A stretch of DNA of 64,000 nucleotides from Legionella drancourtii LLAP12 (GTDB lineage Bacteria; Pseudomonadota; Gammaproteobacteria; Legionellales; Legionellaceae): NCBI RefSeq assembly GCF_000162755.2, contig NZ_JH413829.1:1536-65535 (forward strand). Direction: 5' to 3'. The translations under genes were made by a program, and so were the position numbers. Below the pieces are notes generated by a model, which saw only the letters and a program-made list of their open reading frames with translations, did no database searches and was not told the origin of the DNA. This document shows, one piece after another, positions 1-64,000 of this stretch (the first letter of the stretch is position 1; every line of letters begins with the position of its first letter).

Positions 1-276
1 TTGGATTTCTCGTAAATACTTTACGACACTTGCTGGAGACAATTGGCGGTTTCATTGCACCATAAAAGACAAAGAAGGAAATAAGAAAACTCTTTATCTC
101 AAACGTGCAACGGACACACACATAAGACGTCATATAAAAGTGAAAGCAGAGGCAAATCCATTTGACCCCGTTTCAAAGAGTACTTCAAGGAGCGGGAGAA
201 GAAAATCAGAAAAGCAAATCTGCCAACACACGCTGCAACTGCTGGGCTGAACTCAATCAGCCTTATGAGGGCTTGA
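1..276 (+). pseudogene. Group II intron maturase, C-terminal end, frameshifted
   Basis: The translated strand matches the end of group II intron reverse transcriptase/maturases: a KYFTTLAGDNW-type stretch, then IRRHIKVKAEANPFDP, the conserved tail of the X/endonuclease region. After FDPV the frame is lost: one T appears to be missing near 170, and the expected tail (KEYFKEREKKIRK...) continues in the next frame to a TGA at 274-276. Only the last ~90 codons lie in the window. The maturase would splice and mobilise its own intron; this copy is probably inactive unless the frameshift is an assembly artefact. Confidence 0.75.
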
Positions 277-350
277 GCGATGTGCTGGGAAACTAGCCCG
301 CATCGTTCTTAGAGGGCTGCTCCTCAGTAATGGGGAGTGGCTACTCGACA
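275..350 (+). ncRNA. Group II intron domains V and VI (3' end of intron)
   Basis: Positions 275-308 form a 34-nt hairpin with the length and plan of domain V: GAGCGATG pairs with CATCGTTC (one G-U) below a two-nucleotide bulge and a GAAA-capped distal stem, with the AGC catalytic triad at its base. A second stem at about 309-350 (GCTCCTC...GGGGAG, then CTACTCGAC) fits domain VI and the 3' splice site. The downstream sequence does not look like umuC, so this is not the other half of the intron at 62083. Confidence 0.7.
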
Positions 351-446
351 ATTTCTAGAGTTAATGGTATAAAATAAACAAGTAGGGGGTCTCGCCTGGA
401 ATGCTGCTAAATTTTTAGGCCATACCCTCTATTTTAGTGAAAAAAA

Positions 447-464
447 AAGCCCCAAAAGGGGCTT
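447..464 (-). terminator. Rho-independent terminator of the leftward ssb/DUF932 operon
   Basis: AAGCCCC (447-453) pairs with GGGGCTT (458-464) around a 4-nt loop; read leftward it is followed by a run of U from the A-tract at 441-448. It closes the operon that runs from 3665 down to 479. Confidence 0.8.
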
Positions 465-478
465 GATTAAGAGAACAA

Positions 479-643
479 TTAGCTTTTATTAGCAGATTTC
501 CGTATAAAATCTCGTTTTATCATAGGACCAATACAGTTCCCGCATAGAACATGCATAACTAATTTATTTGATTCTTGATCCACCACCTTATCTTTAAAAA
601 GAGGAAATCTTATCCCACAAGGGTTAATTAAATTGACTAACAA
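479..643 (-). CDS. Small Cys-containing protein of unknown function (54 aa)
   Basis: A 54-codon frame opens at a TTG (643) overlapping the last codons of the DUF932 gene and ends at a TAA just before the operon terminator. It contains NPCGIRF and LCGNCIG, a Cys-x2-Cys arrangement that could bind a metal, and a basic tail (KRDFIRKSANKS). No family is recognised. The overlap with the upstream stop suggests translational coupling. The TTG start is a guess, and the case rests on composition and position only. Confidence 0.4.
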   Translation of the reverse strand: MLVNLINPCGIRFPLFKDKVVDQESNKLVMHVLCGNCIGPMIKRDFIRKSANKS

Positions 644-1428
644 GATAACAGGGTATTCTCAGCAATCGTCCAAAGGTCACGGTTAATTTTAACGTTTTGA
701 TCGATTGATGTGATTTTTCGGCTTCTTGCTCTGCGCCACCGTCCGTGCTCATTCAGTCTGTAGCCTAGAACACCTCCTTTTATTAGGTTCTCCTGGACTA
801 CATTAAACACAGAAAACAAGTCGCGTTTCATGTCTTCACGTCTTCTGGGAACCAAAAGATTTTTTGGCTCAATCACAAGATTGGCATCCTCACTGAAGCG
901 AAGTGCATGTGCTTGTGCTGAAAACTCTAAAAGCTTTTCATCTGGCAGTGCACAATCCCCCATCTGCTCCACAACCTGAAGCATTTTTTGTGATGATTCA
1001 ATCACCCGATAGGTTCCTTCAATGACATTGCCAATTACGTCACCTTGGTGCTTGACTCGAACTTCATCATAGCTTTTCCCAGCCACCAGGCCATTGGTGC
1101 ACACCTGACGATAAAGTCCTGCCATTAAGCGATATGATGACAGCCCGTCATGTGAATTAATCAATACCAGCTCAGGAAAGAGTCCATTGCCAGGATTGTG
1201 ATAGTCTCGATGTCGAAAGCGAACCAGGTGTTTTGAAAATACTTTTTTTTCCTCTGATCTGCTAGCCGATTGCGTGGCTTTAGTCGGATAAAATCCTTCC
1301 TGAAGCAATCTATCGATGACATCCGATGTGGCTATGGGCTGATAACGCTCACTGGTGTGTACGGCAGCTCCTCTGGTAAATAAAGAAGGTGCTGCTTTAT
1401 AAAGTTGTTCTATAGTTAGTACATTCAT
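637..1428 (-). CDS. DUF932-family protein
   Basis: 263 aa starting at MNVLTIEQL; this start is preferred to the one 12 codons upstream because AGGAG lies correctly spaced before it (AGGAGAACCAGCAATG). The body (HLVRFRHRD, FPELVLINSHDG, YRLMAGLYRQVCTNGLVAG, then VIEGTYRVIESS) has the pattern of DUF932, a family common on plasmids, phages and ICEs and often found beside ssb and antirestriction genes. Its biochemical function is not established. It is the penultimate gene of the leftward operon, preceded by the bistable hairpin at 1453-1495. Confidence 0.75.
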   Translation of the reverse strand: MNVLTIEQLYKAAPSLFTRGAAVHTSERYQPIATSDVIDRLLQEGFYPTKATQSASRSEEKKVFSKHLVRFRHRDYHNPGNGLFPELVLINSHDGLSSYRLMAGLYRQVCTNGLVAGKSYDEVRVKHQGDVIGNVIEGTYRVIESSQKMLQVVEQMGDCALPDEKLLEFSAQAHALRFSEDANLVIEPKNLLVPRRREDMKRDLFSVFNVVQENLIKGGVLGYRLNEHGRWRRARSRKITSIDQNVKINRDLWTIAENTLLSC

Positions 1429-1452
1429 TGCTGGTTCTCCTGATTCAATAAG

Positions 1453-1495
1453 AAAAAGGAGCAAGTCCCCTATGGGAGTCTTGCTCCCATAGGGG
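1453..1495 (-). promoter_or_regulatory. Bistable hairpin (attenuator-like) before the DUF932 gene
   Basis: Structure A: a 12-bp perfect stem 1467-1478/1484-1495 (CCCCTATGGGAG with its complement). Structure B: GGAGCAAG 1458-1465 with CTTGCTCC 1480-1487, immediately followed on the leftward transcript by UUUUU (1453-1457). A and B share 1484-1487 and cannot coexist, the geometry of an antiterminator/terminator pair. Structure A begins 11 nt after the upstream stop codon. Confidence 0.6.
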
Positions 1496-1505
1496 TTATT
1501 AATGG

Positions 1506-1730
1506 TTACTTTTTTATATGAAACGTTTTGATTAATCGGTGATGCAATGTATCAATGCATTCCGCGATGAATCCACCGGAGTAGTATTCAAAGGGCTGCC
1601 AAAAATCTATTGCATCGTCATCAGTCCCTAATTCATCATTATTTAACCGATTGATAAGTGTTGAATACTCAATATCGTCGGGAAAATAACTGAGGAAAGT
1701 AGAAGCTGCTGTCAGTTCAAATGGATTCAT
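1506..1730 (-). CDS. Hypothetical protein, 74 aa
   Basis: Small acidic protein (FPDDIEYSTLINRLNNDELGTDDDAIDFWQPF) with a basic C-terminus (LIKTFHIKK). The SD is strong (AAGGAGGACCACTTAAA before ATG). No domain or family recognised, no membrane segment or signal peptide. It lies between ssb and the DUF932 gene in the leftward operon, so a DNA-metabolism or anti-host role is possible but not shown. The regularly placed hairpins before and after support it as a real gene. Confidence 0.6.
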   Translation of the reverse strand: MNPFELTAASTFLSYFPDDIEYSTLINRLNNDELGTDDDAIDFWQPFEYYSGGFIAECIDTLHHRLIKTFHIKK

Positions 1731-1753
1731 TTTAAGTGGTCCTCCTTAAGTTT

Positions 1754-1793
1754 AAAAAAGGAGTTGTTCCCAAAGGGATAACTCCATTCGGGA
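1754..1793 (-). promoter_or_regulatory. Bistable hairpin before the 74-aa gene
   Basis: Structure A: 1768-1778 with 1783-1793 (TCCCAAAGGGA with TCCATTCGGGA; 10 of 11 pairs including one G-U). Structure B: GGAGTT 1760-1765 with AACTCC 1780-1785, followed leftward by six U (1754-1759) and then the SD. The 3' arm of B overlaps A, as in the other junctions of this operon. Confidence 0.55.
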
Positions 1794-1805
1794 TTAATGA
1801 AACAA

Positions 1806-2231
1806 TTAAAAAGGAACTTCTTCACATGCCAACATCGAGTGCATTTGATCTAAATACTCCTCTGCTGTTGGTTTATCAGTCTGTTCAGGTAGCTCTTTGG
1901 GTTTGGCGTTATCAAGCAACTGTATGGTTTGCACCACAATATTGATTGATTGCCGTTTAACACCTTCAGTATCAATCCAGTTATTTGAGCGCAGTTTGCC
2001 CTCAATATAAATCTGACTTCCTTTTTGCAAGCGTTCAACAGCTAAAGCCGCTAATTTCCCAAAAAATACCAGATGATGCCACTCAGTAATGGTTTCCCAT
2101 TCACCATTACGGCGATAGGATTCATTTGTGGCAAGGGAGACTGATGCAACGGGATGATTTTCCTTTGTTTGGGTACTTCTGGGTGAATGACCAACATGTC
2201 CTATTAATTGGATCTTATTTAATACTGCCAT
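1806..2231 (-). CDS. ssb: Single-stranded DNA-binding protein
   Basis: 141 aa. N-terminal OB fold (residues ~1-110): MAVLNKIQLIGHVG, VASVSLATNESY, TEWHHLVFFGKLAALAVERLQKGSQIYIEGKLRSNNW, all diagnostic of SSB. The tail ends in the acidic/hydrophobic tip EEVPF used to recruit partner proteins. It binds and protects ssDNA during replication and after conjugative entry; an ssb is usual in transfer-element leading operons. It is shorter than chromosomal SSB (~170 aa) because the linker is short. SD AAGGAG lies before the start. Confidence 0.95.
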   Translation of the reverse strand: MAVLNKIQLIGHVGHSPRSTQTKENHPVASVSLATNESYRRNGEWETITEWHHLVFFGKLAALAVERLQKGSQIYIEGKLRSNNWIDTEGVKRQSINIVVQTIQLLDNAKPKELPEQTDKPTAEEYLDQMHSMLACEEVPF

Positions 2232-2260
2232 TTTTGTTCTCCTTCAAGTGTCATTAATAA

Positions 2261-2316
2261 TAAAATCGCACAATCGGAGAATTCCCGCACAAGGCAGAAG
2301 TTCTCCGATTGTGCGG
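2261..2316 (-). promoter_or_regulatory. Bistable hairpin before ssb
   Basis: Structure B is a 15-bp perfect stem 2267-2281/2301-2315, followed leftward by UUUUA. Structure A pairs CCGCACAA 2285-2292 with TTGTGCGG 2309-2316, using part of the same strand. Hence the two alternatives exclude each other. The ssb SD lies about 20 nt downstream. Confidence 0.6.
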
Positions 2317-2356
2317 ATTAAAACGGGTAAAATAGCAACAGGTGTAATCCTACTGC

Positions 2357-2566
2357 CTAGACCAACTGGATAGAATGGGTCGTTGCTGCGTTTCTTGCGA
2401 TTATTCCATTCAACGTTCGAGCGCCAATTTGAAGTTGCGCTATATCTTCTACTGATAACTCATGCTGATAGGCATGAAGTTCGGCAATAGAGCGCAATAA
2501 ATCAAAAAAGGCTAAATCGGTTCGAGTGCATTGATTGGTCAATTCGGCAAATGATGGGTGTTGCAT
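2357..2566 (-). CDS. Hypothetical protein, 69 aa
   Basis: Mostly helical small protein (MQHPSFAELTNQCTRTDLAFFDLLRSIAELHAYQHELSVEDIAQLQIGARTL...). No motif, signal peptide or membrane segment, and no family recognised. It is the fourth gene of the leftward operon, with SD AAGGAGAGAACCC before ATG and bistable hairpins on both sides. An operon-linked accessory role with ssb is an inference from position only. Confidence 0.6.
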   Translation of the reverse strand: MQHPSFAELTNQCTRTDLAFFDLLRSIAELHAYQHELSVEDIAQLQIGARTLNGIIARNAATTHSIQLV

Positions 2567-2580
2567 GGGTTCTCTCCTTG

Positions 2581-2631
2581 AATAAAGGGAAATACCCTTG
2601 CCCCATGAGGAAGTGTGATTTCCCCGATGGG
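2581..2631 (-). promoter_or_regulatory. Bistable hairpin before the 69-aa gene
   Basis: Structure A: 2602-2612 with 2620-2631 (CCCAT/ATGGG plus GGAA/TTCC with an internal mismatch). Structure B: GGGAAAT 2587-2593 with ATTTCCC 2618-2624, followed leftward by UUUAUU and the SD. B and A share 2620-2624. Confidence 0.55.
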
Positions 2632-2651
2632 TTACAAACCTTTAAATAGGC

Positions 2652-3017
2652 TTAGTGATTGAAATGAATTAATGCTGAAAGATAAGCGGCTAATGAAAGA
2701 CCAACAGTGATGATTGTACCAATCATCCAGCGTCTTGATGCCAACAACTCACTCCTGTTTTCACGTAGTTGTTCATTGTAGACTTTCATTCGCTCATCGA
2801 ACTCGCGACGTTGTTCAACAAGTTTTTTATCCTGTTCAACAAACACTTGTCTAACGGCTTCACTTAACATGTTATCCACCTCTTCGACACTATAAATGTT
2901 GTGGATTTCTATCTGAGTCAGTGTGGAAAAAAATCCCTCAGATAACTCTTTAGTAAACCCACTCTCTTTAAGAATCTTAGCATATTTTAAAGTATCTGTC
3001 TGAATACGCACAACCAT
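2652..3017 (-). CDS. Coiled-coil protein with C-terminal membrane anchor
   Basis: 121 aa. Residues ~40-95 are charged and heptad-like (VRQVFVEQDKKLVEQRREFDERMKVYNEQLRENRSELL); residues ~97-117 form one hydrophobic segment (WMIGTIITVGLSLAAYLSALI), so the protein is probably tail-anchored in the inner membrane. The plan resembles DUF1640/CCDC90-like bacterial proteins, but the match is one of layout, not of motif. SD CAGGAGAAATGG overlaps the start region. Function unknown. Confidence 0.65.
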   Translation of the reverse strand: MVVRIQTDTLKYAKILKESGFTKELSEGFFSTLTQIEIHNIYSVEEVDNMLSEAVRQVFVEQDKKLVEQRREFDERMKVYNEQLRENRSELLASRRWMIGTIITVGLSLAAYLSALIHFNH

Positions 3018-3025
3018 TTCTCCTG

Positions 3026-3077
3026 TAAAAAACTGGAGAAATAGTCAGCACACGCTGAGTTATTCTCCAGCGTGTGC
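3026..3077 (-). promoter_or_regulatory. Bistable hairpin before the coiled-coil gene
   Basis: Structure A: GCACACGCTG 3048-3057 with CAGCGTGTGC 3068-3077, 10 perfect pairs. Structure B: CTGGAGAAATA 3033-3043 with TATTCTCCAG 3061-3070 (one bulge), followed leftward by UUUUUU. The CAG at 3068-3070 is used by both. Confidence 0.6.
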
Positions 3078-3170
3078 ACCAACATTATTCACCCTAAAAT
3101 AAAAGGCTCCTGACAGCACATGTCTGTCAGGGTAAGTTGGTAAATTAGGCCATTTCTGGCCTACATTAAT

Positions 3171-3665
3171 TTAATAAACCAAGCAATTAGTACAGCGTGT
3201 TTTGCCTGACATATTGAGACTCATAGCCATTTGTAACGCACCAACATCAACACCACATTCATCACATGAATCCTTAAAAAACTCCATGTCTTCTGAATAG
3301 TCGCATCGATCTTTAATAAGAATCACTTCATCTTCGGAAAAACTCAGGCATTCAAAGAGGTCACGGAGTGTTTCTTGTTTCCTCTCTTCGTATAGTTCAT
3401 ATACCTGACCCGATCCGTATGAGTGTTGACCTATTTTATTGATGATTAACTCGATAAAATTAGTTCTTATTTCTTGATCCGTCACATCAGGAGATGAATG
3501 ACATTTTTTGTTACTATACTCGTGTAATTCATGGGCGTTGACTTCTATCCAAGCCCCAATCCAGTAACTTTCATTTAACTGGGGATGAAGAAAGAATGTC
3601 GCTAGACAATCAGCATAGCGAGATATCCCATGATTACTAGAGGGTGATTTATTTATAGAGTACAT
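3171..3665 (-). CDS. Hypothetical protein with C-terminal Cys4 motif
   Basis: 164 aa, first gene of the leftward operon, with SD AAGGAGAAATAAT before ATG. The C-terminus holds CDEC and, 20 residues later, CTNC, a likely zinc ribbon. The N-terminal and central parts are acidic and helical (RDLFECLSFSEDEVILIKDRCDYSEDMEF). No family recognised. The zinc motif and company with ssb suggest a nucleic-acid-related role, as inference only. The structured leader at 3934-4040 lies ~270 nt upstream of the start. Confidence 0.6.
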   Translation of the reverse strand: MYSINKSPSSNHGISRYADCLATFFLHPQLNESYWIGAWIEVNAHELHEYSNKKCHSSPDVTDQEIRTNFIELIINKIGQHSYGSGQVYELYEERKQETLRDLFECLSFSEDEVILIKDRCDYSEDMEFFKDSCDECGVDVGALQMAMSLNMSGKTRCTNCLVY

Positions 3666-3680
3666 ATTATTTCTCCTTTT

Positions 3681-3728
3681 AAAAACAGGAAATAATATTG
3701 CCCCAAAGGGTATACTTTCCCTGTGGGC
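3681..3728 (-). promoter_or_regulatory. Bistable hairpin before the first gene of the leftward operon
   Basis: Structure A: GCCCCAAAGGG 3700-3710 with CCCTGTGGGC 3719-3728 (near complete). Structure B: CAGGAAA 3686-3692 with TTTCCCTG 3716-3723 (one bulged base), followed leftward by UUUUU and then AAGGAG. Same order and overlap as the five internal junctions. Confidence 0.55.
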
Positions 3729-3933
3729 TCTATCACCTTCTTTTAAACAATGGTTGAATAACCCAAATTGTTAAAGAATACATTCTTAAAATGGGTTTGT
3801 CTGATAGGTATCAGGCAATGAATTCAAACGAGTTTAAAACAAGGTTAATTGCTTTAATGAAATAAAAACAAAGGCATAAACCTCTATTCTTTATAAAGGA
3901 TTCAATACTTGTATATTGAATTAAGGTACATCA

Positions 3934-4040
3934 GGTTCCCGACTATACGTTCCGCTGCAGTGATTGGGGAATTAGGGTAGCAAATCACAAGACCATTTAT
4001 TTCGGTTTCACCAGGCTTTCACTGGTTCATCAGTTGTGTT
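3934..4040 (-). ncRNA. Structured 107-nt leader RNA, copy A
   Basis: Shares ~87% identity over exactly 107 nt with 10107-10213. On the leftward strand it can form CACAA/UUGUG enclosing two hairpins (ACCAG/CUGGU and ACC/GGU), then a GCUAC.../...GYAGC hairpin whose loop UUCCC can pair with a downstream GGGAA (pseudoknot). Most differences between the copies fall in loops. Both copies sit upstream of leftward operons, here the one with ssb and DUF932. Those gene associations recall the STAXI and radC RNA motifs; this needs a covariance-model search. Confidence 0.6.
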
Positions 4041-4132
4041 TTCTTATTTATCATTCTACTAAAAAAAGCTAAAAATTTCTACAAAAAATGGAGAATTAAC
4101 CACAATAGGTTTTATGCAAAGCTTTCCATAAG

Positions 4133-4166
4133 ATTTATTGTGGAAAGTAAGTGATTATGTAAAGTA
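4133..4166 (+). repeat. RIT left terminal inverted repeat (34 bp)
   Basis: Perfect inverted match to 7636-7669; begins ATTTATTGTGGAAAGTAAGT. Presumed recombination site of the three recombinases. Confidence 0.9.
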
Positions 4167-4280
4167 ACTCGAAAAAGAACAGTACTATCAATATATAGAT
4201 GCCTAAATACTTTGCATAATATCTCCGATAATCCTTCTATGCGGCCATAAAAGACCGCCGCACTTAAAGGAGGATTATCT

Positions 4281-5537
4281 ATGAATAAGGTTAAATCAAA
4301 AAAGTTATCACTAGATGAATTAGTTTTTGGTGCTTTAAGTCAATTACAAGTACTTAAATATAACGCTCGCTCAATTCGTCGTTATCAGTCCACTTGGACA
4401 AGGCTAATAACGTTTGCCAAAAAGTATGGCTTCAAAAATCAGCTTTGTGAAAAGCTTATTCTTGAATTTTTAGCACTTTATGATATTCGCTCTGATTTGC
4501 CAACTGCTGCATACAATGATTGGCGAAGACATGCAGAATTTAGCCTTAAAATACTGTGGAATTATGCCCGTTTTGGCTATTTCGAGCGTTGCAAAATTGT
4601 ATTAGACAAACTCGAAATCCCATTTGCAATGCAGAAAAGTCTATATGAATATAAAAAATATTGCATAGAGAAACGTTACTTGAGTCCCAACACTGCAAGT
4701 GTATCTATTAGCCAAATAAGTTTATTTCTTGATTTCATGGGAAAACGAGATATTAAAACATTTCGCCAGATACAACCCAAAGACATATCCGATTTTATCT
4801 GTTCATTATCGCGTTACAGTAAAAAAACTATTTCAGGAATTGCTTCCTATCTACGTATGTACTTCAAATTCCTGATTTATCGAGGTGACTTGAAAAATGA
4901 TTTGAGCCAGTCAGTACCTAGTGTTTCTGTTCCTTATCAGGCAAAAATACCATCCGTTTGGGACCGCGAATTGATAACTAAATTACTTGATACAGTCGAT
5001 AGAAGCTCACCCAGAGGAAAACGTGATTACGCTATGTTGCTACTGGCCTGCCGATTAGGGTTAAGGTTAGGGGATATTCGTGAGCTTACATTAGATAATA
5101 TTGACTGGGAAGCAGAAATGATCTCAATCACTCAAGGCAAAACTAAAGCTCCTTTATGTCTCCCTTTAACCAATGAAGTGGGTAATGCTCTGATCGATTA
5201 TATTAAATTCGCTCGTCCCGAAACAAATTATAGGCAAGTATTTCTGAAGTTAACACAGCCTTTCACTCCCTATAGCAAAAATACTCATTTTTATAACATA
5301 GTTAGATACTGGCGCGATTTATCTGGTATTAAATTTAGAAGCCAACAACACCAAGGTCTGCATTCACTTCGACATAGTTTAGCCACTTATTTGCTAGAGG
5401 ATAATATTCCATTTTCGCTGATTGCTGATATTTTAGGTCATGCCTCCATGAATACAACGATGATCTACGCTAAAGCGAGCGTTGAAACATTACGTCAAGT
5501 GGCATTGAGTATCAATGAGGTGAATCATGTCAACTAA
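4281..5537 (+). CDS. RIT tyrosine recombinase A
   Basis: 418 aa, first of three. N-terminal SAM-like core-binding region (residues ~15-220) and a C-terminal catalytic domain. Visible catalytic signature: Arg in CRLGLRLGDIREL, HSLRH (His-x2-Arg) and LGHASMNTTMIYAK (His and the nucleophilic Tyr). It is longer than XerC/XerD (~300 aa) because of an N-terminal extension, typical of the first RIT recombinase. SD AAGGAGG precedes ATG. Overlaps the next gene by 11 bp, implying coupled translation and a joint complex. Confidence 0.9.
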   Translation: MNKVKSKKLSLDELVFGALSQLQVLKYNARSIRRYQSTWTRLITFAKKYGFKNQLCEKLILEFLALYDIRSDLPTAAYNDWRRHAEFSLKILWNYARFGYFERCKIVLDKLEIPFAMQKSLYEYKKYCIEKRYLSPNTASVSISQISLFLDFMGKRDIKTFRQIQPKDISDFICSLSRYSKKTISGIASYLRMYFKFLIYRGDLKNDLSQSVPSVSVPYQAKIPSVWDRELITKLLDTVDRSSPRGKRDYAMLLLACRLGLRLGDIRELTLDNIDWEAEMISITQGKTKAPLCLPLTNEVGNALIDYIKFARPETNYRQVFLKLTQPFTPYSKNTHFYNIVRYWRDLSGIKFRSQQHQGLHSLRHSLATYLLEDNIPFSLIADILGHASMNTTMIYAKASVETLRQVALSINEVNHVN

Positions 5538-6525
5538 CAGCAAAGCTATTCAGTTTGAAAGCCCACTTGCACCAATGATGAATCAACTGATTCTGGAAAA
5601 ACGAGCCAGTGGATATAAATATGAAAAACTAGACCGTATTTTAAAGTGCTTTGATCACTTCCTGTGCCATACGACAATAAAGCAAAATGAGTTACCTAAA
5701 GAACTTGTATTGCAATGGCTGGAGAAACAACCTGATGAGCAAGCTTCAACACAACAACGTCGAATTATTCTCGTTCGGCAACTTGCGCGATTAATGATAC
5801 GATTGGGTTACCCAGCCTATGTACCTCCTTATCGCTTTGGCGCTCAACGGTCATATGCTTTCTCACCCTATATTTTTACACAAATTGAGATTCAAAAAAT
5901 TCTTCATGCTGTAGATCAACTTAAGCCAGCAGCAAGTTCGCCCCTGCGACATCTTATTATTCCAGAGATATTTCGCTTATTGTATGGATGTGGATTTCGA
6001 TTAAGTGAGGTATTGAATTTACGTGTTCGTGATGTTGATTTGAAACAAGGTGTTATCACTATTCGAGAAGGTAAGCATGGTAAAGACCGGCTGGTTCCAC
6101 CTGCGTTGGACATGGTAGAACGCTTGCGAGTATATGCTGAAAGCATAGATACTAACTCTCTGGAAAAACGAACTGAAGACACTTTCTTTTTCCCCTCACC
6201 GTCAGGAAGTTGTTGGGGCAAAGGAACCATTTATACCTTATTCCGAAAGATGTTACTCCAATGTGGTATTCCTCATGGAGGCAGAGGGAAAGGACCAAGA
6301 GTCCATGATCTTCGCCACACTTTTGCGGTACACAGACTGGTTCAGTGGTATGAGGAAGGTTGTGATCTGAATGCGAAGCTACCTTTTCTTGTAGCCTATC
6401 TTGGCCATAAAAATTTTACAGGTACACAGAAATATCTTCATCTGACTGCTGAGTTATTTCCTAACCTGACTGAACGCATGAATGAACAGTTTGGCGGTGT
6501 AATACCAAAAGGGAGACAATCATGA
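5527..6525 (+). CDS. RIT tyrosine recombinase B
   Basis: 332 aa. Catalytic residues in CGFRLSEVLNLRVRDVD (Arg), VHDLRHTFAVHRL (His-x2-Arg) and LGHKNFTGTQKYLHL (His/Tyr). It starts within the end of recombinase A and overlaps recombinase C by 4 bp (ATGA). The central insert rich in basic residues (GKGTIYTLFRKMLLQCG) resembles Tn554-type TnpB recombinases. Acts with A and C on the 34-bp terminal repeats. The catalytic set looks complete. Confidence 0.9.
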   Translation: MSTNSKAIQFESPLAPMMNQLILEKRASGYKYEKLDRILKCFDHFLCHTTIKQNELPKELVLQWLEKQPDEQASTQQRRIILVRQLARLMIRLGYPAYVPPYRFGAQRSYAFSPYIFTQIEIQKILHAVDQLKPAASSPLRHLIIPEIFRLLYGCGFRLSEVLNLRVRDVDLKQGVITIREGKHGKDRLVPPALDMVERLRVYAESIDTNSLEKRTEDTFFFPSPSGSCWGKGTIYTLFRKMLLQCGIPHGGRGKGPRVHDLRHTFAVHRLVQWYEEGCDLNAKLPFLVAYLGHKNFTGTQKYLHLTAELFPNLTERMNEQFGGVIPKGRQS

Positions 6526-7529
6526 AACCAACAGATTTTTCAATTTATTTAAGCCGCTTCTTGAGCAACTATCTGGCTGGCCAAAGGAACTTAAGCCCGA
6601 ATACTATAAAAGCATACCGTGATGTCTTTATTCTACTATTGCGATTTTGTCGTGATGTAAAAAATATTCCGATTGAAAAACTACAACTTGAACAGGTTGA
6701 TGTGGTTTTAATAGAGGCATTTCTCGATCATATTGAAAAAGATCGACACTGTACGCCACGCACATTAAATCATCGTCTAACCACACTGCATGCATTTTTT
6801 CGGTATATTCAAGTAGAAGATCCACTATATTTGCTGCAATGCCAGCGGATACTGGCCATTCCGTTGCGCCGGTTTGTCCGTCCTGAAGTGAGCTATCTCT
6901 CTAAAGATCATCTTGCTGCTCTTTTAGCACAACCAAATCTTGGAAAACCTGAGGGTAGGAGAGATGTTGTGCTATTAAGTACTCTTTACGATACTGGTGC
7001 GCGAGTTCAGGAATTAATTGACCTTACCGTGGGGGATGTACGATTAAAGACGCCAGCCCAAGTTCGTATTTTAGGCAAAGGAAGAAAAATACGTGTAGTT
7101 CCTCTTATGGATAATACAGCTAACCTTTTGCAGAGCTATTTGCATGAAAATAATTTATTGCTTCCTGAGACGTTTGATTATCCATTGTTCCGGAACAATC
7201 AAGGTAACAAATTAACACGTGTAGGGGTTAATTATATTCTACAAAAATATGAACGGTTAGTACGTGAAGCTTCTCCCCAGTATAAACAAAGAATCAGTCC
7301 GCATACGCTTCGACATACAAAAGGTATGCATTTGCTACAAGGTGGCGTCTCTTTAGATATTATTCGCGACTTCTTAGGCCACGTAGACATAAAAACCACA
7401 GAGATTTATGCCAGAGCTAATCTTGAAATGAAACGAGCAGCAATTGAAAAAGTCAGTACGGCACCAATACCAAAAATACCTTCATGGAAAGAAAATAAAT
7501 CATTATTGCAGTGGCTGCAATCTTTATAG
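6522..7529 (+). CDS. RIT tyrosine recombinase C
   Basis: 335 aa. N-terminal phage-integrase SAM-like domain (LAGQRNLSPNTIKAYRDVFILLLRFC) and catalytic domain with Arg in YDTGARVQELIDL, PHTLRHTKGMHLL (His-x2-Arg) and LGHVDIKTTEIYARA (His/Tyr). This is the most XerC/D-like of the three. Translationally coupled to recombinase B. The gene ends ~105 bp before the right inverted repeat; the gap contains only the subterminal repeat. Confidence 0.9.
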   Translation: MKPTDFSIYLSRFLSNYLAGQRNLSPNTIKAYRDVFILLLRFCRDVKNIPIEKLQLEQVDVVLIEAFLDHIEKDRHCTPRTLNHRLTTLHAFFRYIQVEDPLYLLQCQRILAIPLRRFVRPEVSYLSKDHLAALLAQPNLGKPEGRRDVVLLSTLYDTGARVQELIDLTVGDVRLKTPAQVRILGKGRKIRVVPLMDNTANLLQSYLHENNLLLPETFDYPLFRNNQGNKLTRVGVNYILQKYERLVREASPQYKQRISPHTLRHTKGMHLLQGGVSLDIIRDFLGHVDIKTTEIYARANLEMKRAAIEKVSTAPIPKIPSWKENKSLLQWLQSL

Positions 7530-7635
7530 AGGACACATACATGCGCTATTTTAATCGAGAACCACCTGTAATTTTTTAGATATTATGTAATGTAATTTGG
7601 TGGATGAGCCATGAAATTATTAGATTTTATTGAAC

Positions 7636-7669
7636 TACTTTACATAATCACTTACTTTCCACAATAAAT
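7636..7669 (-). repeat. RIT right terminal inverted repeat (34 bp)
   Basis: Perfect inverted copy of 4133-4166. Read leftward its first bases ATT TAT TGT GGA AAG TAA are the in-frame codons IYCGK-stop of the adjacent integrase gene. Confidence 0.9.
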
Positions 7670-8554
7670 TTTAGTAATATTTAACCTCGCATGGCCCAAC
7701 TCCATAACAAGAATGTGCCTTGCTCGTCTGTCCCAGTCTTGCTCTTTTAAAGACAGTTCTTTAAAAGGTTTCCCACCACAAATTGGGGGTATAAGCCCCT
7801 GTTTGTTTTCATCGAACCAGCTCGTTAACTCCTGATAACGACGTTGTGCGTAGGCGTGACGAAGTCCATGTAAATTAGATAGACCCAACTTGGCCGTGAG
7901 TGTTTTATAATGGCCTAATTGCTCTTTGTATGACTTCTCAGGCGGTATCAACGATTGTCCAGGGCGCACTAGCTGGCTGACTCGATTAAGCCATTGTCGC
8001 TGCTCTTCGGTCCTTATTTTTATAATTCGACCTATACCACCCTTGGTCCAGCTGGGTTGGATATCAAGATACTTTTCTTTATACGCTTCGCTTAAGGTAA
8101 ATTTAAGTGACTCTTCACGTCGAAATCCAAACAAGGCCTGACCTTCAAGGGATAGGCGTATATGCATGTCCTGGCATTTTGAAAAATCAATGTCAGTAAT
8201 GGCTTTATTGATTGTAGATGCATAGGAGCGTCCTTCAATTTGATAGGCTGTATTATCTGGTTTGATCATCTCAGGATTGCCCAGTTGTATTGCCATTTTG
8301 CGTAGTTTGGCCATGTAGTTTTTAATGGTGGCTGGATTTTTACCCTGCTTTTTCCAATGCTCTATTAACGCATGGACATGCCTTTCTTTAATGCCTTTGA
8401 TATGCCCTACCTTAAAGCCCAATTCATGTAAGTCTTTAATACAACGCACTAGCATGACACGCATATCAGCGCGAGTATTGAAGGAGGGGATTGTCATCTG
8501 TTTCACCAGATTATGAATGGAATAGGTAGCACTTCTTAGTTTTGTTTTACTCAT
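7652..8554 (-). CDS. Integrase-domain protein, C-terminus remodelled by RIT insertion
   Basis: 300 aa. N-terminal SAM-like part (MTIPSFNTRADMRVMLVRCIKDL, HVHALIEHWKKQGKNPATIKNYMAKLRKMA) and a tyrosine-recombinase core: GFRREESLKFTLSEA, NLHGLRHAYAQRRYQ (His-x2-Arg) and LGHARLNITKIYCGK (His/Tyr). The layout matches the paired integrase-domain proteins (Phage_int_SAM_2/Integrase_1 type) seen on ICEs. The last five codons, including the putative nucleophilic Tyr, come from the RIT terminal repeat, so the native C-terminus is lost. Whether it remains active is unknown. Overlaps the upstream paralogue by 8 bp. Confidence 0.75.
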   Translation of the reverse strand: MSKTKLRSATYSIHNLVKQMTIPSFNTRADMRVMLVRCIKDLHELGFKVGHIKGIKERHVHALIEHWKKQGKNPATIKNYMAKLRKMAIQLGNPEMIKPDNTAYQIEGRSYASTINKAITDIDFSKCQDMHIRLSLEGQALFGFRREESLKFTLSEAYKEKYLDIQPSWTKGGIGRIIKIRTEEQRQWLNRVSQLVRPGQSLIPPEKSYKEQLGHYKTLTAKLGLSNLHGLRHAYAQRRYQELTSWFDENKQGLIPPICGGKPFKELSLKEQDWDRRARHILVMELGHARLNITKIYCGK

Positions 8555-9425
8555 GACAATAGTTCCAAATGGTGCTGGCAGCGGTAATGCTCATTTCTTC
8601 TTTAATCCTAAGAACCTTTTCTTTTGGAATTAAATGAGTCAATTCATTGAGTCGTCCCTGAGCATAGAGATAACGGTATTGAACTCTCGTTGAAAGACCA
8701 ATTGCGGTGAGGCCGTATTGATAGGCCAATCTGATGTAGGATTCATCCATTTGTTTTAGCCAGGACTCAGAGGGTTTTAATAGTTGCATGATTAATAGGA
8801 TGAGTTCTCTTTGAATTTGAGATTGAATTGGAACTATCCTGTCTTTACTATTGCTACTAATATCTCGGGTAACCCAAAGTTCATTCTCTGTAATATGAAC
8901 ATCTGGAGTAAGCTTTATGGCTTCACTGATGGTGAGCCCAAAATAGCTTTGTAGGCCAAATAAAATTTTGGCGATTGGATTTTGTAATTCGTTCAATATC
9001 TTGTCGCGATCTACTCGTGGTTTTGAGGTATTGTGTGATTTTGTTAAACCAAGTGATTTATTGTCTATGTGTTCGATGGGGTGATTTAACATATTAAAAA
9101 AAGAGCGTAGGCAAATGAGATAGTTCATTATGGTCGGACTTTTAAGCCCATTATCTTGCCAATGAATAACCAGTTGTCTCACATGATTGGCCGTAACGGC
9201 ATACCAAGTTGGTGGTACACAGCGCAGACAATAAAAATCTTCAATGGTTTTTATCAAGACAAAACGCCGTAATTGACGTTGCTTGTAAGAGCCTTGATTG
9301 TTGTAATCCAAATACTGGTTAATGGATTTGATTAAGGTGTTTTTTCTGCTCATAGTCTTCAGTTGGTTAATTATCGTTACTACGTTTACCCTGGATTTTA
9401 GTTTAGTGTTATTCGAGCGGCTCAT
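8547..9425 (-). CDS. Integrase-domain protein paralogue, degenerate catalytic set
   Basis: About 292 aa from MSRSNN (an upstream in-frame start would add 8 residues). It shares the N-terminal plan of its neighbour (TANHVRQLVIHWQDNGLKSPTIMNYLICLRSFFNML) and the LFGLQSYFGLTISEAIKLTP helix, but no clear His-x2-Arg box or terminal Tyr is visible: the C-terminal region reads LSTRVQYRYLYAQGRLNELTHL and ends AASTIWNYCHE. It is probably a non-catalytic partner of the downstream integrase. It is the second gene of the operon preceded by leader copy B. Confidence 0.7.
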   Translation of the reverse strand: MSRSNNTKLKSRVNVVTIINQLKTMSRKNTLIKSINQYLDYNNQGSYKQRQLRRFVLIKTIEDFYCLRCVPPTWYAVTANHVRQLVIHWQDNGLKSPTIMNYLICLRSFFNMLNHPIEHIDNKSLGLTKSHNTSKPRVDRDKILNELQNPIAKILFGLQSYFGLTISEAIKLTPDVHITENELWVTRDISSNSKDRIVPIQSQIQRELILLIMQLLKPSESWLKQMDESYIRLAYQYGLTAIGLSTRVQYRYLYAQGRLNELTHLIPKEKVLRIKEEMSITAASTIWNYCHE

Positions 9426-9556
9426 ATAAATGATGCCTGGACAGACCACAAGGCTCGATTCGGGGGTAAACCCGTAGTTGTTTCTAAGGTCGGTACATCA
9501 GTTTTTTTAGTTAAGTCTCCTTTTGATTATCTATAATTGCAGTTCAATTTTTAAAA

Positions 9557-9793
9557 TCACGACATTTGTTTGATCAATTGTTTCGTTAACGCATCCAACG
9601 ATTCATCATTTACTAAGTTATTAATCAATTTTTTAAAAGTCGGTCTCATTTCGGTCGCCTGTTCTATAGTTCTTTGGACATTCATTAAGCGTTCGAAGTT
9701 CTCCTGACTTAATAAATAGTCTTTCTTATCCTGTACTTCATCAATGACATTCATCGATATCGGTTCATTTTTTTTGTAGATGGTATTACTCAT
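9557..9793 (-). CDS. Hypothetical protein, 78 aa
   Basis: Charged, helical small protein (DEVQDKKDYLLSQENFERLMNVQRTIEQATEMRPTFKKLI). No motif, no membrane segment. SD TGGAGCAATTA before ATG. First gene of the leftward integrase operon; a terminator-like hairpin (9825-9830 with 9845-9850, U-rich afterwards) and leader copy B lie upstream. Possible recombination directionality or regulatory factor by position only. Confidence 0.5.
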   Translation of the reverse strand: MSNTIYKKNEPISMNVIDEVQDKKDYLLSQENFERLMNVQRTIEQATEMRPTFKKLINNLVNDESLDALTKQLIKQMS

Positions 9794-10106
9794 TAATTGC
9801 TCCAGTTAAAAATTAAAAATAGAAAAATGAAGTGATTACAGTCCTCATTTCATGGCTCAAATCTTTAAAAAAATTAATTGCATTAAATAGATGTGCATAG
9901 TTCATTATTAAAAGATCACAAGTTACAGTTCAAAATCAAGAATAAAGGGTTCGAATGATCAATAAACGATTATTGACGGTTCAAGAGGTTTAACGTATTG
10001 CAGGGCAAAGCGTTAATTAAGAAAGGTCAACATGCAGGGCATGTTGTTATTGTTCAGTCACTAAAAGTGGCTGATTTATTGGTCCTGAAAATTCAGGTTA
10101 GTTTAA
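9794..10106. other. Untranslated leader between structured RNA copy B and the integrase operon
   Basis: No convincing gene. Several small inverted repeats occur: CAACATG/CATGTTG at 10029-10047, AGTCACT/AGTGGCT near 10056 and CCTGAA/TTCAGG near 10084. Leftward these would fold as successive hairpins in a ~310-nt leader. Confidence 0.4.
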
Positions 10107-10213
10107 GGTTCCCGACTAAGCGTTCAGCTACAGTGATTGGGGAATTAGGGTAGCAATTCACAAGACCGAATGTTCTGGTTTCACCAGGATTGCACTGGTT
10201 CGTCAGTTGTGTT
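10107..10213 (-). ncRNA. Structured 107-nt leader RNA, copy B
   Basis: Homologue of 3934-4040. Here the GCUAC/GUAGC stem is perfect, and the loop UUCCC to GGGAA pseudoknot and the CACAA/UUGUG junction with two inner hairpins are retained. It lies upstream of the operon with two XerC/D-like integrase proteins. Presence of the same leader before an ssb operon and an integrase operon suggests a shared cis-acting control. Confidence 0.6.
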
Positions 10214-10355
10214 CAAAATCATACTAGCAAATTAAATGGCTATTCTCAATAATTCACGCATTAATTTTGATGATTTCATGATTTTGTTTAGGATTAATTT
10301 TGTTCAAATTAGTGCGCTTAAATTACCGTTTTTCTTTCGGGCAAATGGAGAGTGA

Positions 10356-10547
10356 CCGAATTTACAATGTTTCCCATTGTAAATTCGGGCTTTAGATGCA
10401 GCGATTCGCTGCGTCACTGGCAGTAAAAGGCCAGTGACGCAGCGGGAAAATCCCGGGAACAGCGCCTCTTTCCAGAGGCTAAAAACTCACATCATTTTAG
10501 AATAATGATGTGAGGATTCAGGTTTATTTCATGCAAAATAAACCCTG
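10356..10547. other. Array of perfect inverted repeats (candidate oriT, ssDNA origin or structured RNA)
   Basis: Successive stems: 14 bp 10356-10369/10375-10388; 6-7 bp 10398-10412; 14 bp 10408-10421/10430-10443; 5 bp 10443-10447/10451-10455; 6 bp 10464-10469/10474-10479; 11 bp 10486-10496/10504-10514; 9 bp 10521-10529/10536-10544. The second and third share 10408-10412 and exclude each other. No reading frame accounts for them and no U-run follows, so they are not simple terminators. Confidence 0.6.
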
Positions 10548-10654
10548 TTCACTACCCTCTAAAGGAGTTCTTAGTCTTGTGACGGATAACTTTAGACGAC
10601 CTGAATTGGCCGCACAGTCCTCCTACAAGCCATGAAAAAGTATTTTCTTGTTGC

Positions 10655-10717
10655 CCACATATCCACACTAGAGCTTCATTTAGGCCGGGGGCTATTGCGC
10701 TTCGTATGGATATGTGG
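10655..10717. repeat. 11-bp inverted repeat with ~40-nt spacer
   Basis: CCACATATCCA (10655-10665) and TGGATATGTGG (10707-10717) flank a GC-richer spacer. It lies between the hairpin array and the gene at 10853 and could belong to the same cis-acting site or be a regulator-binding site. Confidence 0.45.
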
Positions 10718-10852
10718 ACAAAAGAAAGTGATTTTTATAATTTTATATGGATAAACATTGAAAACATAAGTAATGCTGAGTAATATTCGATTTTTTATTA
10801 ATGCTACTTCTTTGACGTGTCATTTCTGATTTTACGCGAGCTTTAATGAATT

Positions 10853-11482
10853 ATGAGTTTTAATAAATATCACCAACTAATCGAAAGTTCCTATTCTAAA
10901 GATCATGCTATGAAATTTATGGATAACATTCTTAACAATGAACAAGCTGATATAATACAACAATCTTGTAAAGATATTCAGAAAATGTTACCTCCCCAAC
11001 CATTTGCCTGTGCTCTATTAAGTGCGACTTTGGTTGAATTTTGTAGAATTAAAGGTATACACGCTTATTTGGTTGCTGGAACATTGCATTTTAACGGCAA
11101 GCTCTTATTTAACTATGATCCAATTATTGAAACAGATAATATGGTTGACAATTGGAATGGCCATTGTTGGGTTATATTCAACAACACTATCGCTGAAATA
11201 TCATTATTCCGAACAGCTTATTCAGATCAATCTCCAGTATGGCTGGGAGAGATGATAACGGATACTTTTGGTTCCAATCGTGGTGCCTTACTTGAAAGCA
11301 TGAATGAAATGGAGCAATTTGGCTTACTTTATACTCCTCAGTATGTTTTTAGTGACCAACACATTAGCGGTTTATTAAATACGGTGGAAATGATGGTTTC
11401 TAAAATTCACAATATACCGTTAGATCCAACTACAAGCCGTGTTGCTAGTCCTATCCCAGGATTTCCCTATGCGATTTTTTGA
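10853..11482 (+). CDS. Unknown protein with transglutaminase/cysteine-protease-like Cys-His pattern
   Basis: 209 aa. Residues ~47-100 read PPQPFACALLSATLVEFCRIKGIHAYLVAGTL, followed by NWNGHCWVIFNNTIAEISLF. A Cys at a helix start, an alpha-beta transition with GI.A.LVAG, then GHxWV and an acidic residue in the next strand match the order of transglutaminase-like cysteine peptidases. No signal peptide. It is a lone rightward gene among leftward operons. The family assignment is inference from residue order, and the gene is otherwise unrecognised. Confidence 0.6.
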   Translation: MSFNKYHQLIESSYSKDHAMKFMDNILNNEQADIIQQSCKDIQKMLPPQPFACALLSATLVEFCRIKGIHAYLVAGTLHFNGKLLFNYDPIIETDNMVDNWNGHCWVIFNNTIAEISLFRTAYSDQSPVWLGEMITDTFGSNRGALLESMNEMEQFGLLYTPQYVFSDQHISGLLNTVEMMVSKIHNIPLDPTTSRVASPIPGFPYAIF

Positions 11483-11623
11483 CATACTCACAGTACGTGC
11501 GGAAATGAGTCACTTCACTTTTAAGACAGGCAATCTCAAATTACCTCAATAAGCAGTTAGATAAGTTCACTGTTATGTAACCGCTCTATTAATTCCATGC
11601 TGCCAAAAAGAATGGTTACTAAG

Positions 11624-12256
11624 TTAAGAAAATTTATAAGAAAACCCTAATAGAAATGCTTGTTGCTGAGGTGCATTCTGCAAAAATCCGTGTTCATTTT
11701 CTGGATTTATAGTTAACAGAGGGTTTTTACCAAAAATTATCTGATAACCGAGATTTAGGGTTGCTTGTTTTGTAATGTGATAGCCAAGCCCCACCTGAAG
11801 CTCTGGGGAAATTTTCGAAATATCATTAACTTCATCGCGATCCGCCTGCATCATTCGATAGGCTATCCCTCCTTTTAGCCAAAGTTCTGTTGGCAGATTA
11901 TTCCACGGCGTCACTTTTAATCCCCCCAATACATCAAGAAATGGCTTAATCGTCGCTTCAATGGGAACCCCACCCAACGAATCAATAGACTCTTTGGGAA
12001 ATGAAAGGCGAAAAGTATTCCCACTTTGAACGCCGATCTCGGCATCAGCACGCCAAGTTGTGAGCGAAAATAAGGTAGTTCCTACACTTAAGCGCCCAAT
12101 TGCCGTTTGATTCGTTTTGTTGGTTGTATTATTGGTATAAGACATGCCTAAAGCACTATCGACAAACCATCGAGTACTGGAAGAGGCATCCAAAGCATGA
12201 AGAAAGTTGCTCATTCCTAACAAAGTCAACGCAAATACAGTTCTTAGTTTCATCAT
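11624..12256 (-). CDS. Small outer membrane beta-barrel protein
   Basis: 210 aa. Signal peptide (MKLRTVFALTLLGMSNFLHA, cleaved before LDASS), then alternating amphipathic strands (WFVDSALGMSYTNNT, WRADAEIGVQSGNTFRLSF, LPTELWLKGGIAYRMM, QVGLGYHITKQATLNLGYQIIFG) and a final FLLGFSYKFS strand with the aromatic C-terminal residue pattern recognised by the BAM complex. An eight-stranded OmpA/OmpW-size barrel is likely. It is clustered with two exported DUF1566 proteins, suggesting a surface module. Confidence 0.7.
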   Translation of the reverse strand: MMKLRTVFALTLLGMSNFLHALDASSSTRWFVDSALGMSYTNNTTNKTNQTAIGRLSVGTTLFSLTTWRADAEIGVQSGNTFRLSFPKESIDSLGGVPIEATIKPFLDVLGGLKVTPWNNLPTELWLKGGIAYRMMQADRDEVNDISKISPELQVGLGYHITKQATLNLGYQIIFGKNPLLTINPENEHGFLQNAPQQQAFLLGFSYKFS

Positions 12257-12281
12257 TAATTCCTTATCATTCTATTTTCAA

Positions 12282-13097
12282 TTAAAATCGACTTACCGCA
12301 CGAACACGGCCCACGGTATTGGATTTACTACTGGCAGTAATCTCGCCCGATGAAAAATTAATTAACCATGCATTGGATACATTCTTCTCAGTAGAGCTCC
12401 AATAAAATTCCGGAGCAAAAGAGGACAAATTATTGTGATGAAGGTTCATATGCAAAAGTTGCAGTTCATACGCAGACGGTAAATACCAACCACCATAACA
12501 AACATTTTCAGCAGCAATTGGCGTTTTACACGGGGTTATTCCATCCTCCATGACTTGATAGTTATCCGCCAATAATGCAGCAAATGTTCCTCTTTGGTCA
12601 TCGACGGTTTGCTGGGAAATAATAAGTCGTGTGTTGGTCTCTCCTGCACCAATACCATCGCCACGCGCATTGGTGACTTTAGTACCGGCAGCACCATTTC
12701 TCCATTGTACGCCTTCCTCGGTCACATCAATTTTACTGGCGATTAATCCATGTTGGCCACGTTCATCAACATAAAAGACAAGACCACCACGATAGGACTC
12801 ACCAATGTAATGGGGCGCTATTTGATTCGATTTTAACGTATCAATTTCAGATCCACACTGTTGTAACTGTGTGGTATTTCCCTCTGTTATGGAGCGCAAC
12901 TGATGTAACTGCCCAGCATTTTCTTCAGTTAGAGAGTACAACTGTGCAATTTCTGCTGAATGTTTGCTTATATCCGCCTTTGCGAGGCTAGCCCAATCCT
13001 TAAGCATTCGAATATGATCCCAAATATCATCTCCGGGGTTAGCAAAAGCAGATGCAGTAAAACAAAATAATAACGGTACGATGTATTTAATTTTCAT
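12282..13097 (-). CDS. Exported coiled-coil protein with C-terminal DUF1566 domain (paralogue 2)
   Basis: 271 aa. Signal peptide (MKIKYIVPLLFCFTASAFA), a short helical stalk (SAEIAQLYSLTEENAGQLHQLRSITEG) and a C-terminal DUF1566-type domain from ~residue 105: GGLVFYVDERGQHGLIAS, GAGETNTRLIISQQ, CYGGWYLPSAYELQLLH, FYWSSTE. Similar domains form the C-terminal region of the Legionella collagen-like adhesin Lcl, where a collagen stalk replaces the coiled coil; from this I infer a surface adhesin-like role. Lies 14 bp after its paralogue. Confidence 0.7.
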   Translation of the reverse strand: MKIKYIVPLLFCFTASAFANPGDDIWDHIRMLKDWASLAKADISKHSAEIAQLYSLTEENAGQLHQLRSITEGNTTQLQQCGSEIDTLKSNQIAPHYIGESYRGGLVFYVDERGQHGLIASKIDVTEEGVQWRNGAAGTKVTNARGDGIGAGETNTRLIISQQTVDDQRGTFAALLADNYQVMEDGITPCKTPIAAENVCYGGWYLPSAYELQLLHMNLHHNNLSSFAPEFYWSSTEKNVSNAWLINFSSGEITASSKSNTVGRVRAVSRF

Positions 13098-13111
13098 GGT
13101 AAATCCTCATC

Positions 13112-13993
13112 TTAAAAGTGACGAATAGCTCGAATTTGAGCTTGTGTTGATTTGTCCTGGACTTTGGATTCACCAGTATAAAAATCCAATAACCAAGCTT
13201 GTGTTGTATCGCCCTCCGTAGAGCTCCAATACAATTCATCTTTTAAACCCGCCAAGCCCATCTGTTTTAAAGAGCTATGTAGGAGAACCAGTTCATAATC
13301 AGAAGGTAAATACCACCCTCCATAACAGGTCAATGTGGCACTCATCGTGGTAGGACAGGGTGATTTACCATCCGCGCCAATTTGATAGTTGTTTGCCACT
13401 AACGCGGCGAAATTGCCACCTTGCTCATCTATTGTTTGTTCTGAAATAATAAGACGGGTATTGGCTTCACCGGCCCCTAATCCATGCGATTTGGCATTCG
13501 TAATGCGATCTCCGCCTTCGCCATTACGCCATTCAATGGGATCACCCAAATCCGCAAGTGACGCAATTAATCCATGCTGTTGTGTGGAATCCACGTAAAA
13601 TATCATCCCTCCCTGATAGATTTCTCCAATTTGATGGGTAACTAGCGGGAGTTCATTGATTTGTTTTTGAACTATTTCAATTTTGTTCGTTGTATTGGAA
13701 TCAGAATCTGAAACCTTTGTTGTTAGTGAATTAAGCCGCATAATCAGCTCGTTCAGTGTCGTATTTAACTCGTTTGTTTTGACACGCAATTGATTCATAT
13801 TGCCCGTAATATCTGCTATTTGATTTTGAGTCGCCAAAATGTTGGTATTAATGGAATTAATCTGTGAAGAAAAATCAGTTCGAACTGCATCAATCGAGGC
13901 TTTAACATACTCCGTTGATGCAGGACTTGCGAATGCATAGGGACTGCTCAACATTGATCCCAGCATGCCAATGGCAACGTATTTTTGGTACAT
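13112..13993 (-). CDS. Exported coiled-coil protein with C-terminal DUF1566 domain (paralogue 1)
   Basis: 293 aa. Signal peptide (MYQKYVAIGMLGSMLSSPYAFA), then a long heptad-rich stalk (residues ~35-115: NSINTNILATQNQIADITG, NMNQLRVKTNELNTTLNEL) and a DUF1566-type domain: GGMIFYVDSTQQHGLIAS, GAGEANTRLIISEQ, CYGGWYLPSDYELVLLH, ELYWSSTEGD. Clearly a duplicate of the next gene with a longer stalk. SD AAGGAGAGTAAACT before ATG. Possibly a trimeric or oligomeric cell-surface protein; its role in transfer or adhesion is not shown. Confidence 0.7.
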   Translation of the reverse strand: MYQKYVAIGMLGSMLSSPYAFASPASTEYVKASIDAVRTDFSSQINSINTNILATQNQIADITGNMNQLRVKTNELNTTLNELIMRLNSLTTKVSDSDSNTTNKIEIVQKQINELPLVTHQIGEIYQGGMIFYVDSTQQHGLIASLADLGDPIEWRNGEGGDRITNAKSHGLGAGEANTRLIISEQTIDEQGGNFAALVANNYQIGADGKSPCPTTMSATLTCYGGWYLPSDYELVLLHSSLKQMGLAGLKDELYWSSTEGDTTQAWLLDFYTGESKVQDKSTQAQIRAIRHF

Positions 13994-14067
13994 AGTTTAC
14001 TCTCCTTGTTACAATTAAATTATTCATTAGATCTCCTGAAGTGTTTTCATCCTGATAAAGTCTTTTA

Positions 14068-14086
14068 GTTCCAAAAATTTTGGAAC
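14068..14086. promoter_or_regulatory. Perfect 19-bp palindrome, putative operator
   Basis: GTTCCAAAA-A-TTTTGGAAC, directly after the topB stop codon and ~75 bp before the DUF1566 gene start. No U-run follows in either direction, so a binding site for a dimeric regulator is more likely than a terminator. Confidence 0.45.
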
Positions 14087-14088
14087 AT

Positions 14089-16095
14089 TCACTGCAAATT
14101 TACGGTGCTTCTTATTAGCGGCATTCCGTGTTTGTCCGAAAAGCGCGTTTTACATTGCGGGTACCCGCTACAACCCCACCACGCCCCTTTTGACCCTTGT
14201 CGTTTCATCAATGTTTTCTGACAATCAGGGCAAGAATAAGTTGAGTTAGATCCCAAGATGTGTGAAGCAGGTTTTTGCTTCTCTAACTGCACCAACATTC
14301 CTGAAAGGGTATCGCTTTGTTCCTCGAGAAAATCATCCAGTGCGTGTTTCCCCAGGGCAATATCTTCAAGCATCTGCTCCCATAAGGCGGTTGTTGCCGG
14401 ATTGGTAATACTTTGAGGCAACCTTTGAATTAATTCGCGCCCTTTAGGTGTTGAAATAAGTTGTTTCCCTTGACGTTTTAGATACGCTCTACTTAATAAA
14501 GTTTCTAAAATATTGGCGCGTGTTGCTTCGGTGCCGATTCCGGAGGTTTCTTTTAAAATTTTCTTCAACTGAGGATTTTCTATGTAGTTTGCAATTGATT
14601 TCATTGCCGCAATAAGAGAACCTTCCGTAAATCGAGATTTTGGCTTTGTTTTTCGGCTGTCTGGTTTCAATTTTTGAATTGAAACCGGTTCCTGATCATG
14701 GAGCTTAGGAATACTTTCTGAGGCGTCGGTATCCAATTCCTCTTCCTCGAGGTCGCGTATGGGTTTAATCGCGCTTTTCCAGCCTAAAACTCCAGGAAGA
14801 TGAGCGCTGGCTTTAAAGGTATACGCTTCAATGTCTAACGTAACCTGACGTTGCACAAATTCATACTCACCAAGAAATTGGGCTAGGTAATATGCGCGAA
14901 TTAACTGATACACATTGCGCTCAGACTCGGTCATCGTTTTTAGATTAACTTTAGGATTTAATGTAGGAATAATCCCATGGTGCGCGGTAATCTTGTCTGA
15001 GTTCCAAGCTTTTGATTTCAGCTGCAAAGAGCAGCGCTCAATAAGAGGAAGAACCTCGGGATCAATTTGTTTTAATGCGTCAAACACCGCCCCTGCCTCC
15101 GCAAATTGGCTGTCAGGAAGATAACCGCAATCGGTACGTGGATAAGAGGTTGCTTTATGCTGTTCATACAACGCTTGAGCAATATCCAAGGTATGCTTTG
15201 CACTCAAACCCAGCTGTGATGAAGCAAGTTGTTGCAAAGAAGACAACGACAAACACAAAGGGGGGGCTTCGCGTTTGTCGAGCTCTTTAAACGAAGTCAC
15301 ACGACCTGCTTTGCCGTTTATTTTCCTTGCCACCTCATCGATACTGGCTTTTTGAATACATTTTCCATCATCATCACTCAATTCTTCCGGGATCTCCCAG
15401 GTAACCCAAAATGGCTCTTGATTTATATTCTCGCAGAGGGCTTTTAAAACGTAATAATCCTGTGCTTTAAATTGCTCAATCCCTAAATCTCTATCCACCA
15501 CCAATTTTAATGTAGGCGTTTGCACCCGCCCTACAGACAATACCCCTTGCCCAGGAAGCGCATAGAGGCTGCTCACGGCCATTGTTAAATTCATACCCAT
15601 GAGCCAATCCGCACGTTGTCTGCCAAGACCAGCTTGATATAAACATTCTGTAGCTGCTCCTGGCTTGATTGAATGGAGCGCTTTTTTAATTGATTCTTCA
15701 TCCAATGCCGATAACCACAATCGCTCAACTGGCCCTTGGTAGTTGAAATAATCCAAGACTTCCCGACCAATAACATCCCCTTCCCTATCGGCATCTGTGG
15801 CAATAACAACGGAACGCGCTTGTTTTAACAATTTACCAATGGCATTTAATTGTTTTTTTGTTTTTTCTTGAGGCATTAATACCCATTGTTTAGGAACAAC
15901 CGGCAACACCTCCATACGCCAAGGCTTAATTGAGTCACAATAATGATCGGGTGGGGCTAATTCCAACAGGTGCCCAACACACCATGTCACCGCAATTTCG
16001 TTGCCTTCAAAACACGCGTCGGTTCGCGTAGTCGCGCCAAGCACGGTGGCTATGTCTTTGGCTTGTGAGGGTTTTTCGCAAATAAACAGTCTCAT
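14089..16095 (-). CDS. topB: DNA topoisomerase III (type IA)
   Basis: 668 aa. TOPRIM domain at the N-terminus (MRLFICEKPSQAKDIA with the catalytic Glu; VIATDADREGDVIGRE with the metal-binding Asp pair), type IA core with the active-site Tyr in TSYPRTDCGYL (~residue 313), TEATRANILETL, and a C-terminal zinc ribbon (CPDCQKTLMK, CSGYPQCK). TopB enzymes resolve single-strand entanglements and are regular members of this ICE family, next to coupling-protein genes. Full length; overlaps the upstream gene by 4 bp. Confidence 0.95.
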   Translation of the reverse strand: MRLFICEKPSQAKDIATVLGATTRTDACFEGNEIAVTWCVGHLLELAPPDHYCDSIKPWRMEVLPVVPKQWVLMPQEKTKKQLNAIGKLLKQARSVVIATDADREGDVIGREVLDYFNYQGPVERLWLSALDEESIKKALHSIKPGAATECLYQAGLGRQRADWLMGMNLTMAVSSLYALPGQGVLSVGRVQTPTLKLVVDRDLGIEQFKAQDYYVLKALCENINQEPFWVTWEIPEELSDDDGKCIQKASIDEVARKINGKAGRVTSFKELDKREAPPLCLSLSSLQQLASSQLGLSAKHTLDIAQALYEQHKATSYPRTDCGYLPDSQFAEAGAVFDALKQIDPEVLPLIERCSLQLKSKAWNSDKITAHHGIIPTLNPKVNLKTMTESERNVYQLIRAYYLAQFLGEYEFVQRQVTLDIEAYTFKASAHLPGVLGWKSAIKPIRDLEEEELDTDASESIPKLHDQEPVSIQKLKPDSRKTKPKSRFTEGSLIAAMKSIANYIENPQLKKILKETSGIGTEATRANILETLLSRAYLKRQGKQLISTPKGRELIQRLPQSITNPATTALWEQMLEDIALGKHALDDFLEEQSDTLSGMLVQLEKQKPASHILGSNSTYSCPDCQKTLMKRQGSKGAWWGCSGYPQCKTRFSDKHGMPLIRSTVNLQ

Positions 16096-16814
16096 GCTGC
16101 CCCCTGTTCTTCGCGTAATGGCGCAGTAGAATTTTGAGGTTCATCACGTTGATGGTTCAGGTAAGTCAATAAAGGCAGTCTTATTTTTTCTTCCAAACGC
16201 GGTACAACGTGCGAATGAATGGCCTTTAATAACAAGGCAGAATCAAGTGGACCATGAATGGCCACATGGTCTTCATACCCTTTTGATTGGTTTAACAAAT
16301 CCTCAAAGGTAATAGGGAACAATTTATTCACGGAGGTCAGTAGAAGTAGGCTTAACAGACGATTTATTTTTTTAAAATAACGTCTTAAATTATTGAAATA
16401 ATCATCATCATTTGAAAAACAACCAGCCACCCGTAACAGTTTCAGCAATGAGATTAAATGGTCATACACCTCAAATAATTCGACTAAGGAACACGCGATG
16501 CCGCTGTCAAATCGAACTTCAGGGAAGTACGCAGGATTAAAGGTAAATTTTTTTCCAGCAAGATGTTTTTTCTTCTCTAAAATTCCTTCAAACTTATCCA
16601 GTTCGTCATACATATATTCGGTGGTACGACTAATTTCCTGACTCAGCTGATGGACGCGTAAAAAAGCCTCTACGCGTTTTTCCTTACAGCATCTTAATAA
16701 TCCAGAGAGTTTATTCATCACTTGCTCGTAGAAATTTTCCCTTTCTTTTAGTTCACGAGTAAACAAACGATAAACCTCTACATTGCTTAGTTTAAGTGTT
16801 ACGGTTGTTGTCAT
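16092..16814 (-). CDS. ICE-associated protein of unknown function upstream of topB
   Basis: About 240 aa from MTTTVTLKL; this start overlaps the TraD stop by 4 bp, and the alternative upstream start would add 21 poorly coding residues. Helical, basic protein with CKEKRVEAFLRVHQLSQEISRTTEYMYDEL and a later AxSLVELFEVYDHLISLLKLLRVAGCF block. Its position beside topB is that of the TIGR03761/PFL_4669 family; the central block loosely fits, but the sequence match is weak. No enzymatic motif seen. Confidence 0.6.
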   Translation of the reverse strand: MTTTVTLKLSNVEVYRLFTRELKERENFYEQVMNKLSGLLRCCKEKRVEAFLRVHQLSQEISRTTEYMYDELDKFEGILEKKKHLAGKKFTFNPAYFPEVRFDSGIACSLVELFEVYDHLISLLKLLRVAGCFSNDDDYFNNLRRYFKKINRLLSLLLLTSVNKLFPITFEDLLNQSKGYEDHVAIHGPLDSALLLKAIHSHVVPRLEEKIRLPLLTYLNHQRDEPQNSTAPLREEQGAA

Positions 16815-19288
16815 AGTACACATCCTTCTTTTATTTCCGTTGATTGTGAGGTAGTAATCAGTTGGGTGATGCAACATGGGACCACTTCCTGTAATTGCCC
16901 ATCTTCTTCTATAAAAAATTGTTTCGATTCTTGGTAGGCCACTTTCAGTGCGCGCTCTAAATCCTGGGCCTCAATACCCGAACGACTTTCGTATTTACCA
17001 AGAACATCCATCTTTAAAAACACTAAGTTCGGCGAATAAAGTGAGGTATTGGAACGCACCAATTCTTGTTCTTCTAATGAAAATTGTTTATTTCCTGAAT
17101 TCATCCGATGTTCCAACCAGCGTATAAAGTCAGGAAGTACATCAGTGTTCACGTCTGCCTCTTGAGGTTCCATCTCACGATTTGAAGCAATAGGTTCTGC
17201 AGCAGAGGGAATTTCTAAATCCTGCGCGAATGGGATAGGGGGTAAATCGTCCAAAATCGGTGTAGATAGAATTGGCTTTTCTTCAACCTCATCTGCTTCA
17301 TCCAGCTTATTAATTTCACGCATGACGCAGGTAATGTCGTTGGGTGCCAAACCGTCATTAAGAGGAAGCGGTATGCGCACTTTATGAAGCTCACCACCAT
17401 TAACAAACACAAAGGCCTGACCTTTGGGCAAGGAGACAATATCATTTACTTCCAGCATTTTGACGGAGGTTTTTTGTGCCCTATCCTCATTACTCGTATT
17501 AAAAAAAGTGCCCTCTTCGCCATGCGGAGAATCGTTGACCATGGAAACCTGGGTGTGAGAAACCACATCCACACTGGGTAATACATTAATTAAGACATTG
17601 GCCGTCTCTTCATTTTCTACACGCAACATAATCGTGGTATTAAGATTTCCCTTGGTCATTTCAGCCAAAGCCTTTGAGCCAAGAGCTACTTCTAAATCTT
17701 GTTTGGTTTGCGCATAGGCGGTAACCTGAAATCCAGCACCACCTGCTTTATTTAAAATTTTTACAAAGGAGTCCTGAATAATTTCAGATAACTCATCACA
17801 ATGAAGATTTAATCGGTATTTGGCACTACTGTCTTTATAAATTTTCCCAGCGGTTGAGACTAAATCCGACAAAAATGCTTTGCCTACTGCTTGGGCAATA
17901 TTGGGATTGGTCAAACTATCCAGACCAATATAAATGACTTGCTTTTCTTTAATCGCCTTCATCAATTCAATTTCTGAAACAGCATTTTTAAATGAAAAAA
18001 TGCCCGAAGCGTTACTTTTATTAATTTCAGACAATACAGGACCAACACTTGCTGTGATTTTGTCGTAATAGGTCTTATCCATAATCGTTGCATCATATAA
18101 GTCAATGATGACTTGATCGTGTAAGGATTCGACATTCCCTTGGGCAATGGTTTTTGAGATGTACTGTTTAAAATATTTAGCAACCGCTTTTGCTCTATCC
18201 ATTGGGGGATAGGCATTACCATATTTATCAACGCGTGCATCATTCTCCTCTATAATGGCCTCCACATCTGCCAAATAATTGGGATGACGTGAGGGCATAA
18301 TGGCATCGGCATAAGCCATCAGTAATTGATCGAGGCGAGAAATATAAAATGAAATGGTTTTGTAATTGATTTGTTGCTGCATTTCCTCAAGACAAATCGC
18401 CACAATGTTGACGTACTTCCAAGCAAATGCGGCAAATTGCTTTCCTTCACCTTCGGCATCAATTGCCGCAGTGACACGTGTAGCAACTTCACTGACCTGA
18501 TCAAAGCGTTTTAAGGGGTTATAACAGGCGGAGAGATCTGGAAAACCAAGATGGACAATCCGAAAATCATTTAACCGATTCGCCGCGTTACACGCAGAAT
18601 ACATATCGCGTACTAACTCTAAATCCCCTTTGGGATCGACTAAAATCACCGCATCCCCATTGCGTATGTCTTGATTCACCAAAATACTGGAAAGCCTTGT
18701 TTTTCCAACACGAGTAGTACCCAATACAATCGTATGGCCAACGCGCATACTTTGAGGAATATAAACAGGCTTATCCTCATCACCCAATCCATGTAAATAC
18801 GGTTTTCCCCCCACATCCGGCAGGGGACGAAAAGGATTTAATCGTGAAGGACTACCAAGTACCTTAGCCAAGCGCGCCGTATCATTATTTTGACAATAAG
18901 AGCTTACCATTTGATGCAGTTTACTGGGTTGTAAGAACCGCTCATTTTCTACTTGCTTAATTTGATGTAGCCGCTGTGTATGCCGAGGATGCCACTGAAA
19001 ACCACGGCCCAAATACAACCATTGCTTAGAGATTGGAACCTGTTTGGTGGTCATGGCAAAATAAGGCATGGCCTTTAATCGCATTTGATAACGAATCACA
19101 CGAAATGCTTGATAAGCACGAAAACCACCGAGTCCACTTAAACTCAGAGCGGTGTAATTCCCCATCGTTTGTGTAAGCAGCAATAGGTGTGGCGTGCTCA
19201 CCGCTAAGAGTGCTAAAGACATTAACGTCACTGCAGAATACGCCTCTGTAGGCTCTCGTAATAAATTCTCTACTGGGTAGCGACTCAT
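16811..19288 (-). CDS. traD: TraD/VirD4-type conjugative coupling ATPase
   Basis: 825 aa. Two N-terminal membrane segments (AVTLMSLALLAVSTPHLLLLTQ, YTALSLSGLGGF), then the motor domain: Walker A GTTRVGKTRLSS (~residue 193), Walker B VILVDPKGD (~215), and HCDELSEI plus TAYAQTKQDLEVALGSKA downstream, as in TraG/TraD coupling proteins. It links the relaxosome to the T4SS and pumps DNA. The acidic C-terminal extension (residues ~650-825) probably contacts the relaxosome. In related ICEs traD lies between the PFL_4695 and TIGR03747 genes; here it is next to topB. Confidence 0.92.
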   Translation of the reverse strand: MSRYPVENLLREPTEAYSAVTLMSLALLAVSTPHLLLLTQTMGNYTALSLSGLGGFRAYQAFRVIRYQMRLKAMPYFAMTTKQVPISKQWLYLGRGFQWHPRHTQRLHQIKQVENERFLQPSKLHQMVSSYCQNNDTARLAKVLGSPSRLNPFRPLPDVGGKPYLHGLGDEDKPVYIPQSMRVGHTIVLGTTRVGKTRLSSILVNQDIRNGDAVILVDPKGDLELVRDMYSACNAANRLNDFRIVHLGFPDLSACYNPLKRFDQVSEVATRVTAAIDAEGEGKQFAAFAWKYVNIVAICLEEMQQQINYKTISFYISRLDQLLMAYADAIMPSRHPNYLADVEAIIEENDARVDKYGNAYPPMDRAKAVAKYFKQYISKTIAQGNVESLHDQVIIDLYDATIMDKTYYDKITASVGPVLSEINKSNASGIFSFKNAVSEIELMKAIKEKQVIYIGLDSLTNPNIAQAVGKAFLSDLVSTAGKIYKDSSAKYRLNLHCDELSEIIQDSFVKILNKAGGAGFQVTAYAQTKQDLEVALGSKALAEMTKGNLNTTIMLRVENEETANVLINVLPSVDVVSHTQVSMVNDSPHGEEGTFFNTSNEDRAQKTSVKMLEVNDIVSLPKGQAFVFVNGGELHKVRIPLPLNDGLAPNDITCVMREINKLDEADEVEEKPILSTPILDDLPPIPFAQDLEIPSAAEPIASNREMEPQEADVNTDVLPDFIRWLEHRMNSGNKQFSLEEQELVRSNTSLYSPNLVFLKMDVLGKYESRSGIEAQDLERALKVAYQESKQFFIEEDGQLQEVVPCCITQLITTSQSTEIKEGCVL

Positions 19289-19294
19289 CGTTTC

Positions 19295-19627
19295 TTACCT
19301 TAATAAATTTAATAGTTCTAATAGGACAAGAATCCCTACTAAATAAATACGCCCCTTCAGTGCCTGAGCTAATTGTGCTTCAGTTGGCAAGACTACTTGT
19401 TTGCGAAGGATTGTTTGAACTAAATAAGGCCATAAGAAATAAAGAGACGCATAAAAAAGCCCATGCATGAATAAGAAATACCCTTTAAACGAGCGGATTA
19501 ATTGTCCTAACTGATTCAATGAATTCGCATTTTTTAAAAGTAATGGACTGATAACTGCGATTAAAATCAGTAGCAAAATCAATTGAACTACTACTATAAT
19601 TGTAGGCTTAAGGAACTTTTTTAACAT
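19295..19627 (-). CDS. Small inner membrane protein
   Basis: About 110 aa from MLKKFLKPTI. Three hydrophobic segments (IIVVVQLILLLILIAVISPLLL, GYFLFMHGLFYASLYFLWPYLVQ, IYLVGILVLLELLNLL). Directly upstream of traD (6-bp gap), so probably co-translated with it; it may help anchor or assemble the coupling protein. No family recognised. Confidence 0.65.
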   Translation of the reverse strand: MLKKFLKPTIIVVVQLILLLILIAVISPLLLKNANSLNQLGQLIRSFKGYFLFMHGLFYASLYFLWPYLVQTILRKQVVLPTEAQLAQALKGRIYLVGILVLLELLNLLR

Positions 19628-19641
19628 AAGGATAGCTCCCA

Positions 19642-19851
19642 ATGATTTCTAAAGTGGACTGGACTAAGATCGCTTGGACAATGCTCCGATTTAGTTTTAA
19701 ATTGGTGCTGATAACCCTTCAAATAGTGATTGAGATTGGTTTTGACTCCAATCAAAAAAGGACCCATCCTTTTGGAAAAATAGAAGCGCGCTCTCGTGAA
19801 GAAAACGGCCATATCTCTCCAGGAGCATTTTCCAGAATAATGAATGACTAA
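19642..19851 (+). CDS. Possible small membrane-active protein in the traG/traD gap
   Basis: 69 codons on the opposite strand in the 239-bp gap between traG and the membrane protein gene. It has a hydrophobic N-terminal half (IAWTMLRFSFKLVLITLQIVIEIGF) and a polar tail. The SD is poor (AAGGATAGCTCCCAATG). The leftward frames here also stay open, so coding is uncertain. Confidence 0.3.
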   Translation: MISKVDWTKIAWTMLRFSFKLVLITLQIVIEIGFDSNQKRTHPFGKIEARSREENGHISPGAFSRIMND

Positions 19852-19865
19852 GGACGATGTGTTCC

Positions 19866-21446
19866 TCACATAGCCCCCTTGGTAGCAATCTTTGCTCCGG
19901 CTTTGAACGCGGCAGTTCCTGATTGAGAAACTTTCTCAGAATGAGTATTTGATTCATCAAGTAAACTCATGAGCCCTGCACCCGCATCGCCGCCAAAATG
20001 ACCTGACAATTTGAGAAAGATAATCGGCCCAACATAGTAAAAGAGAACAACCATGTTGCGCATCGCAGCGACCGAATCACTATCACCGAGTGGGTCAATC
20101 ACGCCTCGTTCAAGAAAGGACACATAATGCCAAATACATTGCACAAAAATACCCATAGTATACAAACCTATTAAGGTTCCTAGAGCACGAGGGCTCATGC
20201 CACTTAATGCCAACACAATGGGTGTAAATACAATTAAAAAGAAATAAAACAACGCTTGCATTACGGGCAACGTCTGCATGGTTGCTTCACGCTTTAAAGG
20301 TGTCGAAGTATAGGATTTTACCGATTGTCCTAGATTAACCAGGTTTCGCGAAAGAAACGTGCCTACCGTACCATTGGAAGGATCCATAAGTGCTTCCGTA
20401 CTTTTTTCTTGCAGATCCCGATTATCCTGAATTAACACTTTAGCAATGTAATCTTGCGCCGTTAAATCCGATCTCCAAGCGTTTTTGTGTTTGATTTTGT
20501 AATCCATCATGCGTGACTCAACATTGAGTTTGCCAAGGTGCTTGTCAAAATAACTTGCCTTTTCAGACACCTGCACTAACTCAGTTTGAATCTTATCCCA
20601 CCATTGCGCGCAAGTTGGATACCCATTAGTCGGCTTATGCGCTGAAACCTCCGTATCCTCGGTAGCAGCGGATTCAAATTTTGGATTTGGATAGCGCGCA
20701 TAACTAAATCCTTCCACGGGCTCTCGTGCCTTTAATTTTTTATAATACAGTTCCCTAAAGGTTTTAGACCCCATCCAATTTAAATCATCCTCACCACCAT
20801 GGGCTTTTATCTGTGCTTTTAGTGCTGCTTTTTCTGCATCCGTATGCTGCTCTTTCATGTAGCTACTGCGGGCTTCTAAAAAACACTGACGATGAAATTG
20901 TACTGCGTGTTGCCTTAAATCATGAGGAATGTACGTTGAGATTAAATCCCCTTGGATCGCATGTAAACTATCCGAACACCCTGTTACTTTCATTAAACCG
21001 TAGGTAAACCCAGAAGCCATGTCTTGCACGAAACTAAAACCGATGGGGATTTTTACGCGATCGGTTAAAACATCGGCGAACGCCTCATCATAAGTGGTTC
21101 CTGAATCCTTAATGCTCGACTTAACCGCCCCATCACTCCCTCCTTTATTGGTCGTACACATTGGCTTAAAGGAAATTCCTTTTTGCACTAAGGGCACACA
21201 TGGATAAACAAATACCGCACATATAAAAAATAAAACGGCAAGCTCATACAAGAACAGATGAAGCGCCTGTTCACTTGCATGAGCACTAGGACCTGAAGGA
21301 ACGAGCATGTTTTTTAGATAACGATAAGCAATCATCAAAAAACCTAGAAAGATTATCCCTGTTTGCCACAACGCATCAAAAATCACATCATACTGCTGCC
21401 AACCAAGGTAAGTGGTATAGAGCGATAACGGGCTAAATACAATCAT
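19866..21446 (-). CDS. traG: TraG-like N-terminal-domain mating-pair protein
   Basis: About 526 aa from MIVFSPLSLYTTYLGWQQYD; that start sits 4 bp after the upstream stop, so the longer reading is not used. Inner-membrane protein with N-terminal segments (GIIFLGFLMIAYRYL, LAVLFFICAVFVYPCVPLV) and a C-terminal hydrophobic block (~380-450: ALFYFFLIVFTPIVLALSG, LGTLIGLYTMGIFVQCIW). The order matches TraG N-terminal proteins of GI-type T4SS, which act in pilus assembly and mating-pair stabilisation. It ends soon after the hydrophobic block and has no large periplasmic C-terminal region. Confidence 0.85.
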   Translation of the reverse strand: MIVFSPLSLYTTYLGWQQYDVIFDALWQTGIIFLGFLMIAYRYLKNMLVPSGPSAHASEQALHLFLYELAVLFFICAVFVYPCVPLVQKGISFKPMCTTNKGGSDGAVKSSIKDSGTTYDEAFADVLTDRVKIPIGFSFVQDMASGFTYGLMKVTGCSDSLHAIQGDLISTYIPHDLRQHAVQFHRQCFLEARSSYMKEQHTDAEKAALKAQIKAHGGEDDLNWMGSKTFRELYYKKLKAREPVEGFSYARYPNPKFESAATEDTEVSAHKPTNGYPTCAQWWDKIQTELVQVSEKASYFDKHLGKLNVESRMMDYKIKHKNAWRSDLTAQDYIAKVLIQDNRDLQEKSTEALMDPSNGTVGTFLSRNLVNLGQSVKSYTSTPLKREATMQTLPVMQALFYFFLIVFTPIVLALSGMSPRALGTLIGLYTMGIFVQCIWHYVSFLERGVIDPLGDSDSVAAMRNMVVLFYYVGPIIFLKLSGHFGGDAGAGLMSLLDESNTHSEKVSQSGTAAFKAGAKIATKGAM

Positions 21447-21450
21447 CCGA

Positions 21451-22845
21451 TCACTCCTGTTTACCGGAGCGGTACACCGCACCATTTTTAATTAATCCCT
21501 CATCACGCGTGCTACTGGGCATGGCATTCGCTAACCCATTTTTACGAACACCCATCACCAAATTAAGGGTATCGGTCATCATCTTCTTACGCACCTCGCC
21601 TTCAAACGCTAAATTTTGAATTTCCTTGTCTAATTTATTCACGGCCTCACGAACCATACGATGGGCTTGCTTTAGATTTTGTACCTCTTGAATTTGCATT
21701 CCGGCTTGGAGTAAATGACGAAGCATAATGGCTTCATCCAAAAGATTTTGGATGGCTATTTCCTCACCTATTTTGGACACAGTCATTATTTGTTGTTCAC
21801 GGGGCATGCGCTGAATTGCGGTGATAATCTCATCGGTAATTAACACATTCGACGCACTTAATTGACGTAAATTGGTTTCAGTGAGCTCTGATTCTTTATC
21901 TACTAATTTCCATAAGGAGGTACTCACCTTACTGACACAGGTCGAATGACTCGTAATCTTAGGACAACTTTGCAACAACGGAGCTAAACCAATCCCTGCA
22001 TGCGCTTCGCGATCCGATACGGATTTTTTATGACTGATTTTAATATCACCTAACACCAAAACAGCCCATTGTGCTGCCTTCTTTGGATCTGACCATATTT
22101 GAACAAACCGATGATGCTTTTTATCAGCGTCTGAGGCTGGGTCTTTATTATCTAAATCGCGTGAGCCACTTAACAACACGTTATAGCCTGCAACCACAAC
22201 ATCACTAATGACTTTTATAGGAGGCTGATTGCTGCCACCCGAATTTCCATTCTTGCGATGAACCCAAGGCAAGCCATACTCATCGCCTTTATTGGCAATG
22301 TCTTTTGCCGTTTTGGTGACATCCACCGAGACGCCACTTCGAGCACGCTGGGCTGCTTCAATCCACCCTTGCGAATCAGACACCGCGAGCATGCTGGAAA
22401 TCGGGGAGTTTCCTTCCTCAAGCGCGCGTTTGGTGGCAAGACAATCTGCCATTTTGAGTGCAAATTCATTTTGCGCCCCTGCAGACGTATTTTGTAAAAT
22501 GTTGTACAACCCAGGCATGGATTGTTGCAGTTTATATCCTGGATAGGCGGCTACAGAGCCCTTTAAATTATCGATAATTGCTGAAGGAATACCGCTCATC
22601 GAGCTCTTTAAATCCTGCAGGCTGTTGGTGATGGAAACCACCGGATTGAACATATTACAATTCAGTCCCCCACCATTAATGTAGCCACCAATGGTCACTG
22701 TTTGGTCGCGATTCACAGGTGGTACGAATAAATCCGACGCGCTTCCTAATTGATAGTAATACTCTGATTGTTCGGGAAAGAGTGATGCGAATGAACTGCC
22801 ACTTATTAAAATACTGAGCATGATTACGTTTAATTTCATCTTCAA
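21451..22845 (-). CDS. TraH-like ICE protein (TIGR03755/PFL_4711 family)
   Basis: 464 aa. Signal peptide (MKLNVIMLSILISGSSFA). Early GGYINGGGLNCNMFNP and later PSAIIDNLKGSVAAYPGYKLQQSMPGLYNIL match the TraH-type PFL_4711 family. Two coiled-coil stretches near the C-terminus (EEIAIQNLLDEAIMLRHLLQ, KQAHRMVREAVNKLDKEI). It is an exported mating-pair formation component in the T4SS operon, 4 bp from both the traU-like and traG genes. Confidence 0.85.
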   Translation of the reverse strand: MKMKLNVIMLSILISGSSFASLFPEQSEYYYQLGSASDLFVPPVNRDQTVTIGGYINGGGLNCNMFNPVVSITNSLQDLKSSMSGIPSAIIDNLKGSVAAYPGYKLQQSMPGLYNILQNTSAGAQNEFALKMADCLATKRALEEGNSPISSMLAVSDSQGWIEAAQRARSGVSVDVTKTAKDIANKGDEYGLPWVHRKNGNSGGSNQPPIKVISDVVVAGYNVLLSGSRDLDNKDPASDADKKHHRFVQIWSDPKKAAQWAVLVLGDIKISHKKSVSDREAHAGIGLAPLLQSCPKITSHSTCVSKVSTSLWKLVDKESELTETNLRQLSASNVLITDEIITAIQRMPREQQIMTVSKIGEEIAIQNLLDEAIMLRHLLQAGMQIQEVQNLKQAHRMVREAVNKLDKEIQNLAFEGEVRKKMMTDTLNLVMGVRKNGLANAMPSSTRDEGLIKNGAVYRSGKQE

Positions 22846-22849
22846 ATTC

Positions 22850-23848
22850 CTATCGTTTTTTAGGCTTACCTACTTTGGGCATTCCCGCTATGAGTTTTCC
22901 TTTTTGTTTGACGCAGCCCTTGTACTGGCGCCAAACAACAAAGACGTAATTTCCATTTCCTTTTTCATCATCGATTTGTTCTTGATTTTCGTCCTTCCCA
23001 GGCGTGATGTTGCGATTATTGGGGTACACTTCTTGCCAAATTAGGTGTTCTTGTTTGGGATCAAAAACCACATTGGACACCACACAATTGGGACCACAGC
23101 TGTTTTTCGTGGACTGTTTCACATGAAGTCCTTCATTGGTGACAATGTCTGCTGCATGCATGGCCGCAACCACAGAAGCTCGAAAACGTGAAGATTGAGT
23201 CACACGCATTAATCGTGGAAATTCATGTCCCCAATGATTTTTTGGGGTGCCAATGTGATGCCCAATAAGTAACGTCGGATGGGTTGCCAGATATAGAAGT
23301 TCACTATTCGCTCTATCGGCCACCGCATCGGCAAGACTTGAGTAATACAGATTCATAAACACTGTTTCTGAATGGTGTGTTACCCCTTTAATTTGATAAA
23401 AATTTCCCGGGCTGCCAATAACGCTCACAACCCGAGTTCGGTCTTCATTAATGTGTTGTGTCGCTAACTGCCCGGTTCCATCGCCAAACCCTAAGGGCAT
23501 ACCCGTAATGGTTTGAAAAGCAGATTGATAACCACGCACAGCCAGTTTATTCTCAAATAAGTTATTTGCCTCAACCCATGGATTTTCCCCTGGATTATTC
23601 GACACCGTGACAATTAAATCCGGAATAAATTGCGAAATCGCAGGACCTGCTGTAATTTTTGGAGGAAGCGATGGTTCCTGCCAAATACAGGCACCAATGA
23701 CATGAATCCTGCTGTTTTGCCCAAGCTTCATGAGTACCTTCACGGCCATTTGCGGTGTTGAAATCGGAGCCACAGGTTTCGTACTTTCAAAAGCGAACGA
23801 ACTCGCTGTACAGGCCATCAAAAGATACCCCAACACGGTTTTAGACAT
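22850..23848 (-). CDS. TraU-like ICE protein (TIGR03756/PFL_4710 family)
   Basis: 332 aa from MSKTVLGYLL; the start is chosen because a signal peptide (LGYLLMACTASSFA) follows and it overlaps the upstream gene end by 8 bp. Conserved features: IHVIGACIWQ near the N-terminus, Cys pairs (NSCGPNCVVSNVVFDP), VVWRQYKGCVKQKG near the end. TraU-type proteins are periplasmic factors for DNA transfer/mating-pair formation. Full length for the family. Confidence 0.85.
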   Translation of the reverse strand: MSKTVLGYLLMACTASSFAFESTKPVAPISTPQMAVKVLMKLGQNSRIHVIGACIWQEPSLPPKITAGPAISQFIPDLIVTVSNNPGENPWVEANNLFENKLAVRGYQSAFQTITGMPLGFGDGTGQLATQHINEDRTRVVSVIGSPGNFYQIKGVTHHSETVFMNLYYSSLADAVADRANSELLYLATHPTLLIGHHIGTPKNHWGHEFPRLMRVTQSSRFRASVVAAMHAADIVTNEGLHVKQSTKNSCGPNCVVSNVVFDPKQEHLIWQEVYPNNRNITPGKDENQEQIDDEKGNGNYVFVVWRQYKGCVKQKGKLIAGMPKVGKPKKR

Positions 23849-24224
23849 GATGAACCTCTTGATAACGACGAAACAAAAATAAGGCTTTATCAAGCGAGTG
23901 CACGCCATAAATCACATAAGCTTTATTAATCACAATGGCCGGCAAGGAGGTAAGTTCATACGCTTGGGCTTGACCCTGACAACGATAAAAGGAGATCAAG
24001 TGCTCCCTTTCCTCATGCGCGCTCTGTTTTACTCGAGCGAGTGAGTCCTGATGTTGATTGAGCTTTTGTGTGATTTGGCTTAGTTCATCCAAATGACACA
24101 CCTGAGCCTTAATCCCATTCAAAACGACCAATTGAGTAGCGGTGGTAAATACCTCAACCGCGACCTTGTTCGCGCTCGCACTGAAACTCAATAGACTAAT
24201 CATCATAAAAACAATGCTCTTCAT
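23841..24224 (-). CDS. TIGR03757 (PFL_4709)-type exported protein, thioredoxin-like
   Basis: 127 aa from MKSIVFMMISLLSFSASA (signal peptide); earlier in-frame codons lie inside the VirB4 gene and are excluded. After the signal: VEVFTTATQLV, then LTSLPAIVINKAYVIYGVHSLDKAL. The strand-then-LPAIVI(cis-Pro) pattern is that of TIGR03757/TrbC-like proteins with a thioredoxin-like fold. Overlaps the ATPase gene by 29 bp. Periplasmic conjugation component. Confidence 0.8.
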   Translation of the reverse strand: MKSIVFMMISLLSFSASANKVAVEVFTTATQLVVLNGIKAQVCHLDELSQITQKLNQHQDSLARVKQSAHEEREHLISFYRCQGQAQAYELTSLPAIVINKAYVIYGVHSLDKALFLFRRYQEVHHV

Positions 24225-26994
24225 CGAGGGTCCTTGTTTTATTTTCCATGCGATCGGCAACAATTTGCGCGGCAGTAAGTACGTCATATTGTTCCTCCAA
24301 AAGATGACGCGCAGCTTTTTCGGACTGTTCATTGATGAGTAAGGCCAATAAATAACGAAAAGGAATAACCCGAAATAACCCTTGATAGCGTGAACCTAAA
24401 AGCACCGCTTCGGCATAGAGTCCTTTTTGTGAATCTATATCGCGCATGAGTGCTTCTTGTTCTGGGGTTATTTGTTTGAATTTTTTTAAATCAGACAATT
24501 CTTTCTCATCAAGCCCCATCACAATCCAGGTCTCAATCAAGGAGAGAATTTTCATGGCTTTTTCTGAATTCATATCGGCGATATTTTGAGTAATGGGCAC
24601 CAGCCACAACCCAAGTTTTCGCGCAACTTTAGCCACCAACAAACAAATGGCGACAATGACCTCAATTTCAAATTGCAAATGCGATTCATCAATGCACAAA
24701 AACGTAGGCCTGTTCTGATTTTGGGTTGCCTCAGCCATAGCCAAAATACGTGGCAATAAGGAAACCATCACCAGGGCCAATTTTCCCTTATCTTCTTTAA
24801 TGGCTGAGATATCAATGTGAAATAAATCAAAGTCACCTAATGGCTCGGTGGGCACATTAAAAAACCGTGCTTTATTGCTGTTAATGACGTAACTCTTAAG
24901 ACGATCGTGCATATCTAAAATGCGATCTTTTTTGCGCGTCACCGTTTCCGTAAGCAGTCGCCTGGCAAAAGCAGCGAGTACATGCTCGGTAAGCATCTGT
25001 GGGACTTCCTCACCAAAGGAGGTAATAATGGCGTCACTTAAAATTTCAATGAGTAACGTCTCATCACTGAGCGTGAATTTTTTTTCTTCTAAAACATTAG
25101 CTTCAGTAATCATGGTACGTAAAGCTAAAGAAAGCTCGGTTAAGTAACTGCGTGACTCCTCATGACACTGAAGCTCTTCGTCCTGTGCCTTTTCAGAAAG
25201 GTGCGCTTTCAGATCCATGATTTTTTGCGCTAAAGCCGTGGCTTTTTCTTCCGTTAAATGGTCACGGATTTCAGGCAATGCTTTATAGGCATCGCAAAAC
25301 GGATTGAGCGGAACGGCCTTATCTTTACGATTGCTAAATAAGAGCTGCTTGGTTTTTTTCCCCATCGCTTGCGCATGAATCAACATCCGATCAAATGAAT
25401 TCCCCATTTCAAATAAAATAATGCGGGCATTTTTAGTGGCCATTAAGGAATTAATCATCCACCCCGTGGTGACTGACTTACCTCCACCCGAAGTTGCAAA
25501 AAGGGCCATGTGCGAGTTTTGACTGATAAAATCATGATGCAAAATATCAAATGAAACAGGCTCTCCTAAGCGATTAAAGAACGTAAAACAAGGAAGATGT
25601 TTTGCCCCTTGATTACGGCCATACACCGGAAGAAGTGCGGCTAATTCGGACGCATAAACTAGACGGTCATAACATAAATGTTTGCGTGCAAAATTGGGGA
25701 CAAAGGTAAAGGGAAGACCATTGAGGTAGCTATTTAATGGGTGTAAATCAAACGCCGAACCAATAAGCGGCATCTTCGCATCAATAAATAATGAATGAAG
25801 CGCTTTTTCAATTTGGTCTAAAGCGCCCTCATCAGGCCCACGAAAATACACGGCTTGATTAACCCAAAACAGGCGATTGCCACAGGCAAGCTCATCACGT
25901 GCTGCTTTGATGTCTTGACGCACCTCAGACGGTTTAAGGCCGGTTCCTATAATTCCTTTTTCAATACGCATTAAATGCGCATCCAAAGATTCATCACTGC
26001 TAAAAACCACCGAAATTGTATAAACAGAGCCCTCAGGAAGTTTATCCAGTAACGCATAACGGTGTTTGGGATTCGCCTGAGGTTTTTCGCGTGAAATTAA
26101 TCCTATTTCAGGACTTTCTTTTAACCCATCCACATACAAAACCCGATGTTTCAACCCATCAAAAATAAAGCCTTTCTCATCACTTTCCACGGGACTAAAA
26201 AATATATTTTGCGCAAAGCTAAAACTTGCGGGCTTATTCTTTTTTGGATAAGGAAATTTCTTTAATAAACGCGCACTGTCCCCATCCGTTAAGGAAGGAT
26301 TTGGATTAAACCATTTAACCAACCAATTATAATACGAGGCCCCAGCTAACCGTTTTAAAGTAAGCCCTGGTGAAATTAATTTGGCTCTAACTTGGGCAAT
26401 CACCTCTTCATGCTCACGCACGGCTTCTTCACGCGTGATGCTCAACTCCGCATAACGTCTGTAAAATAACACGCGAATTCGTCGTCGACGACCACGATAC
26501 GCATCCCCTGTTTTGGGATCTAAAAACAGACCTTGGGGACGAACCATTTTTTCAAATAAATCACCTAAACGGTTTAAGTAATCTTGCGTAAATTGCGTTT
26601 TTAAAATGTCTGGATGGATTGATTTTTTAATGTGTTCTAAAACCGGCTCAAGTGCGTAGTCATCAGAAACGTACATTTGCATCACCCATGGGTCTTTTTG
26701 ATGTAAAGGCACCACGCGAGTAAAGGTCTCACAGACTTTATCAAACACCGCTTTTAAGTGCTCTGGGGAGGTTGCTTCAGCAGGAATATCGCCTAATTCA
26801 AAACCGCTCCCCACACTAACCCCATCGTTGAGTAGAAACAGATTCTTTTCATCACAAAAATCGACAAAAGCAAGCCTGTCCGACAAGGAAGGACCATTGG
26901 GTAAATAGCCCTTTTTTATCTCCGTTATTTTTTGGGGATTAGGACTTCCAGAACCAATTAGCCAACTCACCCATTTTCTTACGTGCGTCATCAC
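24196..26994 (-). CDS. VirB4/TraC-type conjugative transfer ATPase (TIGR03744)
   Basis: 932 aa. N-terminal domain (1-480) without nucleotide-binding motifs, then Walker A FATSGGGKSVTTGWM (~residue 500), Walker B PTFLCIDESHLQFE (~768) and an arginine-rich C-terminal part with GSRYQGLFRVIPFRYLLAL. Cytoplasmic/inner-membrane motor for pilus biogenesis and substrate transfer. The length agrees with ICE VirB4 homologues. Lies 11 bp after the conjugal lipoprotein gene. Confidence 0.93.
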   Translation of the reverse strand: MMTHVRKWVSWLIGSGSPNPQKITEIKKGYLPNGPSLSDRLAFVDFCDEKNLFLLNDGVSVGSGFELGDIPAEATSPEHLKAVFDKVCETFTRVVPLHQKDPWVMQMYVSDDYALEPVLEHIKKSIHPDILKTQFTQDYLNRLGDLFEKMVRPQGLFLDPKTGDAYRGRRRRIRVLFYRRYAELSITREEAVREHEEVIAQVRAKLISPGLTLKRLAGASYYNWLVKWFNPNPSLTDGDSARLLKKFPYPKKNKPASFSFAQNIFFSPVESDEKGFIFDGLKHRVLYVDGLKESPEIGLISREKPQANPKHRYALLDKLPEGSVYTISVVFSSDESLDAHLMRIEKGIIGTGLKPSEVRQDIKAARDELACGNRLFWVNQAVYFRGPDEGALDQIEKALHSLFIDAKMPLIGSAFDLHPLNSYLNGLPFTFVPNFARKHLCYDRLVYASELAALLPVYGRNQGAKHLPCFTFFNRLGEPVSFDILHHDFISQNSHMALFATSGGGKSVTTGWMINSLMATKNARIILFEMGNSFDRMLIHAQAMGKKTKQLLFSNRKDKAVPLNPFCDAYKALPEIRDHLTEEKATALAQKIMDLKAHLSEKAQDEELQCHEESRSYLTELSLALRTMITEANVLEEKKFTLSDETLLIEILSDAIITSFGEEVPQMLTEHVLAAFARRLLTETVTRKKDRILDMHDRLKSYVINSNKARFFNVPTEPLGDFDLFHIDISAIKEDKGKLALVMVSLLPRILAMAEATQNQNRPTFLCIDESHLQFEIEVIVAICLLVAKVARKLGLWLVPITQNIADMNSEKAMKILSLIETWIVMGLDEKELSDLKKFKQITPEQEALMRDIDSQKGLYAEAVLLGSRYQGLFRVIPFRYLLALLINEQSEKAARHLLEEQYDVLTAAQIVADRMENKTRTLDEEHCFYDD

Positions 26995-27005
26995 ATATCC
27001 CTCGG

Positions 27006-27404
27006 TTAATAGCGCTCACTGGCCAAAGCAAATTGGTTTTGTTTGTAAAGAAAGAACTCCGTGGTAAACCCCGGTTTTAACAATTGCTCATCCCCGATTA
27101 ATGCCACATGAGGATAGATGTAAATAGGAACCGCAGGATTTTCTAAGGTTTTAAATAACACCTTATTTTCATTCGCCGCCGTTCGTGTTTCTCCGTGATA
27201 ACGAACCGTAGAAGATACGGCTGCTCGTCGATACCGAGGAACGGTGTAACTGTCCGCAGAGTGCGTCACACTTTGATTGTAAATTTGACTCACCGTCAGC
27301 CCCTTTTCAGGGATGTTCCCTGACGCCACGGAGGATGAACACGAGCTGATGAGCCAAAGACTACTTAAGACTAAAATCGTGCGTATAGTTTTGTAAGTGA
27401 CCAT
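27006..27404 (-). CDS. Conjugal transfer lipoprotein (TIGR03751)
   Basis: 132 aa. N-terminal segment then lipobox LISSC (LVLSSLWLISSC), so the mature protein starts at Cys and sits in the outer membrane like VirB7-type lipoproteins. Downstream ALIGDEQLLKPGFTTEFFLYKQNQFALASERY matches the TIGR03751 tail (pG(y/f).T.F.LY...hfAlp.E.). Overlaps the VirB10-like gene by 44 bp. Confidence 0.85.
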   Translation of the reverse strand: MVTYKTIRTILVLSSLWLISSCSSSVASGNIPEKGLTVSQIYNQSVTHSADSYTVPRYRRAAVSSTVRYHGETRTAANENKVLFKTLENPAVPIYIYPHVALIGDEQLLKPGFTTEFFLYKQNQFALASERY

Positions 27405-28755
27405 AATCCAATACTCTCCCTTGAAGTTGTTTGTCTAATTTGATGGTTTGGGTCATGTGAAGCGACATGCGATTTGGACGGTACTGTTCCCCATTTCCGA
27501 TTCGATAAGGCACGCTGGCCGGAACAAAGACCATGTCAAAACTTCCTTGGATGCGCTTTTCAAGCCAATCCGCACCTTTTGCAGAGCCCTCAGCAAGTGC
27601 ACCTCCTGCAGCATATTGTCCTAAAGAACCTGTCGGTGCTGCTGCAGCTCCATTAGGTCCTGCAAAATAAGTCATTTGCCATTGGGACAGGGCATTGCCC
27701 GCACCCGATAAGCCGGATGTAGCCATCATGGCTGCCAATACTCGTGGCGCATTGGTGTAATAAGTTCCATGAATGCACGGATTTCCATAAGGAGTCGTTA
27801 AATAACCCAAACTTTCGTTATTCACTAAATCCACCGAGTTGGTCATCTGCTCTTTTCCTACGACAACGAAATGACCGTCCTGAAAGGTAAATAAAATGGA
27901 GGTGACATAGGCTCTGGCACAGGAAATATTATCCAAAAACGACCCCACCCCGATGGCATAACCATTGACCTTCATTCCAGTGATGTCTGGAGGAAGCGGC
28001 ACACCATTGGACGCAATTAAATCCCCACGACTAATCAACGCACTAAATGGAAATAAAGGCTGCATGAGCTTGCCATCGATGGGCACTTCGCCAATTAACG
28101 CCGATAAAAGTGTGGTGTTGCCTAAATCACTTCCAGCAGGAATGGTGTAGTAAGGGATGCTTTTAGGCTTAGGTTGAGGAGCAGGTCTTGCATTTTTTAA
28201 TGAATGAGCAGTGCGTTGTTGCAATGCTTTTCGCCGTTCATTGAGTTTGTTCCAATACGAAGTTTCCTGCTCCGATAAAGGATGTTTGATGATTTGTGCA
28301 TCAATATCATATACATTCTTGGTGGACTTTTTCTGCGTAGGATTTACATGTCCCCCAATAGGAAAGCCCTCACCCATAAGTGCATGTTCAAACGATTTTT
28401 TTTGCTGGGCCAATTCCTTTTTTAATGACTCAATCGTATGCATCACCTCTTGAGGCAACTCCTGTCGCACCACAACACCACCTTGTTCTTTGCTCGCGGT
28501 GAGTTGTGCGTTTTGTTCGGTTAACAATTTATTTTGATGCGCAAGCGTTTGCACCTTGCGTTCATTTTCGCTCAGACGTGCTGAGACATCGCGAATGTTG
28601 TCATTAAATTGGCTAGCAATGGCTGCGTTAATATTATTCGGATCCATTTTGCGTGAGGGCGCTTTCTCTTCTGGCTTTCGAGACAGTGCGAGAACAAGAA
28701 CGACCACAAAGAAGACAACCCCTGCCAATACTTTAAGACTAAGATTATTCTTCAT
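27361..28755 (-). CDS. VirB10/TraB-like channel protein (TIGR03752/PFL_4705)
   Basis: 464 aa. One N-terminal membrane segment (LSLKVLAGVVFFVVVLVLAL), a coiled coil (RDVSARLSENERKVQTLAHQNKLL), a proline-rich linker (ARPAPQPKPKSIP) and a C-terminal beta domain: YYTIPAGSDLGNTTLLSALIGEVP, ARVYTS-type AYVTSILFTFQDG, LSQWQMTYFAGPNGAAAAPTG. This is the inner-to-outer membrane bridging layout of VirB10/TraB. Overlaps the TraK-like gene by 4 bp. Confidence 0.88.
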   Translation of the reverse strand: MKNNLSLKVLAGVVFFVVVLVLALSRKPEEKAPSRKMDPNNINAAIASQFNDNIRDVSARLSENERKVQTLAHQNKLLTEQNAQLTASKEQGGVVVRQELPQEVMHTIESLKKELAQQKKSFEHALMGEGFPIGGHVNPTQKKSTKNVYDIDAQIIKHPLSEQETSYWNKLNERRKALQQRTAHSLKNARPAPQPKPKSIPYYTIPAGSDLGNTTLLSALIGEVPIDGKLMQPLFPFSALISRGDLIASNGVPLPPDITGMKVNGYAIGVGSFLDNISCARAYVTSILFTFQDGHFVVVGKEQMTNSVDLVNNESLGYLTTPYGNPCIHGTYYTNAPRVLAAMMATSGLSGAGNALSQWQMTYFAGPNGAAAAPTGSLGQYAAGGALAEGSAKGADWLEKRIQGSFDMVFVPASVPYRIGNGEQYRPNRMSLHMTQTIKLDKQLQGRVLDYGHLQNYTHDFSLK

Positions 28756-29561
28756 CGCACAAACCCCTGTGTTTGAGACAAAGACTCACCAAAGGGGCGG
28801 TCGGAAACAACAAAAACCGTGGTGGTGTCTTCTCGACCGCGGGGTTGCAAAACATTGCTCGGATAAAAAGAAGCCGTTTGCCAATGCCCTATTAAGTCTT
28901 GGGGTTTTATTTCAACCGCCTTCATCAGTGCATTCTTTAACTCCACTGCGGTCACGTACAAATCGCCTCCTTGCCATGAAATTAAAGGTCGAGCAAGCAC
29001 GCTGGCTTTGTTCACCAAAACAATACTTTTATGCGTGCGCATCGGGGTTCGAATAAGCCCCGGAGGCGTTACTAATAAGCGCTCTGGTGAGTACAAGGAT
29101 TGAATGGCGTATCGGGTTAATAAAACAGGATTGAACTCAGATACCTTAGGTGCTTCTTGACTGCTTACCTCCGACTCAGAATGTGGTGCCCTCTCATCCT
29201 CTCGTGCCGCCACAAGAACCTCTATAGGGGTCACATCGGTTGCCTCTTTGGATGCTGAAACGGTAAGGACAATGACCTCACCCTCAGGCATCAACTGAAC
29301 AATTAAGCGCTTATTAGTAAATTCCTGATGGGCATTAAAATAAAGAACATCCAGGTTTTTCATAATGCCCGTGTCTTTTTTCTCAAGCTCTGAATCCACA
29401 ATGGTGATTGCCAAGGGAAAGTGAATCACTCGTTCTTGATTTAAAGGTAACGTGATATGTATTGGTATTTTATCCCAAAGTGCATGCTGTGCATTGGGAA
29501 TATCCGCATGGGCCACTACCCCAAGACACCACATCAATAAAAAAACGAATCGTTTACCCAT
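28752..29561 (-). CDS. TraK/VirB9-like ICE protein (TIGR03749/PFL_4704)
   Basis: 269 aa. Signal peptide (FVFLLMWCLGVVAHA), then IPIHITLPLNQERVIHFP and a C-terminal part ending PQDLIGHWQTASFYPSNVLQPRGREDTTTVFVVSDRPF, the typical TIGR03749 tail. Outer-membrane-associated secretin-like component of the T4SS core complex, working with the VirB10-like protein encoded next to it. Overlaps the VirB8-like gene by 8 bp. Confidence 0.87.
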   Translation of the reverse strand: MGKRFVFLLMWCLGVVAHADIPNAQHALWDKIPIHITLPLNQERVIHFPLAITIVDSELEKKDTGIMKNLDVLYFNAHQEFTNKRLIVQLMPEGEVIVLTVSASKEATDVTPIEVLVAAREDERAPHSESEVSSQEAPKVSEFNPVLLTRYAIQSLYSPERLLVTPPGLIRTPMRTHKSIVLVNKASVLARPLISWQGGDLYVTAVELKNALMKAVEIKPQDLIGHWQTASFYPSNVLQPRGREDTTTVFVVSDRPFGESLSQTQGFVR

Positions 29562-30213
29562 TAAGAGGTTCTCCTTTTACGTCATGACTTAATAAGTCGG
29601 TTACTAATTGTTCGGGCTGGGTGTAGCCATCCAATGCCAATTGAAAGGGGTTTTGCAATTTAGACAGGGTTACTTTGACCACACGCAAATGGTAATCAAC
29701 CACCTTATCGGCAATGACCATCGGGCTTTTGTCATTCAAACGTTGCGTAATGCGCAGAACTAAATGCACCTCCCATGAATCCTTACTAAGACGCCTCACA
29801 TCACCAGCCTCCATAAAACGATATAAGCTGGCCACTTGTGCTCGTTGAAATAATTGAGCGTTTTGATACGCTAAAAATGTTTTTTGAATCAGCTCTTGAT
29901 GACGTGGTGTGAAATAGTAATGAAAGCCATGCAGATTCGCCGAAAACTCCTCTTTTCCTGATTGCGACCAGGTATTAATAGACGGCACTAAGGAGGTTAC
30001 AAACCCATGCACGTATTCATCGGGAATCTCATAGGCCTTCATTAAGCCACCATTTGCGGTCAATGAAGGTGCTAACCAAAACTCCATTTTTCTGGGTGCC
30101 ATACTCAGTGCGCCAATAAGTCCTGTGACCATGAAGCACAACAGCACAATCACCCCAAGCAACAAACGGTTTACTTGATTAAGCGCATCGATTTTCTTCC
30201 AATAGTTAAACAC
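29554..30213 (-). CDS. VirB8/TraE-like inner membrane protein (TIGR03746/PFL_4703)
   Basis: 219 aa. One N-terminal membrane segment (LLLGVIVLLCFMVTGLIGAL) followed by a periplasmic domain (EFWLAPSLTANGGLMKAYEIPDEYVHGFV, FHYYFTPRHQELIQKTF, WEVHLVLRITQRLNDK). This is the PFL_4703 signature. It nucleates T4SS assembly at the inner membrane. Overlaps both neighbours by 8 bp. Confidence 0.88.
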   Translation of the reverse strand: MFNYWKKIDALNQVNRLLLGVIVLLCFMVTGLIGALSMAPRKMEFWLAPSLTANGGLMKAYEIPDEYVHGFVTSLVPSINTWSQSGKEEFSANLHGFHYYFTPRHQELIQKTFLAYQNAQLFQRAQVASLYRFMEAGDVRRLSKDSWEVHLVLRITQRLNDKSPMVIADKVVDYHLRVVKVTLSKLQNPFQLALDGYTQPEQLVTDLLSHDVKGEPLNG

Positions 30214-30568
30214 GTGGCCCTCCGATTCGCTTTGAGGTACTCCAGTGTCCTCGGTGAGTTAAATAAGGCGAGGGACAGAACGTCCATTGCGCTAATTTAA
30301 TTTTGATTTTTTTGACTAAATAGCCATGGGGTTTCCCCATTTTTAAGCGCGCAACCGGCTTAGGAATAACGCTAACCGCTAAAATAAACCCCAAAATTAA
30401 ACCCACACACCCAAACGCTATGGGAAACCCAAAAAACAGACCAAGGAACAGCGAGAAAACACAGAGGACGGGCGTTGATACCAGAACGAGAACGAACAAC
30501 TCACGTAAGGTCAGCCCTCGATAAGCGGGAAAATCATGCGACAAATGCCGACTTGATGATGTGGCCAT
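30206..30568 (-). CDS. Conjugal transfer membrane protein (TIGR03750)
   Basis: 120 aa with two adjacent membrane segments (LFVLVLVSTPVLCVFSLFLGLFF, IAFGCVGLILGFILAVSVIP) and basic C-terminal GYLVKKIKIKLAQ. The position between the pilin-like gene and the VirB8-like gene and the FPAYRGLTLREL start fit TIGR03750 (TraL-like, VirB3 role). Inner membrane. Confidence 0.85.
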   Translation of the reverse strand: MATSSSRHLSHDFPAYRGLTLRELFVLVLVSTPVLCVFSLFLGLFFGFPIAFGCVGLILGFILAVSVIPKPVARLKMGKPHGYLVKKIKIKLAQWTFCPSPYLTHRGHWSTSKRIGGPRV

Positions 30569-30577
30569 AAATAGTCC

Positions 30578-30970
30578 TTAGAGTTTAAATTTGGTAACCA
30601 TCGTGTACGCGCCATAGGCCGCAGCAATACTTAATGTGAGGCACAAAATACCCATCACCGCGTAATTGGTAAATTCAGCCATAGAGCCACCTTGGCTTTT
30701 TTTTGCCTCATCGATTCCGTGCAAGATGGTTTGGATGAATTTGATAAATGACAGGACCGACAAGGCAAACAAAATAAGCATCGCACCTTTCTTAAATACA
30801 TTAGTAAGTACCGTCATTACGGTATTCCCGTTTCTGCCCATGTCCTCATCCGCCCCGACCTGAATCAGCCATTTATTCTCTTCAGCCAACAGCGCCGGTG
30901 CATAACTTAAATGAATCAACAACAACCCAACATTCATTGCATAGTGTTTCATTTTGTTCAAAACCCACAT
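30578..30970 (-). CDS. Pilin-like T4SS protein (TIGR03745/PFL_4702)
   Basis: 130 aa. AAGGAATAAAGA before the first ATG supports this start. Signal-like N-terminus (MNVLLLIHLSYAPALLA-type), then two membrane segments (GAMLILFALSVLSFIKFIQTI, YAVMGILCLTLSIAAAYGAYTMV) as in VirB2/TraA-like subunits of PFL_4702. Probable pilus subunit or its membrane precursor. Confidence 0.85.
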   Translation of the reverse strand: MWVLNKMKHYAMNVGLLLIHLSYAPALLAEENKWLIQVGADEDMGRNGNTVMTVLTNVFKKGAMLILFALSVLSFIKFIQTILHGIDEAKKSQGGSMAEFTNYAVMGILCLTLSIAAAYGAYTMVTKFKL

Positions 30971-30981
30971 TTCTTTATTCC

Positions 30982-31230
30982 TTATGTCATTAATAAACTG
31001 ATGAAAATTGTTACTCCGGAAAACACTTTTACCGCTTTAAACGCGATGATCATGAGGTAATTTTCAGATGCCTTAGCCTGCTCATCGGTAAAATGATAAA
31101 TTTCCCATAAGATGGCCAATACGACGCATATAATGGCTAAAAAACGAATCAATCCATTGTAGGTCGTGGCATGTTGTCCACCTGCCTCATAAAATGCCGT
31201 TGCAAAATCGGCGACTTTTTGTGTGTGCAT
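30982..31230 (-). CDS. Small membrane protein (TIGR03758/PFL_4701)
   Basis: 82 aa: ATAFYEAGGQHATTYNGLIRFLAIICVVLAILWEIYH and AFKAVKVFSGVTIFISLLM. Two membrane segments and the F-x-aGg...s motif typical of TIGR03758, a pilin-like or pilus accessory protein always found next to RAQPRD and PFL_4702 genes. Gaps of 3 and 11 bp to its neighbours. Confidence 0.85.
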   Translation of the reverse strand: MHTQKVADFATAFYEAGGQHATTYNGLIRFLAIICVVLAILWEIYHFTDEQAKASENYLMIIAFKAVKVFSGVTIFISLLMT

Positions 31231-31233
31231 TTA

Positions 31234-31560
31234 CTACTTCCCTACAAAATCAAACTCAAGGGGCTTAACCGTTTTCGGTTCAATAGCCGGTTTGTTGATG
31301 TATTCAATTAATGCATTACGAATCGCCAATAAATCATCTTGTACGCCCGCATGCTGTTTATTATCTGCTCCTTCAAACGAGTCAATGTGCAACTGAATAC
31401 GTGCATTGGGCTCAATTGCTTCTTTCGCCTCCTCCAATAAAGGCAACGTGGCATTAATTTGAGAGATAATACGCACTAAGGTCTCATTCAGTTCTGCCTG
31501 AGAACTAAAGCTCAGCGTACTAAAGACCAAGACCAAAACCCCTACACACACTTTGAACAT
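31234..31560 (-). CDS. RAQPRD-family ICE protein
   Basis: 108 aa, signal peptide (MFKVCVGVLVLVFSTLSFSSQA). The family motif region appears as NARIQLHIDSFEGADNKQHAGVQDDLLAIRNALIEYINKPAIEP, where the RAQPRD core is degenerate but the flanking pattern holds. Exported, function unknown; a constant neighbour of the pilin-like genes in GI-type T4SS. Confidence 0.8.
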   Translation of the reverse strand: MFKVCVGVLVLVFSTLSFSSQAELNETLVRIISQINATLPLLEEAKEAIEPNARIQLHIDSFEGADNKQHAGVQDDLLAIRNALIEYINKPAIEPKTVKPLEFDFVGK

Positions 31561-31569
31561 AAATCCTCC

Positions 31570-32316
31570 TTATAAATACTTTTTAAAGCGACTCGAGGTC
31601 ACACTGACAATGAAACTCAAAAACACACTTAATCCCACAAATAACAGAGAGGGAGAAAATGAATGAGGTAGGGCTAGCCACAATCCCAAAATCAAAAACA
31701 CCACTTTTCGAGCAAGCGGAATTGATTTGTGGAATACGTAGGTTGATTCACGACCCAGCGAGGCGGTACGAATGGCACGTTGATTTAATCCATCGACGAG
31801 CCCCGCCATGATGGCCAGGAAAAATAAAGGAATTGCAGCACCGATGATGGCAAGCTTAATCAGCAAAAGTTGCCCTGTTGCCTCCACTAATAGCCCAACC
31901 ATTTGGGCTTTACGCCACAGATCCTTAACTGCCCAAGTTAACTCAGGGAGCAACTCCTTGTTTTGCTCAGGAAGATAACGCCCTACATTCACCTTAGCGG
32001 CTTGGGTAATATGCGCACCCACATGCTGCGCTTTTAGCACCAACTCATTTGTATGAAACGACGTATGGGCGCGCACGTAGTCATTTAGTTTTTTGGTAAG
32101 GGTCGATTCACTAAAATCACGAACCGCCAGGGTCTGATTTAACGTTAATTGCTTAAGTTGCTGTAGGGTGCTGCCAAAGCCTACTTTGCCCCACGAGACT
32201 AAAGACCAGCCCATTAACACTACCCAGCCAATAAAGGTGATGCACAACCAACTTAAAATATGGCGCATTAACCAAGACGTCTTTTTAGGCGTTCTTTGTT
32301 GATTTGCTACTGCCAT
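31570..32316 (-). CDS. ICE membrane protein (TIGR03747/DUF4400)
   Basis: 248 aa. Four hydrophobic segments: WLCITFIGWVVLMGWSLV near the start, LIKLAIIGAAIPLFFLAIMAGLVDGL centrally, and VFLILGLWLALPHSF and LLFVGLSVFLSFIVSV near the C-terminus. The motif AGLVDGLNQRAIRTASLGRESTYVFHKS is the DUF4400/TIGR03747 hallmark. It normally follows traD; here traD is absent from this position. Overlaps the next gene by 10 bp. Confidence 0.88.
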   Translation of the reverse strand: MAVANQQRTPKKTSWLMRHILSWLCITFIGWVVLMGWSLVSWGKVGFGSTLQQLKQLTLNQTLAVRDFSESTLTKKLNDYVRAHTSFHTNELVLKAQHVGAHITQAAKVNVGRYLPEQNKELLPELTWAVKDLWRKAQMVGLLVEATGQLLLIKLAIIGAAIPLFFLAIMAGLVDGLNQRAIRTASLGRESTYVFHKSIPLARKVVFLILGLWLALPHSFSPSLLFVGLSVFLSFIVSVTSSRFKKYL

Positions 32317-32783
32317 ACAACCCCCTCATCAAGGACAAAAGGATAATGGCGCACGTGCAATAGATGAGCTAATTCATCCACATCAACCGGTTGCAAAGGG
32401 GTCTTGGCTAATTGATTAAGCGCTTCAAGCGCTTTACCCGTGGCCACATTAGTCACAAAACCAATGGCATGCATTTGTTGCAAGCGTTGTGCATGTTGTT
32501 TTAACCACGCTCTGGATAATGCATCATCCCCGATGACAAAAAATGATTGGGAAAATACATTGTTTTTTATGGCGTGCTTTTCGATTGTTCCAGGACTTAA
32601 TCGACTTGAAACAGGCAAAGGAAACGCTTCATCTTGGTTCACATCCAATACATTGAGTTCCTGATGATAGGCACTTTCTAAATAAGGACGAGCATCCAGA
32701 ACGGGCAACTCGTGCGCCACGACTTCTAACCCATAACAAGTGGCAATAAAGGACCAAAATGCGAAAATAAATAGAGTCCGCAT
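32307..32783 (-). CDS. ICE protein TIGR03765 (PFL_4695)
   Basis: 158 aa from MRTLFIFAFWSFIATCYG (signal peptide), 1 bp after the upstream stop. Body: FFVIGDDALSRAWLKQHAQRLQQMHAIGFVTNVATGKALEALNQL and VDVDELAHLLHVRHYPFVL, the full PFL_4695 signature. Periplasmic T4SS component of unknown biochemical role. The upstream in-frame Met is not used because it falls inside the preceding gene. Confidence 0.88.
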   Translation of the reverse strand: MRTLFIFAFWSFIATCYGLEVVAHELPVLDARPYLESAYHQELNVLDVNQDEAFPLPVSSRLSPGTIEKHAIKNNVFSQSFFVIGDDALSRAWLKQHAQRLQQMHAIGFVTNVATGKALEALNQLAKTPLQPVDVDELAHLLHVRHYPFVLDEGVVWQ

Positions 32784-32784
32784 A

Positions 32785-33630
32785 TTAAAATACCCCCAAA
32801 TCAACAAGGCTTGATTTACCCATTCGCCCGAGTAACAACATCGGCGTTGATTTCTGAGCCAACCCTAAGGACTCATAATTTAAATCCCCATGATTGAGGG
32901 TAATTTTTCCGCTGCTGACGAGTTCATGGGGGATCTGATTTTGATTAGCCCAAAGTTGAATGCCTGTAGTGTCCGCTTTAAGAATCATCAGATTTAACCG
33001 AGTATCCGATGTCGTATTAACCGCCTCAATCAAGGCCAAAAGCACTGTTTTAATGGGATCTTCTGGTTTAACAAATAAAAATAAGGTATCCCCTTGATTC
33101 AAGGTGATGGGCTTATACGCTGCTGGAGAATAAGGCGTCGGATCAAAATGACCCACGACCGGCACATTGGCAAAGAGCTGGTTGTATGCCTTATGAAAGG
33201 CATTATTCCAAGCAATGTTTTTAGATACTTTTTGTGCTTCCGTTTGCGCCGAAAGAGACGCAAAACGATCACGCTCGAGTTCATTGCGCGCATTAATCCC
33301 TAAAATATCAATAGGGGTTAAATTAAGCCCTTTATAATAGACCGCACTGCGATTTTGCATCAGAAATACATAGCGTTTTTCTTCTTCTTCGGTTAATCCC
33401 CAAACCTTGGCCTCATGTACTTGCACCGAATTTAGTTTAAGACTATTGATGTCCTGGTCACTGGTTAGGTCCTCTTCATTGAAGGAAAGACCCGTTTTGG
33501 CCAACGTCTTATCGGATAAAGCCAATGCGCTGTCATTGCCATGATTTAGGGCAATTCCAGGTATGGTTAAATCAGCATGTACCCCAGTATTTAATGCCAA
33601 GAGAAACCAAGTAAGTGCGCGTTTCAGCAT
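32785..33630 (-). CDS. ICE protein TIGR03759 (PFL_4693)
   Basis: 281 aa, signal peptide (ALTWFLLALNTGVHA). Core: AKVWGLTEEEEKRYVFLMQNRSAVYYKGLNLTPIDILGINARNELERDRFASL, which is the TIGR03759 signature (Wgl(t)eeEw.Ry..LM...). Exported. Placed 14 bp after the gene ending at 33645 and 1 bp before the PFL_4695 gene. In related ICEs a lytic transglycosylase gene often lies here; none is present. Confidence 0.87.
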   Translation of the reverse strand: MLKRALTWFLLALNTGVHADLTIPGIALNHGNDSALALSDKTLAKTGLSFNEEDLTSDQDINSLKLNSVQVHEAKVWGLTEEEEKRYVFLMQNRSAVYYKGLNLTPIDILGINARNELERDRFASLSAQTEAQKVSKNIAWNNAFHKAYNQLFANVPVVGHFDPTPYSPAAYKPITLNQGDTLFLFVKPEDPIKTVLLALIEAVNTTSDTRLNLMILKADTTGIQLWANQNQIPHELVSSGKITLNHGDLNYESLGLAQKSTPMLLLGRMGKSSLVDLGVF

Positions 33631-33644
33631 AATATTCTCGTCCT

Positions 33645-34286
33645 TTAACCAATATGCTCTTGGGATACTAAAATTCGTTCATGCTTCGCATTCTCAAATT
33701 CCATCCGTTGTTTTCCATAATCCACTCGCATGACCCTCCACCCTGCAATCGAATCTCCTTTCTCCAATGGAATGGTTTTAAAGTCATAGGTCACACTGGC
33801 AACGGGTACTTGTTGAATGCTGTCAATGCTGACAATGGAAAAAGGTAAACGCTCTATAGGTAGGTATCTAATTGGGGATTTTTTCTCATCTAAATGAGTG
33901 ACTACTTCTTTAATTGAATGTAATTCTTGTCCCAATGCATCTTGAGTATGTGTTAGCTTCTCGGTAAATTGTTTACTTCCCGCAGCCAGAATTTCATCAA
34001 TGCGCTTGGAAAACTGTTCCAACTCATTGGCCATGCCGCTTAAGTTGACCTCCGGCACGCGCTTATTCACCGCCGTATCCATCGTTTTTAATTGCGTTTG
34101 TACTTCCTTAAGAATAGAAACAACGGCTGGATCGGTAGTGAGCACGCGCACCTGCTCTTTTGAGTTAGAAACATAGCCATAGATTGTTGAAACACCAATG
34201 GACACCACGAGCATGGAGAAAAATACGCCTTTTTTGGCAGGGAAATTCCACACCTGTTTTAAAGGGGGCATTACACTAATTTTCAT
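33645..34286 (-). CDS. Single-pass membrane protein of the T4SS operon
   Basis: 213 aa. One N-terminal membrane segment (GVFFSMLVVSIGVSTIYGYV), a helical periplasmic part (VVSILKEVQTQLKTMDTAVNKR, FSKRIDEILAAGSKQFTEKL) and a C-terminal beta-rich tail (PFSIVSIDSIQQVPVASVTYDF, GDSIAGWRVMRVDYGKQRMEFE). The tail resembles PilP/GspC-like inner membrane pilotins in layout only. Overlaps the PilL-like gene by 4 bp. Confidence 0.7.
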   Translation of the reverse strand: MKISVMPPLKQVWNFPAKKGVFFSMLVVSIGVSTIYGYVSNSKEQVRVLTTDPAVVSILKEVQTQLKTMDTAVNKRVPEVNLSGMANELEQFSKRIDEILAAGSKQFTEKLTHTQDALGQELHSIKEVVTHLDEKKSPIRYLPIERLPFSIVSIDSIQQVPVASVTYDFKTIPLEKGDSIAGWRVMRVDYGKQRMEFENAKHERILVSQEHIG

Positions 34287-34750
34287 ACTCTTTTTCCTTT
34301 TGATTGCGTGTTCATTTGGGCAAATTGAGGCTTTAATTTGAAGTTAATGCGCCGATGAAGTGGGTCTTGCATCAATGAAAACACCTGTTGTCCAGCAAGA
34401 ACCTCAAGTCCATCATGAACAGTGAGCGGTCCTAGAGTTCGTACCACTTGAGGTAACGGTTGTTGTTGAACTTCCTTAAACGCTAAGGTTTGTGAGGCAT
34501 CCTCTACTAAGGCATACCCAGAGTACTGCATCCAATAGGTAATGGCCTCGCCCACCGTGTGCACACTTTGAGGAAAATGAATTTGTTGTACCGTCAGAAG
34601 CGGATTCACTTGTGAGGTTAATGGCTTATTTTCAACAGTCGCATAGCGATTAACCTGAGTAATGTTCGTCGCATGTACAACGCCCACACCATAGAACAAC
34701 ATAAATACACTTGTGTAAATTTTTATACCATTAACGTTTTTCATGGTCAA
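34283..34750 (-). CDS. PilL N-terminal-domain-like ICE protein (TIGR03748)
   Basis: 155 aa, signal peptide (IYTSVFMLFYGVGVVHA). ITQVNRYATVENKPLTSQVNPLLTVQQIHFPQSVHTVGEAITYWMQYSGYAL and LGPLTVHDGLEVLAGQQVF match the exported PilL-N/TIGR03748 domain seen at the head of GI-type T4SS operons, similar to STN/secretin N domains. SD AAGGGGGA before the start, after the hairpin at 34761-34779. Confidence 0.83.
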   Translation of the reverse strand: MTMKNVNGIKIYTSVFMLFYGVGVVHATNITQVNRYATVENKPLTSQVNPLLTVQQIHFPQSVHTVGEAITYWMQYSGYALVEDASQTLAFKEVQQQPLPQVVRTLGPLTVHDGLEVLAGQQVFSLMQDPLHRRINFKLKPQFAQMNTQSKGKRV

Positions 34751-34760
34751 AAGTCCCCCT

Positions 34761-34779
34761 TGGTGCTAAAAAAGCACCA
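34761..34779. promoter_or_regulatory. 7-bp hairpin between traT and the pilL-like gene
   Basis: TGGTGCT (34761-34767) with AGCACCA (34773-34779), A5 loop, 10 nt before the SD of the PilL-like gene. Without a following U-run leftward it may limit translation or stabilise a processed end rather than terminate. Confidence 0.35.
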
Positions 34780-34844
34780 TTTATTAATTATTTTGTTTTA
34801 TTTTTAACCCAAAAGGTTGCTTGAGTTATTCGTTCCTTTGGTGT

Positions 34845-35573
34845 TTAAAAAAGTCCAGAAAGTGCCCTCACTAACCCTTGTTCTAAAACTGGTTTGGCTT
34901 TTTCAAAAGTTAAGTTCACTTTATCCGCTCGCGACACAACACGTGTTTTAAAGTCTTTATAATCCCCACGGCTGCTCATGGTTTGATAGGTTCCAGAAGA
35001 AGAACCATTTTCAAGTGAAGCTTTAAACTGCTGTTGAACAGCCCCCTTTCCTACTCGCTCTGATATTTGCACATCCGTAATCATGGTGTAATTCACATCC
35101 TTGACCAACGAATCAGCCGCAAGCCCTATAACCCCTCCGGCAATACCCCCTGCAAGGGTTGTGTTGTTATTTCCAAATGCACCGAGTGCTGCACCCGTTC
35201 CCGCTCCGGCCAATGTAGAACCAAAAGCGCCTCCTAGCGCCTTCTTAGAAGCTGCCTGACTCATTTTGCTAACTTTTAAAATATTTGCCTGGATATGGTA
35301 GTGGGCCTGGGATGGATTATGGACTACTCGGTACCCCCGCTCAGTTAATGCTTGAGTTAACGGCTTTTCGATGGATACTGTTTCTTGTGTTGTATTTCGC
35401 ACAATAAGAAAAACCGTTTTTTGATTTTGAGCAACCGGACTTAAGAATATCGTTGGCTTTAGATGCGTGTCTGTTTCTAAAGTACGATGCTCTAAGGCTG
35501 TTTGTGTGGCCGCACAACTAGTCAATAAAATGACTGTACCCATACAGGCTGTTTTTATAAAACATTGTTTCAT
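34845..35573 (-). CDS. traT: TraT-like surface exclusion lipoprotein
   Basis: 242 aa. Lipobox LLTSC after a basic N-terminus; VFLIVRNTT near residue 60, LGGAFGSTLAGAGTGAALGAF and GGIAGGVIGLAADSLVKDVNYTMITDVQISER are the TraT glycine-zipper and core. F-plasmid TraT blocks mating with cells that already hold the element and gives serum resistance. It sits at the head of the T4SS operon, downstream of the csrA paralogue. Full length for the family. Confidence 0.9.
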   Translation of the reverse strand: MKQCFIKTACMGTVILLTSCAATQTALEHRTLETDTHLKPTIFLSPVAQNQKTVFLIVRNTTQETVSIEKPLTQALTERGYRVVHNPSQAHYHIQANILKVSKMSQAASKKALGGAFGSTLAGAGTGAALGAFGNNNTTLAGGIAGGVIGLAADSLVKDVNYTMITDVQISERVGKGAVQQQFKASLENGSSSGTYQTMSSRGDYKDFKTRVVSRADKVNLTFEKAKPVLEQGLVRALSGLF

Positions 35574-35657
35574 ATTGATGTCCTTATTAATGATAATGCC
35601 CCGTTTAATTACTGTGTTATTGATGACTTTTTTTGTTTATAGACGCAGGTCTCTCAA

Positions 35658-35927
35658 TTAATGAGTAACTGTTTCATTATTTGTCTTTGTAGATTGTTCA
35701 TCCAAAAGCTCAACAGCAATATCATCTAAAACAAACGCTTTCTCCTCCTGATTTTGTTGCTTCTCTAATTGGAGTCGTAGGTATATTTCGTCTCTATTAA
35801 TGGGAATGTGTTTCGGAGCATTAAATCCTAATCGGACTTGATTACCTTGAACGCCTAGAATGGTAAAATTAATTTCGTTGTCACCGAGTACTACTCCTTC
35901 GCCTATTCTTCTGGTTAAAATTAACAT
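35658..35927 (-). CDS. lvrC: CsrA paralogue of the LvrC/CsrT type
   Basis: 89 aa. Residues 1-55 follow Csr[50 protein letters not shown], including the RNA-binding LTRR and R(44)-equivalent regions. The C-terminus is extended by ~25 acidic residues relative to CsrA (61 aa). Legionella ICEs carry such extra CsrA-like regulators in lvr clusters. It would bind GGA-containing leaders and control transfer or host lifestyle genes; the target is not visible here. SD CAAGGAATAAAACC. Confidence 0.92.
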
Positions 35928-35981
35928 GGTTTTATTCCTTGCTTCTGTTGATTAATTCGTTATTTTTCAACGATTCATTTT

Positions 35982-36623
35982 TTAATGAAGTACCGGCGAT
36001 GAAGTCGCTGTATCCTCAGCCTCTATTCTTATGTCGTTAAACCCATCCTCCTTGCTCTCTTCCGCTTGTATTGTCGATAAATGACTTTGTTTGATTGCAT
36101 CCACACAATTATCCAAAGCCTTTTTTATTTTTGGCTCTTTGAAAAACAAAAATTGAGACAGAAGGCCTGCTCCTATTCCTTGGGCGATACTGGATGACGC
36201 CACAATAAGAGGCGCTGTTTCTGCTGCAAATAAAGCGGTCATAAACATTAATGGGGTTTGCCACATACTCAGCATCATCCCAATACCAATTCCTAGAGCC
36301 GCGCCAGTCATGACCACAGCGATAGAAATAGCAATGACGCCAAGCGCTAACCCTATTTTTTTTAAGCTGTCGTGTTTGTCATCGACGATTGAATTACATC
36401 GAAGAACAAAAACTTCCAATGGATTGATCGAATCATTTGAATCGTGTATCAAGCTCTCAAGAAATTGCGTGGTCGCTGAATACAAGTTCAGTTGCGTCAG
36501 GTAGTCCATTTTTTTTATTTCCATCTCTAGCGCTTCAAATGCTTCATAAATGGCTTTATTTTTATGAATCGTTGTTAATGCTTTTTTAAATTTGTTGTCA
36601 CAGTACATCAGTGCAGCATTCAT
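35982..36623 (-). CDS. Membrane protein of unknown function in the lvr cluster
   Basis: 213 aa. Helical N-terminus, two to three hydrophobic segments at ~95-165 (IGLALGVIAISIAVVMTGAALGIGIGMML, PLMFMTALFAAETAPLIVASSSIA) and an acidic tail (EESKEDGFNDIRIEAEDTATSS). No family recognised. The hairpin membrane segments flanked by soluble helices resemble some Legionella effectors, but the position between lvr genes argues for an element function. Confidence 0.6.
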   Translation of the reverse strand: MNAALMYCDNKFKKALTTIHKNKAIYEAFEALEMEIKKMDYLTQLNLYSATTQFLESLIHDSNDSINPLEVFVLRCNSIVDDKHDSLKKIGLALGVIAISIAVVMTGAALGIGIGMMLSMWQTPLMFMTALFAAETAPLIVASSSIAQGIGAGLLSQFLFFKEPKIKKALDNCVDAIKQSHLSTIQAEESKEDGFNDIRIEAEDTATSSPVLH

Positions 36624-36647
36624 TTTTTTTCCTTTTGTTATTTGTTA

Positions 36648-36839
36648 TTAATGAAAAGACAGCGGTAATTGCTGTTGGTAAGTCAGCGATTCGCAAACTT
36701 CTGCTGTGATTTCAAACGCAGTCCATAATTCGGTTGACAAGGTTTGGTCATAAGCCAGTAACAAATTGTGGGCGCAACAGCGAAGCATCTCTAAGAGCTC
36801 CTCAATTTGACTTAGGGTATTCACTTGATGATTGCTCAT
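36648..36839 (-). CDS. Hypothetical protein, 63 aa
   Basis: Small helical protein (QIEELLEMLRCCAHNLLLAYDQTLSTELWTAFEITAEVCESL). Overlaps the LvrB-like gene by 4 bp (ATGA), so it is probably co-translated with it. No motif or family recognised. Confidence 0.6.
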   Translation of the reverse strand: MSNHQVNTLSQIEELLEMLRCCAHNLLLAYDQTLSTELWTAFEITAEVCESLTYQQQLPLSFH

Positions 36840-37501
36840 GCTAGCTCCTTTATTAATTGCGCCAAACGCGGGATTTTTGTTGTGTTTTTTCTTCTAATGA
36901 TTAGCTCATCGTCAGCTACGAATGGCACATCTTTACCTAAGCTAATTTCTGCACACACTTTTAAATACATCGGTTTAAATTGCGCAAAAGCAAGGTCAGC
37001 ACGCGCCGCATTGACCTTGTCGACGCCTACAATTTTTACGGTGATTTTGATTGCAGGATGACTCCATTGAGCTTTAGAGAAACTAAGATTTCGTCTTGCC
37101 TCGTAAAATGCTGCATGTACCGTGGGTAATCCATTCGCTTCCGGTTCCTGTTTCGACAAACATAAGTGCCTGAATTGAAGGCATGAAGGCGGCCAGTCTT
37201 TATGTTCTTTTGCCCGAAACAGAGCCGATAGGCCAAATTTTATGTCGTTTTCCGTTAAATCACACAGCGCCTCATACCATACCCCTGAATCTTTGACGCC
37301 ATGTCGGTTAACGAACAATGGGCCGTAGATTTCAGTTAACTTCAACCACAAATGCGCCATAATTCCAGTTATTTTGCTGACTTGATTCGAAGTGTTCGGT
37401 GTCTTCACCACACAATGTAAAGTCGCTTGCGTGGGCTTTAAGGACTCGCTCACGAAGACTTGGCTGATGTGTTTGGGTGCGAAGGCTGTATTGTTTTGCA
37501 T
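36836..37501 (-). CDS. lvrB: LvrB-like protein
   Basis: 221 aa. Central TEIYGPLFVNRHGVKDSGVWYEALCDLTENDIKFGLSAL and KEHKDWPPSCLQFRHLCL resemble the helicase-loader/replication P-like fold found in phage and island proteins; the C-terminus is basic. It follows the LvrA-like gene with a ~170-bp overlap of frames, unusually long; the true start may be downstream. Assigned LvrB from position in the lvrA-lvrB-csrA cluster. Confidence 0.55.
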   Translation of the reverse strand: MQNNTAFAPKHISQVFVSESLKPTQATLHCVVKTPNTSNQVSKITGIMAHLWLKLTEIYGPLFVNRHGVKDSGVWYEALCDLTENDIKFGLSALFRAKEHKDWPPSCLQFRHLCLSKQEPEANGLPTVHAAFYEARRNLSFSKAQWSHPAIKITVKIVGVDKVNAARADLAFAQFKPMYLKVCAEISLGKDVPFVADDELIIRRKNTTKIPRLAQLIKELA

Positions 37502-38252
37502 GATGGATACTCCCTGTAGTTCCTAATTGTTTTTTTTGTTGTTGGCGTTCCACGCTTTTAGCGAGCCAACGTAAATAAATTGGATTAAAATCAACAAACT
37601 GAGAACCCGTTGCTTTGTTGTAGTCAATAAAGGCCTGGATTTCAGAAAAATCAGATGCATTGCTGTATCCCAGTGCCTCAGCTCGTGCAAGGGTCTCAGT
37701 GTTTGGGGTAAAATTTTCGCTGATGCTTTGTTTGTTGTTATTGTTGTTATTTATATTATTAAAAATAATATTCTTTACAGGCTCACTTGCTGTGTTAAGT
37801 TCTATGTTAACTTCTGTGTCATTTTGTTTGTCTAAAAGGTTGTTTTGTTCAGTATGGACAACGGTTTCTGATGAATTAACCTCTGTGTTAACCTCTTGAG
37901 TCCCCAATACCTCATTATAAATTTTAGGTAATTCTGGGAATAAGAATTGAAGTTTTTGGCCTTCGGAAATTACTTTGAAATATTCACCACACTCTCTCTC
38001 AATTGATTTGATGTAGTTACGAATAGTTTGTTTGGATGGTGTGCCCCCGTCTTTTCTGCCTGGTGCTAAGTTAACCGAGGCAATCTTGGCGAGGTCGTTA
38101 TACGTAATATCACTAACAATACCAGTGACTGGATTAGCTAAAGTGATCAATGATTTGATTAAAGTCGTGTGAACGTGAGGAAGCCCCGAGAATACAGACT
38201 CTATTTCTATCCTTGCTTTGTTGTATTTGATGATTAGGCTCACAATTACCAT
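37332..38252 (-). CDS. lvrA: LvrA-like protein with N-terminal winged-helix-like region
   Basis: About 306 aa from MVIVSLIIKYNKARIEIESVF. Residues ~10-110 look like a DNA-binding winged helix (SLITLANPVTGIVSDITYNDLAKIASVN, KQTIRNYIKSIERECGEYF); the middle is low complexity (Asn-rich stretch near 37738-37770); the C-terminus has FNPIYLRWLAKSVERQQQK, reminiscent of DnaT-like tails. First gene of the leftward lvr/T4SS direction, divergent from the LvrR-like repressor. LvrA by position and size. Confidence 0.6.
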   Translation of the reverse strand: MVIVSLIIKYNKARIEIESVFSGLPHVHTTLIKSLITLANPVTGIVSDITYNDLAKIASVNLAPGRKDGGTPSKQTIRNYIKSIERECGEYFKVISEGQKLQFLFPELPKIYNEVLGTQEVNTEVNSSETVVHTEQNNLLDKQNDTEVNIELNTASEPVKNIIFNNINNNNNNKQSISENFTPNTETLARAEALGYSNASDFSEIQAFIDYNKATGSQFVDFNPIYLRWLAKSVERQQQKKQLGTTGSIHHAKQYSLRTQTHQPSLRERVLKAHASDFTLCGEDTEHFESSQQNNWNYGAFVVEVN

Positions 38253-38309
38253 CTTAATTCCATGTATTAGTAGCAACCAAAATATTACTTTAAGTTTACT
38301 TGAAATGCA

Positions 38310-38336
38310 ACTACAAGTTGCAAAACAACTTATAGT
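38310..38336. promoter_or_regulatory. Inverted repeat in the lvrA-lvrR divergent promoter region
   Basis: ACTACAAGTTG (38310-38320), 5-bp spacer, CAACTTATAGT (38326-38336): 10 of 11 bases symmetric. Flanking half sites AGTAGCAA/TTGCTACT and ACCAAAA/TTTTGGT also occur inverted around it. A likely operator for the adjacent Cro/CI-like repressor. Confidence 0.5.
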
Positions 38337-38377
38337 TTAATTATTGCTACTTTTGGTTTGCTTTCTTCATTAAAACT

Positions 38378-38406
38378 TGAGCTGATTTAACTTTAAATGT
38401 ATATTA
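38378..38406 (+). promoter_or_regulatory. Sigma-70-type promoter of the lvrR-like gene
   Basis: TTGAGC (38378-38383), 17-bp spacer, TATATT (38401-38406), ~28 bp before the start codon. Confidence 0.5.
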
Positions 38407-38433
38407 TGATTTCTATCTAAACGAGGATTTCAA

Positions 38434-38943
38434 TTGAATAGAGAACAGATTGTGCTCGGTTTTTCGGAAAGACTTACCTCTATTATGCAATTTAAGGGAT
38501 ATAATTCCGAAAGATCTAAGGCTGGTGTTAGAATTGATAAACTTACGGAAGTTTGCGGATGCTCTCATCAAATGGCTAGGCGATATGTTCTTGGTGAAGC
38601 GCTCCCTGATATTGATATAACTTTAAAAATTGCTAAGTGGCTTGATATCTCGCCTGGTTGGCTTCTTTTTGGAGATGAAAGTAAAATTCCAAATAATATT
38701 AATGAAAATAATCTTATTCATATTGACCATGATTTATTGGAGTATATTCTTCTGAAATCAGCGCAATTATTTTTAGTAACTGATGATTTAAAAGAATTAG
38801 TTTCTTTCATAATGGATATTGTAGATGATACCACTCATATTGAAGCAGATAAAAAATCTATCTTAAAAATTGTTGATATATCAGTTAACTCAGTAACCCG
38901 CTTTAATGGACTTTCAAATGAAAAAAAATCTGCAATTGGTTAA
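38434..38943 (+). CDS. lvrR: LvrR-like Cro/CI-type repressor
   Basis: 169 aa, TTG start with AGGA 8 nt upstream. Residues ~8-75 form a phage-repressor HTH (RIDKLTEVCGCSHQMARRYVLGEALPDIDITLKIAKWLDISPGWLLFGD). The C-terminal half is helical and lacks the Ser/Lys residues of self-cleaving repressors. It is divergent from lvrA and heads an operon with a sensor-like protein, deformylase and transporter. Probably controls the lvr/T4SS genes. Confidence 0.8.
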   Translation: MNREQIVLGFSERLTSIMQFKGYNSERSKAGVRIDKLTEVCGCSHQMARRYVLGEALPDIDITLKIAKWLDISPGWLLFGDESKIPNNINENNLIHIDHDLLEYILLKSAQLFLVTDDLKELVSFIMDIVDDTTHIEADKKSILKIVDISVNSVTRFNGLSNEKKSAIG

Positions 38944-39553
38944 GAATTTACAGAAGACTAAGTTAGTTCTAGGCGATCTTCATCCTGATGTACTTGACAT
39001 TCTATTTGAAAATAGAAAATTCATGAAGAATGTTTTTGAAAATATTAAAGGTATTCATGAGGTTGATCATTTTGGATTAACAATAATTGACCCATTAAAT
39101 AAATTAATTACTTTCTCTACTACGCCAAACATAGAATATAATCTTATTAATCAAAATTTATGGCAATTTGACCCTGTATTTTCAAAGAATACAGTAGATC
39201 CTAGTAGTATAATTTGGTGGGATGAGTTACCGATTTCCATTGAGAATGATAAAGTTAAAACAATAAAGTTATCTAATAATAAATATGCATTAGGAGTCTC
39301 TCTCAATCGTCAGGTTAATGATTTTTCAGTTATTTATTCTTTTGCAACAAAATCTACCGATGAAGGTTTAAAAAACTATTATGTTGATAATTTAAGTGGT
39401 TTGATCGATATAGGGGATTATTGTTATAAATTAATTCATGAGGTTTATTTACAGTATTGTGATCGTTACATGCCACCGAAAGTTCAGTCTTTGACTTCTA
39501 AAATCTATCATGAAAAATCAACGCCGTATTTGAAACTAATAGTAACTAACTAA
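38906..39553 (+). CDS. Putative LuxR-type sensor-domain protein lacking an HTH
   Basis: 215 aa, overlapping the repressor gene by 38 bp. Residues ~45-160 read IKGIHEVDHFGLTIIDPLNK, LINQNLWQFDPVFSKNTVDPSSIIWWDELP, then FSVIYSFATKSTDEG: the order of hydrophobic strands, the W...FDP and the later W recall autoinducer-binding domains of LuxR proteins. The C-terminus (YCDRYMPPKVQSLTSKIYHEKS) is too short for a LuxR HTH. May sense a ligand and modulate the repressor; weak, structure-based inference. Confidence 0.5.
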   Translation: MDFQMKKNLQLVKNLQKTKLVLGDLHPDVLDILFENRKFMKNVFENIKGIHEVDHFGLTIIDPLNKLITFSTTPNIEYNLINQNLWQFDPVFSKNTVDPSSIIWWDELPISIENDKVKTIKLSNNKYALGVSLNRQVNDFSVIYSFATKSTDEGLKNYYVDNLSGLIDIGDYCYKLIHEVYLQYCDRYMPPKVQSLTSKIYHEKSTPYLKLIVTN

Positions 39554-39569
39554 AATTGAATAGGTATAT

Positions 39570-40106
39570 ATGAAAAGAGATTTTTGTGATGTTGTTTTAC
39601 TTGGAAATCCTACTCTTAGAATGGTTTCAAAACCAATTGATGATGAAGAATTTGGAACATTGGATTTAAATCAGCTATCGGAACGTCTTTTTCATATGAT
39701 GAAAATTAAAAATGGTCTCGGTCTTGCTGCCCCTCAAATAGGTATCAATAAAAGAGCAATTGTTTTTGGTATGGATAACCACCCTGTTAAAAAACATCTT
39801 CCGCCAATTCCTTATACAATCCTATTTAATCCAATTTTTGAATCTACATCGGACTTTATTGAAGAAGAATATGAAGGTTGTTTAAGTGTTGGTGATCTGA
39901 GAGGAAAGGTTCCTCGCCACAAAAATATTATATATCGTGGATACGATGTTGATGGAAATTTAATCGAGAGGGAAGCATCAGATCTTCATGCACGAGTAGT
40001 CCAGCATGAAACAGATCATCTCAATGGAATAATTTTTCTTGATAAAGTAACAAACCATCAGTCACTAGGGTTTCACAATGAGTTAATTAAAAGTGGTGGA
40101 TTATAA
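39570..40106 (+). CDS. def: Peptide deformylase
   Basis: 178 aa. All three metalloprotease motifs are intact: GLGLAAPQIG (motif 1), EEYEGCLSVG (motif 2, Cys ligand) and VQHETDHLNGI (motif 3, HExxH). Removes the N-formyl group from nascent proteins. A second copy on a mobile element could give tolerance to deformylase inhibitors or act in the adjacent pathway. Lies 17 bp after the sensor-like gene and 23 bp before the transporter, so it is operon-linked. Confidence 0.93.
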   Translation: MKRDFCDVVLLGNPTLRMVSKPIDDEEFGTLDLNQLSERLFHMMKIKNGLGLAAPQIGINKRAIVFGMDNHPVKKHLPPIPYTILFNPIFESTSDFIEEEYEGCLSVGDLRGKVPRHKNIIYRGYDVDGNLIEREASDLHARVVQHETDHLNGIIFLDKVTNHQSLGFHNELIKSGGL

Positions 40107-40128
40107 CAAATGGTTTTAAGTTGGACTA

Positions 40129-41418
40129 ATGTTTAAAATATCTAAAAAAATAATGATTAGTGGGGCAATTGGTAATACTCTGGAAATGTACGATTTTGCT
40201 ATTTGGGGATTATTTTCAGTATTTCTTGCTAAAGCTTTTTTACCTAGTCACTCTAATTTGTCAGACATTTTCTTGATTTTCTTAATCACCTACGTTTTTA
40301 GACCTATTGGTGGTTTGTTGTTTGGTATTTTAGCCGATCAAATCGGAAGAAAACAAGTTTTAACTTTATCTATTATAGTAATGGGATTATGCACGTCTAT
40401 TGTTGGTATTCTACCTTCTTATGGAAGTATAGGTCTTACTGCAACACTACTCCTCGTTTTTATTCGTTTTTTCCAGGTTTTTTCAGTCGGTGGTGAGTAT
40501 ATTAGCTCTATAGCACTATTAATCGAGAGCTGTGATAAAAACAAAAAGGGCTATTATGGCTCTTGGGCTGCTTTTGGTGTTAACGTAGGAATGATGCTTG
40601 CCTCTGGAGTTGGCGCAATCATAACATATCTAATAAACAACTCTTTAATCCCCTCTTGGGGATGGCGGTTTGCGTTTCTAATTTCTTTAATAACATCTTT
40701 GCTTGGATTTTGGATAAGAAACTCTATTCCGGAAAGCTATGAATTTATACTTGAAAATGCAAGGAAAAATAAAAGAACAATATCAGAAATATTTAGTGAG
40801 AGCATTCAATTAGTAAAAAATTCATATATGGAAAGTATAGTTGTTTTTTTATTGGTTTTATTTGGTGTGTCAACAACAGTATTCATTTATATTTTCTCAC
40901 CCATCTATATGACATCAGCTAGCTCATTATCGAATAATATCTCTTTTATATTTAATACCATTAGCTTAGCAATAGTAGCGATATTTATTCCTTTTTTTGG
41001 TAGTATTTCAGATAAATATGGACGAATTAAAACAATGTCTTTGGGAATAATTACCTTACTATTAATTATTGTCCCATATTTTATCGCTATATCATCGAAT
41101 GGTTTTTACCGAATATTAATTTCACATATTTTAATAGCGATTCCGTGTGCTTGCATATTTAGTGTTACACCCGTATTAATTACAGAAATATTTCCATTAA
41201 ATGTTAGGTGCTCAATTACTGGCTTTATATATTCAGTAGCAGCTTGCCTGGGTGGTGGTATAGTTCCTATCTTAGCTTTCAAATTGTCAAATATGCAGTA
41301 TGGAAAATATTTATTGAGTCTAGTGATCGTTACCATTGGTTGGGCTTGCTTGCTAGGGCTAATCGCCTTGCATTCAAAGAGAAGAAAGTGTGTTTATGAA
41401 CTTACATTGGTTAATTGA
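40129..41418 (+). CDS. MHS-family (ProP/KgtP-like) major facilitator transporter
   Basis: 429 aa with twelve predicted membrane segments. N-terminal GAIGNTLEMYDFAIWGLF and FRPIGGLLFGILADQIGRKQVL are MHS hallmarks; the loop motif FSVGGEYISSIALLIES matches helix 4-5. Substrates of MHS carriers are organic acids, betaines and amino acids; the substrate here is unknown. Last gene of the lvrR operon. AT-rich like its upstream genes and distinct from the T4SS genes, which suggests separate acquisition of this block. Confidence 0.88.
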   Translation: MFKISKKIMISGAIGNTLEMYDFAIWGLFSVFLAKAFLPSHSNLSDIFLIFLITYVFRPIGGLLFGILADQIGRKQVLTLSIIVMGLCTSIVGILPSYGSIGLTATLLLVFIRFFQVFSVGGEYISSIALLIESCDKNKKGYYGSWAAFGVNVGMMLASGVGAIITYLINNSLIPSWGWRFAFLISLITSLLGFWIRNSIPESYEFILENARKNKRTISEIFSESIQLVKNSYMESIVVFLLVLFGVSTTVFIYIFSPIYMTSASSLSNNISFIFNTISLAIVAIFIPFFGSISDKYGRIKTMSLGIITLLLIIVPYFIAISSNGFYRILISHILIAIPCACIFSVTPVLITEIFPLNVRCSITGFIYSVAACLGGGIVPILAFKLSNMQYGKYLLSLVIVTIGWACLLGLIALHSKRRKCVYELTLVN

Positions 41419-41516
41419 TCACTCCTTTGGACTGATCTTCCTGTTTTTCGGTTACTTTAAATATGCGATTGAAAGAGTCGCCAAATGTATTCGTGAGCTG
41501 GTGTATAGTGGATAGT

Positions 41517-42104
41517 AATCCGAACATTATCCATCTAGGCTGCATGGCACGCGCGCGTCGTCCTTTTGTTGAGCTGACAAAGCTGGCGAAAACACCGGGA
41601 AAATCGCATCAAGCAGTAGAGTTTTTTCAAAAACTTTATGCTATTGAAAAGAGTGCTCGTGAGGCCAACTATACACCCGAACAACGCTTCAACCTTCGCC
41701 TTGAAAAAGCCAAACCCATTCTCGATAAAATGAAACAATGGCTCGACCAATCACTTCGACATGCGGTACCTCAATCGAAATTAAATGATGCATTAACTTA
41801 TATGCATGAGCGCTGGAACGAGTTAACTAACTATTTAAGCGATGGTTCGCTCGAAATCGATAATAATGGCGCTGAAAATCAAATCAGACCTTTTGCTCTG
41901 GGACGAAAAAACTGGCTATTCTCAGGAAGCCCGCGGGGCGCTCACGCCAGCGCATTATTTTATAGCCTCATTGCTACAGCTATTGCAAATGGTTGGAATC
42001 CCTTCAACTATCTTCGATATCTCTTTGAAAACATCCGCACTTGCAAATCACAAGCTGACTATACCTCTCTTTTGCCTTTCAATATCAGCTCAAATGAACG
42101 CTAG
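41517..42104 (+). pseudogene. IS66-family transposase, C-terminal fragment
   Basis: Frame carries NIIHLGCMARARRPFVELTKLAKTPGKSHQAVEFF, then NDALTYMHERWNELTNYLSDGSLEIDNNGAENQIRPFALGRKNWLFSGSPRGAHASALFYSLI: the IS66 DDE domain from its middle to the end. The N-terminal half and left end are missing; the join with unrelated sequence is at about 41510. An IS4-family element lies just downstream within the same IS66 end. Confidence 0.85.
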
Positions 42105-42120
42105 ATGATACAACCCGTAG

Positions 42121-42188
42121 TTCGCCGACTTTCAATTACCCACAATTTTGGTAATTCGCCGACTTTCAATTACCCACAATTTTGGTAA
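42121..42188. repeat. 34-bp tandem duplication at the left end of the IS4-family element
   Basis: Two exact copies, 42121-42154 and 42155-42188, each comprising TTCGCCGA, the IS terminal repeat and CACAATTTTGGTAA. The target-derived TTCGCCGA is included in both copies, so the duplication arose after insertion or during an aberrant event. Confidence 0.85.
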
Positions 42189-42220
42189 GCTGCATTATTT
42201 GTTGAGTCTATGGATAGAAA

Positions 42221-43687
42221 GTGGATAATTTTGAGTTAAAGTATAAAGAGGAACAAGGATTAAATAGTGATTTAGATAATGACTGGATAGAGGAAGAGCT
42301 GAGCAATACCTGCCTTAAGGATGAGCGTCTTAGAAAGCGTTTTAGAGTTTTATTAGAACAACTATGGAATGGCATAGGCCAGACAATACCCTTTGTCTGC
42401 CAAGATTGGGCCAATACAAAAGCTGCTTATCGATTTTTATCGAATGATCGGATAAAAGAAGAGCAACTATTGGCAGGGCATTTCCAGTTAACTAAAAGAC
42501 GGGTAGAGGCGCATCAAGGTGAATGGATTCTTGTTATACAAGATACGACAGAATTTTCTTTTCAACGAGAGAACAAGGAAGCCATCGGCATAACGCGCAT
42601 CGTTCCAACAGGAGTAGATTTATTTGGCAAACCAATCCAATACAAAAAATGCGGGATCTTAATGCATTCCAGCCTGGCAATCAGTGATACAGGACTTCCT
42701 TTAGGACTAACTGCTATTAAATTCTGGACAAGAGAACAATTTAAAGGAACCAACGCCCTAAAAAGGCATATTAACCCTACCCGAATACCCATAGAGCAAA
42801 AAGAAAGTTATCGTTGGCTAGAGAATCTTAAGCAGTCAACAGCCTTATTACAAGAACCTAAAAGGTGTGTTCATATTGGAGATCGCGAAAGTGATATTTA
42901 TGAGTTATTTTGTATTGCTCAAGAATTGGGCACACACTTTCTAGTTAGAACGTGTGTGAACCGATTAATTGAAAATGGCTCAAGTACCATTGCTGATAAA
43001 ATGAGTTCTGTAGAAGTTAAAGGATTGCACCGCATTGAATTACAAGATGCCGATGGAAATAAAACAGAAATCCCTTTAGCAATAAAATATCAACAAATTA
43101 ACGTTTTTCCACCCATTGGGAAGCAAAAGAAATACCCAAGCTTATCGCTAACAATTATCCATGCTGAGGAAGAACAAGATCCTACTAATCGGGATAAGAT
43201 CGTTTGGAAATTGGCAACCAATTTACCGATTACATCCCTGGAACAGGCCATTGAAAAGCTGGATTGGTATGCATTACGCTGGAGAATAGAAACCTTTCAT
43301 AAAATATTAAAATCCGGCTGTAAAGCAGAAGCTTCAAAACTAAGGACAGCACAGCGAATATCTAACTTGATTGCCATTTTTTGTATTTTAAGTTGGCGAA
43401 TTTTTTGGATGACAATGATTAACCGTTGTTCACCCAATGCTTCGCCACAATTAGTATTCACTTCAGAAGAGATTCATTTACTTGATAAGCTTGTAAAAGG
43501 GAACATACAAAATGAGCGTCGAATTAAAAATTTGTCTTACTATTTAACTAAAGTAGCTCAATTAGGGGGATACTTAGCAAGAAAATCAGACCCTCCTCCT
43601 GGTAACATTGTTATGTGGAGAGGATTGTCTCGACTTACAGATATCGCTATTGGCTTTAAATTGGCTGAAAAAATAAGTTATGGGTAA
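42221..43687 (+). CDS. IS4-family transposase (Tn5/IS50-like)
   Basis: 488 aa, GTG start. N-terminal Tn5-type DNA-binding region (DWIEEELSNTCLKDERLRKRFRVLLEQLW, VCQDWANTKAAYRFLSNDRI), DDE catalytic residues in VIQDTTEF (Asp), HIGDRESDIYELF (Asp) and the YxxR-type block WYALRWRIETFHKILKSGCKAEA (Glu). Complete; ends 7 bp before the right terminal repeat end. Confidence 0.9.
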   Translation: MDNFELKYKEEQGLNSDLDNDWIEEELSNTCLKDERLRKRFRVLLEQLWNGIGQTIPFVCQDWANTKAAYRFLSNDRIKEEQLLAGHFQLTKRRVEAHQGEWILVIQDTTEFSFQRENKEAIGITRIVPTGVDLFGKPIQYKKCGILMHSSLAISDTGLPLGLTAIKFWTREQFKGTNALKRHINPTRIPIEQKESYRWLENLKQSTALLQEPKRCVHIGDRESDIYELFCIAQELGTHFLVRTCVNRLIENGSSTIADKMSSVEVKGLHRIELQDADGNKTEIPLAIKYQQINVFPPIGKQKKYPSLSLTIIHAEEEQDPTNRDKIVWKLATNLPITSLEQAIEKLDWYALRWRIETFHKILKSGCKAEASKLRTAQRISNLIAIFCILSWRIFWMTMINRCSPNASPQLVFTSEEIHLLDKLVKGNIQNERRIKNLSYYLTKVAQLGGYLARKSDPPPGNIVMWRGLSRLTDIAIGFKLAEKISYG

Positions 43688-43933
43688 TTGAAAGGTTCGC
43701 CGAACGCTTACAAAACAACTCAATTACCGCTTCATTCCAAATTTTTTTCACTTTCATACTTCTGCCGCTGTATCACTGAAAAATTGGTATGCCTTCCAAC
43801 AGCCAGGGCGATTTCATCAAAGTTCAAAAATCAAACACATAAATAAAAAGGATTCTGTATATTTTTTTTATAAGATATAGAAAATATGAGTTAAAAATAA
43901 TTAGAATCAGGCACCTATGTTTCGAGGCGTAGA

Positions 43934-44125
43934 TGTAAGGGCTCGCTTTCATAAATACATGGGCTCGCACTTATCGCAAAAAATGGGCTCACATTAATTG
44001 ACTCTATCCGAAAATCTCGGCTCACATTAAATGACTTTATAAATTTCCTGGCTCACATTATTTGCACTTGGGCTCACAATAATGATTTTATCGCCATGCC
44101 CCTCTCACCAGAAAAACGTTCGTTT
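43934..44125 (+). repeat. Transposon left inverted repeat (192 bp) with six GGCTCRC sites
   Basis: GGCTC motifs begin at 43940, 43962, 43986, 44019, 44050 and 44071. Matches 48747-48937 inverted, with one single-base indel in an A-run. Multiple transposase-binding sites per end are typical of Tn7/Tn5053-like elements. No gene occurs between 43704 and 44239. Confidence 0.9.
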
Positions 44126-44239
44126 TTCTGGTGATTACTAAACATGCCGAAACAACATCAAAACAAAACCAATTAACCCGTTGAGAAAATCTAAACGAAA
44201 TGATACCATTTTCTTATTCTTTTCTGGTGAGCATTTTTT

Positions 44240-44878
44240 ATGTTTATAGGGTACATCCGTGTTTCTAAGTCTGATGGCAGCCAATTATTGGATTTACAGA
44301 AAGATGCGCTCATTAAAGCCGGTGTTGAGCCTAAATATATTTATGAAGATCTTGCCTCTGGTCGAAAAGATGATCGACCAGGGTTGAAAGCGTGTGTAAA
44401 AGCGCTACAACCAGGAAATACACTGATTGTATGGAAGCTGGATCGCCTTGGTCGAGATATGAAGCACTTAGTTAGCTTAATTGATGAGCTGAATCAAAAG
44501 AAAATTGGTTTTAAAGTTTTAGCCAGTAATGGTGCTGAAATTGATACGACGACAGCCAATGGTCGATTGGTATTTGGCATATTTGCAGCGCTTGCAGAGT
44601 TTGAACGAGAACTCATTCGTGAACGCACTCAAGCTGGGCTCGCTGCGGCCAGAGCCAGGGGACGTAAAGGTGGAAGGCCAAGAAAGATGGATATTCATAC
44701 GTTAAAAATGGCGATGGCGGCGATGTCAGATAGAAATTCTGTGGCTAATGAAGTAGCGAAACGATTAGGTATCACAACTACGACACTTTATTCTTACGTC
44801 AATGGTGATGGTACACCAAAAGAATTGGGTTCTAAGTTATTAAAAACGGCTGCTCAAACAGAAGAGCAAGATGGCTAA
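44240..44878 (+). CDS. Serine recombinase/resolvase
   Basis: 212 aa. MFIGYIRVSKSDGSQL contains the catalytic Ser; VWKLDRLGRDMKHLVSLIDEL and GRLVFGIFAALAEFERELIRERT are the resolvase catalytic and dimer-helix blocks; GRPRKM and the C-terminal HTH (NSVANEVAKRLGITTTTLYSYV) bind DNA. Would resolve cointegrates made by replicative transposition, as TniR does in Tn5053. Overlaps the transposase gene by 8 bp. Confidence 0.92.
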   Translation: MFIGYIRVSKSDGSQLLDLQKDALIKAGVEPKYIYEDLASGRKDDRPGLKACVKALQPGNTLIVWKLDRLGRDMKHLVSLIDELNQKKIGFKVLASNGAEIDTTTANGRLVFGIFAALAEFERELIRERTQAGLAAARARGRKGGRPRKMDIHTLKMAMAAMSDRNSVANEVAKRLGITTTTLYSYVNGDGTPKELGSKLLKTAAQTEEQDG

Positions 44879-46508
44879 GACAATTCCTACAGAGCAATTA
44901 ATCTTGCTGCATAATAAAATGCTTGCTTTTTCACCTCGTCATCCAGAGCGGAAAAATCTTATTTGCTCTGTCGCTGAAGGTTTCGGCGTCTCTGAAAGCA
45001 CCATACGCCGGCAACTGCGGGAACATATTCATTTTTCGGGAGGAACTCGCATTGATAAAAACATTCCGCGCGCTATTTCAAAAACCGATATGTTACTGTA
45101 TTGCCAACTCATTGCGGCCTTAAAAATAAGGACATCTAACAAAAAAAACAAACATTTATCAACCCAAGCCTGTATCCACATTCTAGAAGAACATGGGGTA
45201 GAAACAGAAAATAATTTAATTAAAGTTTGTCCTGGAACATTAAAAAAAGCCACCATCAATCGCTATTTAAAAAAATGGGGATACGACTTTGCCTCAATGA
45301 AAATAGAACCAACGGTTGTTCACTTTGAGGCCGAGAATAGCAATGATTGCTGGCAATTTGATTTTACACCATCTGATTTCAAACAATTTTCAGCACCGGA
45401 TGGCAAGAAACTTTTTATTGTGAATGTGACTGACGACAAAAGCGGTACGGTTTACTTCGAGTATGTGTTAGCACACGGCGAAGATGCACTGACAGCCTTA
45501 CGTTTTTTATTTAATGCCATGGCGCTTAAAAAAATATCTGGCATGCCATTCCAAGGCATTCCTAAAATGATTTATACCGACAATGGGCCTTTTGCCAAAA
45601 GTGCCTTATTTAAAAGAGTTCTTGCAGCACTAGGCATTGAATTAAAAACGCACGTACCACGAGGTAAAGACGGTAGACGAACAACAGCAAGGGCTAAAGG
45701 TAAAACAGAGCGAACTAATCGTTCCGCGAAAGAAATGTTCGAACCCCTTTTTCATTTGCATGAGCCGACGAGTTTAGATCAGCTCAATGAATGGGCTGCA
45801 AACTATTTGAAGCAAAGCAATGAAATGTCACATCGTTCTGAAGACTGTGGACGTTTAGAAGCCTGGAAACGCTTTTTGCCACAAGAAGGTTATCGAAAAA
45901 TGTGTTCTTGGGAAAAATTTTGTCAAATCGTTCGTGAACCTGAATCTCGACAAGTCGGCTCCGATGCTTGTGTGAGCGTGGATGGTATCTTATATCAATT
46001 ATCCAGTGACATGGCAGGTTTAGAAGTTATCTTATTGCATGGTGTTTTCGACAATGAATTGCATGTTGAATTTGATGGCGATATATCTGGCCCCTTTTAT
46101 CCTTTCAAAGGCCCCATTCCTTTACATACGTATCGCACACCACCCAAGAGCCATCGAGAAAAACAAGCGGATGAAATTGCCGATCTTGCCAAAAATATCT
46201 CGGTACCTTTATCGGTTATGACAGGAAACTCAGCAGATGGCGTGGTAAAACAATTAAAAAATGCTCATGCCATTGAACATGAAGTGAAGTCCATACCGTT
46301 CGAAGAAAAATTGATCGTTCAATTTCAAAATCGGTTTGAAGCTAAGCAGGCCATTTCTCACTATCTGAATAGACCTCTCGCCACATTGAGTCCGGCGCAG
46401 CTTGATTATGTTGATCAGATTGTAGGCGAATCATTAGAAAAAGAGACTGTCATGACCAAGGTGAGGCAATATTTTACCTTGGCGCTATGCCAATTAGGTG
46501 AAAAATAA
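44871..46508 (+). CDS. TniA/TnsB-like DDE transposase
   Basis: 545 aa. N-terminal HTH (FGVSESTIRRQLREH), integrase-core (rve) domain with Asp in CWQFDFTPSDF (~163), Asp in MIYTDNGPFAKS (~236) and Glu in AKGKTERTNRSAKEMF (~279), then a Mu-C-like beta domain (SVDGILYQLSSDMAGLEVILLHG). The catalytic triad is intact. Binds the terminal GGCTCRC sites and joins 3' ends to target; partner ATPase is encoded 14 bp downstream. Confidence 0.9.
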   Translation: MAKTIPTEQLILLHNKMLAFSPRHPERKNLICSVAEGFGVSESTIRRQLREHIHFSGGTRIDKNIPRAISKTDMLLYCQLIAALKIRTSNKKNKHLSTQACIHILEEHGVETENNLIKVCPGTLKKATINRYLKKWGYDFASMKIEPTVVHFEAENSNDCWQFDFTPSDFKQFSAPDGKKLFIVNVTDDKSGTVYFEYVLAHGEDALTALRFLFNAMALKKISGMPFQGIPKMIYTDNGPFAKSALFKRVLAALGIELKTHVPRGKDGRRTTARAKGKTERTNRSAKEMFEPLFHLHEPTSLDQLNEWAANYLKQSNEMSHRSEDCGRLEAWKRFLPQEGYRKMCSWEKFCQIVREPESRQVGSDACVSVDGILYQLSSDMAGLEVILLHGVFDNELHVEFDGDISGPFYPFKGPIPLHTYRTPPKSHREKQADEIADLAKNISVPLSVMTGNSADGVVKQLKNAHAIEHEVKSIPFEEKLIVQFQNRFEAKQAISHYLNRPLATLSPAQLDYVDQIVGESLEKETVMTKVRQYFTLALCQLGEK

Positions 46509-46522
46509 AAAAAGGGTTATCT

Positions 46523-47497
46523 ATGTATATTGAAGCTAATGAGTTTTATGGTCTAACAAAGTTTTTTAGTGAAGTCGGTTACTATGAAACCCCCATGCAT
46601 CAAAAGCTCTATAACGATCTTAAAGCACACATTCAATTCGGCGGAATACTGGCGTTTACCGGATCAGTTGGCTCAGGAAAAACCACGCTACTCAACAGAA
46701 TTCAGAATGAATTAGTGGAAAAACAACAGGTTATTGTTTCTCAATCTCTCTCAACAGAAAAAAGAGCCTTGACCATTCAAACGCTCTTTTTAGCTCTTTT
46801 TTACGATCTTTCCCCTAAGGAGAAATCCATCAAAGTTCCTACCCAAAATGAAAAGCGGGAACGTGAATTAATTGAGCTCATGAAAAAAAATAAAAAACCT
46901 GTTGTGTTGTTTATTGATGAAGCCCATGACATCCATGGATTGACACTCATTGGTTTAAAACGCCTTGTTGAAACGGTGGGATCCAAAGGCTGCAAATTAT
47001 CCATTGTGCTAGCCGGACACCCTAAACTGGGTAATGCGCTTTCTCGAGCTACTATGGAAGAAATTGGTTCGCGCACAAAAACATTCAGCATTGATAACGC
47101 GATTGGAAGCAAAGAAAAATACATTATATGGCTTATCAATCAATGTCTTCAAGATAAGAAAAAATATCAAGAAATCATTACTGATGAAGCGATTCAAAAA
47201 TTGGCAACAGCCTTGCAAACACCCCTGCAAATTCAAGACTACCTTACCAGGCTAGTACAACAAGGCCATCAATTAGGTGAAAAAATAATCACGCCAGAAT
47301 TAATTGAACAAGTTCTCAGGGCTGATTTAAACTCTCTTGAAGCACAACTCGTTCGCAATGGTTATCAATTTAAATCAATCTGTGAATTATTGAATGCGAC
47401 ACCTAAAGAAACGAATGAGTTTCTGCAAGGAAAATTAAATTCTCAGCGAAAAAGTGAGTTTATACAAAAACTTCGTGATATTGCTATTGTGATATAG
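46523..47497 (+). CDS. TniB/TnsC-like AAA ATPase
   Basis: 324 aa. Walker A AFTGSVGSGKTTLLNRIQ (~residue 47), Walker B VVLFIDEAHDIHGLTL (~129), sensor-type SIVLAGHPKLGNAL. The ExeA/TniB family includes target-selection ATPases of Tn5053, Tn552 and Mu (MuB). A C-terminal helical domain (KETNEFLQGKLNSQRKSEF) may contact the transposase. Frame complete with SD AAAAAGGGTT before ATG. Confidence 0.9.
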   Translation: MYIEANEFYGLTKFFSEVGYYETPMHQKLYNDLKAHIQFGGILAFTGSVGSGKTTLLNRIQNELVEKQQVIVSQSLSTEKRALTIQTLFLALFYDLSPKEKSIKVPTQNEKRERELIELMKKNKKPVVLFIDEAHDIHGLTLIGLKRLVETVGSKGCKLSIVLAGHPKLGNALSRATMEEIGSRTKTFSIDNAIGSKEKYIIWLINQCLQDKKKYQEIITDEAIQKLATALQTPLQIQDYLTRLVQQGHQLGEKIITPELIEQVLRADLNSLEAQLVRNGYQFKSICELLNATPKETNEFLQGKLNSQRKSEFIQKLRDIAIVI

Positions 47498-47507
47498 GAT
47501 TGGCTTT

Positions 47508-48584
47508 ATGAATGATCTAATGACGAAAGATTTACCCGCATACCAAGGCTTTTTAGCACAGGCTACGACACAAATTCGACAAGCTCGTACACGCGCTGCT
47601 CAATCAGTTAATAAGGAAGCTGTTTCGCTATATTGGTGGTTTGGTGAAAATATTGTTCAATATCAAGAGCAACATGGTTGGGGGAAATCCGTCGTAGAGC
47701 ACTTATCTCACGATTTAAAAAAAGACTTTCCCGATGCGAAATTTGGATTTTCGGCAAGAAATTTGTGGGATATGCGACGCTTTTATCTGGAATATAAAGA
47801 TTATCCAAAACTGCGACAACTCGTCGCAGAAATTCCTTGGGGACAAAATCTGGTGATTTTAAACAAGGTGAAACAGGAAGATGAGCGATTTTATTATCTG
47901 TCGGCAACCAAAGAACAAGCGTGGACACGTGATATACTTGCAGCACAAATTAACTCAAATGCCTATGGACGTCATTGTTTGTCAAACAAGCAACATAATT
48001 TCAATACAACTTTACCACAGCAATTAGCCGAACAGGCTGACCAGTCCATGAAAGATGTTTACATGTTTGATATGCTGGGTATTGCCGAACCTGTTATTGA
48101 AACAGAAATCGAACGTAGGATGGTAGAAAAAATTAAAGACGTCATCTTGGAGCTTGGTTGTGGCTTCAGTTTTATAGCTAATCAATACCGCATTGTAACA
48201 CCTGACTCGGAATATTTTATTGATCTCTTGTTTTATAATCGAAAATTGCAGTCACTCGTGGCGTTAGAGTTGAAACGAACCCGCTTCAAACCAGAACATG
48301 CCGGAAAAATGAATTTTTATTTGAATTTACTGGATGAATTTGTGAAAGAACCCCACGAGAATCCCTCTATTGGCATTATTTTATGCGGCGATCATAGTCG
48401 ATTTGATGTGGAGTACGCATTGAGGGGAATGGATAAACCCATTGGCATTGCCGGATACCAGTTAACAAAAGATGTGCCGGAGAAGCTAAAAAATGCTTTA
48501 CCTGATGTCGCTCAATTAGAAGAAAAAATTCAATTTGAATTAGGTGTAACTGAAACAAACATAGATAACAATGAGCAAAAATGA
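47508..48584 (+). CDS. DUF1016 (YhcG-type) PD-(D/E)XK nuclease
   Basis: 358 aa. DUF1016 N-terminal domain (YQGFLAQATTQIRQARTRAAQSVNKEAVSLYWWFGENI, SVVEHLSHDLKKDFP, IPWGQNLVILNKVK) and C-terminal nuclease with Asp in EYFIDLLFYNRKLQ (~232) and the ExK in VALELKRTRFKPEHAGKMNFYL (~254). Eleven bases after the ATPase stop and inside the inverted repeats, so it is part of the transposon operon. May be a cargo nuclease, or take the TnsA role of cutting 5' ends; this is inference. Confidence 0.85.
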   Translation: MNDLMTKDLPAYQGFLAQATTQIRQARTRAAQSVNKEAVSLYWWFGENIVQYQEQHGWGKSVVEHLSHDLKKDFPDAKFGFSARNLWDMRRFYLEYKDYPKLRQLVAEIPWGQNLVILNKVKQEDERFYYLSATKEQAWTRDILAAQINSNAYGRHCLSNKQHNFNTTLPQQLAEQADQSMKDVYMFDMLGIAEPVIETEIERRMVEKIKDVILELGCGFSFIANQYRIVTPDSEYFIDLLFYNRKLQSLVALELKRTRFKPEHAGKMNFYLNLLDEFVKEPHENPSIGIILCGDHSRFDVEYALRGMDKPIGIAGYQLTKDVPEKLKNALPDVAQLEEKIQFELGVTETNIDNNEQK

Positions 48585-48746
48585 TGGGCAACAACGAAGC
48601 AGATGCATAAAAAATAATCGAGTCGCTTTGATTAAGCAAAGCAGCGTAAGGTTCATGACATTAAAACATCATAAAGAAACATGGATTTTAATATGAGTTA
48701 TTGGGCATCAATGCTATTGGATCTAGCGATAAGATTTCTACCACGT

Positions 48747-48937
48747 AAACGAACGTTTTCTGGTGAGAGGGGCATGGCGATAAAATCATTATTGTGAGCC
48801 CAAGTGCAAATAATGTGAGCCAGGAAATTTATAAAGTCATTTAATGTGAGCCGAGATTTTCGGATAGAGTCAATTAATGTGAGCCCATTTTTTGCGATAA
48901 GTGCGAGCCCATGTATTTATGAAAGCGAGCCCTTACA
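48747..48937 (-). repeat. Transposon right inverted repeat (191 bp)
   Basis: Inverted copy of 43934-44125. The 162-bp stretch between the nuclease stop and this repeat holds no gene; an internal resolution site for the serine recombinase would be expected here or before 44240. Confidence 0.9.
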
Positions 48938-48975
48938 CGTAGATTATAGAAATCTTAATAAGGAGCCTGATTCTC

Positions 48976-49749
48976 ATGCAAAGTACGTGTAAATTTGGAA
49001 AAAATCAATATTTATTTGATTGTTTTCTCACAATAAGAGATCCACGAGTGGGTGGTCGTTGTACCTATTCGTTATTAAGTATTTTAGTGATTGTGTTATG
49101 TGGCCTCATTTGCGGTTGCGATAACTGGAAGTCTATGGAGTTATTAGCCAAGACACGTAAACGCTGGTTAAGCCAATGGATAGATTTAAGTGAGGGAGTA
49201 CCCAGCCATCAAACCTTGGCTCGCGTTTTTTCTTTGATTGAACCCAACGAGTTTGAACGGTGTTTACGCGAGTGGATACACGGCCTATGTTCTTTATTTA
49301 ACGAGGATGTGATTGCTATTGATGGCAAGACTACACGCGGCTCTTTTCATAAACGCAGTAATAAGAAAGCCACGCACCTGATAAATGCTTATAGCTCGCG
49401 CTTGGCTACTGTCATGGGAAGTACAGTGACCCCTGATAAGTCCAATGAAATAAAGGGGATTCCTCTATTATTAAAGACCCTCAATATTAAGGATAAAATA
49501 ATAACGATAGATGCCATGGGTACCCCAAAGGGCATTGCGAAGCTCATTCGTTTGAACGAAGCCCATTACCTGCTCGCTCTATAAAAAAATCATGGGCGTT
49601 TATATAAGAAAGTGAACACCCTTTTTAATATGAGAAAAATTGTACTGAAACTCTTAACTGATGAAAAAACAAATACCGATGGGATTGCTTTAAAAAGATT
49701 GAAAGCCGCTCTTTCTGTCCAATATACAAAAAAAGTGATAGGGTTTTAA
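48976..49749 (+). pseudogene. ISAs1-family transposase, internally deleted
   Basis: First part to 49584: FGKNQYLFDCFLTIRDPRVGGRCTYSLLSILVIVLCGLICGCDNW, VIAIDGKTTRGSF (catalytic Asp), then IITIDAMG. At HYLLAL a stop and frame disruption appear (HGRLYKKV follows), the central portion is gone, and the ISAs1 C-terminus resumes (MRKIVLKLLTDEKTNTDGIALKRLKAALS) until 49749. Inactive. Confidence 0.85.
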
Positions 49750-49829
49750 ACTTTGATGAAATCGCCCTGTCCAACAGCAACGGCAAAAAGCTTTCTAATT
49801 TTCAGCTCAATTATTTAGTCCTTTATGAC

Positions 49830-50270
49830 ATCAATGTTCGGTATTTTTACACATCGCTTTGATGGGCTTGGTGTAGCTACGAAGGTTATCTGTAATAATG
49901 ACATGAGATTTAGAGTAAAAGTCTAAATTCCGAAATAAAAAGCGAATAGCTGCTCGTTTATTACGTCGTTTCTGCAAAAAAACATCCAATTCATAGCCTT
50001 CTGCATCTACAGAACTCCATAAATAATAGGTTACTCCATTGATTTTATGCTACTACTGCTCATCCAAATGCCACTTATCGGAAAGCCTAGGTTTCCGCTT
50101 TTTAATCACATCCTTAAAATAGGATCCAAACTTAAGGCACCACGTTCAGGCTGTTTCATGACTTACCAAAATGCCACGGTACAACAACCGCTCTGCAACA
50201 TCGGAATAACGTTCATTAAATCGGTGATAGCTCCATACTAGATAATAATATTTTTTCGGTTTCTGATCCA
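49830..50270 (-). pseudogene. IS6-family transposase relic
   Basis: Leftward translation gives KPKKYYYLVWSYHRFNERYSDVAERLLYRGILVSHETA, then KWHLDE, YYLWSSVDAEGYELDVFLQKRRNKRAAIRFLFRNL and VIITDNLRSY, the IS6/IS26 DDE domain. Three in-frame stops (one after HETA, two after HLDEQ) and a truncated C-terminus show decay. ISAs1 element B lies just upstream of its start. Confidence 0.8.
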
Positions 50271-51515
50271 AAATCTTCCTCAGGGCAAACGCATGAGTGC
50301 TCAAAAAATACCATTTAGCACTTTCTGTGCATAATCAGGTTGCAAAGTTGCTTTGTATCGCTTGGCCTTTATTCCTTTTTTACATGATTTTTCATTACGT
50401 AGTGCATTAATGGCGACATGTCTAAATACACCAAAATTTTCAGAGGCATTATCTCGCCGGACTCTTGAGTCATCTTCTCTAAATGAGACATCCAGCACCC
50501 AGTGCAGCTGATTCTCAATAGCCCAATGCTTTCTAACTGCATTAGCAAATATTTTAGCATCAGGTGCTATTGATGTAATGAAATATCGTGTTTCAGCGGT
50601 TGTTTTACCATCAATATATCGTTCTGACTCAACCATTCCAATGCTTTGCAAAGAAGCCCATCGTTCAGGATTGCCAAGAGTACTCAACATATCGCTGATC
50701 CAATATCGACGGAGCTCGACGCGCCCATGACCTTTATGAGATTCCTCAAAATAATCATGTCTAACACGCTTAAATTTAAATCGGCGAGATGTTTCAAAAA
50801 AATCGATTATCTCTTCGTGAAGTTGTTTTTGATTATCTTTAACGGCCAGCACATAATCGCCTTCTTTAGTGACAATTTTTTCCGCGATTTTCTCTTGGCA
50901 ACCCATAGCATCAATGGTCACGATACAACCTTTAATATCCAATAAATCAAGTAAAGCTGGGATCGCTATGATCTCATTTGATTTATCATCTGTCTTTTTT
51001 TGACCAAGAACAACACCATTTTCGGCCGCATAAGCGCTCACCATATGGATCGCCGATTTACGTTTTTTCTTGTCGTATGAATGACGTATGCTTTTACCAT
51101 CAACAGCTATAATTTTTCCGTCTGTTGCTTCCTCAACAGCGGCCATCCATTTGATGAAACAACGTTGTAACTCTTCTGGATTAAGACTGGATATTATTCT
51201 AGCGATCGTGTCATCAACTGGGATTCCCTTTTTAAAAAATCCACGCTCTTGTAACCAATTTAAACGAGCATGCCCCACTTCTTCTATATCCTGCCAGCCT
51301 TCAGCTCCGCAAATTACTGCTAAAACACACAACTCAAGGATATCAATCAGTTCGTGATCAATTTTGCTTTCTTGACGGGGATCTCGAATTATCGAGAAAC
51401 ATTCTACTAATGATGTTCGGGCTATCATTTTGGCTCCTTTACAAGTAAAGGAGCTATGAGATCACATAATCAGATTAATTTAAAGCCACTCATGATCTTG
51501 CCCTGAAATCTTCCT
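50271..51515. mobile_element. ISAs1-family element B, intact, 10-bp duplication
   Basis: Element 50281-51505 (1225 bp) with inverted CAGGGCAA...-type ends and AAATCTTCCT duplicated at 50271-50280 and 51506-51515. It carries one complete transposase. Its end sequences differ from those of element A, so the two are different ISAs1 members. Confidence 0.9.
50301..51428 (-). CDS. ISAs1-family transposase
   Basis: 375 aa, full length. N-terminal DDE_Tnp_1-associated region (LVECFSIIRDPRQESKIDHELIDILELCVLAVICGAEGWQDIEEVG), catalytic Asp in IAVDGKSIRHSYDKK and IVTIDAMGCQEKIAEKI, Glu region ENQLHWVLDVSFREDDSRVRRDNASEN. SD AAGGAGCCAAAATG at the start. Appears functional. Confidence 0.92.
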   Translation of the reverse strand: MIARTSLVECFSIIRDPRQESKIDHELIDILELCVLAVICGAEGWQDIEEVGHARLNWLQERGFFKKGIPVDDTIARIISSLNPEELQRCFIKWMAAVEEATDGKIIAVDGKSIRHSYDKKKRKSAIHMVSAYAAENGVVLGQKKTDDKSNEIIAIPALLDLLDIKGCIVTIDAMGCQEKIAEKIVTKEGDYVLAVKDNQKQLHEEIIDFFETSRRFKFKRVRHDYFEESHKGHGRVELRRYWISDMLSTLGNPERWASLQSIGMVESERYIDGKTTAETRYFITSIAPDAKIFANAVRKHWAIENQLHWVLDVSFREDDSRVRRDNASENFGVFRHVAINALRNEKSCKKGIKAKRYKATLQPDYAQKVLNGIF

Positions 51516-51588
51516 GCTCAATAAATAAATTTAATTCTAGCTCTGTTATTAACTTAACGATGTCCTTCTAAGAGATCAATCCACATCC

Positions 51589-52137
51589 TTAATTAATATC
51601 TTGCCCAATACTCATAACTGATTCAAAAAATTCTTTTCCACCTAGACTTAATCGTATAGATACTGCTTTTCGGATTAGACCCGTTCTAACATCCTTCATT
51701 AATGGAGCTGTTAATTTTATTTTCTTTTCAAGTTCTAATAGCCTTATTTTTGTTTCATGAGATATGAAAACTTGTGTTGCATTACCTAAATCACGTTGAT
51801 TTAATCCTTCGTTAATATCATCAATTAACTCAGCATAATCAAGATCCTTTTGGTAATCAGCCCACTTTATTTCAGAACAAGTATATAAATAATATTTAAT
51901 CGCCTCTTCAATCAAGATACTCTGTTTACCTCTACCTTCATAATCCTTCTCTGATTGCTCCTTAAGCTGACTACGAATATCAGATGGAAATCGAATGCAT
52001 ATCATCCATTTGTCTTTTTTTTCTGGAACTTTAAATATAATTCGTCTAATTTTTCTTTTTTGTCCATCTTCCATTTTTATCTCACATTTTAAATAATCAA
52101 AAAAATCAAATTTATAAAATTTTATATTATTATTCAA
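51589..52137 (-). CDS. Third gene of the par operon, RHH-like DNA-binding protein
   Basis: Up to 182 aa; the TTG at 52137 has no SD, and a start at MEDGQKRK (52074) is equally possible. MICIRFPSDIRSQLKEQSEKDYEGRGKQSILIEEAIKYYL has the strand-helix-helix order of ribbon-helix-helix proteins. C-terminal helices (VFISHETKIRLLELEKKIKLTAPLMKDVRTGLIRKAVSIRLSL) repeat a similar pattern. Located after parB and the 26-bp palindrome; may be a partition regulator. Confidence 0.6.
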   Translation of the reverse strand: MNNNIKFYKFDFFDYLKCEIKMEDGQKRKIRRIIFKVPEKKDKWMICIRFPSDIRSQLKEQSEKDYEGRGKQSILIEEAIKYYLYTCSEIKWADYQKDLDYAELIDDINEGLNQRDLGNATQVFISHETKIRLLELEKKIKLTAPLMKDVRTGLIRKAVSIRLSLGGKEFFESVMSIGQDIN

Positions 52138-52146
52138 TAAGTTACA

Positions 52147-52172
52147 GTTAATCCGATCGCGATCGGATTAAC
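52147..52172. promoter_or_regulatory. Perfect 26-bp palindrome, candidate parS
   Basis: GTTAATCCGATCG followed by its exact complement in reverse, overlapping the parB stop codon. A GC-rich centre in AT-rich surroundings, no loop and no U-run argue against a terminator and for a protein-binding centromere-like site. Confidence 0.6.
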
Positions 52173-53286
52173 TTGATTTAGCTAAGTCTAATAGCTTATT
52201 TAATAAATTTTCCAAGCTATGAAATGGCGTTAAATTATCCTCGACATGGATTAAATCAGGTATCATTTTTAATAAATAATCTTTCAATATAATGGAATCT
52301 TGTTCTAATTTAACTTTAAAGGTAGCTGACCGCTTTTTAGTCCCACCATTTTTTCCTCGAGCTAAAGGTTTGCTTTTTTCTACATGAATAATAAGACTTC
52401 TATCATTTCCAGTTGACATTCTTTCAAGTTCAGCTTCAATTTGGCTATATGATTTTGAAATCCACTTTCGAATCCAACGAAATGATACCTGACTCATTTC
52501 TATCAAATTAATCATTTCAGAAGGATATTTATTGGGATCTAGCGATAATCGTTTAAGGGCACCAGCAATATCTTCATTTAAGCCTATGATAGAACTTAAT
52601 TCTTTATTTGAAATATTTTTACAGTCTTCTGATTTTAGAAGCTCTCTTACAATTGAAAAATTTTGTCCTACAGTTAATTCCTTTCTGAGATTATTTTCTG
52701 ATAATTGTCGTCGTAGTTTTCTATGATTTACTTTTAACCGGGCAAGAAGGGTCTCGTCAGTAATCTCTATACATGTAAGCGTTTGAACTCCGGATAACAT
52801 TCCAGCAAGTCTTCTTTGATGTCCCTCAAGGATTACATAACCATAATCTAAATCAGAGTCAATAAAATATTCCGGATCGGTAGTTGAATCTGCTAAGAAA
52901 ATTTCAATTGGTTCAATAAGTCCATCATTCCTTATCGAGTAAGCCAAACTTCTTAAAAATTCATAATGCTCTTCAAGATCTAAGCTTAATGTTCCTGATA
53001 ATTCTGAAAAGGAAGGAATAATATAATTACCGTTCAAATCTAACTTACACAGTGAACTTTCTGTATTAAGAGCTAAATTTGTTTTTAACCACTCTTCATC
53101 TATTTGGTCACCTGGTCTAGGATTAAAGGGATCAGGAATTAAAGTATAGGGACTATGTTCAACTAATTGTTTGCCTCTAGTAAATCTTAAATCAGCTGTT
53201 ATACCTGCGCGAGTTATTGTACTGGATTTTGAATTAGACCCATTTTCTAAATTTAATGATTTAGCATTTAGTTTTATTTTTTTCAT
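52168..53286 (-). CDS. parB: ParB-like partition protein
   Basis: 372 aa. N-terminal ParB/Srx domain (YTLIPDPFNPRPGDQI, LIEPIEIFLADS, YVILEGHQRRLAGMLSG with the conserved Arg pair), then HTH region (LTVGQNFSIVRELLKSEDCKNISNKELSSIIGLNEDIAGALKRLSL). Follows parA by 4 bp. Binds parS and stimulates ParA. Larger than typical plasmid ParB (~330 aa) because of its C-terminal extension. Confidence 0.88.
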   Translation of the reverse strand: MKKIKLNAKSLNLENGSNSKSSTITRAGITADLRFTRGKQLVEHSPYTLIPDPFNPRPGDQIDEEWLKTNLALNTESSLCKLDLNGNYIIPSFSELSGTLSLDLEEHYEFLRSLAYSIRNDGLIEPIEIFLADSTTDPEYFIDSDLDYGYVILEGHQRRLAGMLSGVQTLTCIEITDETLLARLKVNHRKLRRQLSENNLRKELTVGQNFSIVRELLKSEDCKNISNKELSSIIGLNEDIAGALKRLSLDPNKYPSEMINLIEMSQVSFRWIRKWISKSYSQIEAELERMSTGNDRSLIIHVEKSKPLARGKNGGTKKRSATFKVKLEQDSIILKDYLLKMIPDLIHVEDNLTPFHSLENLLNKLLDLAKSS

Positions 53287-53290
53287 GCAA

Positions 53291-54193
53291 TTACGATCCT
53301 AATTCCAGTGAATTATAAATAAATTCCCCTAAACATGCAGCTTCGATGGCGAATCTATCATCATATTTCAATTCTGTGTAAGGAGCAGTTATAGGAGCCT
53401 GATCTTCATCTATATCTACAGCTCTAGGAGAATCATGAATTTCAACTGCTTCGAGCAATAAAGAACTCAATATAGGATTTCCTCTAATCGTATCCAATAT
53501 TTTATTTTGTGGACCACGTTTATTGTAATCAACTTTATTTCTCAATAAGCCTACTACTTTAGCTTGATTAGTAGCAGGTCTATAAACATTTTGTCGATTG
53601 ACAAGATCCACCATACCAGCTAATCCCTGCAAAGATTTATTACTTAATTCTAAAGGTATTAAAACATGGGTAGCCGCACGTATAGCTCCTTGAGTTAATG
53701 GACCTTTGGCTGGAGGAGTATCTATCAATACTAAGTCATATCCACAATCAATAAAATCATCCATATTAAAAAAATCATAAGGCCTTTTAATAATTTCATC
53801 TAAAGAATTAGAATATTCGAACGCTTCAATATCTCGAATTAAAGGTGCATTACTAGGAAGTATATCTAGATTCTCTAAATCAGTAGGATATGGAATTACT
53901 GGATTTTCTGTCCACATATCCAACGCAGATGATTTCCCATCCCAACCATCATCTTCTGGGTTAGAAGGGTCATAATCGGGATGAATGGGAGGTCGGTAAT
54001 TTGACATGTCACGTATCCTAGTGTCATTTAAAAATCTAAATGACATATTACCCTGAGGATCAAAATCACAAACAAGCACCCTCTTATTTTTTTTAAAAGC
54101 AATATAAGTTGATACTAATTGGCTAATAAGGCTTTTTCCAACTCCGCCTTTGTTATTTGCCACAACAAGAATCTTAGGTTTTATTTTGGCCAT
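53291..54193 (-). CDS. parA: ParA/Soj-type partition ATPase
   Basis: 300 aa. Deviant Walker A NNKGGVGKSLIS at residue ~13, VLVCDFDPQGNMSFRFL (Walker A'), DLVLIDTPPAKGPLTQGAI (Walker B). Positions plasmid or excised element copies before division. Operon parA-parB-third gene, read leftward; the palindrome at 54271-54293 in its upstream region is a likely autoregulatory site. Confidence 0.93.
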   Translation of the reverse strand: MAKIKPKILVVANNKGGVGKSLISQLVSTYIAFKKNKRVLVCDFDPQGNMSFRFLNDTRIRDMSNYRPPIHPDYDPSNPEDDGWDGKSSALDMWTENPVIPYPTDLENLDILPSNAPLIRDIEAFEYSNSLDEIIKRPYDFFNMDDFIDCGYDLVLIDTPPAKGPLTQGAIRAATHVLIPLELSNKSLQGLAGMVDLVNRQNVYRPATNQAKVVGLLRNKVDYNKRGPQNKILDTIRGNPILSSLLLEAVEIHDSPRAVDIDEDQAPITAPYTELKYDDRFAIEAACLGEFIYNSLELGS

Positions 54194-54270
54194 TATTTGT
54201 CCCTTTATGTTACTAGCTATCTGCTTTAAATAGATATTACTTTAACTAAAAAACAATTAACAATCAATAC

Positions 54271-54293
54271 ATACTCAATACTGTATTGAGTAT
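54271..54293. promoter_or_regulatory. Palindrome upstream of parA (ATACTCAATA-CTG-TATTGAGTAT)
   Basis: Perfect 10-bp arms around 3 bp, ~80 bp before the parA start. A related half site (TATTGGGTAT) occurs near 54486. Candidate operator for ParA or ParB autoregulation. Confidence 0.55.
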
Positions 54294-54637
54294 TATTTTT
54301 GAATACCGATGAGAAATTTAAAAAACAACTTCTAGAAGCAAAGGTCACATGAAATTATTAACCATAACTTCCATTAGTGGTTATTTTATCAATGATCTGA
54401 GTGATTTTAGAAAAATAAAATAAATTTCACTTTTCGATTGATCTAAGAAATAAAAACGGGGACAATAGCTTTTTGAGTAACTTGTATTGGGTATTAGTCA
54501 TCAAATTTTAGATAGTTTGGAAATACCGAAAATAACTAATTTAGCAGAACAAAGAATTAAAGAATTAAAGAATTAAAATTACGTAAATGAAATTAAAGGA
54601 AAATTAAATGTGCTAATAAAGAAAATATAAAGTGGTA
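54294..54637. other. AT-rich intergenic region with three AAGAATTA direct repeats
   Basis: No gene found between parA and the primase/helicase leader. AAGAATTA repeats in tandem three times at 54552-54577, in very AT-rich DNA. Such DNA beside par and replication genes could hold a replication origin or iterons; three 8-bp repeats are weak evidence. Confidence 0.4.
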
Positions 54638-54797
54638 GTTATGAAGAGTTTGCCGACTCTCCATAACCAAATAAAATTAGCTTGGAACAAAGCTAATACT
54701 AAAAGAATCAATAAAAAGATTTTTATAGATTCTCTTACGTTTTTACACTACATATATTAGCTTTGTTCCCTCGGAACATCAATAGAAATATTGATGT
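54638..54797. other. Nested hairpins before the primase/helicase gene
   Basis: GTTATG.AGAGT/ACTCT.CATAAC 54638-54667; ATTAGCTT/AAGCTAAT 54676-54697; GGAACAAAGCTAAT 54684-54697 with its complement 54756-54769; TGTTCC/GGAACA 54764-54778; ACATCAATA/TATTGATGT 54776-54797. The GGAACA and AGCTAAT segments can pair in more than one way, so alternative folds exist. Could regulate the gene's mRNA or act as a primase start site. Confidence 0.55.
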
Positions 54798-54812
54798 CTA
54801 GGGATATTTTTA

Positions 54813-57800
54813 ATGGAATTTTTTAATAATAAGAAAGACTTGTCTCAACAAGTCAAAACACAATCCTTCGATCAATGGGTTGTGGATAATCGTTCAATGA
54901 TTGAGTCCCATTTGATTCATGCAGGTATTGCTTTTATTAATGAGCAAGCCGAATCACTAAAACAATCTGTAACCAATCTAATGCTCGATGATCGCTGGCA
55001 TTACATTGATAAACCTACAAAAAAGCAAAGCTATCGTGGATCTCTGGAAATCAACAGCCAAGGAATACCTTATCTTTTCTTAAGGTATTTTACCTTTCGC
55101 CATGGTGGGTATTCCGCACGCTTCAATAGCAAAGAAGTACTGAAAGAACTTTGGAAAGATGCACGCCGAGGTATCATATCAAAACCACGGCCTGTGACAC
55201 CTAAAAACCAACCATTAAAAAGTACTCCAGAGAAAGAAAACGTTTTTTTTGATTGGGTTGGCCATCATTTAAAGCTTTGGAACTCATTAAGTACTGCCGG
55301 AACAAGCCCTTATTTAAAACAAAAAGGACTGGGAAATACCTTCATTCCAGGTATTCGTTTCGCAAAAAATTACATTGCAGTAGCTCTTATCAATACGGAG
55401 AATGCATTTCAAGGAATGCAATGCATTTATAACGACGGTGAAAAACGTTATACCAAAGGAATGACCAAGAAAGGACATTTTGGAATCGTCGGTGACACCA
55501 CCTTACCCCAAAAACCAAGAGCATTACATGTCTGCGAAGGACTTGCTACTGCTGCAAGTATCTATCTTGCCACTGGAGAGTCCGTCTTTTGTGCCTTCGA
55601 TGCAGGTAACTTACTTCCTGTCAGCCGTAATCTAAAACGCCATTACCCCAAAACCCCTATTATTCTTTGGGCAGATAACGACTGGCAAAAAGCCACTAAA
55701 AAAACGAAACATGGACGCATCCTGGGTAATACAGGGCTTATTCATGCCAACCGAACCGCCTTTAAACTTCGTAATGCCTTAGTATGTACCCCTGATTTTT
55801 CTAGTCTCCCTCCAGAACAAATTAAAGAGGCTACAGACTTTAATGATTTACATCAGCTCTTAGGAATTGAGGCGATTACGCAAACCATAGCACAAAAACC
55901 AAATATTAGCCTGGCTTTATGGCATGAATCATCTCGCTATACCCGATATGCTCATGGCGTACTTGCGCCACAGAAATTTGCTAAAGGGATAAAACGAACC
56001 TATAAAAAAAGATACCTTCCCAAAGATGTATTTCAGCACGAAGGCGTTCACTTGGTACGCTCCGCCATTGGAACAGGTAAAACCGCCATTGTGGAACATT
56101 TAGTCAAAAACAATCCCCACCATTCCATCTTATTTACCACCCATTTAATTTCCTTGGTGGAAAGTGCAGCACAGCGCCTTGGATTGGTAAGCTACAATGA
56201 ATGTGACGCGTTCGATTTGCAAATAGAAAATCGCGTGGCCATTTGCCTCAATTCTTTAGGCAAGCTTACTGCGGAAGGGGCGCTGAAAACCTATGATGTC
56301 GTCATCATCGATGAAATTGAACAGGTACTTGCACGACTCACCACTCATATTGAACAAAAACCTCTGGTTTTTAGTGTCCTAAAACACTTAATGATGCATA
56401 CCAAAACTTTAATTTGCCTTGATGCACATCTGTCACAAACCACAGTACAAATTATCCAACGTTTTTGTCCCAATCATCCGGTAACTGTACATTTTAATGA
56501 ATACACACCCGGGCATGGTCGCAAGATTTTATTTCATGACAATCCAGAAAGCGTGCAAATGAACGCCTTACATGCACTGGAACAAAACCAAAAAGTCTAT
56601 TTAGCCTTTAATTCAAAAAAAGAAGCCTACAAGACCTTCTCTGCTTGTTCTATAGCGTTCCCTGAAAAAAAAGGGCTCTACATCTCCAGTGATAATGCCG
56701 GGGATGCTGAAAATCAGGCCTTTTTTAATAATGTAAATCAAATAAGTCAGCGTTATGATTACCTCATCTGCACCCCATCGGTAAGTACGGGTGTATCCAT
56801 TGATAATGGCCATTTTGATTTTGTAGGCGGGGTATTTAATGCCCAAATCAATACAGCCAATGATTGCATGCAAGCCTTAGGACGCATTCGTAACCATCAA
56901 ACACTCCATGTATTTTGTGAGAAACGTTTAGGAAATAAAACACTAAATCCTGAAGTAATTTCCGCGAAATGGGCAAACACTCATCTGCATGACTTAAATC
57001 TAATGAATATTGATGCCTTATCGGGCGCGCGTATCCTCTTAAACCCTGACTACGAACAATTAGCTCTGTTAGTCACCCAAGCACGTAATGCAAGCAACAA
57101 TAATTTTTATGAACAATTTGCTTTATTAGCACTTCATGACGGCATGCATTTAGCCTATTTTGAAGAGGACATGGATTTAGGCATCCAAAAACAACTAAAA
57201 AACTTTAAAAAAGCGTGCATTGAACACGATGCCAATCAAATCTGCCGAGAGCAATTACCATTAACTGCTTCAGAGCTCTTAGCGCTTGCGAAAAAACCAC
57301 GAAAAACAATGGCCGATACACGCGCCTATAAGAAACAACAACTTATTGAGTTTTATAACTTATCCGAAAAAGACAATCAAAGTATTCAGGCCTTAGCCAC
57401 AATTGATAACGACGGTCGATTTAAAAAACAAATAGTTAACCTGGAACTCGCCTTAGGCGATGTTGAATTAGCAAAAAAACACTTCTTAGCGCAATTGCAG
57501 GAAAGCAATCAATTTGCTGCGGATTTAAATTATTTTGCAAGCTTACAAAGTATCTATCAGAAACTTTTGCGAACTCTCCGTGTAACCACATCCAATGGCA
57601 CATTGGATACATCAAATTATCAATACAGCAAAGAACTACTGCAACACAGTGATTTTTTACACTGGATTGAACAAAACAGACCAATAATACAAGGAATTGT
57701 CACCCTTCCTACGCCTGACCGATTGTATAAAGACCCCATTCGATTCGTATCCATGCTGTTATCTCATTTAGGACTAAAACAAAAAAGGGTAGGGCGCGCT

Positions 57801-58016
57801 GAATTTGGACTCTACCAACTCGAACCATCCCGCGTACAGTTACTTAATGCCTTAATTATGCGACGCAAAAAAGGCTGCACCGGAATAAGCATGCCATTGG
57901 ATACTTCTTCGTGTGCCGTTAAAAAATCAACAAGTACCGATTTTTTTGTAACTACATTTCGCAAAATTAAAGAGTTTATCCTCCCCAAACATTTTTTTGA
58001 GCCTGTTTTTTCTTAA
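54813..58016 (+). CDS. Primase/helicase, possible replication protein
   Basis: 1067 aa. N-terminal basic/aromatic region (1-130), TOPRIM-like primase core with LHVCEGLATAASIYLATG (~240), FCAFDAGNLLPV and ILWADNDWQ; then a superfamily-2-like helicase with Walker A RSAIGTGKTAIVEHL (~420), Walker B VVIIDEIEQVLARL (~499), CTPSVSTGVSIDNGHFD and motif VI QALGRIRN (~687). The combination is that of plasmid/phage primase-helicases and CyRepA1/origin-binding-like proteins. With parAB adjacent it may start replication of the element. Confidence 0.8.
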   Translation: MEFFNNKKDLSQQVKTQSFDQWVVDNRSMIESHLIHAGIAFINEQAESLKQSVTNLMLDDRWHYIDKPTKKQSYRGSLEINSQGIPYLFLRYFTFRHGGYSARFNSKEVLKELWKDARRGIISKPRPVTPKNQPLKSTPEKENVFFDWVGHHLKLWNSLSTAGTSPYLKQKGLGNTFIPGIRFAKNYIAVALINTENAFQGMQCIYNDGEKRYTKGMTKKGHFGIVGDTTLPQKPRALHVCEGLATAASIYLATGESVFCAFDAGNLLPVSRNLKRHYPKTPIILWADNDWQKATKKTKHGRILGNTGLIHANRTAFKLRNALVCTPDFSSLPPEQIKEATDFNDLHQLLGIEAITQTIAQKPNISLALWHESSRYTRYAHGVLAPQKFAKGIKRTYKKRYLPKDVFQHEGVHLVRSAIGTGKTAIVEHLVKNNPHHSILFTTHLISLVESAAQRLGLVSYNECDAFDLQIENRVAICLNSLGKLTAEGALKTYDVVIIDEIEQVLARLTTHIEQKPLVFSVLKHLMMHTKTLICLDAHLSQTTVQIIQRFCPNHPVTVHFNEYTPGHGRKILFHDNPESVQMNALHALEQNQKVYLAFNSKKEAYKTFSACSIAFPEKKGLYISSDNAGDAENQAFFNNVNQISQRYDYLICTPSVSTGVSIDNGHFDFVGGVFNAQINTANDCMQALGRIRNHQTLHVFCEKRLGNKTLNPEVISAKWANTHLHDLNLMNIDALSGARILLNPDYEQLALLVTQARNASNNNFYEQFALLALHDGMHLAYFEEDMDLGIQKQLKNFKKACIEHDANQICREQLPLTASELLALAKKPRKTMADTRAYKKQQLIEFYNLSEKDNQSIQALATIDNDGRFKKQIVNLELALGDVELAKKHFLAQLQESNQFAADLNYFASLQSIYQKLLRTLRVTTSNGTLDTSNYQYSKELLQHSDFLHWIEQNRPIIQGIVTLPTPDRLYKDPIRFVSMLLSHLGLKQKRVGRAEFGLYQLEPSRVQLLNALIMRRKKGCTGISMPLDTSSCAVKKSTSTDFFVTTFRKIKEFILPKHFFEPVFS

Positions 58017-58198
58017 AACAGAATAAACTTAATTCTTTCTTGAATGCCATTTAGAAATTGGTAGGTTTTTTATCGTCCCCAATATTTTTATGGATTAATT
58101 TAATTCTAAATGTTTATTGAATAGACAGTCTCGTCACTTAAAATGAGTTATTTTTTTATGAGAAAGAAGGTGATTTTATGAATTTATCGTTAATTTAT

Positions 58199-58247
58199 GG
58201 GAACACTGGTGATGTTATAGTCTTTATATAACACCTTGAGTGTTCCC
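58199..58247 (+). terminator. Hairpin terminator downstream of the primase/helicase
   Basis: GGGAACACT (58199-58207) pairs with AGTGTTCCC (58239-58247); inner TGTTATA/TATAACA (58213-58219, 58227-58233). Strong stem between the convergent primase/helicase and coiled-coil genes; only a short T/A-rich tail follows, so it could serve as a bidirectional terminator or mRNA-stabilising element. Confidence 0.5.
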
Positions 58248-58283
58248 AATAAATAGAAAAGCGAAATGAGGCAAACTATGAAA

Positions 58284-59468
58284 TTAATGCACTTGCAACA
58301 CCCTCGTTTCAGGAAATAGTAATTCATTACTGGCTTGTGCGGATGCGGCACTCCCAGAAAATACCCCACAATGTTTGAGTGCGGTTATCGAATTATCAAT
58401 GCCTTGCGCTTTGGGTACGATTAGTTTATCGGTTATTTCAGATACTTTTTCAAGTTTTTTAATGAGCGAATCCTGATATTCTATCATCTGTGCATAGTGG
58501 TTATTAGAGCTGCGCGTTTCTTCTAATGTGCTGGTTAAATTCTTTTGCGTCTCTAACATCCTCTGTGTTATTTGATCAAACTGTAGTTTTTCATCATCAA
58601 TAAATGTATGTAATTTTGCAAGAAATAAGGTTCTTTGCTCTTCATTAAACCGCAATGTCCCGGTAAATACGGTGACTGTGTCACTGAGCGTATTCGCTAG
58701 ATTTTTGGCAATTTTAAGATCGGTTTCAAGTTTACTTCTTAGTGTCTCCAGCTCCTCAATACGTTCAGACAACGTACTGTGGTTCTGTTCATACTTCTGC
58801 TGCACCTCATTTAATTGGGCCTGGGTTTGTTGCAGCACCACGGATTGTGCACCCGAAGTACCTTTTAATTCCTCCAGGGTTTTGTTGAGCCCATCACGGA
58901 CTACGCGCAACTCACCCTCGGTAGTGTTCAACGTAGCTATTTTCCCCGTTAACTGATTAATTTCACTGTTCAAGCGCGACACATTATTCGTAAGATTCAT
59001 GTTTTCTACGGCTAATTGGTCCACCTCCGTTTTGAATTGCGCGTGTAGTGCATCGATTAAATCAATAAGGTTCACCAGTAAGTCTGAAAAATTTACGATA
59101 ATTGTTTTAAATTTATTCGTACTTTGTGTCGAATTTTGATGGTAGTCAAATAGCAAGTAACTGCCGACTGTATAAGCAAGCAGTGCGAAAATACTTAGCG
59201 TAAGCAGTGCAGCAAGTTGCAACGTAATGCTTAATACAATGAGTGGTATGAGTACTGCAAGTCCTGAGCTAACCTGTACCCAAAGAGGAATCTTTGCCCA
59301 GTAAGCTGCGATACGTGCTAAGACACTTTGATTGGCCGCGAAGGAATCGATTGCGTCCTCTAAGTCTTTTTGTATCTGTGTTAAATGTTGGTGGGTGGTT
59401 ATTATTTGTTGTAGATGTTCAGGTTTAGGTTGTGTTGGATTGGTTTCCGTTTGTAAATCAGGTGTCAT
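58284..59468 (-). CDS. Membrane-anchored coiled-coil protein
   Basis: 394 aa. Two adjacent hydrophobic segments at ~60-108 (VQVSSGLAVLIPLIVLSITLQLAALL, LSIFALLAYTVGSYLLF), then ~200 residues of coiled coil (VENMNLTNNVSRLNSEINQL, VLQQTQAQLNEVQQKYEQNHSTLSERIEELETLRSKLETDLKI). Layout resembles Legionella IncA/LegC-type coiled-coil membrane proteins, some of which are Dot/Icm substrates; no secretion signal can be proved here. Function unknown. Confidence 0.7.
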   Translation of the reverse strand: MTPDLQTETNPTQPKPEHLQQIITTHQHLTQIQKDLEDAIDSFAANQSVLARIAAYWAKIPLWVQVSSGLAVLIPLIVLSITLQLAALLTLSIFALLAYTVGSYLLFDYHQNSTQSTNKFKTIIVNFSDLLVNLIDLIDALHAQFKTEVDQLAVENMNLTNNVSRLNSEINQLTGKIATLNTTEGELRVVRDGLNKTLEELKGTSGAQSVVLQQTQAQLNEVQQKYEQNHSTLSERIEELETLRSKLETDLKIAKNLANTLSDTVTVFTGTLRFNEEQRTLFLAKLHTFIDDEKLQFDQITQRMLETQKNLTSTLEETRSSNNHYAQMIEYQDSLIKKLEKVSEITDKLIVPKAQGIDNSITALKHCGVFSGSAASAQASNELLFPETRVLQVH

Positions 59469-59875
59469 TTGTCCTCTTCCTTATTGTTGACAAAAAAATG
59501 AGCCACGCCAGTGGCGTGCGGTGAGCATTGTACGTGCTTGGGTTTATTTCGTCACTATAAAATCACCCATAGAATTTGGATTTATTTTCAACATAATGAT
59601 TTTTAATCGATTTTAAAGTCTAATGAATCGGGCGCAAATTAGATTGTTCGAACGTTTTGTTTTCGCTATTATTCCAGGCAACTCACCTTTAATATGCAGT
59701 AGGTGCGACAACAAAAAACAGGGCATTTTGGAGACATCCTGGCTCATCTTGATCTGCATGAATAATGGGGAATGTGATTCGCTTTTCTTAAGGGCACTAA
59801 ACAAAGGAACGATGCACGCATACCAAAGAGGATGTCTCTTTTTAAGCTGCAGCGTACATAACAAGGAGAAATAAA
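59469..59875. other. Non-coding stretch with a 15-bp palindrome
   Basis: CACGCCA-G-TGGCGTG at 59504-59518 lies ~36 bp upstream of the coiled-coil gene start and could be its operator. Otherwise no gene supported: the two overlapping frames of ~83 codons at 59613-59874 have no SD and atypical composition. Confidence 0.4.
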
Positions 59876-60085
59876 ATGAAAAAAAGGACGTTCAGTGCGT
59901 TGTATGGCCTACTTTGGTTCGGGTGCCACAGCGCATTTGGGTTGCCCCTTGATTATCTCATGCCCCCTATCGATTATGAACCCTCCAAAGTAATTCATCA
60001 TAAAAAACATACCCTAACGTTGGCTGATAATTCAGGTAATTTGAGCCACAACAAAAAAACAGAGTTACCCCATAAAACAGCCTAA
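59876..60085 (+). CDS. Small exported protein, 69 aa
   Basis: Strong SD (AAGGAGAAATAAAATG). Signal peptide (MKKRTFSALYGLLWFGCHSAFG) followed by LPLDYLMPPIDYEPSKVIHHKKHTLTL and a polar tail. No family recognised. The mature part is only ~47 residues. Confidence 0.6.
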   Translation: MKKRTFSALYGLLWFGCHSAFGLPLDYLMPPIDYEPSKVIHHKKHTLTLADNSGNLSHNKKTELPHKTA

Positions 60086-60134
60086 TTGTTGCATTCGGCT
60101 TTGGTTGGGCGAGCAACCATAATGGGGCGCGGCT

Positions 60135-60437
60135 TCAATTAGCCAGGTATTGTGGGGTTTCGCAGAGGAGGCGAGCATAACGTGTTTTGGGACGCCTTTT
60201 TATGCGGTCAAGATAATTCCAACACAATCTTCTGGCCTGTATTCGCGCGTTAATGGAGAGCGAAGGCAGGGGCGTTAAGGAGTCAATATCCAATACATTG
60301 ATGAGGTGGATGCTTCCAAGTTGCGGGTCTTGACGCAGCGCTTTAGGTTCGGATGTAATGTACTTAAATTGAATGAGTACGTCTTTAACGAGTCCATAAT
60401 CATTGGTCAGTGATGATTTAAATGATAATCCTGTCAT
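60135..60437 (-). CDS. Hypothetical protein, 100 aa
   Basis: Weakly supported: no clear SD. Basic C-terminal half (SINARIQARRLCWNYLDRIKRRPKTRYARLL) might bind nucleic acid. No family recognised. The neighbour on the other strand is the small exported protein. Confidence 0.4.
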   Translation of the reverse strand: MTGLSFKSSLTNDYGLVKDVLIQFKYITSEPKALRQDPQLGSIHLINVLDIDSLTPLPSLSINARIQARRLCWNYLDRIKRRPKTRYARLLCETPQYLAN

Positions 60438-60556
60438 TTATATAAAAACACATAGGTCACGTAGGCCTTCATTCTAATAAGATTTAGTGTCGATTGCCAA
60501 TCCTTTTACAGCCAGAGAACGTGCACGGTAATTCATCTAAAATGAACGTCTTCAAA

Positions 60557-60581
60557 GATATCCACAGTTTCTGTGGATATC
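60557..60581. promoter_or_regulatory. 25-bp inverted repeat containing two DnaA-box-like sequences
   Basis: GATATCCACAG-TTT-CTGTGGATATC, perfect 11-bp arms. TATCCACA on each arm is one base short of the DnaA consensus TTATCCACA. It lies ~125 bp upstream of the SRAP gene, so it may instead be an operator for that gene. Confidence 0.45.
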
Positions 60582-60706
60582 TCTGTGTGCAGTGTGTTAA
60601 CCCTTTGTATAACAAGCAGTCATAAGGCCGTTTCTATGAAACGGGGTACTGGGGTCGTTAGGATTTATTCTATACTTAAAACACAAGGATAAATTTGGGG
60701 GCATCA

Positions 60707-61387
60707 ATGTGCGGTCGTTTTGCCTTGGATGCAGATTATGTGCGTATTAAAGCGCAATTTAATTTGTCCAATGATTTAGACATCCTACCCCGATACAATA
60801 TTGCGCCCAGCATGCCGGTGCTTTTTATCTGCCAGATTGAGGGACAAAATCAAGCACTTAAATTGCAATGGGGGTTGTTGCCCGCATGGGCTAAAACAAA
60901 AAAAATAAAAAAAGCCATTAATGTGGTTTCGGAAACTGTTTTTGAAAAACGCGCCTTTCGCAAGGAAATACAAGCGCATCGCGGAATTATGGTGATGAGT
61001 GGTTTTTTTGAATGGCGCGTGGAAGGGAAGGGGAGACAGCCCTACTATTTTAAAAAGAAAAATGATGAATTAATTGCGGTAGCTGCGCTTTGGGATACGT
61101 GGCACAGCGGGGAGGAGGTGATTCATTCCTGCGCCCTCTTAACGACCGAAGCAAATCCTCTGGTTCATGCAATCCATCAACGTATGCCAGCCATATTAGT
61201 ACCGTCTGAACAAACAATTTGGATGAACAACCACGCGTATGAGCCTGATAAATTAAGCGCTGTGTTGCACCCCTATCAAGTTGATGATTTGTGTGGTTAT
61301 CCGGTGACACGGGACATGAATCATTTTGCCTTTCAATCTTCTTTAGCCATTAAAGCCCTCACTACGGTTAAATCGGCCTTAAGATAA
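60707..61387 (+). CDS. SRAP (YedK/HMCES-type) abasic-site protein
   Basis: 226 aa starting at MCGRF; this start is required because Cys2 becomes the catalytic N-terminus, so the longer reading is rejected. Conserved residues: MCGRFALD, PRYNIAPSMPVL, SGFFEWRVEG (Glu), HAIHQRMPAILV (His). These proteins form a thiazolidine crosslink with abasic sites in ssDNA, shielding them during replication. Its company with umuD suggests a mobile DNA-damage tolerance module. Confidence 0.92.
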   Translation: MCGRFALDADYVRIKAQFNLSNDLDILPRYNIAPSMPVLFICQIEGQNQALKLQWGLLPAWAKTKKIKKAINVVSETVFEKRAFRKEIQAHRGIMVMSGFFEWRVEGKGRQPYYFKKKNDELIAVAALWDTWHSGEEVIHSCALLTTEANPLVHAIHQRMPAILVPSEQTIWMNNHAYEPDKLSAVLHPYQVDDLCGYPVTRDMNHFAFQSSLAIKALTTVKSALR

Positions 61388-61527
61388 AAATAAATAAAAA
61401 AATATTTATCAATACAATCGCAGTGTTAGCCTATTTTTACTGATTTTTTAGGTACGGTGGTTATTTACAATAAGGGTTATTCACGTCTACTATTTGAATA
61501 ATGAAACAAAAATCAAAAGATAATACC

Positions 61528-62049
61528 ATGCACACACAACCTGCTTCATGTCGATATTTTGGATTTCTTAAAGGTGGAGCGTATGAAGTACCTAAGCTAA
61601 TGGAGGTTTCTGTTCGGCACGAATGGGTAATTAAACCATTTTTAGCTGATGAATACACGACTTATTCGATACCGTTATACGCAAGTAAAGTGCAGGCTGG
61701 TTTTCCTTCACCGGCGGATGATTACGTGGAGTGTTCTTTGGATTTAAATCAGGCGTTAATCCGCCATCCCTCGGCAACTTTTATTTTAATTGCCGCTGGA
61801 GAGTCGATGATTGATGCCGGAATTCATCCGGGCGATAAATTAATCGTTGACCGAAGCGTGGAGGCTGTGGACGGAAAAATTGTCATTGCCGCGCTAGAGG
61901 GTGAGCTGACCGTAAAGCGTTTATCACGCAAGGCAAATCGCGTTCAGTTATTGCCTGCTAATCCCAAATTTAAGTCGATTGATATTACCGAAGATTCTGA
62001 AATGGTGATTTGGGGTGTGGTGATGAACATTATTCATACTCCGAGTTAA
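61528..62049 (+). CDS. umuD: UmuD-like self-cleaving polymerase V subunit
   Basis: About 173 aa from MHTQPASCRYFGF. Cleavage site QAGFPSPADD (Ala-Gly), catalytic Ser in IAAGESMIDAGI and Lys in GELTVKRLSRK. Residues after the site track E. coli UmuD closely (ECSLDLNQALIRHPSATFILIA). The N-terminal arm before the cleavage site is ~45 residues longer than in E. coli. Followed 3 bp later by the umuC start. Confidence 0.92.
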   Translation: MHTQPASCRYFGFLKGGAYEVPKLMEVSVRHEWVIKPFLADEYTTYSIPLYASKVQAGFPSPADDYVECSLDLNQALIRHPSATFILIAAGESMIDAGIHPGDKLIVDRSVEAVDGKIVIAALEGELTVKRLSRKANRVQLLPANPKFKSIDITEDSEMVIWGVVMNIIHTPS

Positions 62050-62052
62050 TTT

Positions 62053-62082
62053 ATGTTTGCCTTGGTCGACTGCAATAATTTT
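62053..62082 (+). pseudogene. umuC: umuC, first 10 codons (interrupted)
   Basis: ATG followed by MFALVDCNNF, the invariant N-terminus of UmuC Y-family polymerases (the next residue would be Tyr). Sequence then switches at 62083 to a group II intron 5' end. The remainder of umuC is not in the window. Confidence 0.85.
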
Positions 62083-63546
62083 GTGCGACGTGAAAAGTCG
62101 TCTAACGGACTGTTTTAGACAAAAGGACTTGGATAAAACCAACTGTTCCACCGGTTGTACCCTAGGGAGTGGTGCGGTGAGGTAACAAGCCGTATAGAGC
62201 CTCCTGACAATGTACCGAAACCCAATTTATCTGTGAAGAGCGATTGGTACTGGCAGCATCAAGCTGGTAGAGGGCTAGGGTTTGGGTGGTATGGCTAATG
62301 TAAGTGAACTTCTAATAAACGCCGTTATGCAGAACAAGCCAAAGATGCTGATAGGCTTGAACCAAAAGGTTTGTGAGAGGAACTGGGGCTGAATATTTCC
62401 CCTGTCGTGGACATGATCTCACCGGTGAAAAGGAAGAGCCTACCCCACTAATGCGGTTAGACGAAACACGGTAAGCCCGTAGCGCTCCTGAAACAGGTAT
62501 GTTTGATGTAAATCAAACGGACGGTACTGCGGGTAAAGGAGGACGGAGAAAGCGAAGGCCAGGCTGTAATGGTTTGGATACTGATGATATCAGGCATGAA
62601 AATGAGCCCACTTCCGTCTGGTTCTGTATCACGAGAAACTTGACAAAACGGTGAAGGAGACAAAGCAGATGACAGAAAAAGCAAGTGCTTTAAATGGTGC
62701 AGTCTCCACTGTAGCTGAATGGCATCAAATTGATTGGCAAACAGTAAATACTACGGTAAAGCGTCATCAAGCCCGTATCGTGAAGGCCGTACAAGAAAAG
62801 AGATGGGGTAAAGTAAAGTCTTTACAACGTCTTTTGACTCGCTCGTTCAGTGCTAAAGCTTTAGCCATAAGACGAGTGACAGAGAATAAGGGGAAACGTA
62901 CTAGCGGTGTTGATGGTCAATTATGGGAAACACCTCAGCGCAAAGGAAAAGCACTTTTTGAATTAAAAACCTATGGATACAAACCACAACCACTGAAGCG
63001 CATCTTTATCCCTAAAAATAATGGGAAACTGCGTCCGTTAAGCATTCCTACCATGAAAGATAGGGCGATGCAGGCATTATACCTCTTGGCTCTTGAACCA
63101 GTTTCTGAAACCATTGGAGACATCAACTCCTATGGATTTAGAAAAGAACGTGCGACAAGTGATGCAATCGAACAATGCTTTGGGGTTTTGGCAAAGAAAT
63201 CCAGTCCTGAATGGGTTTTGGAAGCAGATATTGAAGCGTGCTTTGATAAGATAAGTCATGAGTGGTTTGAATCAAACCCTTTCGGTTCCAACGAGTTCTG
63301 AGAAAGTGGTTGAACACAGGGTTTATATCAAAAGGGGTCTTTTTCTCCACTACCGAAGGTACGCCGCAAGGTGGCATTCTCTCACCAACATTAGCCAATA
63401 TGGCATTGGACGGATTAGAAAACAAACTTAAATCGCTCTATCCCAGAACTTACAAACAACCTTATCGGGGAGTAGCATCGAAAGTTCATTTAATCCGTTA
63501 TGCTGATGATTTTATCATCACAGCTAAAACACGAGAGATGCTGGAA
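62083..63546 (+). mobile_element. Group II intron, 5' part, inserted in umuC and truncated by Tn3
   Basis: Begins GTGCGACG, the bacterial group II intron 5' consensus, followed by ~580 nt of ribozyme sequence and a maturase gene. The element is cut at 63546/63547 by a Tn3-family terminal repeat; domains V-VI would lie beyond that transposon. Confidence 0.85.
62669..63546 (+). pseudogene. Group II intron reverse transcriptase/maturase, frameshifted and truncated
   Basis: Start MTEKAS with AGGAG spaced before it. RT motifs: KRIFIPKNNGKLRPLSIPTMKDRAMQALYLLALEP, GFRKERATSDAIEQC, EADIEACFDKISHEW, then a frameshift near 63270-63285 (a stop at 63299), and continuing in another frame VLRKWLNTGFISKG, EGTPQGGILSPTLANMALDGLE and IRYADDFIIT (catalytic YADD). 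Cut by Tn3 after TREMLE. Inactive. Confidence 0.85.
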
Positions 63547-63584
63547 GGGGTTCTTTTCAGGAAGGTACGAGATTTCCCAGAGTA
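63547..63584 (-). repeat. Tn3-family terminal inverted repeat
   Basis: Begins GGGGTTCTTTTCAGGAAGGT; the GGGG start and 38-bp size are usual for Tn3-family ends. It abuts the intron maturase and lies 22 bp from the transposase stop codon. Confidence 0.65.
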
Positions 63585-63605
63585 CCCCTGCAATCCTTTT
63601 CTAGT

Positions 63606-64000
63606 CTAGGCTACAGCCAATAAATCGATTTTTTGATTACTCACCAACTTTGCTATAACATCATGTAAATTAAGACATTCATTGTTGTTATAAAATTCAT
63701 AAATTCCAATCAAGTTAATATGCTGCCATGCAACGGGAGATAGCCGAATAATTTTCAAGCATTCTTCCTCCATTTTGTTTTGTTTGTAATATTCATACAG
63801 TCCAGACAGAAGGGATGCATTGTAAAAAATAATGCAGTTGGATAGGAAGCGTGCACATTCGTTATTAATGGTTAACTCAATCTCGGTTTTTCCAGCTAAT
63901 TTCCTGCTGCTAATCCTTGCGATAGCTGCTCTGAGTTGGTGGTATGACTCACCTCGGTTTAAAGAACGATGCACTGTTTTACGCATCCCTTCATCATCAA
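63606..64000 (-). CDS. tnpA: Tn3-family transposase TnpA, C-terminal part
   Basis: The last ~130 codons of a leftward gene that continues past the window end: LNRGESYHQLRAAIARISSRKLAGKTEIELTINNECARFLSNCIIFYNASLLSGL is the conserved Tn3 TnpA C-terminus (compare the usual RTEIEI..NECARLI.N.I.YYN). The remainder of TnpA and the transposon cargo are outside. Confidence 0.88.
   Translation of the reverse strand, partial: DDEGMRKTVHRSLNRGESYHQLRAAIARISSRKLAGKTEIELTINNECARFLSNCIIFYNASLLSGLYEYYKQNKMEEECLKIIRLSPVAWQHINLIGIYEFYNNNECLNLHDVIAKLVSNQKIDLLAVA

What the first reader, a model, noticed from the sequence alone, without database searches (positions are those of the whole stretch)
1453..3728. 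Six consecutive mutually exclusive hairpin pairs, one in front of each gene of the ssb operon
Seen directly: all six leaders/junctions (1453-1495, 1754-1793, 2261-2316, 2581-2631, 3026-3077, 3681-3728) carry an upstream stem A and an overlapping stem B that ends in a U-run just before the SD. The arm sequences differ at every junction, but the arrangement is the same, which suggests selection on structure. This is the geometry of serial transcription attenuators, or of structures exposing and hiding each SD. A gene-by-gene attenuator series in one operon is not something I know for ICEs.
Basis: seen in the sequence. Interest (0 to 1): 0.85.

Follow-up and report, generated by a model that had tools for sequence, protein, structure and literature searches.

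The report
Serial RNA switches hiding ribosome-binding sites
In a Legionella mobile element, each of six genes in a row is preceded by its own RNA fold with two exclusive shapes, one of which appears to hide the ribosome-binding site; relatives carry the same arrangement, so it looks like a repeated on/off switch for translation, though nobody has tested it.

Summary
All six leaders carry two mutually exclusive stems at the stated coordinates (minus strand). A third helix was missed: the 3' arm of stem B (b') is complementary to the Shine-Dalgarno (SD) and can hide it (helix C). A, B and C together exceed dinucleotide shuffles (0-15 of 300 reach the score). In five of six leaders A+C is the minimum-energy fold; in the ssb leader B wins and the SD is nearly free.
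The architecture recurs with other sequences in Legionellaceae mobile elements: window-type operons, and 64-aa/ssb/ardA operons (64-aa gene in 51 of 143 genomes). A and C covary in ardA leaders, A and B in ssb leaders, on most but not all measures. The U-rich tail after B is kept in 36 of 45 window-type leaders, but only 7 of 55 ardA and 10 of 45 ssbB leaders.
So serial transcription attenuators are not the common mechanism; a three-helix translational switch fits better. The trigger is unknown. Both operon types are headed by a hammerhead ribozyme core (11 of 11 and 54 of 70). The window's leaders match no Rfam family at gathering score. Function is inferred, not shown.

The parts
3672..3728 (-). 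Leader J6 of the 164-aa gene: a 3719-3728, b 3716-3724, a' 3700-3710, b' 3685-3692, SD 3672-3678
   Evidence: coordinates
3014..3077 (-). Leader J5 of the 121-aa gene: a 3068-3077, b 3061-3070, a' 3048-3057, b' 3033-3043, SD side of helix C 3014-3024 (runs into the start codon)
2573..2631 (-). Leader J4 of the 69-aa gene: a 2620-2631, b 2618-2624, a' 2602-2612, b' 2587-2593, SD 2573-2579
2237..2316 (-). Leader J3 of ssb: a 2309-2316, b 2301-2315, a' 2285-2292, b' 2267-2281, SD 2237-2244; B is the stable state here
1741..1793 (-). Leader J2 of the 74-aa gene: a 1783-1793, b 1780-1785, a' 1768-1778, b' 1758-1765, SD 1741-1748
1435..1495 (-). Leader J1 of the DUF932 gene: a 1484-1495, b 1480-1488, a' 1467-1478, b' 1457-1465, SD 1435-1442
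3171..3665 (-). 164-aa gene, no Pfam family
2652..3017 (-). 121-aa gene, possibly coiled coil
   Evidence: CCDC90-like, below its cut-off
2357..2566 (-). 69-aa gene
1806..2231 (-). ssb, single-strand DNA-binding protein
   Evidence: PF00436 E 4.3e-28
1506..1730 (-). 74-aa gene
637..1428 (-). DUF932 gene
   Evidence: PF06067 E 1.7e-35
3986..4038 (-). Type I hammerhead ribozyme core upstream of the operon
   Evidence: Rfam does not report it here
3917..3977 (-). RAGATH-32-like motif (below Rfam gathering score)
   Evidence: 16.1 bits against 41.8 for 3917-3958; 3934-3977 by motif
3752..3778 (-). boxA-like stretch followed by a short hairpin, before the first leader
   Evidence: alignment; the name boxA is recalled

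Best explanation
Each leader is a three-helix translational switch in the mRNA. Segment order is a, b, a', b', SD, start codon. Helix A (a:a') locks b away; b' is then free to pair with the SD (helix C), sometimes including the start region, and translation is off. If A opens, b pairs with b' (helix B), which takes b' off the SD and turns translation on. In the window A and B are close in energy in the 121-aa and 74-aa leaders, and the default fold is off for five genes and on for ssb. Shown: the helices, their exclusivity, their recurrence, and covariation of A and C (ardA leaders) and of A and B (ssb leaders). Inferred: that A+C means off and B means on in the cell. Unknown: what opens A. 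Where b lies 12-20 nt behind the upstream stop codon (46 of 47 ssb-ardA junctions, and the window's 74-aa and DUF932 junctions) a ribosome finishing the upstream gene could cover part of a and leave b free; this cannot serve the first gene of the operon.
For: Minimum-energy folds: A+C in 5 of 6, B in ssb. SD-opening free energy 5.6, 11.1, 7.9, 0.4 (ssb), 7.8, 7.2 kcal/mol against median 2.2, mean 2.95 in 46 control frames; ardA leaders mean 6.7 (n=58), 64-aa leaders 4.8 (n=59), ssbB leaders 2.5 (n=47). Fifteen genes of recombinase operons (1 in the window, 14 in five related loci): 0.1-4.7. DUF932 genes outside such operons: start assigned in 21 of 24 loci, score mean -19.8 with 2 of 21 at -30 or better, SD opening mean 2.4, maximum 4.0. 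Partner-swap test: ardA A and C, ssb A and B, each 0 of 5000 permutations as strong; 64-aa A 22 and C 141 of 5000. Pair counts: ardA A 92.5% paired with 28 double-change cells, ardA C 87.1% with 9, ssb A 98.6% with 7, ssb B 97.4% with 7; shuffles reaching these cell counts 0, 1, 0, 0 of 500. G-U cells 130 against A-C cells 41 over the five helices, which points to RNA of the mRNA strand.
Against: No expression or probing data. By the two count measures that relatedness inflates least, the excess is weak: pairs with a double change are reached by 327 (ardA A), 57 (ardA C), 69 (ssb A) and 51 (ssb B) of 500 shuffles, further pair types by 439, 10, 1 and 51. B does not covary above shuffles in ardA leaders (135 of 500; 690 of 5000) or 64-aa leaders (2225 of 5000), and C does not in ssb leaders (1689 of 5000). 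Opening by the upstream ribosome has no constant spacing: 14-78 nt when the 64-aa gene lies upstream of ardA (n=16), median 23 nt before ssbB (n=48). Some leaders score poorly: 55-aa leaders reach -30 in 1 of 3, the 74-aa leader of L047 is -17.0, one ardA (L077) and one ssb leader (L090) score 0. Six of 46 control frames reach 5.6 kcal/mol in SD opening, four reach 7.2.
Confidence: 0.6

Rival explanations
1. Serial transcription attenuators: B plus U-run is an intrinsic terminator in front of every gene, and A is the antiterminator.
For: U-rich tail at all six window junctions and in 36 of 45 window-type leaders; A and B are exclusive and near equal in energy in the 121-aa and 74-aa leaders.
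Against: Tail lost while b:b' is kept, e.g. the 69-aa leaders of L008 and L009; only 7 of 55 ardA, 18 of 57 64-aa and 10 of 45 ssbB leaders have 5 or more T in 8, and a run of 4 or more T is in 4, 9 and 15 of them. In the readthrough state (A) the SD would still be hidden by C.
Confidence: 0.17
2. Plain SD-hiding hairpins (C) for translational coupling or against read-through expression, with A and B incidental or only spacing devices.
For: C has the clearest effect on SD opening; coupling by unfolding of an SD-hiding structure is known (PMC12548453, passages read).
Against: A is strong and covaries in ardA and ssb leaders, B covaries in ssb leaders; the first leader has no upstream gene; stop-to-b spacing varies.
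Confidence: 0.13
3. Structures act as single-stranded DNA, for instance as Frpo-like promoters or protein sites in the leading region during transfer.
For: ssb and anti-restriction genes are of the kind found in leading regions, and Frpo-like promoters lie before SSB genes there (PMC11541004, passages read).
Against: G-U cells outnumber A-C cells 130 to 41; one sigma-70-like hit overlaps one of six junctions, and the region has fewer hits than shuffles (12 against 26.2); helix C involves the SD.
Confidence: 0.05
4. By-products: quasi-palindromic hairpins left where gene cassettes were inserted or lost, without function.
For: Gene gain and loss breaks at the leaders: the 164-aa unit is absent from several relatives and a 55-aa unit present, with alignment ends at about 3733, 3073 and 1502-1524.
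Against: Covariation and retention with diverged sequence over dozens of elements.
Confidence: 0.05

Closest known systems
erm-type translational attenuators (recalled)
   Same: Alternative helices hide or free the SD of the next gene; the ribosome is a possible sensor.
   Different: No constant leader peptide seen; the segment order is a-b-a'-b'-SD with B enclosing a'; repeated before every gene of one operon.
Translational coupling by RNA unfolding, e.g. rpmI-rplT and MS2 coat-lysis (review PMC12548453, passages)
   Same: SD hidden in structure that upstream translation may open.
   Different: Here two extra exclusive helices bear on the hiding helix; the first gene has it too; spacing is not constant.
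Intrinsic-terminator attenuators (recalled)
   Same: Two exclusive stems; in the window B ends in a U-rich tail.
   Different: Tail not conserved in relatives, and b' pairs with the SD.
Frpo/ssi single-strand promoters of leading regions (PMC11541004, passages)
   Same: Folded sequences before ssb-type leading genes.
   Different: RNA-type wobble pattern; no promoter-like hit in five of six junctions.
RAGATH-32 and hammerhead ribozymes (Rfam RF02922; RF02275)
   Same: Like motifs lie upstream of these operons.
   Different: They are separate elements at the head, not the leaders.

Membership tests
Intrinsic-terminator transcription attenuator | Two mutually exclusive stems | tested here: met
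Intrinsic-terminator transcription attenuator | Terminator stem followed by a U-run, kept in relatives | tested here: not met
   36 of 45 window-type, but 7 of 55 ardA, 18 of 57 64-aa, 10 of 45 ssbB
Intrinsic-terminator transcription attenuator | RNA 3' ends at the U-run | not testable with these tools
   no RNA data held
Translational SD-sequestering switch | SD pairs with an upstream anti-SD in the default fold | tested here: met
   5 of 6 leaders 5.6-11.1 kcal/mol; the ssb leader (0.4) is the exception
Translational SD-sequestering switch | An alternative helix takes up the anti-SD | tested here: met
   helix B; covaries in ssb leaders, not above shuffles in ardA
Translational SD-sequestering switch | Translation changes with the fold | not testable with these tools
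   needs bench work (referred)
Riboswitch (metabolite) | Conserved aptamer sequence | tested here: not met
   arm and loop sequences differ between junctions; no Rfam match in the window's leaders at gathering score
erm-type attenuator | Leader peptide ORF before the switch | tested here: inconclusive
   no constant mini-ORF before the 64-aa leaders by eye (T-run length and ATG vary); not searched systematically
Frpo-like ssDNA promoter | -35/-10 in the folded stem | tested here: not met
   one sigma-70-like hit (1756-1729) overlaps one of six junctions
Hammerhead ribozyme (upstream element) | CUGANGA and GAAA core with stems I, II, III and NUH (motif recalled) | tested here: met
   11 of 11 window-type heads and 54 of 70 64-aa-type loci; cleavage not testable here
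RAGATH-32 (upstream element) | Rfam gathering score | tested here: not met
   16.1 against 41.8 bits in the window

The most novel reading that the evidence does not exclude
The leaders form one shared entry programme: a hammerhead-processed polycistronic mRNA of the transfer-entry (ssb, anti-restriction) genes in which every gene carries its own bistable SD switch of unrelated sequence but common logic. The switches would be thrown together by a state of the new host cell, such as free single-strand-binding protein or ribosome traffic, with ssb on by default and the rest off until triggered.
Probability: 0.12. Interest if true: 0.88.

Novelty: new variant of a known kind. Interest (0 to 1): 0.62.

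Why it matters
If true, it shows a gene-by-gene translational control layer in mobile-element operons of entry-type genes, kept by structure while sequence drifts. Its 64-aa marker gene is in 51 of 143 genomes of the family, and leaders were read from dozens of such loci. It makes the control of leading-region genes outside F-like plasmids testable, and gives a natural set of many bistable RNA switches with one design. The tie to a hammerhead core and a RAGATH-32-like motif gives those RNAs an operon context.

Tried and rejected
Rfam on the junctions: no family at gathering score; the 28.6-bit Spy392987 hit at J1 is below its cut-off of 47 and was not pursued. Per-helix shuffles were weak because the choice of b' was unstable; replaced by the joint score. 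DUF932 genes elsewhere: a first look set the start too far downstream in many of the 19 non-Legionella or viral-contig loci, so it was repeated with starts reassigned (21 of 24 assigned). Universal opening by the upstream ribosome: rejected as sole trigger because spacing varies and the first gene has the leader. A leader peptide before the 64-aa gene: not constant by eye. Frpo-like promoters: disfavoured. CsrA-type GGA loops were considered and not tested. The comparison of A and B before the SD is made is informative only for the 121-aa, ssb and 74-aa leaders; in the others the forced structure was not B. Spread beyond Legionellaceae: the head sequence of L060 matched 3 of 369 genomes of the class sample, G001, G092 and G126, all of them also in the family search; the sample is a part of the class. 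Papers: searches are search listings only; passages were read of PMC12548453 and PMC11541004. No title or abstract start in these eight listings describes such leaders; most subscription papers are not held. No protein structure was predicted.
Full report
Setting. The window is a Legionella-type integrative element: by reading of the frames, a conjugation gene set and tandem tyrosine recombinases, and on the minus strand at 637-3735 six genes: 164 aa, 121 aa, 69 aa, ssb, 74 aa and DUF932. No whole genome is held for it. The closest relative found is on a Legionella waltersii contig, 90% identical in DUF932.

Observation. The minimum-energy fold is A plus this helix C in five leaders and B in the ssb leader. 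A joint score for A, B and C in exclusive geometry gives -32.4 to -58.4; 2, 0, 15, 6, 4 and 0 of 300 shuffles per leader reach it, and 46 control frames average -20.7 with a best of -37.5. With 92-nt leaders the six score -33.9 to -56.3, the controls average -22.5 with a best of -39.4, and 8 of 46 controls reach -30. Single-helix tests are weaker: p<=0.05 for A in 4, B in 2 and C in 2 of 6.

SD hiding. The free energy to open the SD core is 5.6, 11.1, 7.9, 0.4, 7.8 and 7.2 kcal/mol, ssb being the 0.4, against a median of 2.2 in 46 controls, whose maximum is 10.8; 6 of 46 controls reach 5.6. Recombinase-operon genes, 1 in the window and 14 in five related loci, lie at 0.1-4.7.

Relatives, window type. 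The same arrangement with changed arms is seen by eye in most of their junctions. By score, 43 of 46 leaders from nine loci, the window included, reach -30, and 35 of 46 reach -37.5 (of 46 controls at that length 8 and 1 do). L010-L012 and L050 were left out as near copies; the 121-aa leaders of L007, L008 and L047, the 55-aa leader of L047, the 57-aa frame of L005 and the genes downstream of DUF932 were not scored. The weak ones are two of three 55-aa leaders and the 74-aa leader of L047. Genes come and go as units with their leaders: the 164-aa unit is missing and a 55-aa unit present in several relatives.

Relatives, ardA type. RAGATH-32 hits in three genomes led to other elements with operons of a 64-aa gene, ssb and an ArdA-like 168-aa gene (the name ArdA is recalled; no family search was run on it), with such leaders by eye. 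The 64-aa gene is in 51 of 143 genomes of the family at E<=0.001, a few marginal, and the ssb at E<=1e-25 in 48 of 143, which includes the window type. From the 72 loci examined (some are the same place fetched twice) I extracted 67 ardA, 66 64-aa and 56 ssb leaders. Dropped as misplaced: L087 and L133 for ardA, L158 for ssb; identical sequences were counted once. By score, 43 of 58 ardA, 35 of 57 64-aa and 45 of 47 ssb leaders reach -30; 35, 8 and 45 reach -37.5. The 64-aa leaders are thus the least distinct.

Contrast. DUF932 genes outside such operons, 24 loci, had an assignable start in 21: score mean -19.8, 2 of 21 at -30 or better, SD opening at most 4.0.

Covariation. Swapping partners between leaders weakens A and C in ardA (n=55, L148-L150 left out as too diverged) and A and B in ssb (n=45, L138 and L154 left out): 0 of 5000 permutations each. 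It weakens A and C of the 64-aa leaders less clearly (n=57; 22 and 141 of 5000). It gives no support for B in ardA (690), B in 64-aa (2225) or C in ssb (1689). Pair counting on alignments A1 (53 ardA leaders) and A2 (45 ssb leaders): ardA A 92.5% paired with 28 double-change cells (0 of 500 shuffles), ardA C 87.1% with 9 (1 of 500), ssb A 98.6% with 7 (0 of 500), ssb B 97.4% with 7 (0 of 500). On numbers of pairs with a double change the shuffles reach 327, 57, 69 and 51 of 500, and on further pair types 439, 10, 1 and 51, so by these stricter counts only ardA C and ssb A stand out on pair types. ardA B is 87.7% paired without excess. The shuffles do not remove relatedness. Over the five helices G-U cells number 130 and A-C cells 41, as expected if the structure acts in the mRNA strand.

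U-runs. Five or more T in the 8 nt after B: 36 of 45 window-type leaders (B ends set by hand, 55-aa leaders not included), 7 of 55 ardA, 18 of 57 64-aa and 10 of 45 ssbB leaders; a run of 4 or more T is in 4, 9 and 15 of the last three. In the 69-aa leaders of L008 and L009 the tail is lost while b:b' is intact. A terminator is therefore not the common function. It may exist in the window's family. A U-rich stretch before an SD could also help ribosome binding (recalled, not tested).

Trigger. Stop to b is 12-19 nt in 46 of 47 ssb-ardA junctions, and 17 and 20 nt at the window's DUF932 and 74-aa junctions, which would let a finishing ribosome cover part of a. But it is 14-78 nt in 16 junctions where the 64-aa gene precedes ardA, and a median of 23 nt before ssbB (n=48). 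The first genes have no gene before them. The trigger stays open.

Head of the operon. All 11 window-type heads tested, from 10 loci, carry a type I hammerhead core, with compensatory stem changes by eye, and 54 of 70 64-aa-type loci do by a strict rule; two of the 16 misses, L061 and L063, look like near matches by eye. Rfam does not report the window's copy; one relative gives 23.8 bits to HH9, below its cut-off of 52. A RAGATH-32-like motif follows (16.1 bits against 41.8 in the window; hits of 75-106 bits elsewhere in three genomes of the family).

Conclusion. The finding is real and wider than stated. The best reading is a repeated three-helix translational switch, with ssb as the gene that is open by default. 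What is shown is anatomy and covariation; that it regulates translation is inferred.

Noticed in passing
window 3986-4038, minus strand: Type I hammerhead ribozyme core upstream of the operon, not reported by Rfam here; conserved with compensatory stem changes in relatives.
   Followed up: yes
window 10107-10211, minus strand: A second hammerhead core followed by a nearly identical RAGATH-32-like motif, heading the 78-aa and recombinase genes; the SD of the 78-aa gene opens at 2.0 kcal/mol.
   Followed up: partly
window 9384-9475, minus strand: RAGATH-13 RNA above Rfam's gathering score, overlapping the 5' end of a recombinase frame as listed.
   Followed up: no
window 3752-3778, minus strand; L005 about 3060-3080: boxA-like stretch (name recalled) before the first leader, suggesting possible Nus-factor antitermination; weaker in the ardA-type elements by eye.
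   Followed up: no
window 3073-3733 and around 1502-1524: Gene units with their leaders are gained or lost at the leader boundary (164-aa and 55-aa units).
   Followed up: partly
64-aa-type heads, e.g. L060 4428-4446: A short hairpin of changing sequence lies just before the first leader and seems to covary by eye.
   Followed up: no
ssb leaders, loop before a': A CUGC stretch is nearly invariant in the loop of helix A of ssb leaders, the window's included, but absent in L005 and L013.
   Followed up: no
window 273-349 and 62139-62275, plus strand: Two group II intron matches near the window ends.
   Followed up: no
L045 before 739 and before 1736: One element has two hammerhead heads, before the 164-aa and before the 121-aa gene, as if the 164-aa unit brought its own head.
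   Followed up: partly
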